Below are positions 1 through 40,363 of a stretch of DNA of 40,363 nt, piece after piece. Source of the DNA: Planctomycetia bacterium (GTDB lineage: Bacteria > Planctomycetota > Planctomycetia > Gemmatales > Gemmataceae); assembly GCA_005799265.1 (NCBI GenBank), contig SYHD01000162.1, positions 1-40,363 on the forward strand, in the 5' to 3' direction. The notes under the pieces are model-generated. The model saw only the letters and a program-made list of their open reading frames with translations. It was not told where the DNA came from and did no database searches. The position numbers and the translations under genes are program-made. Position 1 is the stretch's first letter. Every line of letters begins with the position of its first letter.

Positions 1-33
1 AGCGACTTCGACTGCTTCCGGTCGGAACAATAA
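1..33 (+). CDS. possible 3' end of an upstream gene
   Basis: Frame 1 is open from the left edge and stops at TAA 31-33, giving the tail SDFDCFRSEQ. A small hairpin (GTGGGT 43-48 with ACCCAC 54-59) follows. The fragment is too short to identify or to prove that it is coding. Confidence 0.25.
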   Translation, partial: SDFDCFRSEQ

Positions 34-86
34 GATACCGGCGTGGGTTTCGCACCCACTGGATCACCAACACTTGCACGGCGCAC

Positions 87-135
87 ACCCGAAGCGTTAG
101 CGAGGGCCACAGCATTCCTCGCTAACGCTTCGGGT
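87..135. repeat. intergenic palindrome, 19-bp perfect arms
   Basis: Arms 87-105 and 117-135 are exact reverse complements around an 11-base loop. The core (GAAGCGTTAGCGAGG) resembles the palindrome at 6991-7053 in style. It lies downstream of the minus-strand gene ending at 199 and after a possible plus-strand gene end, so it may act as a bidirectional terminator. It has no T-tract, so a REP-like repeat is as good a reading. Confidence 0.7.
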
Positions 136-162
136 TGGTATGATAGCTCCTGCCGGTCGTCT

Positions 163-192
163 TAGCGTTCGCGCGGCCCCGCGTGATCGCTA
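163..192. repeat. imperfect palindrome, TAGCGTTCGCGCGG family
   Basis: Arms 163-176 and 179-192 pair with two mismatches. The left arm shares TTAGCGTTCGCGCGG with the perfect palindrome at 18340-18375, and a half copy (GCGAACGCTAAAC) sits near 2252-2264. It ends seven bases before the stop codon of the 199-816 gene. Confidence 0.55.
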
Positions 193-198
193 TACGAA

Positions 199-816
199 TC
201 ACAGAGCGTTCTTGAAACGCCGAATCAACTCCTGCTCCATGAGTGTGTCCCGGCCGCGATAGATCCAGGTCGGGTCGTAGAAGGTAGAGTCAATCACTTC
301 GGTTTGCCGTTCCACGGAGTTTTCGCTGCGGAACGTGGCTCCGCCCACGGTCGAACGGATCGGTTTGGGCAGATCTTCGAGCTCTTTGCGGACGATGAAT
401 TCGACGAAGTAGCCGCCATGATCGGCCGGATTCGGATCAGCAGTTTGAATCTTGACGGTCACGCGATGGCGATAGGTTTGAAAGGACGCGAGGAATCGCT
501 CGTAAAGATCTGGGCTCCCTGGCGTGAGTAAGAAGCCAATTCCCGGCGCAACGCGTGGCGCCGCTTCGATATGCCCGCTATAGGAATGTGGTTCCACGAT
601 GTCGAAGCCGTAATCACCCACCACCTGCAGGGCCGTCTCGAACACATGCCGATAAGCCTTGGCCGGCTGCGCAATGTAGACCGGGTTCTCGTACCGGATC
701 GGATTGGCCCCGATCGGTGTTATGGGCGTCAACTCCATCGCCGGCTGCAAGTTGGTGCAACTGGCGCCAAGCCCAGTCAGCGCCGCCAGTGCGACGAGCC
801 GCAATAATCGCGTCAT
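199..816 (-). CDS. putative lipoprotein of unknown function
   Basis: A 205-residue protein. I start it at ATG 816-814 because AGGGAG lies about eight bases upstream and because this start places a lipoprotein signal at the N-terminus: charged MTRLLR, a hydrophobic stretch, then the lipobox LGASC with Cys20. An upstream in-frame start would bury this signal. The mature part has no domain I recognise; it contains stretches such as YRHVFETALQVVGDYGF and ends in a basic helix (MEQELIRRFKNAL). It is probably an envelope lipoprotein processed by signal peptidase II, which is encoded nearby at 2357-3058. It is divergent from the M20 peptidase gene. Confidence 0.75.
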   Translation of the reverse strand: MTRLLRLVALAALTGLGASCTNLQPAMELTPITPIGANPIRYENPVYIAQPAKAYRHVFETALQVVGDYGFDIVEPHSYSGHIEAAPRVAPGIGFLLTPGSPDLYERFLASFQTYRHRVTVKIQTADPNPADHGGYFVEFIVRKELEDLPKPIRSTVGGATFRSENSVERQTEVIDSTFYDPTWIYRGRDTLMEQELIRRFKNAL

Positions 817-881
817 AAAAGTACTCCCTATCGCAAGGGCGAAGCTTATGCCAAAGCGTCGGGGAAATTGCAAGAGCAAAC

Positions 882-959
882 AGGAAAGAAGTGCTGAGTG
901 AAATCCAGTCAGAGGATCGTCGCGTGACAGACAAGCTCAGCACTCAGCACTTCTTTCCT
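882..959. repeat. 19-bp perfect inverted repeat in a divergent promoter region
   Basis: Arms 882-900 and 941-959 are exact reverse complements with a 40-base spacer, between the divergent lipoprotein and M20 peptidase genes. The right arm holds CAGCACTCAGCAC (938-950), a motif repeated exactly at 11257-11269. The position would suit an operator or a long hairpin in a 5' leader; a dispersed repeat is also possible. Confidence 0.65.
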
Positions 960-1009
960 TGAGCTTGTCCCCTTCATACATCAATTCAATTCACCGAGGA
1001 GCCTCACGC

Positions 1010-2197
1010 ATGTTCAAAGTCGATCATGACAAAGCCTTTGCCCGTCTCATGCGCTTCCTGGCCGTCGAGGGCATTACTGGTCAGGAAAAAGCCATCGGCG
1101 AAGACGTTGCCCAGGTGATTCGCGAGATTGGCATCCCTGGCATCTCGATCCGCTTCGACGACGCCAATGCCAAGATTCCCCTGCCCACGCAGACCGGCAA
1201 TCTCATCGTCACTTTGCCCGGAACCGCGCCAGGCCCGCGCCGGCTCTTCTCGACCCATTTGGATACCGTCCCGCTTTGCGCCGGCGCAGTGCCTTTGCGC
1301 AAGGGAAAACGCATCGTCCCGCAAGGCCAGACCGCGCTCGGCGGCGACAATCGCACCGGCGTGGCCGCTCTCGTCACCATGCTCGCCGAGTTGCATGCAC
1401 AGAACATTGCCCATGCGCCGTTGACCGTCCTCTTCACTGTGCGCGAGGAAAGCGGCCTGTGGGGAGCGCGCACTCTCGATCCCGCTGACCTCGGCAATCC
1501 CGTCATGGGCTTCAATATCGACGGCGGCGCGGCCCAGACCATTACCATCGGCGCCGTCGGAGCGGAACGCTGGGAGGTAGAAATTCTCGGTAAGGCTTCG
1601 CACGCTGGCGTTCACCCCGAACGCGGCATCTCCGCCACCATCGTTGCCGCCCGCGCTCTGGCGGACGTTCACAAGGCCGGCTGGTTCGGGAAGATTCGCA
1701 AATCGGGTAAGGAAGGCACGTCCAACGTCGGCCCCGTCGGCGACGCGATCGGCAGATCCGCGGGGCAGGCGACCAACGTTGTCACCGACTATGTCAAGGT
1801 GCAAGGCGAATCGCGCAGCCATGATCCCAAGTTCATCACCGCCATTACCACGGCATACCGCTCCGCGTTTCAAAAGGCCGCCAAGGAAGTGCGCGACGAC
1901 CACGGCAAAAGCGCCAAAGTGAAGTTCAAGAATCTACGTAGCTACTATCCGTATCACTTGAAAGACAACAGCCCGGTCGTCCAGGCCGCACAAAGCGTCG
2001 GTGCGCGTCTCGGCTGGCAGACGACGCTCAAGCTGTCCAACGGCGGCCTCGACGCTAACTGGCTCGTTCGCCACGGTATTCCCGCGATCACGTTTGGCGC
2101 CGGGCAGCACGATGTCCACACGATCAACGAATACGCCGACCTCGGCGAATTCATCGACGGCTGTACGTTTGCCCTGGCGCTGGCGGCGCAATCGTAA
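1010..2197 (+). CDS. M20-family metallopeptidase, peptidase T-like
   Basis: A 395-residue cytoplasmic zinc peptidase, likely an aminotripeptidase or dipeptidase that finishes peptide breakdown. ATG 1010 is chosen because GAGGAG (996-1001) sits eight bases upstream; a TTG at 959 has no such site. Family metal ligands are visible: THLDTVP (His83, Asp85), GGDNRTG (Asp113), REESG (Glu146-147), NIDGG (Asp171) and a C-terminal GQHDVHT. The SHAGVHPERG segment (around 197-206) matches the lid-domain His motif of the family. Length and motif order are normal for PepT-like enzymes. A small hairpin follows the stop. The exact substrate cannot be read from the sequence. Confidence 0.88.
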   Translation: MFKVDHDKAFARLMRFLAVEGITGQEKAIGEDVAQVIREIGIPGISIRFDDANAKIPLPTQTGNLIVTLPGTAPGPRRLFSTHLDTVPLCAGAVPLRKGKRIVPQGQTALGGDNRTGVAALVTMLAELHAQNIAHAPLTVLFTVREESGLWGARTLDPADLGNPVMGFNIDGGAAQTITIGAVGAERWEVEILGKASHAGVHPERGISATIVAARALADVHKAGWFGKIRKSGKEGTSNVGPVGDAIGRSAGQATNVVTDYVKVQGESRSHDPKFITAITTAYRSAFQKAAKEVRDDHGKSAKVKFKNLRSYYPYHLKDNSPVVQAAQSVGARLGWQTTLKLSNGGLDANWLVRHGIPAITFGAGQHDVHTINEYADLGEFIDGCTFALALAAQS

Positions 2198-2211
2198 TGC
2201 CATTTGCGGTT

Positions 2212-2235
2212 TTGGCGCTCGGAGTGAAGCGCCAA
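2212..2235 (+). terminator. hairpin after the M20 peptidase gene
   Basis: TTGGCGCT (2212-2219) pairs with AGCGCCAA (2228-2235) over an eight-base loop, 15 bases after the stop codon. No T-tract follows, so it may be a weak terminator or an mRNA 3'-end stabiliser. Confidence 0.4.
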
Positions 2236-2356
2236 TTGCCTGGTCCTGCACCGCGAACGCTAAACGGCCGGTCAGCTCTTCTTGACGCATTTGGCGGTCT
2301 CGGCTATCGTACATTCGCTGACTTGCCGAGTTTTTTTCCTCAAGAACGAGGATCGC

Positions 2357-3058
2357 ATGACGTTTCTCAAGGAACGCCCTTTTTTCTTGATGTTCGCAAT
2401 CCTGGCGCTGGTCGGCTTCGCGGCCGACCAGGCGAGTAAGTACGTCGTTTTCGCGAAGCTCTATCCGGCGCCGGGCCAATTCGGGATCGAACAGGAAGTG
2501 ATCCCCGGCTATTTCAAGTTGTTGACTAACTGGACCGGCAATTCCGATCCGGGCGACCAGCCGCTCTCGGGCTTGCGAACCATCGGCGGCGAGCGTCTGC
2601 CGGAGTTGAATCGCGGCGCTCTCTTCGGCTGGGGCAATAGCCGGGATGGCAGCGGCGGCTGGAACAACGTCTTTCTCTTGATCAGTTTCCTGGCGGCCGG
2701 CTTCGTGATTTTTTGGGCTGCTCGGCCCGCCGTGGCCCACGATTTTTTCCTGAGCAAGGCGCTGGGCTTGATCCTCGGCGGCACGCTTGGCAACTTGTAT
2801 GACCGTGTCGTCTTCGAAGGCGTGCGCGATTTCCTGCACTGCTACATCAAATTTGAAGGGGACGCGCAGCCGCGCATCTGGCCCGACTTCAACATCGCCG
2901 ACGCTTGCCTTGTGGTCGGCGCCGGCATTTTGCTCGTGCACTCGTTCCTGGTCAAGGAGCCGGAACCGCCGACCGCGACGCTCCAAGACGCCACGGTCGC
3001 AGTGGCCCCTCCCACGACGATTCCGGCCGTTCCGAGCGACACCGCCATACAAAAGTGA
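2357..3058 (+). CDS. lspA: prolipoprotein signal peptidase (signal peptidase II)
   Basis: A 233-residue inner-membrane aspartyl protease that cleaves the signal peptide of lipid-modified prolipoproteins before the lipobox Cys. ATG 2357 is preceded by GAGG; earlier starts would add a non-conserved tail. Four hydrophobic segments are visible (about 9-23, 104-121, 134-146, 181-197). Family motifs: DQASK (24-28), NRGALFGW (85-92), GNLYDR with Asp149 and FNIADA with Asp182; these two Asp are the known catalytic pair. It is longer than E. coli LspA, with an insert around 53-82 and a C-terminal extension rich in Pro, Thr and Val. The stop overlaps the start of the next gene. Several lipoproteins are encoded nearby. 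Confidence 0.93.
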   Translation: MTFLKERPFFLMFAILALVGFAADQASKYVVFAKLYPAPGQFGIEQEVIPGYFKLLTNWTGNSDPGDQPLSGLRTIGGERLPELNRGALFGWGNSRDGSGGWNNVFLLISFLAAGFVIFWAARPAVAHDFFLSKALGLILGGTLGNLYDRVVFEGVRDFLHCYIKFEGDAQPRIWPDFNIADACLVVGAGILLVHSFLVKEPEPPTATLQDATVAVAPPTTIPAVPSDTAIQK

Positions 3059-4311
3059 TTCGCCTTGTGAACCCGCTCAGCAAAACGCTGATCGCCTCTC
3101 TGGTCGCCGTGATGACGCTCTTGTTTGTCGCGACGACGTTGCTCCCCTACGCGCCGGCACGCGTGGAAGCCCGGCAGTACTTCTCGACCGACGAAATCGA
3201 CCTCGCCCTGGAGTACACGTTCCAACGCCGGCTCTTCTTCTGGGGCACAACCGCCGTCGAAATCGCGCTCCTGTGCGTATTCGCGCTGACGCCAGTTGGA
3301 CGCCAGCTCGGGGATCGCTTCCTGGACTGGACCGGACAGCGCCGTGTGCCCGCAGCGCTCATGTTTGGCCTGGTCTTCTTCATTCTCGATCAACTTCTTT
3401 ATCTGCCGATCAGCGTCGCGCGTTTCTATCATGCCAAGGACTGGGGCATGACCAATCTCGAACTGGCGGACTGGCTGCGCGATCGCGGCATCTCCATCGG
3501 CATCGACCTCGTTTCCAGGGCGATCATCGGCGCCGGCCTTTACACGTTATTGATCGTGTTGCCGCGCACCTGGTGGCTGTTGGCTCCGCTCGGCGGCGGC
3601 GCGCTCGGCGTGACGTACGCGTTCCTGGCGCCGATCCTCATCAACCCACTCTTCAACGACTTCACGCCGCTTGCAGAGACCGAATGGCAACACCATCAAC
3701 CGCGCGTACGCGCCTTGATTGACGAGGCCAAGGTTCCCGTTGAAGAAATTCTCGTGATGAACGCTTCACGCCAGAGCAACCACACCAACGCCTACTTCGC
3801 CGGTTTCGGCTCCACGCGGCGCATCGTCTTGTACGACACGCTGCTGAAGAAAAGCTCGCCCGAAGAAATCGAATCGGTCCTCGGGCACGAACTGGGCCAC
3901 TGGATGCACGATCACATCGTCAAGGGCCTGCTGCTCGGCCTGCTGGCGGCGATCGTCGCGTGCCTGGCGCTTGATCGCCTGCTGCGCGCGGCGGTCGGGC
4001 ACGCGCCGTGGAACCTGCAAAGCACCGCCGATCCCGCGGGAGTGCCGCTCGTGCTGTTGATCGTTTTTGTGGGTTCGTGGGCGAGCGCCCCGCTGCAGAA
4101 TGGCATCAGCAGGCATTTCGAGAGGGAGGCCGATCAAGCCTCACTGAAGCTGGTGGGCCTGCCGCAAGTGTTCATCGACATCGAGATCAAGATGGCGCGT
4201 ATCAACATCGCCAACGTCGCGCCGACGCCGTGGAACGTCTGGCTCTTCTCCTCTCACCCGCCGACGCTCGAACGCATCCGCATGGCCAACGAGTGGAAGG
4301 AACGCCATTAG
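3055..4311 (+). CDS. M48A (Ste24-type) membrane zinc protease
   Basis: A 418-residue multi-membrane-segment peptidase. I start at GTG 3055, whose bases overlap the lspA TGA (GTGA), implying translational coupling; GTG 3067 and ATG 3112 are alternatives. The zinc site is HELGH (278-282) with the third ligand Glu358 in FEREAD. The segment with NHTNAYFAGFG and SSPEEIESVLGHELGHW, and the C-terminal SSHPPTLERI, are typical of Ste24/CAAX-type M48 proteases. In bacteria the family degrades membrane or secreted proteins; prenylated CAAX substrates are not expected. Pairing with lspA suggests a role in envelope protein or signal-peptide turnover (inference). Confidence 0.9.
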   Translation: MIRLVNPLSKTLIASLVAVMTLLFVATTLLPYAPARVEARQYFSTDEIDLALEYTFQRRLFFWGTTAVEIALLCVFALTPVGRQLGDRFLDWTGQRRVPAALMFGLVFFILDQLLYLPISVARFYHAKDWGMTNLELADWLRDRGISIGIDLVSRAIIGAGLYTLLIVLPRTWWLLAPLGGGALGVTYAFLAPILINPLFNDFTPLAETEWQHHQPRVRALIDEAKVPVEEILVMNASRQSNHTNAYFAGFGSTRRIVLYDTLLKKSSPEEIESVLGHELGHWMHDHIVKGLLLGLLAAIVACLALDRLLRAAVGHAPWNLQSTADPAGVPLVLLIVFVGSWASAPLQNGISRHFEREADQASLKLVGLPQVFIDIEIKMARINIANVAPTPWNVWLFSSHPPTLERIRMANEWKERH

Positions 4312-4359
4312 CGGATGCCGTTTAGCGATCGCAGAACGCCACGCGGCGGCTCCCTCCGA

Positions 4360-5649
4360 TCAGCGTGGCAAGCGAATCAACCCATACCCCGTCTCATGAT
4401 CGTGTCCCGGCGGCCCGAGATCGAGCGCCCCTTCACGCAGCCTGCGTGTGACTTCTAGCGCGGGCGCATTTGGCTGACTCGCCCACACGAGCGCCGCGAG
4501 TGCCGCAGCTTGGGGGGCCGCCGCCGACGTGCCAGTAAATGGACGCTCGCGCAAGACGCTCGGAAACGGCACGGCCGCGACGAAATCGGGCTTCGGTTCT
4601 TTCGAGTTCGGCCCGCACGAGCTGTAGAAGACGCGCCGCCCCTCGCCATCCACCGCGCCGACCGCCTGCACCTCGGCGCCGTCGCCCGGAAACGGGATGC
4701 TCCCCGGCCTCGTTGCGATCTCCAATGACGCGCCGAGCGCCACGAGATGAAACGATTCCATTCGCGCGGCCGACGGCTTATCGATACAACGCACCCTGAT
4801 TTGATAGGTCGCGCCCGCCTCCGGATCAAAACGCACGACCATCCGTCCGCACGTCTTCGTGGCATCAACGTGCAATTTCGATCGCCCAATGAGCGCGCCC
4901 GTTGCGCCGTGATGGATCGCCAACTCGAACGCGCCGTGCGTCGGTCCGTAGAACTCGACCGCGACGCGTTCCTTGCCCCACGGCGTCAGCGTATTGACGG
5001 CGGTGTTTTCGCGCCATTGATGCCAGCCGTCGTCATTGGGGGAATACATGCCGCACCAGTGGCGTTGCGCGGTATTGCCCGCGCTGGCGAAGAAAAGCAC
5101 GCGGCCAGCCAGCAACTCGGTGAGAGCGCGATGCACCTCGCCGCCACCTTCGCCGTCGGACCAGCTCGGCATGATGAGTGAGCACGTCAGGATTTTCGCC
5201 CCCTGCTCCTTCGCCCAGCGGACCGCGTCGAGAAACGTTTGAGCGTTGTCCGGCTCCCAGTTGACGAGCAGAATGTCGGCCTCCGGCGCGATCGCGTGCA
5301 GCACTTCGGCGCAGAGGATGCCGTGCTGGCTGTCGCGCGCTTCGAGATTGCCATCGAGGCGGAACGATTGCGTCTTCACGCTGGCCGGGATGCCTTTGCC
5401 GAGGAACTGGCGATAATTTCGAAATCCGCTATCGAGAACGGCGATCTTGACCCCCTTGCCGCGGCGGGCGTCTTGATGCCAGCGTAGAGCGCCCAAGTTC
5501 GTCAGATGCTGGCGGCGCTCGAGCGTCGGCGTCTCGCTGGGCGCGGCTTCATGCGTCTGCTCGACCGACACCCCCGGCGGCGTCCGCGGCGTGCAGGCTG
5601 ACACGGCAAGCAGCAAAAAAAATAGCGAGCGGAGAGGAATGCGCGGCAT
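4360..5649 (-). CDS. subtilisin-like (S8) serine protease, lipoprotein
   Basis: A 429-residue protease, convergent with the M48 gene. The start ATG 5649 gives a clean lipoprotein signal (MPRIPLRSLFFLLLAVSAC, Cys19). The catalytic triad is visible in order: Asp73 in VLDSGF, His109 in DSQHG, Ser375 in GTSAAAP, with the oxyanion Asn in FASAGN. There is an insert between the Asn and Ser motifs, about 275-355, that could be a small beta-domain. There is no obvious propeptide inhibitor domain; only about 45 residues separate Cys19 from the catalytic core. It is probably anchored to a membrane and faces the periplasm-like space. Its substrate is unknown. Confidence 0.88.
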   Translation of the reverse strand: MPRIPLRSLFFLLLAVSACTPRTPPGVSVEQTHEAAPSETPTLERRQHLTNLGALRWHQDARRGKGVKIAVLDSGFRNYRQFLGKGIPASVKTQSFRLDGNLEARDSQHGILCAEVLHAIAPEADILLVNWEPDNAQTFLDAVRWAKEQGAKILTCSLIMPSWSDGEGGGEVHRALTELLAGRVLFFASAGNTAQRHWCGMYSPNDDGWHQWRENTAVNTLTPWGKERVAVEFYGPTHGAFELAIHHGATGALIGRSKLHVDATKTCGRMVVRFDPEAGATYQIRVRCIDKPSAARMESFHLVALGASLEIATRPGSIPFPGDGAEVQAVGAVDGEGRRVFYSSCGPNSKEPKPDFVAAVPFPSVLRERPFTGTSAAAPQAAALAALVWASQPNAPALEVTRRLREGALDLGPPGHDHETGYGLIRLPR

Positions 5650-6013
5650 ACGCTCTCTCGGTGGGATGGAAAACTGACGGCTCCTCAAGTATCGGCCAAT
5701 CGGCCCACGCGTCGGCAACGATTCTCCCGTGCCTGCTCGCTCAGTGACGGGAAGCTACGGAGGCTATGAGGAGCAGCGAGCGGGGAGAAAGTGACGGAGC
5801 CACAAACCACACGATTTCAATCGTATGCCAGGTGGAATGGCATAAATTCCATTTTGTGTAGAAAAAATCAATAATTCATTTGCAAATGAGCAAAAGCTTA
5901 CCTATACTCGATTGAGCAGTTATTCTAATTTTAATGAGTTGCACCCAAGGATTTAATTCGGGAAGTTCCTCGCCCCTTTTTTTTATTTATTTTCTTATTT
6001 AAGGGGATCGGTC
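5650..6013. other. AT-rich intergenic region upstream of the DUF1559 gene
   Basis: From about 5810 the base composition turns AT-rich, unlike the surrounding genes. It carries the promoter candidate at 5880-5908 and a T-rich tract (5977-6000) just before the ribosome binding site AAGGGG. The same kind of AT-rich leader precedes the second DUF1559 gene. The left part (5650-5810) should hold the promoter of the divergent S8 gene, but I see no clear boxes there. Confidence 0.6.
5880..5908 (+). promoter_or_regulatory. sigma-70-like promoter for the DUF1559 gene
   Basis: TTGCAA (5880-5885), a 17-base spacer, then TATACT (5903-5908), in an AT-rich setting. This predicts a 5' leader of about 100 bases. 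The second DUF1559 gene has TTGCAA at 38061 with a weaker -10 box at about the same distance from its start. Confidence 0.5.
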
Positions 6014-6784
6014 ATGAGACAGAAAGGACGCAAGCGACGCCACGCATTCACGCTGATTGAGTTGTTGGTGGTCATCGCCATCATCGCAATTCTCATCAGT
6101 TTGCTCGTGCCGGCGGTTCAGAAAGTGCGTGAATCTGCGGCGCGCGTGCAAACCAGCAACAACCTGAAGAACATCTGCCTGGCCTTTCATGGCTACTCCG
6201 ATACCTACAAGAGCCTTCCGTTTCCGGGGGATTTGACTCCTGTAGCTTCCAAAGAAGAAACGGGAGGTTGGGGATACCAGATCACGCCGTTTATCAGTCA
6301 ACAACCCATATTCGATGCGCCGCGTAGCAACGTTTCTATCGCAGTCTTGATGTGCCCCGGACGCGGTCGATCAGCTGCGGACTTCAATTCCGATTTCACC
6401 CTCAATGGCTCGCTGTACACAGGGTATTCGGGAACTTCGATTCCAAACCCTCGAATTACGATGGCGAGTATCATCGACGGCACTTCCAACACGATCTTTG
6501 TTGGGGCTAATTACATAAAGACCGCTGATTATGGTCTACTTACGACACCTTATAAATTCGACACTTCTACCGTTAACTTAAGCTCTGGGAACAAAAGAGA
6601 TAGTACAGCGGCCGGCCGGCAATGGGGTGGTGTTTATTCGGAAGGTTCGTTCATGGGCATGGGTGACGGGACGGTTCGTAATTTCCCTTATAATTATAAG
6701 GGCGGTAACACTGCTGGTACACCTGATGGATCCCTCGCGAACCTGATGACCACACAAGCTAACGATATCGTGTCTCTTCCGTAA
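6014..6784 (+). CDS. DUF1559 family pseudopilin-like protein (copy 1)
   Basis: A 256-residue protein with a type II secretion/type IV pilin N-terminus: basic [10 protein letters not shown], then the prepilin peptidase site AFTLIELL, a hydrophobic helix, and [14 protein letters not shown]. The rest is the DUF1559 domain, with [24 protein letters not shown] and a C-terminal MGDGTVR motif. It is shorter than many family members. The family is hugely expanded in planctomycetes and its role is unknown, perhaps surface fibres or secreted scaffolds. The start ATG 6014 has AAGGGG upstream. The gene is monocistronic, with its own promoter and terminator, and has a paralogue at 38181-38963 with similar flanks. 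Confidence 0.9.
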
Positions 6785-6811
6785 CCGCTGCGGATCAAGA
6801 CTGAATTCCCG

Positions 6812-6846
6812 AGGACAGCATTTCCCACCAAATGCTGTCCTTTTTC
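6812..6846 (+). terminator. rho-independent terminator after DUF1559 copy 1
   Basis: AGGACAGCATT (6812-6822) pairs perfectly with AATGCTGTCCT (6831-6841), followed by TTTTT. A close relative follows the other DUF1559 gene at 38990-39023. Confidence 0.85.
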
Positions 6847-6877
6847 ATTTCCCGCGTATTTTCAAGTAGAGCCGTAT

Positions 6878-6913
6878 TTATCCCGGCGGCCAAGCAAAGC
6901 GACGTCCGCCAAG
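6878..6913 (-). pseudogene. last codons of a hinT (HIT-family) gene
   Basis: Read on the minus strand, 6913 to 6878 encodes LGGRRFAWPPG and a TAA stop, which is the conserved C-terminus of HinT-type nucleotide hydrolases. No HIT core lies upstream: the sequence beyond 6914 is unrelated. The same tail follows DUF1559 copy 2, attached there to a longer HIT fragment (39055-39345). This is therefore a remnant carried along with the DUF1559 block. Confidence 0.7.
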
Positions 6914-6990
6914 TTGGCTTATCAATCGCTTGCTTGACGCCCTCGGAAGCGCAACTATACTGCGCTCGGGCGGAAATGACACATTTGCCT

Positions 6991-7053
6991 CACTAGCCCG
7001 CAGCGCTAGCAAGGGCAACCACGGACATCCCTTGCTGGCGCTGCGGGCTAGTG
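6991..7053. repeat. intergenic palindrome, 25-bp arms
   Basis: Arms 6991-7015 and 7029-7053 pair with a single G-T position and a 13-base loop; the core is CACTAGCCCGCAGCGC. It lies between convergent genes (DUF1559 and the oxidoreductase) and could stop transcription from either side. The rest of 6914-7112 holds nothing I recognise. Confidence 0.7.
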
Positions 7054-7112
7054 AATGAGTCAATCCTGACCGCGTGCAGTATACATTGGGAAGGAATCCC
7101 TCAGGCCGCAGT

Positions 7113-8441
7113 TCACAGTCCATTCACCTCCCAGCGTTTGCGGTAGCGGCGACGGACGTGTTCGTTGGCGTCCTTGTTGTTCGTGACCTGCATCTTGGCG
7201 GCGTCCCACTCCAACGTCGTCTTCGTGAAACGCGTCGCCAGGCAGCCGAGCAGCACCGACTCCGTGAGGTTGCCGGAGTAGTCGAATGACGTCGACGTTC
7301 GGCCATTGCCGCGGACGGCTTCGACGAATTGCAGATAGTGATTCTGCCCGCCGGGCTGCGGCATCTTGTAGTCGGCGAAGCGCGCTTCGGGCAGCAGGAT
7401 CGGGGCGGCAATGTAGGGCGAATAGAGGATGCCGTCGGCGCCGATGTAGAGCGAGCCCTGGCCGCTGAGATTGCGTTTGCCGATCAGATTGCGCACTTCC
7501 GCGGGGGGGCGGGCGGCGCCGTCGTACCAGGTGAGACTGACGCGATCGGTCGTGACTTTCGTGCCGGGGAAGGTGTAGCGCACCTGACAATCGAGGCCCC
7601 AGTTGTGCGCGTTGGGAGCGCCGCTCTCGGCCCGCACGGAGAGCGGAGCGGTCAAGGCCAGAGCGGTGAACACGGGGTCGAGAATGTGGCAGCCCATGTC
7701 GCCGAAGGTGCCGGTGCCGAAGTCGAGGCGTTTGCGCCAGTTACCCGGATGGTAGTAGCCGCCGCCGAGGAAGTTGCGTTCGGCGGCGACGCCGAGCCAC
7801 ATGTCCCAGCTGAGGTTGGCGGGAACAGGGTCGTTGCGGTCGGGGCGGGCGGCACGATCGCCCCAGGTCTTGTCGCTCCAGCTATGGACCTCGCGGACTT
7901 TGCCGATCGCGCCCCCTTGGATGGCGGCCACCACCGTGCGATGCACTGCGTGCGAGTGGATCTGGATGCCCATCTGCGTAACGAGCTTGCGCTCGCGGGC
8001 CACGCGCGTCAGTTGCCGGGCTTCGTAGATCGTCTGCGTGAGCGGCTTTTGCGTGTAGACGTGGATGCCTTGCTGCATGGCCCGCATGGTGATCGGCGCG
8101 TGCATGTGATCGGGCGTCGACACATTACAGGAGGTCAGGCCCTTTTCCTTGTCGAGAAGCTCACGCCAATCTTGATAGACGCGGGCATTCGGAAATCGCT
8201 TGCGGACCTCGGCGGTGCGATTGTTGTCGACCTCGGCAACCGCGACGAGGCGGACGTGCTTGCTGGCCGTCAGCGAGCCGATATCGGCGAGCGCCATGCC
8301 GGAGGCCCCGAAGCTGGCGTGATTGAGCGTGTCGTTCGGGCCGGCTTTGGCCATGTCGCTGAAGACGAACGGCACACCGATGCCGGCGGCAGCCATGGTC
8401 TTGAGTGCGGCGCGGCGAGAGAGGCGGGAGTTGGATGTCAT
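7113..8441 (-). CDS. Gfo/Idh/MocA family oxidoreductase, Tat-exported
   Basis: A 442-residue predicted NAD(P)-dependent sugar or inositol dehydrogenase-like protein. The N-terminus has a twin-arginine leader (SRRAALKTMAAAGIGVPFV), so it is probably exported folded. The nucleotide-binding half includes FGASGMALADIG, VAVAEVD and NVSTPDHMHAPI, and the family's catalytic-region Lys appears in YTQKPLTQ (EKP in classical members). The C-terminal half has GTFGDMGCHILDP. Planctomycetes carry many exported paralogues whose substrates are mostly unknown. It stands alone between a palindrome and a terminator belonging to the next minus-strand gene. Confidence 0.9.
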   Translation of the reverse strand: MTSNSRLSRRAALKTMAAAGIGVPFVFSDMAKAGPNDTLNHASFGASGMALADIGSLTASKHVRLVAVAEVDNNRTAEVRKRFPNARVYQDWRELLDKEKGLTSCNVSTPDHMHAPITMRAMQQGIHVYTQKPLTQTIYEARQLTRVARERKLVTQMGIQIHSHAVHRTVVAAIQGGAIGKVREVHSWSDKTWGDRAARPDRNDPVPANLSWDMWLGVAAERNFLGGGYYHPGNWRKRLDFGTGTFGDMGCHILDPVFTALALTAPLSVRAESGAPNAHNWGLDCQVRYTFPGTKVTTDRVSLTWYDGAARPPAEVRNLIGKRNLSGQGSLYIGADGILYSPYIAAPILLPEARFADYKMPQPGGQNHYLQFVEAVRGNGRTSTSFDYSGNLTESVLLGCLATRFTKTTLEWDAAKMQVTNNKDANEHVRRRYRKRWEVNGL

Positions 8442-8512
8442 GGGAAGGTCTCTTCAAGCGTGTGGGTTGATCTCCGGTATTACTATAACGACGATGAACC
8501 GGGATCGCAATG

Positions 8513-8542
8513 AAAAAGGCCCAGTCCGCGTGGACTGGGCCT
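8513..8542 (-). terminator. rho-independent terminator for the 8564-9820 gene
   Basis: Stem 8517-8527 with 8532-8542 (AGGCCCAGTCC and its complement) and a four-base loop; on the minus strand the stem is followed by TTTTT (8517-8513). It lies 21 bases after the stop codon. Confidence 0.85.
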
Positions 8543-8563
8543 GTGCAATTGATCCGTTCTTGA

Positions 8564-9820
8564 TTAGTCGCGGCGAATCGGCACGGGGACCGCGCCGGGC
8601 GGGGGCGCTTCGATTCCGCCAGGCGCAGGCGCCGGTTGCGGGGCCGGGGCGGGCAGCGGCTGGATCTTGATCGGCAGAGGCTGGACCTTGCCCTTGATCG
8701 GCGGCACTGGACGGAACTTCGGATTCGGCAGCGGAATCGGCTGAGGGTCGAAGCCGGGCTGGATCACGCCGATTTTCGCGTTCGGGTCCACGACGAGCTT
8801 CTGGATCACGTACTTCGCATTGTTCTCGGCGAGCCATTTCTGCATCGCCGTCGAGATGTCCTGCTGATTGCGAGCGTTGACCGGATTATAGCCGTCCTTT
8901 TGCGTCACGCCCATTTGATTGAATAGCTCGAACGGGTTCGGAATCGTCGCATTGAAGCGGCCGATCTGCCAGTCGCCTTCCGCGAGCGCTTTGAGGATCA
9001 ACTTGCTCTCGGCGCTGTCGATGGGCATCAGCTTGACGGCCTGGCCGGTCGGGTTGTTCGGCATGCGGTACTTGGCGATCAGCACTGCGGCGGCGACGTA
9101 GCGATCTTCACGCGTGTCGGCCTTGAGCGATGCGATCGGGTCGCCCATCACCTTGGCGAGTTGCTTGGCGGTCTTCACGTCGGCGTCGAAGTTCGGGTTG
9201 TTCTGGCGATTGATGAAGCTGTTATACGAGGAGGCCAGATAGAAGTTTTCCTTGTGATGCTTGTTGAGCATGAAGATGCCGTCCTGGCCGACGTCGAGTT
9301 GGACATTCTGGATGAAAGGCCGACGACCGAAGGGAACCGGTTGGCCCGGCTGAATCGCGGGGAGGGGTTGAATCTGGATCCCGCCGTTGATGCCGCCGGG
9401 AATATTCTGTGCGATGAAGCCGACGCGAACCATCTGCGTATCTTTCTTCAGGCCATGAATCGCCTCCGAGACCTGGACGACGGCGACACGATACTTGGCG
9501 TTCGGTTGGCCGGCGATGGGGCTGGCGTCCACGTCCATCGGTTCGATCGCCACGACACGGCCAACGAGGACCGCGTCCGATTGCGTCAGACGGCTGGCGC
9601 CCATGGAGGGGCCGCCGAATCCGGGCCGCGCAACGACGATGTCGGCCTGGCCGATCTGGACGCCGGGCTGCACTTGCACCTGAATTTGGACGGGCTTGGC
9701 TTGAACCTGAACGGCGGGCTGAGCTTGAGCTTCGACCTTGACCTGATAAGCGGACGCGGCTTGCAACATCAACGCGACGCTCGCACAAGACAGCGGGAGA
9801 GAGAGGGACCACCTACGCAT
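8564..9820 (-). CDS. secreted protein of unknown function with Gln/Val- and Pro-rich ends
   Basis: A 418-residue protein. ATG 9820 is chosen because AAGGAG lies eight bases upstream; a TTG two codons earlier is less likely. A Sec signal peptide (MRRWSLSLPLSCASVALM ... ASA) is followed by an alternating low-complexity stretch rich in Gln, Val, Lys and Pro (about 25-57). The middle part contains SDAVLVGRVVAIEPM and a helical region with KQLAKVMGDPIASLKADTRE. The C-terminus (about 355-415) is a Pro-rich tail. No enzyme motif is visible. It is probably envelope-associated and is transcribed alone, ending at a strong terminator. Confidence 0.8.
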   Translation of the reverse strand: MRRWSLSLPLSCASVALMLQAASAYQVKVEAQAQPAVQVQAKPVQIQVQVQPGVQIGQADIVVARPGFGGPSMGASRLTQSDAVLVGRVVAIEPMDVDASPIAGQPNAKYRVAVVQVSEAIHGLKKDTQMVRVGFIAQNIPGGINGGIQIQPLPAIQPGQPVPFGRRPFIQNVQLDVGQDGIFMLNKHHKENFYLASSYNSFINRQNNPNFDADVKTAKQLAKVMGDPIASLKADTREDRYVAAAVLIAKYRMPNNPTGQAVKLMPIDSAESKLILKALAEGDWQIGRFNATIPNPFELFNQMGVTQKDGYNPVNARNQQDISTAMQKWLAENNAKYVIQKLVVDPNAKIGVIQPGFDPQPIPLPNPKFRPVPPIKGKVQPLPIKIQPLPAPAPQPAPAPGGIEAPPPGAVPVPIRRD

Positions 9821-9960
9821 GAACAAACTCCTTACAACTTGGAAACGATCGTTTATTCCCTAAGACGAGTCAGAGGGGTCGTTTGATTGGATGTTCCTGT
9901 GATTCTATGGAAAGCCCGGTTCCGCAGACAACATTTTCGCCGCTGGAAAGCATACTCATC

Positions 9961-11193
9961 ATGGCTTCGTCCCTCCCACAAGTCAAACTCAAAATAGTCC
10001 GCCGATCTTCTCATCCGTGGATCTTCCAGAAGATGGTCGAGAAACCTGGCGACCGCATTCCCCCTGGCAGCGTCGTTGATATCGTTGATCGAGATGGTCA
10101 ATGGGTTGGGCGCGGTTTCTTTAACTGGCACTCGCGCATCGCTTTGCGCCTACTGACGGCGAACGCGGATGAGGCTGTCGACGTCGATTTCTTTACCCGG
10201 CGTATCGTGCGCGCGCTTGAGTTGCGGCGCAACCTGCTCAAGCTGGATGAGGTGACCGATGCATGTCGGCTCGTTCATTCGGAAGGAGATGGGCTAAGTG
10301 GGCTGATTGTGGACCGCTTCGGGGCGACGGTTGTGATGGAGTTCTTTTCCGCGGGCATGATGCGGCAGCGGCAAGTAATCCAGGAGATCCTCACGCAACT
10401 CCTCCCCTCTCCCCCGGTACTCCAGGGGAGAGGGGCCGGGGGTGAGGGGGCAGAAGTGCAGGAGAAACCGCAATTCTACTGGTTCGCCGAGGAGCACGTT
10501 CAGAAACAGGAGTCGCTCGATTTCCACGCCCCGGAACCACCGGCGCCGAGCGTCATCACCGAGCACGGGCTGCGTTTTCGCGTCGCGCCGGGGAGCAAGC
10601 ACAAGACCGGATTCTTCACGGATCAGCGCGACAATCGCAAGACGCTGGCAAGCTTCTGTGCGGGCAAGCGCGTACTCGATCTCTGCTGCAATACGGGCGG
10701 GTTTGCCGTCTATGCGAAGGCGCTCGGACAGGCGGAGGACGTGGTCGGCGTCGATCTCGACGAGCAGGCGATCGCGTTGGCGAAGCAGAACGCCAATCTC
10801 AACCAGGCGAAGATCCGTTTCGTGCAAGGAGATCTCTTCACCTGGCTGCGCGACACGCGGCCATCGGGCGAGCGTTACGACGTGGTCATTCTCGACCCGT
10901 CGAAGCAGACGCGCGACCGCGACGAGATCGACTTCGCGCTGAAACGCTATTTTGACATGAACAAGCTCGCCCTGCAAGCGGTCGCGCCGGGTGGGATCTT
11001 CCTCACTTGCTCCTGCACCGGGCTGATCAGCGAAGAGATGTTCCTGGAAACGCTCCGTCGCGCGGCCTGGCAGGCGGGGCGCACGCTACAAGTCTTGAAG
11101 CTCGCCGGCGCGGGGGCGGATCACCCGGTCCTCGCGCACGTTCCCGAAGGTCGTTATCTGAAGGCGGTTTTCTGTCGCGTGTTGGAGTGCTGA
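9961..11193 (+). CDS. rlmI: RlmI-type 23S rRNA m5C methyltransferase
   Basis: A 410-residue SAM-dependent methyltransferase of the class that makes 5-methylcytosine in 23S rRNA. ATG 9961 gives the expected N-terminus with the PUA domain (HPWIFQKMVEKPGD, residues about 20-90). The SAM-binding motif is VLDLCCNTGGFAVYA (about 237-251), followed by VVGVDLDEQAI, VILDPSK and LTCSCTG, which carries the probable catalytic Cys. Residues about 148-163 (LPSPPVLQ-GRGAGGEG) come from a palindromic repeat inserted in frame between the PUA-linked domain and the methyltransferase domain; see the entry at 10402. It is divergent from the 8564-9820 gene. The family is clear, the exact target base less so. Confidence 0.88.
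   Translation: MASSLPQVKLKIVRRSSHPWIFQKMVEKPGDRIPPGSVVDIVDRDGQWVGRGFFNWHSRIALRLLTANADEAVDVDFFTRRIVRALELRRNLLKLDEVTDACRLVHSEGDGLSGLIVDRFGATVVMEFFSAGMMRQRQVIQEILTQLLPSPPVLQGRGAGGEGAEVQEKPQFYWFAEEHVQKQESLDFHAPEPPAPSVITEHGLRFRVAPGSKHKTGFFTDQRDNRKTLASFCAGKRVLDLCCNTGGFAVYAKALGQAEDVVGVDLDEQAIALAKQNANLNQAKIRFVQGDLFTWLRDTRPSGERYDVVILDPSKQTRDRDEIDFALKRYFDMNKLALQAVAPGGIFLTCSCTGLISEEMFLETLRRAAWQAGRTLQVLKLAGAGADHPVLAHVPEGRYLKAVFCRVLEC
10402..10449 (+). repeat. in-frame palindromic repeat inside rlmI
   Basis: A C-rich left half (CTCCCCTCTCCC) pairs with GGGAGAGGGG and is followed by GCCGGGGGTGAGGGG. The same element occurs at 31725-31770 and 33232-33270, always in the same orientation and reading frame relative to the host gene, so that it is translated as LPSPP ... 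GRGAGGEG. This copy has a few extra bases in the loop (encoding VLQ) but keeps the frame. Confidence 0.85.
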
Positions 11194-11270
11194 GCTTTTG
11201 GTTTGCCTTGAGATCAGTCCCGAATCATCGGCACTCGCCGTCAAGCACTCACTACCCAGCACTCAGCACC

Positions 11271-11308
11271 AAAAAAAACGGCCAGGAACCTTTGCAGGAT
11301 TCCTGGCC
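11271..11308 (-). terminator. rho-independent terminator for the YTV protein gene
   Basis: GGCCAGGAA (11280-11288) pairs with TTCCTGGCC (11300-11308); on the minus strand the stem is followed by a run of eight T (11278-11271). Just beyond it lies a CAGCACTCAGCAC motif (11257-11269) shared with 938-950. Confidence 0.88.
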
Positions 11309-11354
11309 GCGGGGTCGTAACGTGACCGATGGACCGATCACGCGGAACGCTTCC

Positions 11355-13547
11355 TTACTTGGGCAGAGCCTTGGGCGGAACGATGGGTTCCGAGGCGGGA
11401 ACCTGTCGCGTCGAGGCCGCGTTGCCCGTTGTCGTGCAGGGGTCGCAGGCAAAGCGATTGCGGAGCACGCGATGCAGCAGGTTCTCGCGGCAGATGTCGC
11501 TGCAGGTGTCCTTGCACGAAGTCGTGCACCCGGCCAGACCAGCGGGCCGGCGTGAGGCTGCACAGCAACCCGTGCTGCTGAGCGAGGCGAACGAGCGTTG
11601 ATGCAGGCCGCTCATGACGCAGTGCTTGGGATCGCAGCCGTCGTTGGCGCCGCGATGGCCGCCGAAGGACCACTTGCGATTGTTGCAGGCGTCGTTGCAG
11701 GCGATGCCACGGCCATGGAGCCCACCGCCGAGCAGGTGGCCGCGGCCCGGATCGCCGGCCTTGTCATGACAAGCCGGACCTTTGCACGGATCGATGGTGA
11801 CCAGGCGAGCGCGACGAACACAGACGGTTTCCGGCACGCACACCTTGACCTTCTTGGCAACCGTGCACGGGACGTTCTCGGTGACCGTGACTCGGACCTT
11901 GCAGTTGACCGAGTAGGGAACCTTGACGCATTCCGTGTAGGCGACCTTACGCGTGACGGTTTCTTTCACTTGCTCGCAGACGGTATAGGGAACCTTCTTG
12001 GTGACGGTATGGGGGACCATAACGCACTTCTGATAGGGGACCTTCTTGATCGTCTCCTCGGTAATGGTTTCCATGACCGTGTACTGGACCTTTTTGACCA
12101 AGCGTTCTTGCACCATCCGCACGCTCGTCGTGGTGTTGACGACCTTGAAGCTGGCGCCTTCCTTGAAGGTACGGTCCGGACCGGCGGTGCCGTGGCCTTC
12201 GCCCTTGGCATCGACATAAGCGCCCTTCGCACAACGCGAAACGGTGTAAGGAACTTGCTTCTTCTCGATCGAGGTTACCGTGCGGCAGACCGTGTAGGGA
12301 ACTTGCTTGCGGGCGAACGCGCCTTCCTTGAAGGTGCGGCCCGGGCCATCGGTATCATGGCCGGCGCCCTTGGCATCGACGTAGGCGCCGCGAACCGTGC
12401 GGCGGACGGTGTATGCGACGTTGCGCGTCTCGTTGTAGTGGACCTTGCGGCACACGGTGACCGGAATCTTTTCCGTCACGCAACGAGCGACAGTGGTCGT
12501 GCAGGCGACGGTTTCGGTGGTGCACTTGACGCGCCACACCTTGCGCGTGGTCGGGACGGGAGCGCAGGCGCTTCGGGTGGGGCCACAGGCGTTGGCGTTA
12601 TGGTGCTTGCCCAGGCGATCAAGCAGGTGGAAGGTCTTGCCGGCACACGGATCGAAGCACGGGTCGCAGCAATCGGAGTGGCGGCCGACGAGGCGAGAGC
12701 CGCCCTGACCGAGGTTGCCGCGGAACAGGCCGAAGTGGCCGCCGCCATGGCACGGGTCGATCGGTTCATCGACGCATTCAACCCAGCGTTTGGTGATGGT
12801 CTTGGTGGTCGGAACCGTTTCGCAAATTTTCCGCGTCACGGTCTTGTAGCAAGTTTCCGTCACGTCCTTGCAGACGGGAACGCACACTCGTTTGATGCAC
12901 TGCTGCTCGATGCACTTGGTGACCTGGCAGCACACGTCCTTATGGCACGTCTGCACGACTTGCCGGGAAACCTTCTGGCACACTTCCTTCAAGTGCGTTT
13001 CGCAGATTTGCTTCTGCACGTGGCAGTTCTTGGTGTGGCAATGTTGTTCGTACACCGGCTTGCACACCGTGTAATGGCAATTCTTCTCGCAAACCTTCGG
13101 CACGCAGCGGCGCACGACGCACTTCACGTCCTTGGTGCAATGCTGAATCTGCTTGCACATGGTCGTGCACGGGACTTCCTTCCAGCACGTTTTCTGCACT
13201 GGGCGGTAGCATTCCTGGACCACGTCCTTGTACTTGGTGACGTGGCAATCCTTGTAGTACGTCTTCACTTCATCCTTGAAGCAGGTCCGCGTGACTTGTT
13301 TGTTGACCTTCTCAACGACGGTCTGATACGTGGTATGAAACCGCTTCTCTTCGACGGTGTCATAAACCAGCTTGAAGCAAACACGATTTTGCTGCTGACA
13401 CGACGAGTAGCAGCTTTGCGCGTCGCAATTCGCGTTTCGAAAAATTGAAAATCGTCCAGCGCCGCAATGTTGTGCGGACGCGACCTGGACCCCGCTCAAT
13501 AGGGCGGCCAAAGCTAACAACAGCGGCGCTCCCTTGCGCATCCTCAT
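11355..13547 (-). CDS. Cys-rich YTV-repeat cell-wall protein
   Basis: A 730-residue secreted protein. ATG 13547 is chosen because GAGGAGG (13557-13563) lies nine bases upstream and a Sec signal follows (MRMRKGAPLLLALAALL ... ASAQ). The mature part is built of short degenerate repeats such as VPYTVCRTV and KVPYTVCEQV, with Cys at regular spacing in the N-terminal 250 residues (CHKDVCCQVTKCIEQQC and similar). This matches the YTV protein family known from planctomycete cell-wall proteomes, where Cys cross-links are thought to give the proteinaceous wall its strength. Two copies of a Gly-rich module (starting AYVDAKG) interrupt the YTV repeats. A Cys-rich C-terminal part has HGRGIACNDACNN. It is monocistronic. 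Confidence 0.85.
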   Translation of the reverse strand: MRMRKGAPLLLALAALLSGVQVASAQHCGAGRFSIFRNANCDAQSCYSSCQQQNRVCFKLVYDTVEEKRFHTTYQTVVEKVNKQVTRTCFKDEVKTYYKDCHVTKYKDVVQECYRPVQKTCWKEVPCTTMCKQIQHCTKDVKCVVRRCVPKVCEKNCHYTVCKPVYEQHCHTKNCHVQKQICETHLKEVCQKVSRQVVQTCHKDVCCQVTKCIEQQCIKRVCVPVCKDVTETCYKTVTRKICETVPTTKTITKRWVECVDEPIDPCHGGGHFGLFRGNLGQGGSRLVGRHSDCCDPCFDPCAGKTFHLLDRLGKHHNANACGPTRSACAPVPTTRKVWRVKCTTETVACTTTVARCVTEKIPVTVCRKVHYNETRNVAYTVRRTVRGAYVDAKGAGHDTDGPGRTFKEGAFARKQVPYTVCRTVTSIEKKQVPYTVSRCAKGAYVDAKGEGHGTAGPDRTFKEGASFKVVNTTTSVRMVQERLVKKVQYTVMETITEETIKKVPYQKCVMVPHTVTKKVPYTVCEQVKETVTRKVAYTECVKVPYSVNCKVRVTVTENVPCTVAKKVKVCVPETVCVRRARLVTIDPCKGPACHDKAGDPGRGHLLGGGLHGRGIACNDACNNRKWSFGGHRGANDGCDPKHCVMSGLHQRSFASLSSTGCCAASRRPAGLAGCTTSCKDTCSDICRENLLHRVLRNRFACDPCTTTGNAASTRQVPASEPIVPPKALPK
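12154..12224 (-). repeat. 71-base module inside the YTV gene, copy 1
   Basis: Encodes GAYVDAKG ... RTFKEGA. It differs from copy 2 (12319-12389) at 12 of 71 positions by my count, and both are in the same reading frame. It interrupts consecutive YTV repeats, so it looks like an inserted or internally duplicated module. Confidence 0.75.
12319..12389 (-). repeat. 71-base module inside the YTV gene, copy 2
   Basis: Encodes GAYVDAKG ... RTFKEGA, with GHDTDGPG in the middle where copy 1 has GHGTAGPD. The changes are concentrated in the centre, while the ends are nearly identical. Confidence 0.75.
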
Positions 13548-14092
13548 GATTTTACGCCTCCTCATCGGCACGAGAGCGGGTGGCGAAACCCGTCCCACTA
13601 GGTTGGAACCGGCAACGTAAATGAAGGGAACCCAAAACGTCGCTTTTTTCTCGGTATCCATACCGAACGAACGTTGCGGGACCCCAACGATGGCTTGTCG
13701 CGTCCTTGACCCCTTGTCTCGGCACGCCCTCAACCATTCATCTTGTTTATCGGCTCATACTTCCCAACTCGATTACCGCACTCCGTCTTTCTACGCCCCC
13801 GTCCTCCACCGTTTTTTCCGAGAGCGCCGCTTGTGCGGAATGTGTCTGTCAGTTAACCTGGCGAATATGCACAAGCTTCTCGTTAGTCCGAGTCCGTGGT
13901 CCGTGACACAGTCTTGCCGCCACGGGTCACGACCGAAAACTCCCAATCTGCCGAAAAATCCGCTTGACATGGGGCACGAAAAGTGCGACGGATGAAGGTA
14001 GAAATATCAAGTGCATTCTCTGTCGTTGACCCAATCTCCGAGCGTGATCCGACTCCTCTCCCTCGGACCGCGTGAGAAAGGATCTGCCCTCC
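13548..14092. other. divergent intergenic region, no gene seen
   Basis: It separates the YTV gene (minus) from the zinc-ribbon gene (plus) and must carry both promoters. The YTV ribosome binding site is at 13557-13563. A TTGACA occurs at 13964-13969 on the plus strand but lacks a convincing -10 box at the usual distance. Short open frames here have no recognisable product and no ribosome binding site. Confidence 0.5.
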
Positions 14093-14395
14093 ATGATTCA
14101 TTACACCTGCGATCTATGCGCCGGCGACCTCCAGGGCGACCAACGCTATGTCGTCAACATGGATGTGTTCGCGGCTCAGGACCCCGCAGAATTGACTGAA
14201 GATGACCTCGATGAGGATCACATGGAAGAGGTCAGCCAGCAGATCCAGGAGATGGAAGAAAACGCCGAGGAGCCCGATTTGTCGCCGACGACCAAGCAAT
14301 TCCGTTACGATCTCTGCTGCGCGTGCCACAAACGCTTCCTGCGCGATCCGTTGGGACGCGAACTGTCGAAGAAAGTTTCCTTCAGCAAGAATTAA
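14093..14395 (+). CDS. small acidic zinc-ribbon protein
   Basis: A 100-residue protein with two Cys pairs, CDLC near the N-terminus (6-9) and CCACH near the C-terminus, that could form one zinc ribbon. The two are separated by a long acidic segment (DDLDEDHMEEVSQQIQEMEE). ATG 14093 is preceded by GAAAGGA at ten bases; GTG 14072 is an alternative giving seven more residues. Function is unknown. A role in binding protein or nucleic acid is possible but not shown. Confidence 0.7.
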   Translation: MIHYTCDLCAGDLQGDQRYVVNMDVFAAQDPAELTEDDLDEDHMEEVSQQIQEMEENAEEPDLSPTTKQFRYDLCCACHKRFLRDPLGRELSKKVSFSKN

Positions 14396-14414
14396 CGCCG
14401 GTTATTCCCGGTTT

Positions 14415-14432
14415 GGCGCTCCTAAAGGCGCC
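14415..14432. terminator. short hairpin between convergent genes
   Basis: GGCGC (14415-14419) pairs with GCGCC (14428-14432), between the zinc-ribbon gene and the convergent glycosyltransferase gene. It is weak and has no T-tract. Confidence 0.3.
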
Positions 14433-14435
14433 CAT

Positions 14436-15143
14436 TCAGCGCCCCGCGAACAGCACCTGCGTCCACCAGAATGGCAGCAAGGCGTTGAGCACGCGCGGAA
14501 TGTCGCTGACGGAAACCTTGCTGTCCCCGCTTTGCCGACGCCGATGTCGGACGCCCACTTCCGCGATCGCCAGACCGCGCTGGCGCGCCCGCGTCAGCAT
14601 CTCGGTATTGACGAAGAACCCATTCGTGGTCGGCAAGATCTGTTCAAGCGCTTCGCGGCGAAACACTTTCAATGCGCAATCGATGTCGCGCACTGTCGTG
14701 CCCAGCAAGACTTTCGCAAGCAGGTTATATCCGCGCGAGTAGAATTTGCGCAGCCAGGGATCCTTGCGTTCAACGCGATAGCCAACCGCGATAGGATGCG
14801 TCCGCGTCAATGGCAGAAGCTGGGCAAGATCGTCGAGATCGAATTGACAGTCGGCGTCCGTGAATGCGATGCGCTTTCCGCGCGCGGCGGCAAACCCCGT
14901 GCGCAGCGCGGCGCCGTAGCCGCGATTGCGTTCATGCCGCACCAGTCGCACGCACGGTTGAGTTCGCATCGCCTGTGCGACGATTGTTGCCGTCTCATCG
15001 TTGCTGCCATCATCGACGACGATGACTTCGTACGAAAAACGCAAACGCCGCAGCGACGCATCAGCCTCGGAAACGGCCTGGGCGATAACGGCTTCTTCGT
15101 TGTAAGCGGGCAGAATCAGTGAGAATTCACACACGTCATCCAT
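14436..15143 (-). CDS. family 2 glycosyltransferase, polyprenyl-phosphate type
   Basis: A 235-residue GT-A fold enzyme expected to move a sugar from a nucleotide sugar to a lipid or glycan acceptor. Motifs: LILPAYNEE (9-17), VIVVDDGSNDET (40-51), RGYGAALRTGF and the metal-binding FTDADCQFD (94-102). The segment TTVRDIDCALKVFRREAL resembles DPM1/polyprenyl-phosphate glycosyltransferases. It has no C-terminal membrane domain and is of the short, soluble type. ATG 15143 is preceded by GAGAGGA. It is not in an obvious glycan cluster, so the sugar is unknown. Confidence 0.88.
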   Translation of the reverse strand: MDDVCEFSLILPAYNEEAVIAQAVSEADASLRRLRFSYEVIVVDDGSNDETATIVAQAMRTQPCVRLVRHERNRGYGAALRTGFAAARGKRIAFTDADCQFDLDDLAQLLPLTRTHPIAVGYRVERKDPWLRKFYSRGYNLLAKVLLGTTVRDIDCALKVFRREALEQILPTTNGFFVNTEMLTRARQRGLAIAEVGVRHRRRQSGDSKVSVSDIPRVLNALLPFWWTQVLFAGR

Positions 15144-15256
15144 GACAGGTCCTCTCTAAAAACAACGCCCGATCATGCCCGAAAGCGGAAGGGCGTGTCA
15201 AGACAAAGGTCGCTCGCTTTGAGAGCAAATGATGGGATACTGCGACCCGAGAAGAT

Positions 15257-15331
15257 GAGGTGATTGCACCTCAAGAAATAGAGAAAATCATCATGCCCCT
15301 CCCTTCGTTCCCGCCTTGCTCCATGATGATT
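15257..15331. other. two hairpins downstream of the HNH gene
   Basis: GAGGTG ATTG CACCTC (15257-15272) forms a short stem. AATCATCATG (15286-15295) pairs with CATGATGATT (15322-15331). They lie between the divergently read GT2 start and the HNH stop; the second could end HNH transcription. Nothing else is recognisable in 15144-15393. Confidence 0.4.
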
Positions 15332-15393
15332 AAGCATTATCCGTGCGTGGCGCCGGAATGAGTGGAAGTGCGATTCGGGTTTCCCAGCCCCCC

Positions 15394-15882
15394 CTATTTC
15401 AGATGGAGTTCACGCAAATATTGTTCAACGATCAAAATTTGTTGGCGCAATTGCTCGTTATCATGTCGGAGGAAGTCGCAGGCCTCGGCGAGGAGTCGCT
15501 GAAGGCGACGCGTGGAACGCAACTCGACCTGTTGTGGCCGATTGAGATGAAGAAGCTCGATATGGAATCGTCCGGTCACAGTCAGCGGTTCAAGAAGGCT
15601 CGATTGTTCGTTCTCGTGTAGATGTCCGCCAATGTCCTCAAATGGATGCAAGACCCGAAAGCCGGCGTCTCGTTCGTGAGCAGTGGGAAAGAAGTCGGCT
15701 TTGTAAGTATTGCAGCGGAAGCAGCAGTAAATCAGGTTCTCTTCTGAATCATCTCCGCCCGCACTCACCGGGTGGTAGTGGTCCACAGTCAACTCGCCAC
15801 CCGATTCTGCTTCCGAGACACCGCAATAGCCGCAGCGAAATTGATAACGCTCGCGCAACATGGCATGTTTTGGGTGGGCCAT
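15394..15882 (-). CDS. HNH endonuclease family protein
   Basis: A 162-residue protein with a complete HNH nuclease motif: CGYC (17-20), VDHYHP with the Asp-His pair (34-35), NLIYCCFRCN with the Asn (49) and the second Cys pair (54 and 57). The Cys pairs bind a structural zinc. The C-terminal half (about 75-162) is helical and Leu/Gln-rich (LAEACDFLRHDNEQLRQQ), so it could dimerise or recognise a partner. I use ATG 15882, preceded by AAGGAA and starting four bases after the stop of the gene before it; an earlier in-frame start would overlap that gene. Free-standing HNH proteins serve in defence, phage or mobile-element contexts; the role here is unknown. Confidence 0.85.
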   Translation of the reverse strand: MAHPKHAMLRERYQFRCGYCGVSEAESGGELTVDHYHPVSAGGDDSEENLIYCCFRCNTYKADFFPTAHERDAGFRVLHPFEDIGGHLHENEQSSLLEPLTVTGRFHIELLHLNRPQQVELRSTRRLQRLLAEACDFLRHDNEQLRQQILIVEQYLRELHLK

Positions 15883-15886
15883 GTCG

Positions 15887-16183
15887 TCATTCCTTGACGC
15901 CCAGCGCCTCGCGCGTTTCTCGACTGAGTGATCGTTCGACGAGTTGGATCTCAAGTTCGAGCTCGGTCACGCGAGACCGAAAATCGGCATTGGTCTTCGC
16001 AAGTTCAGATGCTTGAGTCCGCAAGTACTTCAATCGAATGAGATCGATCTTGAGGGGCGACGCCTCACAGTCCTGGCGGCAAAGTTCTGCATCGTAGGCA
16101 TGTTGCTCCGCACTCGATAAGGTCTCACCTTTCGCCTTGCGCAAATGAAGCTGCCACCATGTGTGCGGATCGATGTTCTGCAT
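15887..16183 (-). CDS. small coiled-coil protein paired with the HNH nuclease
   Basis: A 98-residue protein that I cannot assign to a family. It starts at ATG 16183 behind a very strong site (GGAAGGAGG). Residues about 48-90 are a heptad-like helix rich in Leu, Glu and Arg. The first 12 residues (MQNIDPHTWWQL) are aromatic. It is separated by four bases from the HNH gene and surely shares its transcript. It could be an accessory, regulator or immunity partner of the nuclease (inference from position only). Confidence 0.7.
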   Translation of the reverse strand: MQNIDPHTWWQLHLRKAKGETLSSAEQHAYDAELCRQDCEASPLKIDLIRLKYLRTQASELAKTNADFRSRVTELELEIQLVERSLSRETREALGVKE

Positions 16184-16287
16184 GAATTCCTCCTTCCGTA
16201 TCGGCGTAGAATTACTGCGACGAGCCTATCAATAAAGCATATCGCATTCCGAGCTTGCTCTCAATTCGAATTCTGTACGCCGAGCGA

Positions 16288-17262
16288 TCATTGTAGTGAT
16301 CGCCGTACCGCCTCCAGCACGCGCGATTGCGCCTCGGCAAGTGTCGTGTGCAGCGTCGCGCCGGAAGCCAATTTATGACCGCCGCCGCCGAATTGCTCGG
16401 CGATCTTGGCGACGTCAACCACCCGAGAGCGGAAGCTGACTTTGACGCCGCCGGCGGGTTGTTCCAGGAAGAGCATGCCAACCTCGACGCTAGCGATGCT
16501 GCGCGTGTAGCCGACGGCGTCCTCAGTGTCCTGCGGGATGGCACCGGTCTTGGCATAGTCGTCTCGGAACACTTCGGAGTACGCAACCTTGCCGTTCTCG
16601 ATCACGCGCAGCCGTTGCAGCACCAGGCCGAGCAGGTTGACGCGGGCTGCGGTGTTCTGCTCGTAAATCGCATCGTAGAGATAGTTCGGATCGGCGCCGG
16701 CCTGCGTCAGTTTTTCGGCCAACGCGAAGGTGGACGCCGTCGTGTTCTTGTGGCGAAACCAGCCCGTGTCTGTTGCGAGCGCTGCAAATAGGCACGACGC
16801 TGCCCGCCGCGACAAAGTTTGCCCGAGCGCCTGGGTCGCTTCGTAGACGAGTCGGCCGGTCGCCTCGGAAGATGTGTCGAGCAACCGGGTCGCGCCCAGT
16901 TCGTCCTGGGTGAAATGATGATCGATGACAACCTTCTTCGCCTTTGAGGTTTTCATCCAGTCGCCGAAATCGCCGAGTTGGTTCCACGTCCCCGTGTCGA
17001 GCACGGCAATCACTTCGACCTCGCGATGGGCGTCCCCTGGCGGCGTGAAACGCCCGATGCGTCGCTCCGGATCCATGAAATTGTAGCGCGGCGGCCAAGA
17101 GCTCGCGATCACCATCTGCACGTCGCGGCCCATGCCTTCGAGCACGTCGGCGAGCGCGAGCTGCGAACCAAGCCCGTCGGGATCTGGGCGAACGTGCGTC
17201 GTGATGAGAAAACGCTGATGGGTGCGAACGAGCTCGACAAACGGGGACCAGTCGATGGACAT
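16288..17262 (-). CDS. DHH/DHHA1 phosphoesterase, NrnA-like
   Basis: A 324-residue enzyme of the bifunctional oligoribonuclease/pAp phosphatase class, expected to degrade short RNA or cyclic-dinucleotide products and to dephosphorylate pAp. Motifs: THVRPDPDGLGS (22-33) with the metal-binding His and Asp residues, VLDTG, VVIDHH (the DHH motif), and the C-terminal DHHA1 signature FGGGGHKLASG, which contacts the substrate. ATG 17262 gives the expected N-terminus (MSIDW); 14 upstream codons are probably leader. Length is normal for the family. Confidence 0.9.
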   Translation of the reverse strand: MSIDWSPFVELVRTHQRFLITTHVRPDPDGLGSQLALADVLEGMGRDVQMVIASSWPPRYNFMDPERRIGRFTPPGDAHREVEVIAVLDTGTWNQLGDFGDWMKTSKAKKVVIDHHFTQDELGATRLLDTSSEATGRLVYEATQALGQTLSRRAASCLFAALATDTGWFRHKNTTASTFALAEKLTQAGADPNYLYDAIYEQNTAARVNLLGLVLQRLRVIENGKVAYSEVFRDDYAKTGAIPQDTEDAVGYTRSIASVEVGMLFLEQPAGGVKVSFRSRVVDVAKIAEQFGGGGHKLASGATLHTTLAEAQSRVLEAVRRSLQ

Positions 17263-17286
17263 GAGTTTTCCCAAAGAAACTAGAAC

Positions 17287-17316
17287 CCCCGTGAATCGCT
17301 GCATTCATCCACGGGG
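17287..17316. promoter_or_regulatory. hairpin in the divergent DHH/SPFH promoter region
   Basis: CCCCGTG (17287-17293) pairs with CACGGGG (17310-17316), with further partial pairing inside the loop. It lies 25 bases upstream of the DHH start, so on the minus strand it may be in the 5' leader. Confidence 0.4.
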
Positions 17317-17369
17317 CTTGGCGGAACTCTCATTGTATCACATTCATTCAAATCGAGGCCGTGAGCCTC

Positions 17370-17398
17370 TTGACTTTGCAATAGCAAAGTGATATCAT
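17370..17398 (+). promoter_or_regulatory. sigma-70-like promoter for the SPFH gene
   Basis: TTGACT (17370-17375), a 17-base spacer, then TATCAT (17393-17398), 40 bases upstream of the SPFH start. The spacer contains the inverted repeat CTTTGC AATA GCAAAG (17374-17389), a possible operator site. Confidence 0.6.
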
Positions 17399-17438
17399 AT
17401 AGATATTAAAAAGATTGCACCCGCAAAGGAGCCTTACC

Positions 17439-18329
17439 ATGAATAAAGAAAGATCGGTCCATCTGACCAACGGCTACGTCATGCTCGTCGTCGTCCTGGC
17501 CATGTTCCTCTTCAGCATTATCCTGTTCCTGGGCGGCATCGTTATCCTCGAAGGGGCGAAGAACGCGCTCGGCGGCTGGAGCATGGTCGCCGGTGGGCTT
17601 CTTTTCGTGGCGTCCATCCTGACGGCCACGGGCTTCCTGACGCTGCAACCGAACGAGGCCTGTCTGTACACGCTCTTCGGCACTTACTCCGGCACGATGA
17701 AGGAGAGCGGTTTCTGGTGGACCAATCCGTTCATGCTCAAACGCAAGATCTCGCAGCGCTCGCGCAACCTCGAAGGGACCAAGCTCAAAGTCAACGACAA
17801 ACAGGGCAATCCGATCGAGATTGCCGTCGTCGTCGTCTGGCGCGTCGAGGACACCGCACAGGCTTGCTTCGATGTCGATGATTTCGAGCAATACGTCCGG
17901 ATTCAGAGCGAATCGGCCGTGCGCCATCTCGCCAACTCCTACGCTTATGATCATGGCGAAGAGAACGAGATCACGCTGCGCAGCGGCATGGAAGAGGTCT
18001 CCGCCGCGTTGAGGAAGGAATTGCAGGAACGCCTGTCGAAGGCTGGCGTCCACGTCGAGGAAGCACGCTTGACCCACCTGGCCTACGCTCCGGAAATCGC
18101 TCAGGCGATGCTGCGTCGCCAGCAAGCGGAGGCCGTCATTGCAGCGCGCAAAATGATCGTGCACGGCGCCGTCAGCATGGTGCAGATGGCGCTGCAGGAG
18201 CTTGTGGACAAGAACATCGTCGTCTTCGATGAGGAACGCAAGGCCGCGATGGTCAGCAACCTTCTCGTGGTCCTCTGCGGTGAAGCCGAGGTGCATCCGG
18301 TCATCAATACGGGGACGCTTTACAACTAG
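17439..18329 (+). CDS. SPFH/Band 7 domain membrane protein
   Basis: A 296-residue protein with two N-terminal hydrophobic segments (about 13-36 and 45-66) and then an SPFH domain (about 70-250) including [26 protein letters not shown] and [27 protein letters not shown] proteins form oligomeric scaffolds in membranes and often regulate membrane proteases. ATG 17439 is preceded by AAAGGAG at seven bases. The next gene, beyond a palindrome, is a ribbon-helix-helix protein in the same direction. The C-terminus lacks the long coiled coil of flotillins, so it is closer to short bacterial SPFH proteins. Confidence 0.88.
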
Positions 18330-18339
18330 CCGAGTCTTG

Positions 18340-18375
18340 GTTTAGCGTTCGCGCGGCGCCGTGCGAACGCTAAAC
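18340..18375. repeat. palindrome, 13-bp perfect arms, TTAGCGTTCGC family
   Basis: GTTTAGCGTTCGC (18340-18352) pairs with GCGAACGCTAAAC (18363-18375) over a ten-base loop. It lies between the SPFH and ribbon-helix-helix genes, and its relatives are at 163-192 and as a half site near 2252-2264. It may modulate read-through to the downstream gene. Confidence 0.75.
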
Positions 18376-18393
18376 GATTGCCAGTTAATTGAC

Positions 18394-18573
18394 ATGAAAG
18401 AACGTAAAGCCTTCCTGCTGCGCATGAATCCTGCTCTTTACGCTGCGCTTGAGGTGTGGGCCCAGCAGGAGTTGCGCAGCCTGAATGGGCAGATCGAGTA
18501 CCTGCTCAAGGAAGCGGTGGCCAAGCATCGCAAACCTATCGACGAGAAACCGAAGAAAGACAAGGAGGAATGA
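18394..18573 (+). CDS. Arc-type ribbon-helix-helix protein
   Basis: A 59-residue protein. Residues 4-43 fit the Arc/MetJ ribbon-helix-helix pattern: a short strand ([12 protein letters not shown]), a helix ([11 protein letters not shown]), the turn RSLNGQ, and a second helix ([12 protein letters not shown]). The C-terminal 15 residues are Lys- and Glu-rich. Such proteins bind DNA as dimers and often act as antitoxins or autoregulators; no toxin gene is adjacent. Only 64 bases separate it from the SPFH gene, so the two are probably co-transcribed. The start ATG 18394 has no strong ribosome binding site, which fits translation dependent on the upstream message. Confidence 0.75.
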
Positions 18574-18628
18574 GGGAACGATGCAATTTGCCACGATTTC
18601 TGTGGTAAGGAAGGGCTGTTCAACGGCT

Positions 18629-19912
18629 TCATCGCCGCTTGTCCCTGAACGCAAGGTAATCGTCTGACAGTTCCCAGATTCCTTCGGCCGTCCGTCGTAA
18701 CGGTCGGCCGTCTGCGACGCCGGGGTCACGGTAATCACGCAGCAACAGGATCAAATCGGACAGTGCCGCCGGGTGCGTGAAGACGTAGCTGTGGCTCATC
18801 AGGATGCCTGAGACCTTGCACTCGACGAAGTGCACATTCGGCATCCTGGCGAGAGTTCGCCGCATCTTCGGGCTGAAGTCCTTGGAGGCCAGCATGCCAA
18901 GGCGGCGCCGGCTCGCGAACACGACGTCGGAGAGTTCGATCGCCTTGTCGTGTTCGGACACGTAGATCGTCGTTCGTTTAGCCGCCGACAGCATGCCTTC
19001 ACCGACGAAGCGCTGCATGAATACTTCTTCGTCGATGTCCGGAGCGGCTAACACGAGATTTTCGAGCTTCAATTCTTGCTGGGTCGATTTGCTTTGGGCG
19101 TGGCAGGCGATGTGCAGTTCGCGCAGAGCCGAGATCGTCACATCGACTCCTCGGCTATGGGCGACGAGGTGAATGCGTTCGACGTCGGGACACTCCGCGA
19201 CGAGCTTGATAAAGCGGCGCAGATGCGAGACGGTGAACTCGCCGGATTCGCGATCGTAAGCGTAGCCGCGGATGCCGCCGTGTCCTGCGGGCCAGGTGTA
19301 AGCGACGGGTATGCCGACGCGGCCCATGAAGTGCCAGACCTCGGCCGCGCGAAAGACGGCGTCGTCGAAAGTGTTGTTGAAGCCGTGGACGAAGATGTAG
19401 ACATCCTTCTGCGCTGTTTGCTCGAGTCGGGCACGCAGGAGTTTGTGTAGTTGCTCCTTCTGCGTGTCCTCTTCCATACTTCTCAGCGTCGCCAGTTTGG
19501 TCCGCGGGTCCCTCTCTGCCGGATCGAGGGACGGCTTGAGGACGCCCAGTTCGCGCACGCTGGTAACCCTCACCTCGTGTTCGCGGGCGCGTTTCGTTAA
19601 CGTGCTATCGCGTATCAGCTCTTGCCAGGTTGTGTCCGGACCTAAGTTTACCTGGGCGAGGCCAAACGCAAGCTGGCCGGCCCGCGCCGAGCCGTAGCGT
19701 GGTTGGGCGTTCACCGTGGCGGCGATCTCTCGGTCGGTTGCGTAGATGATGGGCGCCTCCGGGGTCCGGCAATCCGCGGCGCATTCCTCGTAGACGCCAT
19801 GCGGGTTGCGCCCTTGCAACAGATTCGGCGTCGCCACCAGATAACGGTGGCACCCCGCCGTTGCCAACGTGAGCAGCAGAAAGAGCCAGGTTGCCGTTCG
19901 ATACACGCCCAT
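18629..19912 (-). CDS. DUF900-type alpha/beta hydrolase lipoprotein
   Basis: A 427-residue protein. ATG 19912 gives a lipoprotein leader ending in LATAGC (Cys21); longer in-frame extensions lack this. The hydrolase fold is shown by YIFVHGFNNTFDDAVFRAAE (the HG oxyanion motif) and the nucleophile elbow HLVAHSRGVDV (AHSRG with the Ser). This matches DUF900 proteins, a family of putative esterases of unknown substrate. The N-terminal 120 residues (CHRYLVATPNLLQG and the following DREIAATVN) are typical of planctomycete members. It is probably anchored in an envelope membrane. Confidence 0.85.
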   Translation of the reverse strand: MGVYRTATWLFLLLTLATAGCHRYLVATPNLLQGRNPHGVYEECAADCRTPEAPIIYATDREIAATVNAQPRYGSARAGQLAFGLAQVNLGPDTTWQELIRDSTLTKRAREHEVRVTSVRELGVLKPSLDPAERDPRTKLATLRSMEEDTQKEQLHKLLRARLEQTAQKDVYIFVHGFNNTFDDAVFRAAEVWHFMGRVGIPVAYTWPAGHGGIRGYAYDRESGEFTVSHLRRFIKLVAECPDVERIHLVAHSRGVDVTISALRELHIACHAQSKSTQQELKLENLVLAAPDIDEEVFMQRFVGEGMLSAAKRTTIYVSEHDKAIELSDVVFASRRRLGMLASKDFSPKMRRTLARMPNVHFVECKVSGILMSHSYVFTHPAALSDLILLLRDYRDPGVADGRPLRRTAEGIWELSDDYLAFRDKRR

Positions 19913-20068
19913 CGTGACGCACTCTCGCCAGATTCCGCCATGACTGGCAAAGGTAATAGCCGACGGCCGTGGGCAAATCAAGAGGAGTTCAGCCCACGCC
20001 GCAGTTGCAACCCGCCTTGGGGTCGGATAAAGTATCATCAGCATCCCGCCGACGAAATTTCTCTTTCC

Positions 20069-22534
20069 ATGCGAATCATCATGATGCGACATCTTCGCTT
20101 CCTCATGTGTGCGATTTTCTTCGTATTCCCGGCCACGCTCTTTGCGCAGTCGGCGAAGACGGTCGAATTCAACCGCGACATTCGGCCCATCCTCTCGGAG
20201 AACTGCTACACCTGTCACGGGCCGGCGAAATCGACGCGCAAGGTCGATCTGCGTGTTGACACCAAGGAAGGCGCGTACACCGTGGTGACGCCGGGCAAAC
20301 CGAAGGACAGCTTGCTGTTTCAACGCATCACTTCGATCGATGTTCACGAACGCATGCCCCCGTCCAAGACAGGCAAGAAACTAAGCGAGCAGCAGATCGA
20401 GTTCGTGCGCCGCTGGATCGAGCAGGGCGCGCCGTGGCAGGAGCACTGGGCGTTCATCGCACCAAAGCGACCCGAAGTGCCCAAGGCGAAAGGCCAACGT
20501 AATCTGGCTGGTGATTGGTCCCGCAATCCGATTGACGCTTTCATTCTTGCGCGGCTGGAAAAGGAAGGCCTCCAACCATCACCGGAGGCCGATCCACGCA
20601 CGTTGATTCGGCGTGTGACGCTGGATCTGACGGGCGTGCCGCCGACGGTTGCGGAGGTCGAGACGTTCGTGAAGGATTACGCGAGCGCCAAGCCGCAAGC
20701 GGCGTATGAGGCGCTCGTCGATCGGTTGCTGGCGTCGCCTCGCTACGGCGAACGCATGGTGCTCGAATGGCTCGACGCCGCCCGCTACTCCGACACCAAC
20801 GGCTACCAGACCGACGGCACCCGCGCCATGTGGCCGTGGCGCGATTGGGTCATCGATGCGCTCAACAAGAACATGCCGTTCGATCAATTCACGATCGAGC
20901 AGATCGCCGGCGACATGCTGCCGAAACCGACGATTCCGCAAAAGATCGCGACCGGCTTCCATCGCAATCACATGCTCAACGGCGAAGGCGGCCGCATCGC
21001 CGAGGAGTCGCGCGTCGATTATGTCGTCGATCGCGTCGATACCACCGGGGCCGTCTGGCTTGGCCTGACCGTCGGTTGTGCGCGTTGCCATGAGCACAAG
21101 TACGATCCGATCTCGCAGAAGGAGTACTACCAGCTCTACGCCTATTGGAACAGCATCGCCGAGGTAGGCGGCGTCGATCGCCGCAATGGCACGGGAGCAC
21201 CGATTTTGGAATTGGCGACCGACGAACAGAAGGAGAAAGTCGCCAAGATTGAGAAAATCGTCAATGATTTGCAATCTTCGTTTAGCGCGCGCGAAAAAAT
21301 CATCCTCGACGAACTCAAACAGAAGGTGAAGACGATCCCAGACAAGAAGTCGCCCGATTATGCCAAGCTGCTGGCGAGCCATCCGCAGAACAAGGACTTG
21401 CAAAAACTGCAGACCGCTCTCGACGCCGAGAAGAAGATCCTGACGGCCGCGAAGAACAACGTCATCATCACGATGATCATGGAAGAACGTAAGGACCCGC
21501 GCGAGACCTTCGTGCTCGAACGCGGCATCTACAACAAGTACGGCGCCAAGGTGAAAGCGGACATCCCGAAGGCCCTGCCGCCGTTGCCCAAGGACGTGCC
21601 GAACAACCGCCTCGGCCTGGCGAAGTGGCTCGTCGCGAAGGACAACCCGCTGACGGCGCGCGTTGCTGTCAATCGACTCTGGCAGCAATACTTCGGCATC
21701 GGCCTGGTCAAAACGTCGGAGGACTTCGGCGTCCAGGGCGAATTGCCGAGCCATCCGGAGTTGCTGGATTGGCTGGCCGTCGAATTCGCGCAACAATGGA
21801 ATTTGAAAGCACTGCATCGTTTGATCGTCACCAGTGCGACTTACCGCCAAAGCGCCAAGGTGACGCCCGCGACGCTCGAACGCGATCCCGACAATCGTCT
21901 GCTCTCGCACAGCCCGCGTCTTCGGCTCAGCCCATTTCAATTGCGTGATCAGGCTCTGACCTTGAGCGGTCTGCTCGTCGAAAAGATCGGCGGCGCGCCG
22001 GTGAGGCCGTATCAACCGCCCGGCCTGTGGGAGGATTTTAGCTTCAACCAGATCAAGTACGTGCAGGACAAAGGCGACAAGCTCTATCGCCGGAGCCTCT
22101 ATACCTTTTGGCGTCGCTCGATCGGTCCGCCGAACATGTTCGACACGTCGTCGCGCCAGGTCTGCACGGTCAAGCAATCGCGCACGAACACGCCGCTGCA
22201 CGCGATGATCCTCTTGAACGACGTAACATTCGTCGAGGCGTCGCGCGTCTGGGCCGAGCGCCTCATGAAGGCCGAAAAGTCGCCCGGTCCCCGTTTAGCG
22301 CTCGCATGGAGCCAGGCCACGGCCCGTCCTCCATCTCCGACCGAGCAAAAGGTGTTGCTCGCCGGCTATCAGCGCGTGCTCAAGCAATATCAGTCGGACA
22401 AGGCCGCCGCCGAGAAGCTCGTCAGCGCCGGCGAATGGCCGCGCGACAAGTCGCTCGATGTCGCCGAACACGCGGCGCTGGCGGCGATGTTGAACATGAT
22501 CCTGAATCTGGATGAGGTGATGACGAAGGAATAG
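20069..22534 (+). CDS. PSCyt1/DUF1549/DUF1553 protein (PSD1 family), copy 1
   Basis: An 821-residue exported planctomycete protein. The signal peptide (about 1-27) is followed by the planctomycete cytochrome c domain with a haem motif CYTCH (46-50), then DUF1549 (about 145-355) and DUF1553 (about 510-800). A second CxxCH occurs in CARCHEHKYDPIS. DUF1553 has NPLTARVAVNRLWQQYFG and GELPSHPELLDWLA. ATG 20069 is the first of three close ATGs and has no strong ribosome binding site. The protein normally pairs with a DUF1501 gene, here 23388-24827, but a two-gene module lies between them. Its last 69 bases are duplicated at 23249-23317. Function is unknown; a role in polysaccharide degradation or surface electron transfer has been proposed for the family. 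Confidence 0.9.
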   Translation: MRIIMMRHLRFLMCAIFFVFPATLFAQSAKTVEFNRDIRPILSENCYTCHGPAKSTRKVDLRVDTKEGAYTVVTPGKPKDSLLFQRITSIDVHERMPPSKTGKKLSEQQIEFVRRWIEQGAPWQEHWAFIAPKRPEVPKAKGQRNLAGDWSRNPIDAFILARLEKEGLQPSPEADPRTLIRRVTLDLTGVPPTVAEVETFVKDYASAKPQAAYEALVDRLLASPRYGERMVLEWLDAARYSDTNGYQTDGTRAMWPWRDWVIDALNKNMPFDQFTIEQIAGDMLPKPTIPQKIATGFHRNHMLNGEGGRIAEESRVDYVVDRVDTTGAVWLGLTVGCARCHEHKYDPISQKEYYQLYAYWNSIAEVGGVDRRNGTGAPILELATDEQKEKVAKIEKIVNDLQSSFSAREKIILDELKQKVKTIPDKKSPDYAKLLASHPQNKDLQKLQTALDAEKKILTAAKNNVIITMIMEERKDPRETFVLERGIYNKYGAKVKADIPKALPPLPKDVPNNRLGLAKWLVAKDNPLTARVAVNRLWQQYFGIGLVKTSEDFGVQGELPSHPELLDWLAVEFAQQWNLKALHRLIVTSATYRQSAKVTPATLERDPDNRLLSHSPRLRLSPFQLRDQALTLSGLLVEKIGGAPVRPYQPPGLWEDFSFNQIKYVQDKGDKLYRRSLYTFWRRSIGPPNMFDTSSRQVCTVKQSRTNTPLHAMILLNDVTFVEASRVWAERLMKAEKSPGPRLALAWSQATARPPSPTEQKVLLAGYQRVLKQYQSDKAAAEKLVSAGEWPRDKSLDVAEHAALAAMLNMILNLDEVMTKE
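22466..22534. repeat. direct repeat, left copy (PSD1 3' end)
   Basis: The last 69 bases of the PSD1 gene, including its stop, match 23249-23317 with four differences. The two copies flank the nucleotidyltransferase module exactly. Confidence 0.85.
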
Positions 22535-22553
22535 GCTGCGGAAAGGCCCAATC

Positions 22554-22997
22554 GTGATACCTGAATTCAACGACATTGGCGATTTGCCAATCGGGATCCA
22601 TTCGGCCACGTTGCGGGAGGTCATCGAGCGATTCGGCAAGGACTCCGCGCAACGCCAGATCGTCGCACAGCGGCTTGAGCGGATTTATCACCTGGTACTG
22701 CAAACGGGCCATCTGTCGCGGTTGCTCGTGTTTGGCTCCTTCGTCACCAGCAAAGTGGAACCGAACGACGTGGATGTTGTTATCATCATGGATGACGACT
22801 TCGTTGCGGACCCGTTCAGCGGCGACACGAGGCTGCTTTTCGACCATGCGGTTTCCCAAGCGCACTTTGGCGCCAGCATCTTCTGGGTGCGGCAATTCGC
22901 GGCATTGGGCGATCCGAAAACGTTCGTCGAAGATTGGCAGATCAAACGCGACGGCACTCGTCGCGGCATCGTCGAGGTTATCCCGGAGGCAATATGA
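22554..22997 (+). CDS. nucleotidyltransferase-fold protein, DUF6932-like
   Basis: A 147-residue protein starting at GTG 22554 behind GGAAAGG. The segment LLVFGSFVTSKVEPNDVDVVIIMDD (57-82) carries the nucleotidyltransferase signature: GS (61-62) and then DVD with Asp72 and Asp74. Such minimal nucleotidyltransferases are often the antitoxin or toxin half of toxin-antitoxin or abortive-infection modules. The stop overlaps the start of the next gene by ATGA, so the two are translated together. I have assigned DUF6932 from memory of the sequence pattern, not from a search. The module interrupts a PSD1/DUF1501 pair. Confidence 0.75.
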   Translation: MIPEFNDIGDLPIGIHSATLREVIERFGKDSAQRQIVAQRLERIYHLVLQTGHLSRLLVFGSFVTSKVEPNDVDVVIIMDDDFVADPFSGDTRLLFDHAVSQAHFGASIFWVRQFAALGDPKTFVEDWQIKRDGTRRGIVEVIPEAI

Positions 22998-23200
22998 TTC
23001 AGAACGACATTGAACTGCAAACGACTTTGGAGCGCATTGCGCGATTCCAACAACAGGTCGTGCATCTGCGCAAGGTCGAAACCAATCCGACCAACTACCG
23101 TCTTTCCGCGTCGGGATTTCTCGCGGAGATCGACCGCATGCAGCTCGATGTGCGCGAATACCTGACGTTGCATCCGTCGGACTTGAAAAAAGGGGCATGA
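22994..23200 (+). CDS. small helical protein partner of the nucleotidyltransferase
   Basis: A 68-residue protein, all-helical by appearance. ATG 22994 overlaps the previous TGA (22995-22997). It has an N-terminal helix (IELQTTLERIARFQQQVVHLRKV) and a second one ending in DVREYLTLHPSD. No family is recognised with certainty. The four-base overlap and the size match an antitoxin or adaptor that must be made in a fixed ratio with its partner. Confidence 0.7.
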   Translation: MIQNDIELQTTLERIARFQQQVVHLRKVETNPTNYRLSASGFLAEIDRMQLDVREYLTLHPSDLKKGA

Positions 23201-23230
23201 CAGACAACAAATCGCGAACAGCCGTGCCAC

Positions 23231-23317
23231 ATGACGCAGGACGCAGTCGAGCACGCGGCATTGGCGGCGATGTTGAACATGATCCTGAATCTGGATGAAG
23301 TGATGACGAAGGAATAG
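23231..23317 (+). pseudogene. duplicated 3' end of a PSD1 gene
   Basis: The sequence reads MTQDAVEHAALAAMLNMILN and then LDEVMTKE before TAG. The last 69 bases match the true PSD1 end at 22466-22534; further upstream the match fades, though DAVEH against DVAEH suggests a few more homologous codons. It has no start-site features of its own. It is a remnant, not a gene. Confidence 0.85.
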
Positions 23318-23387
23318 TGCCACCATCTGACTAACCCTGAGCGCAAGCGAGGGGAAAATGTTAGCATAGTAACAAACGGACTCCCAT

Positions 23388-24827
23388 ATGCACCCCACCC
23401 TCAAACACGCCATCCATCAAACTCGCCGTCAGTTCCTCACCGGCGTTAGCGGCACCCTTGGGCTTGCGGCGCTGTCGTCGCTGCTTGGCGAAGCCCAGGG
23501 ACAACCGTCCCTGGGCGTTCAGGGATTGCCGCACTTCGCACCCAAAGCGCGCCGCGTCATCTATCTCATGCAGACGGGCGCCCCGACGCACGTCGATCTC
23601 TTCGACTACAAGCCCAACATCTATCGCTGGCGCGGCGAACTCCTGCCGCCATCCGTCCAGATGGGCCAACGGCTCACCACCATGACGCAGAATCAACGGC
23701 AGCTCGTCCTGCCCGGCATCGCGCCGTTTCGGCAGTGGGGACGCAGCGGGCAATGGATGTGCGACTTCTTGCCGCACACCGGGTCGATCGCCGACGACAT
23801 CTGCATGATCCGCTCGATGCACACCGACGCGATCAATCACGCCCCGGCCGTCACGCTCTTCCTCACCGGGGCCGAGCAGCCCGGCCGGCCGAGCATGGGG
23901 GCCTGGCTCAGCTATGGCCTGGGCAGCATGAATCGCGATCTGCCGACGTTTGTCGTCATGACCTCGCAAGACCGCGAACTCTCGTGCGGGCAGATCTTCT
24001 ACGACTACTACTGGGGCGCGGGCTTCCTGCCGTCGAGCTATCAAGGCGTCAAGCTGCGCTCCAACGGCGATCCGGTGCTTTACCTCTCCAACCCGCAGGG
24101 CGTCCCCGCGCCGGTGCGCCGCAGCCAGCTCGACGATTTGGCGGAACTCAATCGCCTTCGCCATCAAGAGGTCGGCGATCCCGAAATCCAGACGCGCATC
24201 GAGCAGTACGAGATGGCGTATCGCATGCAGACATCCGTCCCGGAGCTGACCGATTTCCGCAACGAGCCGCGCCGGATATTAGAGATGTACGGCCCCGACG
24301 TCGAACGCCGCGGCAGCTTCGCGTGGAATTGCCTGATGGCGCGGCGGATGGCGGAACGCGGCGTCCGTTTCGTCCACCTGATGCACGCCGGCTGGGACCA
24401 GCACAACAATCTGCCGACGCAGTTCGCCGTCCAGTGCCGCGATACCGATCAGCCGTCGGCCGCTCTCGTCAAGGATTTGAAGGAGCGCGGCATGCTCGAC
24501 GACACGCTGGTGATCTGGGGCGGCGAGTTCGGCCGCACCGTCTTCGTTCAAGGCGACTACACGCAGCCCCGCTTTGGCCGCGACCATCACGGCCGCTGCT
24601 TCACGATCTGGATGGCGGGCGGCGGCATCAAGGCTGGCATGAGCTACGGCCGCACGGATGACTTCTGCTACAACGTCGTCGAGAATCCGGTCAACGCCTA
24701 CGACTTCCAGGCTACGATCCTGCACCTACTCGGCATCGACCACACGCGGCTCACCTATCGCTTCCAGGGCCGGCAGTATCGCTTGACGGACGTGCATGGC
24801 GAGGTGGTGGCGCCGATTCTGGCGTGA
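23388..24827 (+). CDS. DUF1501 family protein, Tat-exported (copy 1)
   Basis: A 479-residue protein. The N-terminus holds the twin-arginine leader TRRQFLTGVSGTLGLAAL. The DUF1501 core resembles the alkaline phosphatase/sulfatase fold: VIYLMQTGAPTHVDLFD, MCDFLPHTGSIADD, GPDVERRGSF, VIWGGEFGRT, GRDHHGRCFTIWMAGGG, and the C-terminal AYDFQATILHLLGIDHTRL. Members pair with PSD1 proteins. The short segment at 23493-23516, just after the leader, is a palindrome that is translated as EAQGQPSLGVQ. The gene starts 70 bases after the PSD1 remnant. Confidence 0.92.
   Translation: MHPTLKHAIHQTRRQFLTGVSGTLGLAALSSLLGEAQGQPSLGVQGLPHFAPKARRVIYLMQTGAPTHVDLFDYKPNIYRWRGELLPPSVQMGQRLTTMTQNQRQLVLPGIAPFRQWGRSGQWMCDFLPHTGSIADDICMIRSMHTDAINHAPAVTLFLTGAEQPGRPSMGAWLSYGLGSMNRDLPTFVVMTSQDRELSCGQIFYDYYWGAGFLPSSYQGVKLRSNGDPVLYLSNPQGVPAPVRRSQLDDLAELNRLRHQEVGDPEIQTRIEQYEMAYRMQTSVPELTDFRNEPRRILEMYGPDVERRGSFAWNCLMARRMAERGVRFVHLMHAGWDQHNNLPTQFAVQCRDTDQPSAALVKDLKERGMLDDTLVIWGGEFGRTVFVQGDYTQPRFGRDHHGRCFTIWMAGGGIKAGMSYGRTDDFCYNVVENPVNAYDFQATILHLLGIDHTRLTYRFQGRQYRLTDVHGEVVAPILA
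23493..23516. repeat. translated palindrome in a DUF1501 leader
   Basis: GCCCAGGGAC (23493-23502) pairs exactly with GTCCCTGGGC (23507-23516) over four bases. It sits where the Tat leader joins the mature protein, a place tolerant of insertions. The other two DUF1501 proteins lack it. Confidence 0.65.
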
Positions 24828-24842
24828 GCCAAGGTCTTCAAT

Positions 24843-25037
24843 ATGCGTGAATGGACACGGGCTTGCGACGGCCAGGACGAGAAGGCGCCGGATCGGCTCG
24901 AGTACGTGGGCGAGGCCAAGGGAGTGGTGTCGCAGGGCAACGACGACGAGCAGGACGTTTCGCCGAACCCAGCGTCGCACCGGATTGCCGCCGGCCGCCC
25001 AGGTCAATCGATCCCATGGCGGTGCCAGCGAAACTGA
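24843..25037 (+). CDS. small open frame of unknown status
   Basis: Encodes 64 residues (MREWTRACDGQDEKAPDRLE and on) and is polar, with high GC at third positions in its middle, as expected of a gene here. AAGG lies 11 bases upstream of the ATG. No family is recognised, and the opposite strand is open as well, so it may not be real. If it is not, 24828-25063 holds nothing that I recognise. Confidence 0.3.
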   Translation: MREWTRACDGQDEKAPDRLEYVGEAKGVVSQGNDDEQDVSPNPASHRIAAGRPGQSIPWRCQRN

Positions 25038-25063
25038 ATAAACAAGAAAGGCAAGGGTGCGTG

Positions 25064-25336
25064 ATGCCGATGATCTTCAGCGACTTTCCCGACATCGCAC
25101 GCGCGAATCAGTTCGCGGATGAAGTGGCGCGGGCATTCGGTGTCGTGGCCGCGGCCTACGCGGACGTGGTCGAAGCCGCCGACAATACGCCGAGTTCCGG
25201 GGCGTGCGTCATCCTCCAGACCGTGTACCGGCATGTCGAGGGGCCGGTTGCAGTCGTCACCCGCACCATGGACGAAAGAGAAAAACGCATCGAATCGCTT
25301 GCGGCCCAATTCGGCGGAGTCTTTGCGGGAACCTGA
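25064..25336 (+). CDS. hypothetical protein, 90 residues
   Basis: Starts at ATG 25064 (a GTG one codon earlier is possible) behind AAGGG. The protein reads MPMIFSDFPDIARANQFADE and continues through an Ala/Val-rich helix and VVTRTMDEREKRIESLAAQF. I do not recognise a family. Its end overlaps the frame starting at 25323. Confidence 0.5.
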   Translation: MPMIFSDFPDIARANQFADEVARAFGVVAAAYADVVEAADNTPSSGACVILQTVYRHVEGPVAVVTRTMDEREKRIESLAAQFGGVFAGT

Positions 25337-25466
25337 AACCATTCGTCGCGAACTTGTGGGACGATTGCTTTTCCTGCGTCCAGACAGCGAGGCGTTTGTC
25401 AAGCCGACGCTGGGCCGGCCGAAGAAGCTCGTCGCGGCGTCCACGAAGAAACCCGCAGCGAGGTAA
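25323..25466 (+). CDS. possible small gene overlapping the previous one
   Basis: Begins at TTG 25323, fourteen bases before the end of the previous frame, and encodes about 47 residues ending in a basic tail (GRPKKLVAASTKKPAAR). The overlap could be translational coupling, or the two frames could be one gene broken by a frameshift. No family is recognised. Confidence 0.3.
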   Translation: MREPETIRRELVGRLLFLRPDSEAFVKPTLGRPKKLVAASTKKPAAR

Positions 25467-25505
25467 TCGGATGTCGCCTGTAGGATGGTCGTGTTCTGGT
25501 GGAGC

Positions 25506-25766
25506 CTATAAAGTCCACCACTCTACCATCTCATACATCCCCTGTCCGGCTTTCTTGAGTTTCCCTTGCTTTACCAGTTCGTCCCAGACGGCTTTCCCAA
25601 ACTCGTTCGGCGGCACAATGGCTACGATGGACGCGGAGCCGCCGCTCGTGGTTGGCCGCTTGCTCAGTTTCGAGTCATCGTCCAGTTGGGTGAGCTTGAG
25701 GCGTTTCTTGAAAGCCTTGAAAGCATTTCTCAATTCCTTTTCGGTCGGTGGTGTGGGATCAGCCAT
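25506..25766 (-). CDS. small conserved-looking hypothetical protein
   Basis: An 86-residue protein with a strong site (GGAGG, eight bases before ATG 25766). Sequence elements: EKELRNAFKAFKKRLKLTQL, SIVAIVPPNEFGKAVWDEL and a C-terminal GQGMYEMVEW. The second half looks like a winged-helix fragment (a helix, then a KLKKAGQGMYEM hairpin), so DNA binding is possible (inference). Confidence 0.6.
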   Translation of the reverse strand: MADPTPPTEKELRNAFKAFKKRLKLTQLDDDSKLSKRPTTSGGSASIVAIVPPNEFGKAVWDELVKQGKLKKAGQGMYEMVEWWTL

Positions 25767-25998
25767 GCGTTTTTCCTCCGAAAATTTTCCGTCAAAGACA
25801 CTGTTTGTGGCGGGAACGATTGGGCAATTGCTTGCTGAAGTTATCTGGGCCTTTGGGCCAATCTGATGCCGCTCATGTGTCGACTCACTCCTAAGCACGC
25901 ACAATCGGTCCGCCATCCCCCTTCTTGGTCGAGGATTTCCGTCGCTTCAGGATCGCCTGGTGCTCGAATCATCGTTGCAACATGGATCGGCTTCAAGA

Positions 25999-26691
25999 TC
26001 AGGTCCCCTTGCGATACGCTTCTCTGTCTTCCTTGGCAAATTTCTCCAGGGCGTATCGGAGCATCGTTCTGGGCATTTTACGACAATGCTGCTTCAGAAA
26101 GAATTCCAGCGGCGAACGATCCCGCTCACCGACTTCCCGCAGCATCCACCCTGTCGCCTTGTGGATCAGGTCTGCGTCGTCGTCCAGCAGCATCTCAGCG
26201 ATCTTGAAAGTGTCAGCAAAATCATCATTCCTGATAAAGTGCTGCGTGGCAACGATGGCGATACGGCGTTCCCATAGGTTTGTCGATCTTGCCAGGCGAT
26301 AAAGGGGCTTGCGGCTCTTGTCGATCAGATATGCCCCGATCAGGGACGGTGCTGAGGCATCCACCAGATCCCAATTATTGACGTGCTTGGTATTGACAAG
26401 GTAGAAGTCGTACATCTCCTTCCGAGCCGCATCTTTCGCCTTCCGAAAAGCAATGACGAGGATCAGCAGGGCCAGCATTCGTTCCTCGTGGATGCCGGAA
26501 CGGAGGAGCGTCTCGATTTCGTTGATCGGCAGTTCTCGATGTTCCTTGGACAACCGATGCAGAGTGGCGGCACGCAGGCCGAGGAAAACATCGGCCTGGG
26601 CGTGTTCCTTCCTGAAAAATCGAGCCGCTGATGCAGCCACGGCAGGATCGGCGAGGCTGCGGACCTTGTGCTGAATCTGTTGGGCATTCAT
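25999..26691 (-). CDS. AlkD-like DNA alkylation repair protein
   Basis: A 230-residue all-helical HEAT-like repeat protein. The pattern VFLGLRAATLHRLSKEH, the EERMLALLILV helix, VNNWDLVDASAP and LWERRIAIVATQHFIR match the AlkD/DNA alkylation repair family, which removes bulky or cationic alkylated bases. The NNWDLVD motif carries the Trp and Asp important in AlkD. ATG 26691 overlaps the TGA of the preceding gene (ATGA), so its translation is coupled. It is the last gene of a three-gene overlapping operon. Confidence 0.88.
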   Translation of the reverse strand: MNAQQIQHKVRSLADPAVAASAARFFRKEHAQADVFLGLRAATLHRLSKEHRELPINEIETLLRSGIHEERMLALLILVIAFRKAKDAARKEMYDFYLVNTKHVNNWDLVDASAPSLIGAYLIDKSRKPLYRLARSTNLWERRIAIVATQHFIRNDDFADTFKIAEMLLDDDADLIHKATGWMLREVGERDRSPLEFFLKQHCRKMPRTMLRYALEKFAKEDREAYRKGT

Positions 26692-27353
26692 GTTGCCAAC
26701 GCCTTCTGGAGCGGACAATTCTCCCCGACCGGCTCGCCACGACGATACCGTTCCAGCAACTCGTGGGAACGACTTGCCAGCATCCGTCGGATTTCTCGCC
26801 GCTTTCCCTTCACCCTGGGAATCACCATGTCGTCATAGCCAGTCGTCTGGTGCCGCATCCAGGCAAGCACGGCAGCTTCTGCCCGCTGCTCGATAGGAAT
26901 GCGCTTGGTTCTCGCGACCGTGCCGCTGCCAACCGGCGTGGCATGATCGGTGACGGCTCGTGCGATTCGGTTGCCAAGATCGGCATAATTTTCATGAAAC
27001 GCCAGGAAGCTGGCCACGGCCCCAAGGAAATCTTCGACGTACTCGGCCTGGGCCTGCACACGTCGGCGAGCATCGGCTTCCTTACGTTTGGCGAAACCAT
27101 CAGTGGCTCGCTCGACTTCAAGTTCAACACGGACGCGGTCGATGGTCGCTGCTAAGGCCCACACGCCTTTGGAGAAAATTTTCCGGCCCTTCCTCTCGGC
27201 CACAACCCAATGATCTCCTGCCGCCTTGACACGACGAGTAAGGGCGGCGTCACCAGGAGGAATCAGAGTCCACCCTTCCGGTGCGGTCAAGATTGAGCCA
27301 TCGGCGGCTCGGACGGTGTTCGGAGTAGGGCCAGGAGAGAACGTAGCCGTCAT
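26688..27353 (-). CDS. DUF2293 domain protein
   Basis: A 221-residue protein. ATG 27353 overlaps the previous stop by ATGA. The C-terminal 90 residues (IPIEQRAEAAVLAWMRHQTT, then GYDDM and RREIRRMLASRSHELLERYR) match the DUF2293 pattern. The N-terminal half includes KAAGDHWVVAERKGRKIFSK and a long charged helix (VRVELEVERATDGFAKRKEA) followed by RRRVQAQAEYVEDFL. It is probably cytoplasmic, with the basic C-terminal domain perhaps binding nucleic acid. Function is unknown; its neighbours suggest DNA damage. Confidence 0.75.
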   Translation of the reverse strand: MTATFSPGPTPNTVRAADGSILTAPEGWTLIPPGDAALTRRVKAAGDHWVVAERKGRKIFSKGVWALAATIDRVRVELEVERATDGFAKRKEADARRRVQAQAEYVEDFLGAVASFLAFHENYADLGNRIARAVTDHATPVGSGTVARTKRIPIEQRAEAAVLAWMRHQTTGYDDMVIPRVKGKRREIRRMLASRSHELLERYRRGEPVGENCPLQKALAT

Positions 27354-27907
27354 CCATGATCTCCATAACGCACTCCCAGCCATAGGGTCGGTTCATCTGG
27401 CGTCGTCCAATCGACCCGATGCTTTTTGTATGCTGGAATGTTGATGTAATCGCCTGGCTTCATCTCGACCATTGCATTCTCGAACTGTAATCTGGCCGCC
27501 CCCTTCAGCACAATCACCCACTCATGCCGCGGTTGGTCGTACCAGAAATCTGCGGGGGAGGCGTGGCCGTGAGAGATGATCCGTTCGATACGCACGTCGG
27601 CGGCACAAATGAGCGTCTGGACAACCTCCTTGGGCAAATGCTGCGGGAGTTCGTCGAAGATATTCGTGATGCAGTCCCCGACTTGCTGGCTGCTCGATTC
27701 CAACCGTTGAAACCGAGGCTGTTCCACGCCATCGACCTTCACCGTTTCCATAAACATCGTTTTTGGGCGCACCCAGAGGCCGTGATCGCCATATTCTGGG
27801 CGATAGACAACGAGTTCCTCGTGCGTCTCGCTGTGTCGAGCCACGCCGAGGACGATGTATTCGTTGCCCTTGTAATGGCGATAGCAACCAGGAGTGGGTT
27901 CGTTCAT
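27350..27907 (-). CDS. DUF1653-cupin fusion protein
   Basis: A 185-residue protein with two domains. Residues about 5-65 match DUF1653 (GCYRHYKGNEYIVLGVARHS, LVVYRPEYGDHGLWVRP). Residues about 95-182 are a small cupin barrel (SPADFWYDQPRHEWVIVLKG, EMKPGDYINIPAYKKHRVDW). The fusion of the two is what I note as unusual. The predicted metal or ligand site lies in the cupin (His residues in PRHEW and KKHRV). ATG 27907 is the first gene of the operon; the next start overlaps its stop. Confidence 0.8.
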   Translation of the reverse strand: MNEPTPGCYRHYKGNEYIVLGVARHSETHEELVVYRPEYGDHGLWVRPKTMFMETVKVDGVEQPRFQRLESSSQQVGDCITNIFDELPQHLPKEVVQTLICAADVRIERIISHGHASPADFWYDQPRHEWVIVLKGAARLQFENAMVEMKPGDYINIPAYKKHRVDWTTPDEPTLWLGVRYGDHG

Positions 27908-28026
27908 TTTGGGATGCTCCCAGGGCCAGCGCTCACTTTGGGTAGGTTGGGTAGAGTTGCGCCAGGCTCGGTGGGTTCATATACCGTTCTCCGTGGGCCC
28001 CTTTTTGTGTTCACGGAGGACGAACC

Positions 28027-28250
28027 ATGGTCGAGACTCGAAACGTCAAGCTGGATGAGATCGTCAAGTACTTTTACGAGCTGGAGGATCCTCGATCCGA
28101 AACCAACAAGAAACATCCGCTCGTCAGCGTCGTCGTGATCGCGGTGTTGGCCGGGTGCGGGGGACCGACCACGATTGCCAGGTGGGCGAGAACCAAGGAG
28201 GAGTTTTTGCTCGGCGTGCTCGACCTGCCTCACGGCATTCCGTGGTGGAC
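28027..28250 (+). pseudogene. 5' fragment of an ISAs1-family transposase
   Basis: The frame starting at ATG 28027 (ribosome site CGGAGG) encodes FYELEDPRSETNKKHPLVSV, then VVIAVLAGCGGPTTIARWAR and LGVLDLPHGIP, which is the conserved N-terminal domain of ISAs1/H-repeat transposases. After GIP (about 28245) the match breaks off, and the frame stops at 28335 without any DDE domain. A possible left end with CAGGGCCAGCGC lies near 27921. Confidence 0.75.
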
Positions 28251-28316
28251 GCATTGCACGATCAGGCCAAACCGGCGGGAAGAAATTGAGGTCTTCAATA
28301 GTTTTGAAACCAGATC

Positions 28317-28400
28317 GATCGGCTCGATCTCTTGATCTGCGACGAGCTCGGCTATCTCTCCTTCAGCCGAGCCGGCGCCGAGTTGTTGTTCTATGTGTTC
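28317..28400 (+). pseudogene. internal fragment of an IS21-family istB
   Basis: The frame at 28317 encodes DRLDLLICDELGYLSFSRAG and then AELLFYVF, the Walker B region and following segment of IstB, the helper ATPase of IS21 elements. It ends at about 28400, after which the sequence is unrelated and stops. It is a fragment only, lying 67 bases after the ISAs1 fragment. Confidence 0.8.
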
Positions 28401-28621
28401 GGGTGTGCATCTTTACTTTGGTAACTTCCCCCGGGCTTGGTATTCAAGCTCGGACCGCTTATTGAGATGAAAACCTTTCCTTCTCCACGGGTAGTCTGGC
28501 GTTGGTTTGGCATGGGCGGGCTCTCGTCCACACATGAGGGCCAAATTTCCCACCCAAGTACCAGCTGCACACCCGCGCTTACCGTGCTCGGCGCCAAAAT
28601 ATCGACAAAATCAACGGGCTG
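28401..28621. other. intergenic region, nothing recognised
   Basis: Lower GC than the flanking genes, with scattered stops in the frames I examined. No gene, transposon end or hairpin stands out. It probably contains decayed mobile-element sequence, and the 3' end of the DUF1501 gene at 28622 abuts it. Confidence 0.5.
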
Positions 28622-30178
28622 CTATGTAACGAGCGGCAAAATCGGCGTCCCACGCTGAATGCGATACGGCCGACCGGTTGCGTCACGGAATTCGGCGTGT
28701 GGACCGACGCCGAGCTGCTGGAAGATCGTCGCCGCCAGATCCTCTGGGGTGTAGCCGCCGCTGACGGGGACGCCGCCGTGGCGATCCGTCTGGCCGATGA
28801 TTTGCCCGCCACGAATGCCGCCGCCCGCGAAGAAGCACGGGAAGACGTCGCCCCACTGGTGGCGGCCGTCCGTGAAAATCTCGCCCGAAACATTCCGTCC
28901 GCCGACGGTGATCGGCGAAATCCGCGGCGTGCGGCCCATCTCACCGCACATGACGATGAGCGTCTCGCCCAACAGGCCACGCTGCTGCAAATCGTCCAGA
29001 AAGCCGCTCAGGGCGTGATCGATCGAAGGCAAGAGTTTTCCCTTGAGATCGCGGAAAGCGTTCTGATGCGTGTCCCAGCCGCGCAGGTTGACTTGCACCA
29101 TGCGCACGCCGGCCTCGACGAGCCGACGCGCGACCAGGAAGCCCTGCCCCCATTCCTCTCGGCCATAGAGATCGCGGATGCGCGGTGATTCCTGCGTGAG
29201 ATCGAACGGGTTCTGCCGGCCGGGGCGCGACGCGGCCAGGATCAGCCGCATGGCGCGTTGGCGCTGCACGCCCCACGATTCCAGCGGCGCCGCTTCAAAG
29301 CCGCGCCTCGTCTCTTCGAGTTGTTCGAGCAGCCCCGCGCGATTTGTCAGTTGCGGCACGCTCACGCTCAAGCTCTCGCCGAGGTTCGGCAAGTGAAAGT
29401 CGGGATTGCGGCAGCTCGTGTTGTTCCACCAGGCGCCGGGTTGCGTGCCAGGTGCGCGGGCGGGATCGTTCGGATCATCGTGGCTGAAGCAATTGGGACA
29501 CGACCCCGCCGCATCAGGCGCGCGACACACCGGCGCGAGATCGACGCCCCAGCGATCGTAGCGCGGGCCAAGGATGCCAGAGCCGCGGCCCGGATAGCGC
29601 ATCAAATTCGTGCGCGGCAATTCGATGACGCCGGGAAGGATCGTCGCCGGCGCGGTCGGCACGGCATACGCGATCAACGAGCCGATCGATGGCCACTCGA
29701 AGCGGCCTTGGCGCGGATTGACGATCGACGCATTCGAGTCGCCGACCGGCATCTCCGCGGTTCCCGTGTGCAGCAAATACGTGCAGCTATTGTGCTCATT
29801 GCGAAACTGGCGATCCGACGGATGATGCATTGTGCGAACGATAGAGAAGAGATTCGCACGCTGAGCCAGACGCGGCAAATACTCGCAGAAACGCACACCG
29901 GTGAGCGAAGTTTGCGTCGTGCCGTATTCGCCACGGATGCCGTCGGGGGCGTCGGGCTTGGGATCAAACGTCTCGTGCTGCGAGGGACCGCCGGACTGGA
30001 AGATGAAGACGACCGACTTGGCGCGCGGCCTCTGGTCGTCGCTGGCTTGCGCTTCGAGTCGCAGCAAGTCGGCGAGCGACGTGCCGAGCAGGGCCATGCC
30101 GCCCACCTGCAAGAGCTTGCGTCGGCCCAGGTTGGGATGATCGGAGTGCGTGCAGCCTTGCCGGTGCGGGCTTTTCAT
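28622..30178 (-). CDS. DUF1501 family protein, Tat-exported (copy 2)
   Basis: A 518-residue protein starting at ATG 30178 behind GAGGGA. The leader LGRRKLLQVGGMALLGTSLA has a twin-arginine motif. Core motifs: VVFIFQSGGPSQHETFDPKP, MVQVNLRGWDTHQNAFRDLK, ETLIVMCGEMGRTPRISP, and a C-terminal YTPEDLAATIFQQLGVGP. It belongs to a branch distinct from copies 1 and 3, with a Cys-containing insert (SCPNCFSHDDPNDP, about 245-265). No PSD1 gene is adjacent on this strand; the partner, if any, is not in the window's immediate vicinity. Confidence 0.92.
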   Translation of the reverse strand: MKSPHRQGCTHSDHPNLGRRKLLQVGGMALLGTSLADLLRLEAQASDDQRPRAKSVVFIFQSGGPSQHETFDPKPDAPDGIRGEYGTTQTSLTGVRFCEYLPRLAQRANLFSIVRTMHHPSDRQFRNEHNSCTYLLHTGTAEMPVGDSNASIVNPRQGRFEWPSIGSLIAYAVPTAPATILPGVIELPRTNLMRYPGRGSGILGPRYDRWGVDLAPVCRAPDAAGSCPNCFSHDDPNDPARAPGTQPGAWWNNTSCRNPDFHLPNLGESLSVSVPQLTNRAGLLEQLEETRRGFEAAPLESWGVQRQRAMRLILAASRPGRQNPFDLTQESPRIRDLYGREEWGQGFLVARRLVEAGVRMVQVNLRGWDTHQNAFRDLKGKLLPSIDHALSGFLDDLQQRGLLGETLIVMCGEMGRTPRISPITVGGRNVSGEIFTDGRHQWGDVFPCFFAGGGIRGGQIIGQTDRHGGVPVSGGYTPEDLAATIFQQLGVGPHAEFRDATGRPYRIQRGTPILPLVT

Positions 30179-30227
30179 GATGATCCCTCGAAGGTTGAGG
30201 ATGAATTGTATCAGCGCCGCGTATCCG

Positions 30228-30317
30228 ATGCGAGTGAAATTCGTGGCATACGACTCCGATCGTGTGGTCCTCCCCACGCGCCACTCGCATCACACGATCG
30301 GAGTCGTATGCCACGAA
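30228..30317. repeat. two interleaved inverted repeats, pseudoknot topology
   Basis: A long repeat has 27-base perfect arms (30240-30266 and 30291-30317). A second, nine-base repeat (ATGCGAGTG 30228-30236 and CACTCGCAT 30282-30290) has its arms in the order A, B, A', B'. The region lies between the divergent DUF1501 and VOC genes and probably forms structure in DNA or in a 5' leader. Confidence 0.75.
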
Positions 30318-30370
30318 ATTGCTGGCATTTCGACCCGTCCTCCGATTCAATAGAGGCACGGAGGATCGCC

Positions 30371-30766
30371 ATGAAAAAAGCATTCGATCATATTGGCATC
30401 ATCACGCTGGAACCGCATGACGGGGAGAGTTGGGTCGCCGACAGCGCGGTATGGGTGACGAACCCGCGTTTACATCCGCAGCGCATCGAGTACATTCGCC
30501 CCAAGCAAATGCCGGACGTGCCGCGCGCACAGGTCGGCCTATGGAAACTCTGGCACTGGCCGCACGTGGCGTATCGCGTGGAGAATTTGCGCGAGGCGAT
30601 CGCCGGCGCGGAGGTCGTGCTTGGCCCGTTCCATCCGGCGCCGTTTCTGGAGGTCGCGTTCGTCCACGAGAACGGCGTAATCGTCGAGTACATGCAGTAT
30701 CGCGAACTCGACCACTGGTTTGGCCAACCGAATCCGTCGGGCTTTCAGCACGTGCTGTTGGCGTAG
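30371..30766 (+). CDS. VOC (glyoxalase-like) family protein
   Basis: A 131-residue protein starting at ATG 30371 behind GGAGG. The beta-alpha-beta-beta-beta layout of vicinal oxygen chelate proteins is seen in MKKAFDHIGIIT, WPHVAYRVENLREAIAGAEV and FLEVAFVHENGVIVEYMQY; His7 and a Glu in VEYMQY could be metal ligands. It is a single-domain member of this large family; the substrate is unknown. The stop codon lies inside a 12-bp palindrome (30763-30789), and the next gene is PSD1 copy 2 in the same direction. Confidence 0.75.
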   Translation: MKKAFDHIGIITLEPHDGESWVADSAVWVTNPRLHPQRIEYIRPKQMPDVPRAQVGLWKLWHWPHVAYRVENLREAIAGAEVVLGPFHPAPFLEVAFVHENGVIVEYMQYRELDHWFGQPNPSGFQHVLLA

Positions 30767-30789
30767 TGCAAGCGTCTCGCTTGCACTAC
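30763..30789. repeat. palindrome overlapping the VOC stop codon
   Basis: GTAGTGCAAGCG (30763-30774) pairs exactly with CGCTTGCACTAC (30778-30789) over a three-base loop. It includes the TAG stop and could act as a terminator-like hairpin or mRNA processing site. Confidence 0.75.
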
Positions 30790-30813
30790 GGGCGCAAACA
30801 AGCGAGGAATTCC

Positions 30814-33800
30814 ATGAGAAATCAAAACCTTGTCGCCGCGTTGCTATTCACACTTGCCGCGCCGGCGGCCCGCGCTCAAGATGCCGGTGTCGAATTCTTC
30901 GAACGCAAGATTCGCCCGATTCTCGTCGCGCATTGCTACGAATGCCACGCGGCGACGGCCACGAAAGTGCGTGGCGGCCTGCTGCTCGATAGCCGTGCCG
31001 GCATCCGCAAAGGCGGCGTCAACGGCCCGGTCCTTGTACCGGGCGATCCCGACAAGAGTCCGCTGATCCAGGCGGTGCGGCATCAGGGCGGCACGAAGAT
31101 GCCCAAGAACAAGCTGCCGGCCGCGCTGATTGCCGACCTCGAAGCTTGGGTCAAAATGGGAGCGCCCGATCCGCGCGACAAGGGGCCGACGCCGATCGTC
31201 GCGAAATCGTGGGACGAGATCGTGCGTGTGCGCCGTCAGTGGTGGAGTTGGCAGCCCGTCAAGCGACCGAGCGTGCCGACGCCGAAGCAGGTGGACTGGT
31301 CCGCAGGCGCGATTGATCGCTTCCTGTTGCAGGCGATGGAGACAAAGGGATTGACACCCGCGAAGGACGCCGATCCGCGCACGTTGATGCGGCGCTTGAG
31401 TCTGGTGTTGACGGGGTTGCCGCCGACGGAGGTCGCGGTTGAGGAGTTTGCGAAGGCGTGGGATACTGCGAGCGCTAAACGGGGAGAGACACTGGAAAAC
31501 CTTGTCGATCGGCTGCTCGCGTCGCCTCACTTCGGCGAACGCTGGGCGCGGCACTGGATGGATGTCGTCCGCTTCACCGAAACGCACGGCAACGAGTGGA
31601 ACTACGAGGTACATCACGCCTGGCGCTATCGCGACTATCTCATCCGCGCCTTCAACGACGATGTCCCCTACGATCAATTCGTGCGCGAACACCTCGCGGG
31701 AGATCTACTGAGGGATCCGCGTTTCTCTCTCCCCTCTCCCCCCCGGGGGAGAGGGGCCGGGGGTGAGGGGGCCACCCGCTTCAACGAATCCATCATCGGC
31801 ACGGCCTTCTATCGCTTCGGTGAAGTCAATCACGACGACTGCCTCGGCCTGCCGTCGATAGGCTACGATCTCGTGGACAACCAAATCGACACGCTCTCGA
31901 AGGCGTTTCAGGCGACGACGATCGCCTGTGCGCGTTGCCACGATCACAAGCTCGACGCCATCTCGACACGCGATTACCACGGTCTCCTGGGCATCTTACG
32001 CAGCTCGCGGCAAGTCGCGCATACCATCGACGCACCGGAAGTCAACGCGCAGATCATGCGCAAGATGCGCGACACAAAGGATGCGATACGCGAGGAACTG
32101 GCGAATGCGTGGCTCAAGGAATTCGACTTGACTCGCGTGATCGACGCCCTCAACAACGTGAAGGACGACAAGCTTCCCTTCGAGAACCCGCTCGCGCTTT
32201 GGCGTAAAGTCGCCGGTAGACTCAAGCCGAATGACAAGGCCACTTTCGCCCCTGCCTGGAACGCGGTGGCGGCCGAATACCGCAAAGAACGCGCCGAGCG
32301 CAGAAAGCATGACGCGCAATTCACCACGCTGGCTGATTTCCGCACGCACGTCTGGCCCGAATGGCAACGCGATGGCCTGGGTTTGCGAGACGACCCGTCG
32401 AAGAGCGGCGATTTCACGATTGCGTCCGACGGACGCGTCGTCGCCGCGCTCTTGCCGGCGGGCGCGTACACGCACGCGATTTCCGAGAAGCTCAACGGCG
32501 TATTGCGCTCGCCGGTGCTTTCGTCCCAGCACAAATTCATCAGCTTCCACGTGCTCGGCGAACGCGCGTCGGCGGTGCGGCTCGTGTCGAATAATTGCCA
32601 GCTCAACTATGCCAACTATCGCTACCTGACGAAGAGTGAGCCGCACTGGATTACGTTGCCGATCCCGGCGAATGCCGACAGCGTGCGCGTCTATGCGGAA
32701 CTGATGACGAAGTTCGACAACCCGAAGTTCCCCGATCAGCTCGGCACACTGGGCGGCGACAAGCTCAACTATCGCATCCCGTGGGAGCAAGCGTCCAAGG
32801 ACCCTCGCTCGCATTTCGGCGTCACGCATGTCGTCTTGCACGATCAGCCGGCGCCGCCCAAGGCCACGCTGGCGCATCTCGATGGACTCATCGACGGTCC
32901 GCAGTCTATCGATGCTTCAGGCTTTGCCTCATACTGCTCGCAACGCCTCGAAAAAGCGGTCCTGGCGTGGCGAAAGAACAACGCCACCGACGACGACATT
33001 TCCTGGCTCGACTCGTTCCTGCGTTGCGGCGTCCTGAGCAATCGCGCCGTCGCGACGCCAAAGCTCGAAAAGTTGACCGCCGCGTACCGCAAGCTCGACG
33101 CAGAGCTGGCGTTGCCGCGCATCGTGCCGGGGCTCGCGGACTTTGGGCCGGGCTTCGAGCAGCCGATCTTCGCGCGCGGCGACTGTTTGAAACCCGGCGA
33201 CAAGGCGCCGCGGCGTTATGTCGAGGTCCTACTCCCCTCTCCTCCTGGGAGAGGGGCCGGGGGTGACGGGAGCGGCCGCTTAGAGCTGGCGAACCTGATC
33301 GCGTCTCCGGACAATCCGCTGACGGCGCGCGTCATGGTCAATCGCATCTGGCATCACCTTTTCGGAATGGGCCTGGTTCGCACAGTGGACGATTTCGGCC
33401 ACGTCGGCGAATTGCCGTCGCATCCGGAGTTGCTCGACTATTTGGCGTCGGAATTCACGGCGAACGGGGTGCGTAAGCCCCCTGGCACGTCCAACGCACC
33501 AGGGGGCTTACGCCCCCCGTTCGCCGAAAGCTGGTCGATCAAGAAGCTGATTCGTGCGATCGTCCTGACGCGCGCATTCCGATTGGCGCACACGCCGGAC
33601 GCCGCGATGCTGGAAGCCGACCCGGAGAATCGCCTGCTCGCGCGTTATCCGGCGCGGCGCATGGAAGCGGAGGCGATCCGCGATGCGCTGCTGTCGACGT
33701 CGGGCCGGCTCGATCGCACGCTCTTCGGCCCGAGCATCTCCGCCTATCGCGAGAAGGAGTACGCCGACCGCCGGCTCTTCCAAGGCCCGCTCGACGGCAA

Positions 33801-34212
33801 CGGCCGGCGCAGTATCTACATTCGCGTGACGTTGATGGAGCCGCCGAAGTTCCTGGAGGTTTTCAATTTCCCCGGCGGCAAGGTCTGCCAGGGCCGGCGC
33901 GACGTCGTCAACACCCCGGCACAGGCTCTGGCGCTGCTGAACGATCCGTTCGTGCATGGCCAGGCCGAAGTGTGGGCGAAGCGTCTGCTTGAACGCACGG
34001 ACGACTCGATCGTCGGCCGTCTCGACGCCATGTTCGCCACAGCCCTGAACCGGCCGCCGCGCGCCGACGAGCGGGAACGCTTTCAACGATTCGTGACCCG
34101 GATCGCGGAATTGCACGACGTGCCGCGCGACCGCGTGCTGAGCAGCCCGGCGATCTGGCGCGACGTGGGGCACGCGATTTTCAACTTGCAGGAGTTCATC
34201 GCCATTCCGTGA
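30814..34212 (+). CDS. PSCyt1/DUF1549/DUF1553 protein (PSD1 family), copy 2
   Basis: A 1132-residue protein starting at ATG 30814 behind GAGGAA. Signal peptide about 1-21; the PSCyt1 haem motif is CYECH (41-45); DUF1549 with HWMDVVRFTETHGNEW and a second CARCHDHKLDAIS; DUF1553 with NPLTARVMVNRIWHHLFG and GELPSHPELLDYLA. It is about 310 residues longer than copy 1. Part of the excess is a middle domain (about 530-700) that may be a carbohydrate-binding-like insert. The rest includes three translated palindromes (31725, 33232, 33461) that copy 1 lacks at the matching positions. Despite these the frame is open throughout. The DUF1501 partner at 35687 is separated by a leucine-rich-repeat gene. 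Confidence 0.9.
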   Translation: MRNQNLVAALLFTLAAPAARAQDAGVEFFERKIRPILVAHCYECHAATATKVRGGLLLDSRAGIRKGGVNGPVLVPGDPDKSPLIQAVRHQGGTKMPKNKLPAALIADLEAWVKMGAPDPRDKGPTPIVAKSWDEIVRVRRQWWSWQPVKRPSVPTPKQVDWSAGAIDRFLLQAMETKGLTPAKDADPRTLMRRLSLVLTGLPPTEVAVEEFAKAWDTASAKRGETLENLVDRLLASPHFGERWARHWMDVVRFTETHGNEWNYEVHHAWRYRDYLIRAFNDDVPYDQFVREHLAGDLLRDPRFSLPSPPRGRGAGGEGATRFNESIIGTAFYRFGEVNHDDCLGLPSIGYDLVDNQIDTLSKAFQATTIACARCHDHKLDAISTRDYHGLLGILRSSRQVAHTIDAPEVNAQIMRKMRDTKDAIREELANAWLKEFDLTRVIDALNNVKDDKLPFENPLALWRKVAGRLKPNDKATFAPAWNAVAAEYRKERAERRKHDAQFTTLADFRTHVWPEWQRDGLGLRDDPSKSGDFTIASDGRVVAALLPAGAYTHAISEKLNGVLRSPVLSSQHKFISFHVLGERASAVRLVSNNCQLNYANYRYLTKSEPHWITLPIPANADSVRVYAELMTKFDNPKFPDQLGTLGGDKLNYRIPWEQASKDPRSHFGVTHVVLHDQPAPPKATLAHLDGLIDGPQSIDASGFASYCSQRLEKAVLAWRKNNATDDDISWLDSFLRCGVLSNRAVATPKLEKLTAAYRKLDAELALPRIVPGLADFGPGFEQPIFARGDCLKPGDKAPRRYVEVLLPSPPGRGAGGDGSGRLELANLIASPDNPLTARVMVNRIWHHLFGMGLVRTVDDFGHVGELPSHPELLDYLASEFTANGVRKPPGTSNAPGGLRPPFAESWSIKKLIRAIVLTRAFRLAHTPDAAMLEADPENRLLARYPARRMEAEAIRDALLSTSGRLDRTLFGPSISAYREKEYADRRLFQGPLDGNGRRSIYIRVTLMEPPKFLEVFNFPGGKVCQGRRDVVNTPAQALALLNDPFVHGQAEVWAKRLLERTDDSIVGRLDAMFATALNRPPRADERERFQRFVTRIAELHDVPRDRVLSSPAIWRDVGHAIFNLQEFIAIP
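31725..31770 (+). repeat. in-frame palindromic repeat inside PSD1 copy 2 (first)
   Basis: The same element as at 10402-10449, read in the same frame as SLPSPPRGRGAGGEG. It falls in a loop of DUF1549 between AGDLLRDPRF and TRFNESIIG; copy 1 has only a few residues at this place (AGDMLPKPTIPQKIATG). Confidence 0.88.
33232..33270 (+). repeat. in-frame palindromic repeat inside PSD1 copy 2 (second)
   Basis: Third copy of the element, somewhat shorter, read as LLPSPPGRGAGGDG. It precedes the DUF1553 core (LELANLIASPDNPLTAR), in the linker where copy 1 reads PKALPPLPKDVPNNRLGLAK. Confidence 0.85.
33461..33523 (+). repeat. different in-frame palindrome inside PSD1 copy 2
   Basis: Arms 33461-33485 and 33499-33523 are 25 bases long with one G-T position and a 13-base loop. 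The segment is translated as NGVRKPPGTSNAPGGLRPPF. Copy 1 reads EFAQQWNLKAL where this copy reads EFTAN, the insert, then WSIKKL, so about 21 codons were added. Confidence 0.88.
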
Positions 34213-34438
34213 TCGTGCCGTTGGCTTTGTCCTTGCGAAGCTAGCGATCTTGCCATGCTGGGCGTGATCCTGATTATGCAATACTCACGGCGGAAGTGAT
34301 TCGGCAAACCACTCAGGTTTCCGGTACAATAGCGGACAGAAGGGAGAATTTCATCGCCCTGCGCGATTAGTTTCGGACACCGAATGATCCATGCTTCGAT
34401 GTCAGCCTTCCATTCATCACTTTTTGATGGAGGACGCC

Positions 34439-35650
34439 ATGTTCACCTACATTCGATTGCCTTCGGGATTTTGGAAATGGACCCGTTGGACGCTGTTAGG
34501 CATCTCCGTGCTGGCGGCGGCGACGGTCGGTCTTTGCTATTTTCTCGAAAACTACGATCCGGACTATCCCTGGTCCGGCGCATTGGGGCGTTCGCTCAAA
34601 GCCAAGGGCGTTTGGCCAGGCAAATATCAACACGACGGCGACTGGTGGTACAGTGTCGTTATCCACCTCAACAATCCAAGACCTGCCGAGAACTTCACTC
34701 AAGACGAGATCGACGCGATCGCGGGCCTGAAGCGCATCAAGCACTTGCATATCACCGGCACATCGGCGCAGAGCATGGTCAATCTACTTGACACGATTCG
34801 GGAAACAGAAAGCACATCCTCGATCGTGATCTACCAGACCGCCCTTGACGATGCCTCTGTTGACGTTCTCAACAAGTTCACAACGCTCAACATGTTGAGC
34901 TTGCAATCCCAGCCCAGCATGGGCCGTGTCCTAGCACGCTTGGAGAACCCCGCGATTCGAAACTTGTCGGTGGGATCGTGGGACCTCGATGATGAGGCGT
35001 TCACTGGCTTGAATCCCCAGTTGCGCCTCGAAACCCTGAGCCTCTTCTGTCAGAACCTTACGGGAGAGCGATTTGACAAGGTTGCGGCGCTCAGAACGTT
35101 GAAGAAACTCAATCTGCGAGATTGCGCCATCGAGGGCGATGCGTTGGTGCATCTGAAGGATCATCCGCATCTTGAGTCGCTCTCGCTTTGCAATCTCCAG
35201 ATTTCCGGTCGGGATCTACGCGAGATCAAGTCGAACAAGATACTGAAGACGCTCTATCTGGAAGGGCGCTTCACGGCGAATTCCGCGCTCAAGGCGGTCG
35301 GCGACATGGAGAGTCTGGAAACTCTGATCCTGATGAGCCAACTGGGTACCGAAAAAGCACTCGTGCACCTGAAAGGCGCCAAGAGCCTCAAGGTGTTGCA
35401 TATCAATCTACCCGTCACGGAGGTCGGCATTCGACATCTGGCGGAAGTCCCGCGGCTTGAGGAATTCAAGGCTCACGTGCGCCTTACGAAACCGGTGATT
35501 CGCGAACTGACGCGGTTGAAGAATCTGAAGGTGCTTGATCCAGATTTAGGCCCGCCGTTCCCGGCGCCGGAATCTGAGCTTGGACAGGAGCTCCGTGCGG
35601 CGATCCCGCACCTTCGGGTTAATCGAATTCATTGGCGGGAGCCGTCCTAG
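34439..35650 (+). CDS. membrane-anchored leucine-rich-repeat protein
   Basis: A 403-residue protein starting at ATG 34439 behind GGAGG. One transmembrane segment (about 12-38, including WTRWTLLGISVLAAATVGLC) precedes a series of degenerate leucine-rich repeats (LETLSLFCQNL, LKKLNLRDCAIEG, LESLSLCNLQISG, LKTLYLEGRF, LETLILMSQL, LKVLHINLPV, LKVLDPDLG). Such repeats usually form a protein-binding solenoid. The gene separates PSD1 copy 2 from its DUF1501 partner. TACAAT (about 34325-34330) could be part of a promoter. Confidence 0.82.
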   Translation: MFTYIRLPSGFWKWTRWTLLGISVLAAATVGLCYFLENYDPDYPWSGALGRSLKAKGVWPGKYQHDGDWWYSVVIHLNNPRPAENFTQDEIDAIAGLKRIKHLHITGTSAQSMVNLLDTIRETESTSSIVIYQTALDDASVDVLNKFTTLNMLSLQSQPSMGRVLARLENPAIRNLSVGSWDLDDEAFTGLNPQLRLETLSLFCQNLTGERFDKVAALRTLKKLNLRDCAIEGDALVHLKDHPHLESLSLCNLQISGRDLREIKSNKILKTLYLEGRFTANSALKAVGDMESLETLILMSQLGTEKALVHLKGAKSLKVLHINLPVTEVGIRHLAEVPRLEEFKAHVRLTKPVIRELTRLKNLKVLDPDLGPPFPAPESELGQELRAAIPHLRVNRIHWREPS

Positions 35651-35686
35651 AAATTTCGACCGACGCAGCAACACGGCGAGGAATTC

Positions 35687-37105
35687 ATGAACGCAACCGA
35701 CGACAAGACGATCTGTCCGGGATATACTCCCAGCCCGTTCTCGCGCCGCGACATGCTGCGATCCTCCGCGCTCGGCTTCGGGTCGCTGGCGCTGTCCAGC
35801 ATGTTGGCGGATTCCTTCGCCAACGCTTCAGGCTCTGTGACGCATCACCGCGCCCGAGCCAAGAACGTTATTTTCTGTTTCATGGACGGCGGTGTCTCGC
35901 ATGTCGATTCGTTTGATCCGAAGCTCGAACTCGACCGACGCGACAATCAGCTCTTCACCGACTCGCGCAATCCGACCGCGATGGGCAATCGCCGCTGGCT
36001 CAAAAGCCCGTGGACGTTTCGGCGCCGCGGGCAATCGGGGTTGCCCATCAGCGATCTGTTTCCGCACATCGCGTCGTGCGCCGACGATCTCGCCGTTATC
36101 CGCTCGATGAAGGCCGACTTGCCGTTGCACTCGACTGGCGTGCTGTTCCTGCACACCGGGTTGAACAACGCAGGACGGCCGAGCCTCGGCTCGTGGGTCA
36201 ACTATGGCCTCGGCAGCGAGAACCGCAACCTGCCTGGCTTCGTCGTCTTGAGCTTCGGCGTCGTGCCGTGCGGCGGCATGGAGAACTACTCCAGCGGCTT
36301 TCTGCCGGCCAATCATCAGGCGACCTTGTTTCACGCGGAGGGGGCGCCGATCGACAACCTTCGGCCCCCGCTTCCTAACGGGCGCGGCTCGGCGCAGACT
36401 TCGATGCTCGATCTGCTGCGCGGGCAGGACGCCGACTTCGCACGCTCCACGGGCATGGAGTCCACGATCCGCAACTACGAACTCGCCTATCGCATGCAAT
36501 CGCTCGTTCCCGACGTGCTCGACCTGGCGCGCGAATCGCAAGCGACGCAGCGGCTCTACGGCATCGACTCCAGCATCGCGAGCAAACGCCTCTACGGCAT
36601 CCAGTGTCTAAGGGCACGCCGGCTCGTCGAATCGGGCGTGCGCTTCGTCGAGATCACCTGCCCGCCCGGCGCCTCCAACGGCACCTGGGACCAGCACGGC
36701 GACCTCAAGCGCGGCCACGAGAAGAACGCCCTCGACACCGATCAAGCCATCGCGGGCCTCATCAAGGACTTAAAATCGCGCGGCCTGCTCGACGAAACGC
36801 TGATCCTCTGGGCCGGCGAGTTTGGCCGCACGCCGCACTCCGCGGGAAGAGACGGCCGCGATCATCATCCGGAGGGTTTCTCGATTTGGATGGCGGGCGG
36901 CGGCGTCAAGGGCGGCACGGTCTACGGCGCGACCGACGACTTCGGCATGCACGCCGTCGAGCCCGTCGTCACGATGCACGATCTGCACGCGACGATCTTG
37001 CACCTCCTGGGGTTGGATCACGAACGCTTGACCTATCGTTTCGGCGGGCGTGACTTTCGACTCACCGATGTGCATGGCAATGTGGTTCACGACATTTTGG
37101 CATGA
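35687..37105 (+). CDS. DUF1501 family protein, Tat-exported (copy 3)
   Basis: A 472-residue protein. The leader FSRRDMLRSSALGFGSLALS carries the twin-arginine motif. Core motifs: VIFCFMDGGVSHVDSFDPK, LHTGLNNAGRPSLGSWVNYG, ETLILWAGEFGRTPHSAG, GRDHHPEGFSIWMAGGGVKG, and MHDLHATILHLLGLDHERL. The leader sequence GAGGAATTC before ATG 35687 matches that of PSD1 copy 2 (30814), as if the two were once adjacent. Residues PPLPNGRGSAQ (about 226-236) are low-complexity and may be another inserted repeat. Confidence 0.92.
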   Translation: MNATDDKTICPGYTPSPFSRRDMLRSSALGFGSLALSSMLADSFANASGSVTHHRARAKNVIFCFMDGGVSHVDSFDPKLELDRRDNQLFTDSRNPTAMGNRRWLKSPWTFRRRGQSGLPISDLFPHIASCADDLAVIRSMKADLPLHSTGVLFLHTGLNNAGRPSLGSWVNYGLGSENRNLPGFVVLSFGVVPCGGMENYSSGFLPANHQATLFHAEGAPIDNLRPPLPNGRGSAQTSMLDLLRGQDADFARSTGMESTIRNYELAYRMQSLVPDVLDLARESQATQRLYGIDSSIASKRLYGIQCLRARRLVESGVRFVEITCPPGASNGTWDQHGDLKRGHEKNALDTDQAIAGLIKDLKSRGLLDETLILWAGEFGRTPHSAGRDGRDHHPEGFSIWMAGGGVKGGTVYGATDDFGMHAVEPVVTMHDLHATILHLLGLDHERLTYRFGGRDFRLTDVHGNVVHDILA

Positions 37106-37130
37106 CCGAGCAACCTGCGTGGGGCAAAAC

Positions 37131-38006
37131 ATGTTGAAAAATTTCTGCATCGCTCTGGCCTTTTTCGCCTTCCTCCAAATTGCGCCGGCGCAGGAGCCGG
37201 TCCAAAAGAAGGTGCTCATCATCGGCATCGACGGCTGCCGGCCCGACGCGCTCTTGAAGGCGAAGGCGCCGCACCTGCACGGCCTTATCAAGAACGGCGC
37301 TTTCAGCGACAAAGCCCAGACCGGCGACATGACCGCCAGCGGCAGCGGCTGGGGAAGTCTGCTGACGGGAGTTTGGCGCGAGAAGCACGGCGTCAAGGGA
37401 AACGACTTCAAGCTCTCCAATTTCGACAAGTTCCCCCACGTCCTGGCACGCATCAAGAAGGCCAAGCCGGAGAGCTTCGTCGCGTCGGTCGTCCACTGGG
37501 ATCCGATTCAGAAACTGATCGTGCGCAAGGCGGACATCACCGTCGCACACAAGACCGATCCCGAAGTCGCCAAGGTCGCGTGTCAAATTCTGGCCGAGAA
37601 GAATCCGGACTTGCTGTTCGTGCATCTTGACGACGTCGACGGCGCCGGGCACAAATTCGGCTTCGATCCCAAATTGCCGCGCTATCTGGACGCCATCGAA
37701 AAAGCGGACGCATACGTCGGCGCCATGCTCAAAGCCGTCGAAGGGCGAAAGACGTATGCGCAGGAGGATTGGCTCATTGTGGTCTCGACCGATCACGGCG
37801 GCACGGAAAAATCGCACGGCAAGAACATCCCCGAGCATCGCACGATCTTCCTCATCGTCAGCGGCAAGTCGGCAGCGCGCGGCGCCATCGAGCCAGCGCC
37901 CGGGATCGTGGACATTGTGCCGACCGTGCTGCAACATCTCGGCATTCCCGTCGATCCGCAGTGGAACCTCGACGGCAAGGCGGTCGGGCTGAAAGCCTCG
38001 GAGTGA
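37131..38006 (+). CDS. AlkP-superfamily phosphodiesterase/phosphatase
   Basis: A 291-residue exported enzyme starting at ATG 37131 behind GGGG, with a signal peptide of about 20 residues. Metal and active-site motifs of the type I phosphodiesterase/nucleotide pyrophosphatase group: IGIDGCRPDAL (Asp34), MTASGSGWGSLLTG with the nucleophile Ser or Thr (68-76), LDDVDGAGH (Asp170, His174) and VSTDHGGTEKSHG (Asp221, His222). The nucleophile motif differs from the usual T-x-P-x-x-T form. The final 113 bases are duplicated at 39659-39771. It follows the DUF1501 gene by 25 bases and may share its transcript. Confidence 0.87.
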   Translation: MLKNFCIALAFFAFLQIAPAQEPVQKKVLIIGIDGCRPDALLKAKAPHLHGLIKNGAFSDKAQTGDMTASGSGWGSLLTGVWREKHGVKGNDFKLSNFDKFPHVLARIKKAKPESFVASVVHWDPIQKLIVRKADITVAHKTDPEVAKVACQILAEKNPDLLFVHLDDVDGAGHKFGFDPKLPRYLDAIEKADAYVGAMLKAVEGRKTYAQEDWLIVVSTDHGGTEKSHGKNIPEHRTIFLIVSGKSAARGAIEPAPGIVDIVPTVLQHLGIPVDPQWNLDGKAVGLKASE

Positions 38007-38060
38007 TTAACAGTTGATCCACATATCCACCGGACTTGCGCATTTTTTCCAAAAATTCAC

Positions 38061-38090
38061 TTGCAAATTGGGTGGAACCTGTCGTACATT
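38061..38090 (+). promoter_or_regulatory. candidate promoter for DUF1559 copy 2
   Basis: TTGCAA (38061-38066), 18 bases, then TACATT (38085-38090), in an AT-rich stretch. The -35-like box is identical to that of copy 1 (5880), while the -10-like box is poorer. Confidence 0.35.
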
Positions 38091-38180
38091 TAATGGCGAA
38101 TTTTTAATTTTCTGTTGGGCGAAGGTAAGAGGAGAATTTCCCCGTCGTTTTTTCTTTCCTTTTTTTTTAGGAGATCGCTC

Positions 38181-38963
38181 ATGAGCCCTAAAGTCCTGAA
38201 GGGTCGCCAGGCGTTTACGCTGATCGAATTGCTGGTGGTTATCGCCATCATCGCCGTTCTCATCGCTTTGCTTGTGCCTGCGGTTCAGAAAGTGCGTGAA
38301 GCGGCAGCGCGCACGCAAGCCTCCAACAACCTGAAAAACATCGGCCTCGCTTTCCACAGCTATCACGACGTCGTCCTTTGCCTCCCGTGGCAAGGAGCCG
38401 TCGCCCCAGCTAGCGCAAACCCAGAAAACGGCGGTTGGGGATACCAGATCTCGCCATATATCGATCAACAAACTGTTTTCCTAAACTCAAATACCACCGC
38501 CCCAGCCGTAGCGGTTGCTGCCTTTTTGTGCCCTGCACGCGGCCGCCTTGGTGTGGTTGGTGGTGTAGGTTATAATACCGATTTTGCCTACAACTGTGGG
38601 CTCCAGGCTGTTGGAACCAACATTAGCGCAACCCCCGGTACCATCAACCCCAGAACAGTCTTGACCGACATTCGGGACGGCACTTCCAACACACTTTTTG
38701 TCGGCTACAGAAACATTCAAACCAGTGCCTATGGTACCATTACTGGCAATTATTCTCATGGCACCACAGCAGTGGTGAGCATCAACAGCCACGCCAGAGA
38801 CAGCACTGTGGCCACCAACGGATGGGGTTCTCCCTTCGACGTTTCGATGCAATGCATGGGTGATGCAACGGTTCGTTCTTTCTCGTACAACTATACGGGC
38901 GCCGGTCCTGGCTTGAACAACTTGATGACCAAACATGGTTCTGATTCCGTGAATCTGCCGTGA
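38181..38963 (+). CDS. DUF1559 family pseudopilin-like protein (copy 2)
   Basis: A 260-residue paralogue of 6014-6784. The pseudopilin leader ([10 protein letters not shown], then [20 protein letters not shown] and [14 protein letters not shown]) is nearly the same, while the rest is more divergent. DUF1559 motifs: [23 protein letters not shown] and [13 protein letters not shown] 38181 is preceded by AGGAG. The flanks are also homologous to those of copy 1: AT-rich leader, terminator, and hinT tail. It lies between the intact AlkP gene and the duplicated AlkP 3' end. Confidence 0.9.
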
Positions 38964-38989
38964 TGGTTGCTGATTAGCTTGATGTCCTC

Positions 38990-39023
38990 AGGGCAGCATT
39001 CTCCACCGAGTGCTGTCCTTTTT
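38990..39023 (+). terminator. rho-independent terminator after DUF1559 copy 2
   Basis: Arms 38990-39000 and 39009-39019 pair with two G-T positions, followed by a T-run. It is the homologue of the terminator at 6812-6846. Confidence 0.8.
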
Positions 39024-39054
39024 CATTTTCTGTGTGTCTTGAACAATGCCGTAT

Positions 39055-39345
39055 TTATCCCGGCGGACAGGCAAAACGACGTCCGCCAAGTAAATGGAAA
39101 TGCAAGTGCGGCACGACCTGCCCGCCGCCGTCCTTACAGTTGATGACGATGCGACACCCGTCCTCCAACTGCAGATGTTGCGCCAGTTTGACCGCAATCA
39201 CATGCAGATGCCCGATGAGTTCGCTATCCGCAGCCGTGATGCCGGCATGCGTCGAAATGACTTTGATGAGCACATGGGTCGGCACCTGCGGCTTGATGTC
39301 GCGGATCGGTAGGCAGAGTTCGTCCTCATATCGGCTGGTAGGCGT
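39055..39345 (-). pseudogene. 5'-truncated hinT (HIT family)
   Basis: On the minus strand the frame encodes RYEDELCLPIRDIKPQVPTH, VLIKVISTHAGITAADSELI, then DGCRIVINCKDGGGQVVPHL and HFHLLGGRRFACPPG, stopping at 39055. The HIT triad HLHFH and the LGGRR tail are clear, but the N-terminal quarter with the CIFC metal site is missing, and WPPG has become CPPG. Upstream, 39346 onward, an ISKra4 fragment begins. It is convergent to DUF1559 copy 2, as is the hinT tail at 6878. Confidence 0.8.
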
Positions 39346-39369
39346 CTTTATTGTTGGTAGAGCGCCTGT

Positions 39370-39658
39370 TCACTCGTTAATTTTTCGCCGCCAGAACAGG
39401 TGCCACTGGGAGCGTTCGCTTTTGTAGAGGGGCCCGCATGTGGCACACGTTGTCCGTGCCCGGTTCACGCCAACGCATGCCGGCCAACCTGAGGCGTTGC
39501 GCCACCACCGTTTTGCACGCCGACTCCACCGAACCCGAACCGATCAGCCAGCCCTTGGCCAAGTAGGTCGGGTAATCCATGCGCTCCACATGATTGCGGA
39601 GATAGCCGAGCACCTCGGCATGCTTGGCACGCAACGCGGGCCGACGTTCCGGCAACGG
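39370..39658 (-). pseudogene. 3' fragment of an ISKra4-family transposase, frameshifted
   Basis: The minus-strand reading from about 39658 gives RRPALRAKHAEVLGYLRNHV and then ERMDYPTYLAKGWLIGSGSV, ESACKTVVAQRLRLAGMRW, the C-terminal signature of ISKra4 transposases (IGSGSVES, GMRW). Near 39422-39430 the frame shifts: the natural ending SERSQWHLFWRRKINE, stopping at 39370, is in another frame. The 5' part of the gene is absent, being replaced at about 39659 by the duplicated AlkP 3' end. Confidence 0.8.
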
Positions 39659-39771
39659 CAGCGCCCGGGATCGTGGACGTTGTGCCGACCGTGCTGCAAC
39701 ATCTCGGCATTCCCGTCGATCCGCAGTGGAACCTCGACGGCAAGGCGGTCGGGCTGAAGGCGTCGGAATGA
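39659..39771 (+). pseudogene. duplicated 3' end of the AlkP-superfamily gene
   Basis: 113 bases match 37894-38006 with four differences; homology continues past the stop to about 39800 (compare to about 38035). It encodes PGIVDVVPTVLQHLGIPVDP and the natural end, but has no upstream part. It is directly followed by the PPK2 gene. Confidence 0.88.
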
Positions 39772-39880
39772 TCAACGATTGATCCCCATATCCGCTCGGC
39801 TCGCCCAAAAATGATTGGCCATCCGCTTGGCGAGAAGGTAAGTTGTCACCAAGCGAGTAGCTGTCAAGAAGGAGAACAAC

Positions 39881-40363
39881 GTGGGCAAGAAAGATCGCAA
39901 GAAAGAGGGTGAGATCGACAGCGCGAACAACGAATCGGGCCGAAAGAAGCTGAAACGCCAGAAGTACGAGGAGAAGCTGGAAGAGCTGCACCTGGAGTTG
40001 GTCAAGATGCAGTACTGGCTCAAGGCGACCGGTAAGAAGCTGGTTGTCCTCTTCGAAGGGCGGGACGCGGCCGGCAAGGGGGGAGCGATCAAGTGCATCT
40101 CCGCGCCGTTCAATCCGCGCGGCAGCCAGATTGTTGCGCTCGGCACGCCGACCGCGACGGAGAAATCGCAGTGGTACTTCCAGCGTTACGTCGCGCACCT
40201 GCCCGCTGCCGGCGAGATCGTGCTGTTTGATCGGAGCTGGTACAACCGGGCGGGCATCGAGCGCGTCATGGGTTTCTGCACGACGGAGGAGTATACGGAG
40301 TTTCTACGCTCGTGCCCGGAATTCGAACGCATGCTCATTCGCTCCGGTCTCACGCTGCTGAAA
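39881..40363 (+). CDS. ppk2: polyphosphate kinase 2 (PPK2), 5' part
   Basis: 161 codons are visible and the gene continues past the right edge. It starts at GTG 39881 with AAGGAG (39869-39874) six bases upstream. PPK2 enzymes transfer phosphate between polyphosphate and nucleotides. The motifs are textbook: Walker A GRDAAGKGG (60-68), WYFQRYVAHLPAAGEIVLFD, and the Walker B/lid segment DRSWYNRAG. The N-terminal 25 residues are Lys- and Glu-rich and variable. The segment between Walker A and B fits the single-domain class I enzymes. Its upstream region contains the duplicated AlkP end. Confidence 0.93.
   Translation, partial: MGKKDRKKEGEIDSANNESGRKKLKRQKYEEKLEELHLELVKMQYWLKATGKKLVVLFEGRDAAGKGGAIKCISAPFNPRGSQIVALGTPTATEKSQWYFQRYVAHLPAAGEIVLFDRSWYNRAGIERVMGFCTTEEYTEFLRSCPEFERMLIRSGLTLLK

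Follow-up and report, generated by a model that had tools for sequence, protein, structure and literature searches.

How small toxin-antitoxin and similar modules that carry no mobility gene enter chromosomes is a long-standing question. In the right part of the DNA analyzed here (40,363 nt; the whole stretch is called the window), a short cassette lies between two copies of one gene end. A preliminary description had claimed that the 3' end of an alkaline-phosphatase-superfamily (AlkP) gene is repeated with an offset of 1765 bases, that the interval contains a DUF1559 gene together with fragments of hinT and ISKra4, and that the left copy ends an intact gene and the right copy forms a stub. 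The features of this locus, together with the window's other DUF1559 copy, are as follows.

6014..6784, plus strand: the window's other DUF1559 copy, followed by 44 nt of a hinT tail (6871-6914); none of the listed repeats is a gene end flanking it
37131..38006, plus strand: intact AlkP-superfamily (type I phosphodiesterase) gene, the target gene (PF01663 2e-24, PF01676 5e-9)
37894..38028, plus strand: left repeat copy, the terminal 113 nt of the AlkP gene and 22 nt beyond its stop (94% over 135 bp to the right copy)
38033..39330, plus strand: segment shared by other DUF1559 copies in the genome (DUF1559 gene, downstream stretch, hinT tail; 77-85% identity)
38181..38963, plus strand: DUF1559 gene with a prepilin-like N-terminus, 260 aa (PF07596 2e-21, PF07963 5e-7)
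39055..39330, minus strand: hinT-like fragment without its N-terminus, the 3' part (NF007965 positions 23-110 of 119; HIT 10-97 of 98)
39377..39655, minus strand: ISKra4 transposase fragment, 70 residues near the C-terminus (NF033572 8e-25, positions 347-416 of 422)
39659..39793, plus strand: right repeat copy, the AlkP gene-end stub (94% to the left copy)
39881..40363, plus strand: ppk2, the first gene past the stub, continuing beyond the window end (TIGR03707 1e-67)

Each part of that claim was borne out. Using blastn, 37894-38028 aligned with 39659-39793 at 94.07% identity over 135 bp (E 2e-54), and a repeat search of the window gave a wider version (37894-38042 and 39659-39807, 91% over 149 nt, spacing 1765). 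This similarity far exceeds chance. The gene at 37131-38006 matches the Pfam families Phosphodiest (2e-24), Metalloenzyme (5e-9), and Sulfatase (7e-6) and thus fits an AlkP-superfamily protein. The stub is open in frame up to a TGA, and ppk2 comes next. In frame, the two copies differ at 1, 0, and 3 sites in codon positions 1, 2, and 3, and three of the four differences are synonymous. Profile matches were obtained for all three elements of the interval.

The geometry of the locus has two known counterparts. Both sides of the insert carry a variable direct repeat of the target, of the order of 100 bp, as in insertion with long target duplication. An intact gene on one side, cargo in the middle, and a partial gene end on the other side, as left by single crossing-over of a circle, are also present. 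The locus does not have the form of a transposon with a target site duplication; fixed ends are absent (the right ends of the DUF1559 copies vary), and repeat lengths vary. Neither an integrase gene nor a core site was found in the AlkP cassette, which contains only the DUF1559 gene and the hinT and ISKra4 fragments. The AlkP-gene orthologues in G001, G002, and G006 (74-77% DNA identity) have different neighbors, and synteny comparison gave no empty AlkP-ppk2 site. A search of seven genomes of the genus with the two window loci found no donor that has the gene and the same cargo but lacks the stub.

Seven related copies of the DUF1559 unit are present in the genome. The segment 38033-39330 matches stretches on contigs C9, C229, C22, C10, and C174 at 77-85% identity, and four of the matches (C9, C22, C174, and a short piece of C229) all start at 38030-38033. 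These copies and their common start point would suit mobile DUF1559 units that themselves caused the duplication, a reading that concerns the AlkP cassette only. Against it, the similarity of the related copies extends upstream of the shared start point, and their right ends are variable. No flanking repeat was found around the copies on C9, C229, and C22; the copies on C10 and C174 lie at contig ends, and a more complete HIT gene adjoins the former. DUF1559 has 42 matches in the genome; 30 of these loci were scanned, and the AlkP locus alone is flanked by a gene-end repeat. On this basis DUF1559 was rejected as the moving agent, and it is extremely improbable that it caused the duplication.

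The preliminary description referred to a first case with the same geometry in the window. This is presumably the following locus, whose copies are 84.6% identical over 104 bp at a spacing of 783.

22431..22534, plus strand: left copy, the 3' end of a PSCyt1/PSCyt2/PSD1 gene, its last base being the end of the stop codon (PF07587 1e-92, PF07583 6e-88)
22554..22997, plus strand: cargo, DUF6932 (nucleotidyltransferase-like) gene (PF22014 3e-28)
22994..23200, plus strand: cargo, small partner ORF overlapping the DUF6932 gene, 68 aa (open frame, no Pfam match)
23214..23317, plus strand: right copy, gene-end stub ahead of DUF1501 (start 23388; PF07394 5e-150), from the repeat search and blastn

By eye, an ORF resembling the 68-aa partner also adjoins the DUF6932 genes of G002 and G006. 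Ahead of DUF1501, the DUF6932 cassettes come with different duplications: in G000 the upstream gene's 3' end is present twice, and in G002 the 5' end of DUF1501 itself. The repeat had been described as a gene 3' end; 3' ends do recur, but 5' ends are found too.

A search of 1,926,280 bp, in which several contigs were chosen because hits were on them, yielded gene-end pairs at ten places, 5' ends included. From 50 raw census pairs, those at D3, D4, C26, G006.C185, G006.C244 (two), G001.C87a (two), G001.C87b (one array), and G005.C90 were kept. Many other direct repeats of the census proved to be paralogues, coding repeats, or elements that are palindromic or dispersed, and were dropped. On a first look alone, raw pairs 20, 21, and 30-32 were set aside as likely paralogue clusters and 49 as a tandem repeat; 40-42 were set aside as a dispersed repeat. 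Repeat length ranges from 43 to 351 bp in the accepted pairs other than the AlkP pair. No clear case was seen in pieces of G001 and G005 totalling 540 kb or in 400 kb of G014 and G007, two single-contig genomes of the family.

The cargo between gene-end copies is mostly of the toxin-antitoxin type, and PIN-toxin loci are enriched for flanking repeats. At a spacing of at most 1600, 11 of 72 PIN-toxin loci were flanked, versus 2 of 400 random centers (p 3e-8); excluding the one already known, the count was 10/71 (p 2e-7). The 72 loci, out of 117 matches, consist of 30 listed loci, six of which are truncated by contig ends so that their positions are approximate, and 42 of the 51 other matches in G001 and G000. 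The set omits seven matches in stretches previously retrieved (three being the known cases C26 and, twice, G001:C87), as well as C30 and C266. The count includes L246, whose gene end is unresolved, and excludes L231 (31 bp); with L264 (1414 bp, 76%, spacing 3040) it becomes 12/72. For DUF6932, five of the 30 loci tested (of 40 matches) were flanked (p 2e-5), and without the three known beforehand the figure is 2/27 (p 0.02). In five other genomes, four of them with matches, 1 of 12 PIN loci was flanked (L307 in G016). Cases are thus seen in the window's genome, among relatives of its genus, and in two further genera of the family; one of them, L318, lies in the single-contig genome G105 of another genus. 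The host group of these cassettes consists of lake bacteria. Arrays occur in G001: some genes there bear two or three cassettes, and after every cassette the gene end appears again. Synteny at C26 gave no empty site for comparison.

The preliminary description had proposed to look for a shared integrase or end motif. None was recognized in the cassettes inspected (by eye, partly with Pfam), and the starts of the stubs vary among them. Some islands, such as e14 at icd, rebuild the 3' end of the gene they enter and leave an intact gene and a displaced stub. This classic footprint resembles the present one, and an integrase supplied in trans could be imagined to act site-specifically at gene ends. 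Several targets, however, are unrelated, both 5' and 3' ends are used, stub starts are variable, and no integrase was recognized among the ORFs of the cassettes inspected, so we consider this reading very improbable.

The differences between gene and stub bear on whether the copies were once identical. Eighteen pairs differ at 78, 55, and 143 sites in codon positions 1, 2, and 3. One half is the maximum third-position share that an in-situ duplication could yield, and the share of the full set (143/276) is not above it (p 0.29). The 18 pairs alone therefore leave local duplication with selection on the intact gene possible. In contrast, six pairs exceed 90% identity over their coding part, and of the 69 differences in these, 50 are at third positions (p 1e-4 versus one half); 31 of 48 remain so when L247 is removed (p 0.03). 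L247 (19/21) and L261 (10/13), which are among the best-preserved pairs, are strongly biased, and differences in the better-preserved pairs are mostly synonymous. The second window case has no third-position excess (5, 5, and 6 differences).

Stop codons and repeat edges add to this picture. The two copies share a stop codon in eight pairs and have different ones in five (C155, L261, L265, L267a, and L323), with ends at the same codon or one codon off. The repeat edge lies within 8 nt of the end of the stop codon in 10 of the 16 3'-end pairs; similarity runs 22-40 nt beyond the stop in four pairs (D3, c1c2, G005C90, and L307), and in the 94% pair L247 it ends sharply at the stop. Third-position differences in the better-preserved pairs, the five stop-codon mismatches, and the loss of similarity near the stop suggest that the gene ends derive from two lineages rather than from a fresh duplication; the full pair set is no proof of this.

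Insertion with long target duplication would copy about 100 bp of target at a staggered break or pair of nicks, need no homology, and leave identical copies that diverge later. The geometry and the size range of 43-351 bp agree with it, and it allows for the share of third positions observed over the 18 pairs. Identical starting copies are difficult to reconcile with the bias in L247 and L261 and with stop codons that differ in five pairs, and edges would not be expected to cluster at stop or start codons. We regard this explanation as possible but rather unlikely. Tandem duplication followed by decay, which the preliminary description had also offered, fits less well because of the synonymous differences in the better-preserved pairs and the five stop-codon mismatches, and may account for some pairs. 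Alternatively, a duplication in place may have been followed by replacement of the intact gene's end through recombination with relatives' alleles, giving allele-like copies. This would explain the synonymous differences with no foreign gene end at insertion, and it agrees with the second window case, where gene and stub both stop with TAG, a codon absent from the other eight aligned sequences. It leaves unexplained why similarity so often ends at the stop codon in copies of 90-97% identity, and we judge it improbable.

The pattern is best explained by foreign DNA entering via a common gene end, not by a dedicated jumping mechanism. Among the mechanisms proposed earlier, homologous recombination with a gene-end-bearing circular intermediate fits best, and the idea of one mechanism behind unrelated cassettes is supported by the further cases in the genome, the genus, and two other genera. 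On balance, we lean toward one-sided homologous integration at a shared gene end as the natural process that left the AlkP insert. A fragment from a close relative would have carried an AlkP-type gene end followed by the cassette of the DUF1559 gene and the hinT and ISKra4 pieces. Its ends may have been joined to form a small circle that lacked part of the gene end, and a single crossing-over inside the common AlkP gene end would then have brought this circle into the chromosome. The same product could also come from linear DNA, if one side entered by homologous recombination and the other was sealed by end joining. The intact AlkP gene would thereby have gained the donor's end and cargo, and the recipient's own end would remain as the stub ahead of ppk2. 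The same route could deliver toxin-antitoxin cassettes at many gene ends of the genus, with repeats at some genes leading to arrays. Toxin-antitoxin cargo is probably over-represented because it resists loss, and retention would then be by addiction. The sharp edge in L247 demands donor cargo that starts right at the stop, which the crossing-over model does not explain.

Beyond single insertions, host gene ends might act as common docking sequences of an integrase-free cassette system, in which addiction modules and other small cassettes, after being linked to a gene end, leave as circles and re-enter any homologous gene end of the population by ordinary recombination, building integron-like arrays with the 3' or 5' end of the host gene as separator. 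We put this forward as a doubtful extension. The gene-end loci suggest a testable route for modules without mobility genes, in which neighboring gene ends provide the homology, and such a route would explain repeated insertion at the same genes. Allele-like copies and repeat edges that fall at stop or start codons form a signature of this route that can be searched for in any set of genomes.

Integron cassette arrays are strings of unrelated cassettes, toxin-antitoxin genes included, with the repeated element attC between them. The arrays here are similar in having such strings with a repeated separator; unlike in integrons, the separator is a host gene end and not attC, and no integrase was recognized. 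Searched at the level of titles and abstract beginnings, the open literature gave no account of gene ends separating the members of toxin-antitoxin arrays.

Insertion with long target duplication was reportedly described for restriction-modification genes by Furuta et al. in 2010. As far as the available parts of the sources describe it, the likeness lies in a short addiction-type cassette between direct repeats of about 100 bp, with no transposase seen. The present loci differ in that the better-preserved copies resemble alleles of two lineages, the edges lie at stop or start codons, the cargo is DUF1559 or resembles toxin-antitoxin genes, and the cassettes build arrays. According to those parts, such insertion was found with restriction-modification genes, first in Helicobacter pylori (Nobusato et al. 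2000, via PMC3874152, PMC1643837, and PMC3031569).

Homology-facilitated illegitimate recombination also has a homologous and a non-homologous side. In the available text of PMC3240628, it usually causes a deletion of about the size of the insert, whereas here DNA is gained and the gene end is duplicated. The same portion of that source reports a duplicated part of lacZ by PCR in 56 of 60 E. coli clones (109-950 bp in the 14 sequenced) and attributes it to circular molecules, probably re-ligated, that entered by a single crossing-over. There, as here, a duplicated gene end flanks foreign DNA. As that text presents it, the E. coli system was laboratory conjugation with a plasmid carrying the host's lacZ, whereas the present loci are natural, with divergent gene ends and native cargo.

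The direct repeat of the AlkP gene end claimed in the preliminary description is real, as judged by repeat search and DNA self-comparison of the window. The left copy (37894-38028) is the end of an intact gene and the right copy (39659-39793) a stub, as described, and profile matches bear out the content reported for the cassette between them. In the genome, which spans 6.47 Mb in 372 contigs, the window is C121.

37131-38006: intact AlkP-superfamily gene; the left repeat copy is its end plus 22 nt beyond the stop
Between the copies: 1.6-kb cassette with a DUF1559 gene, a hinT-like fragment without the N-terminus, and an ISKra4 transposase fragment from near its end
39659-39793: right repeat copy, a gene-end stub upstream of ppk2

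The same geometry, first described from two cases in the window, recurs elsewhere in this genome (G000), in same-genus relatives (among them G001, G002, G005, and G006), and in two other genera of the family (G105 and G016). The loci include the following.

Window 22431-22534 and 23214-23317: second window case, a DUF6932 gene plus a small ORF, flanked by a PSD1-type gene end and its stub, with DUF1501 next
G000 C26: VapBC-like cassette (PIN, 5e-11) between two 5'-end copies of one gene, secreted-looking by eye
G001:C87: PIN cassette and a gene matching DUF4351 below threshold (6e-4)
G001:C87, array cargo: ORF pair weakly matching the Tse2 type (2e-4, below the cut-off), two ORFs for which Pfam gave no match, and a PIN gene
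G002:C81 and G006:C244: DUF6932 cassettes
G005:C90: PIN cassette
G006:C185: ParE-like toxin
G006:C244: RhuM gene

PIN loci of the genus were picked by profile search, independently of repeats, and 72 of the 117 matches were tested. A flanking repeat of at least 40 bp was present at 12 of the 72 (11 at a spacing of at most 1600), compared with 10 of 400 random centres of the genus sample (2 at that spacing). The enrichment at the shorter spacing has a Fisher p of 3e-8, or 2e-7 after removal of one previously known case. DUF6932 loci of the family were flanked in 5 of 30 cases (p 2e-5), three of them known beforehand; the new ones amount to 2 of 27 (p 0.02). Of these two, one comes from a different genus (G105, a genome in a single contig), and G016, from a third genus, has a PIN case. 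Since cases also occur in the relatives, in single-contig G105, and in G016, assembly error in a single MAG cannot account for the recurrence across genomes and genera. Contigs of G001 and G005 (540 kb) and the single-contig family genomes G014 and G007 (400 kb searched) showed no clear cases, in a base-pair census biased by several contigs chosen because they held matches.

A DNA search of the same genome found related DUF1559 units on C9, C229, C22, C10, and C174 and at window 5979-6914. Four matches (C9, C22, C174, and a short C229 piece) start at 38030-38033, directly past the left repeat. In the alignment, likeness continues upstream of this point, far in C9, C22, and C174 and for about 70 bp in C229. 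The right ends vary: in window coordinates, likeness stops short of hinT for C22, at 39091 for the other window copy, at 39209 for C229, and at 39326 for C9. The top HIT match in the genome (model positions 2-97 of 98) adjoins the DUF1559 copy on C10, and the prepilin-type motif is absent from the fetched flanks of hinT homologues in G006, G002, and G004. Copying of the unit apparently took along hinT stretches of differing length, and its ends are not fixed. Of the 42 DUF1559 matches, 30 loci were scanned, and only the AlkP-end one is repeat-flanked. From these two observations, the duplication is ascribed to the entry route of the piece and not to DUF1559. A related ISKra4 piece on C9 (L051 10325-10522), 76% identical to window 39391-39589, precedes the DUF1559 unit there, but in the window the ISKra4 piece follows the unit.

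If both repeat copies derived from one allele, the stub would drift freely and the gene would change mostly synonymously, giving a third-position share of at most about half. In 18 pairs, in-frame differences at codon positions 1/2/3 numbered 78/55/143, a third-position share above one third (p 2e-10) and not above one half (p 0.29). Six pairs have a coding-part identity above 90% and so had the least time for decay; in this subset, which was set apart once the counts had been seen, 50 of 69 differences are at third positions (p 1e-4), or 31 of 48 without L247 (p 0.03). The stop lies at the same codon in the gene frame in 10 of 16 3'-end stubs, one of which (G001C87a_rpn) has internal stops too. 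The stop codon is the same in eight pairs and differs in five: C155, L261, L265 (one codon off), L267a, and L323. Internal stops or gaps in older stubs (G001C87a_rpn and L262c) indicate that drift follows insertion.

The repeat edge falls within 8 nt of the stop-codon end in 10 of 16 3'-end pairs; in the other six it lies 11-39 nt past that point or stops 15-16 nt before it. Two of three 5'-end repeats in the genus start 1 nt before the start codon, and the G105 case starts 26 nt before it. Such a loss of similarity is what homologous genes from two lineages show, and random duplication need not produce it. The edge at the stop codon is sharp in some high-identity pairs, for which the model proposed below offered no explanation.

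Arrays are also present. In G001:C87, a DUF1592/1588/1585 gene has its 3' end repeated three more times downstream, making four copies with cargo between each. In copies 3 and 4, likeness to the gene ceases at the stop codon or a few bases from it, and copies 1 and 2 have a further 23 nt in common. Smaller arrays with at least two stubs occur in G001:C95, C129, and C169. At 5032-6844 of L202 (G001:C87:28000-47999), adjoining the toxin-antitoxin array, ORFs that by eye resemble retropepsin-type proteases are interspersed with a dispersed 130-bp repeat in three copies.

In the second window case, the third-position excess is absent and gene and stub have a TAG stop in common. DUF6932 cassettes lie upstream of DUF1501 (identified in relatives by similarity to the window gene) in G000 and G002 alike, but the duplicated end differs, being the 3' end of the upstream gene in G000 and the 5' end of DUF1501 in G002, whose PSD1 gene sits on a separate contig. 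Entry via either neighbour gene would yield this difference. Comparison of window 22431-23400 with G001:C87, G006:C243, G004:C100, G002:C81, G003:C233, and G005:C90 marks the stretch upstream of DUF1501 as a repeated insertion place in the genus, with neighbours that differ between the genomes and with PSD1-end stubs in four of them. To the eye, the final 50 bp of the G006 stub are nearer the gene end of G001 than that of G006 itself. In L151 (G004:C100, reverse complement 162-566), the gene-end stub is overlapped by an ORF that, again by eye, resembles a REP-associated tyrosine transposase. A 26-bp sequence right after the second-case stub (window 23330-23355) has exact copies at several other G000 places, sometimes as inverted neighbours.

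Other repeats occur in the genome. Window 6955-7093 (139 bp, 98% identical to C229:4078-4215, about 72% self-complementary) resembles a small mobile element of palindromic type. Short palindromic repeats at C229:7794-7847, C67:16116-16177, and C334:17270-17318 (15, 28, and 14 matches in the sample) are dispersed in G000 as part of the direct-repeat background.

The pattern is consistent with a foreign piece entering through a shared gene end. The piece would consist of a gene end plus cargo, and recombination at the shared end would bring it in; a donor, a circular form, a crossing-over, and addiction-based retention are its proposed elements. No donor was found among the genus genomes searched with the two window loci, and no empty site in comparison with the relatives' loci. 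An E. coli study (PMC3240628) describes conjugation of a non-replicating plasmid whose cleavage left linear DNA homologous to lacZ at one of its ends. A PCR product of the duplicated lacZ part was obtained from 56 of 60 Lac-minus clones, and this part measured 109-950 bp in 14 sequenced clones. Its authors concluded that a single crossing-over had taken place with a circular molecule in which part of the lacZ end was missing and which had probably formed after degradation and re-ligation.

Insertion with long target duplication, first known from restriction-modification genes of Helicobacter pylori (Nobusato et al. 2000, Furuta et al. 2010), is reported with the same geometry as these cassettes. 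The cassettes differ from it in their allele-like copies, codon-end edges, toxin-antitoxin and DUF1559 cargo, and arrays. These features set them apart as a variant and suggest that the route is homology-based.
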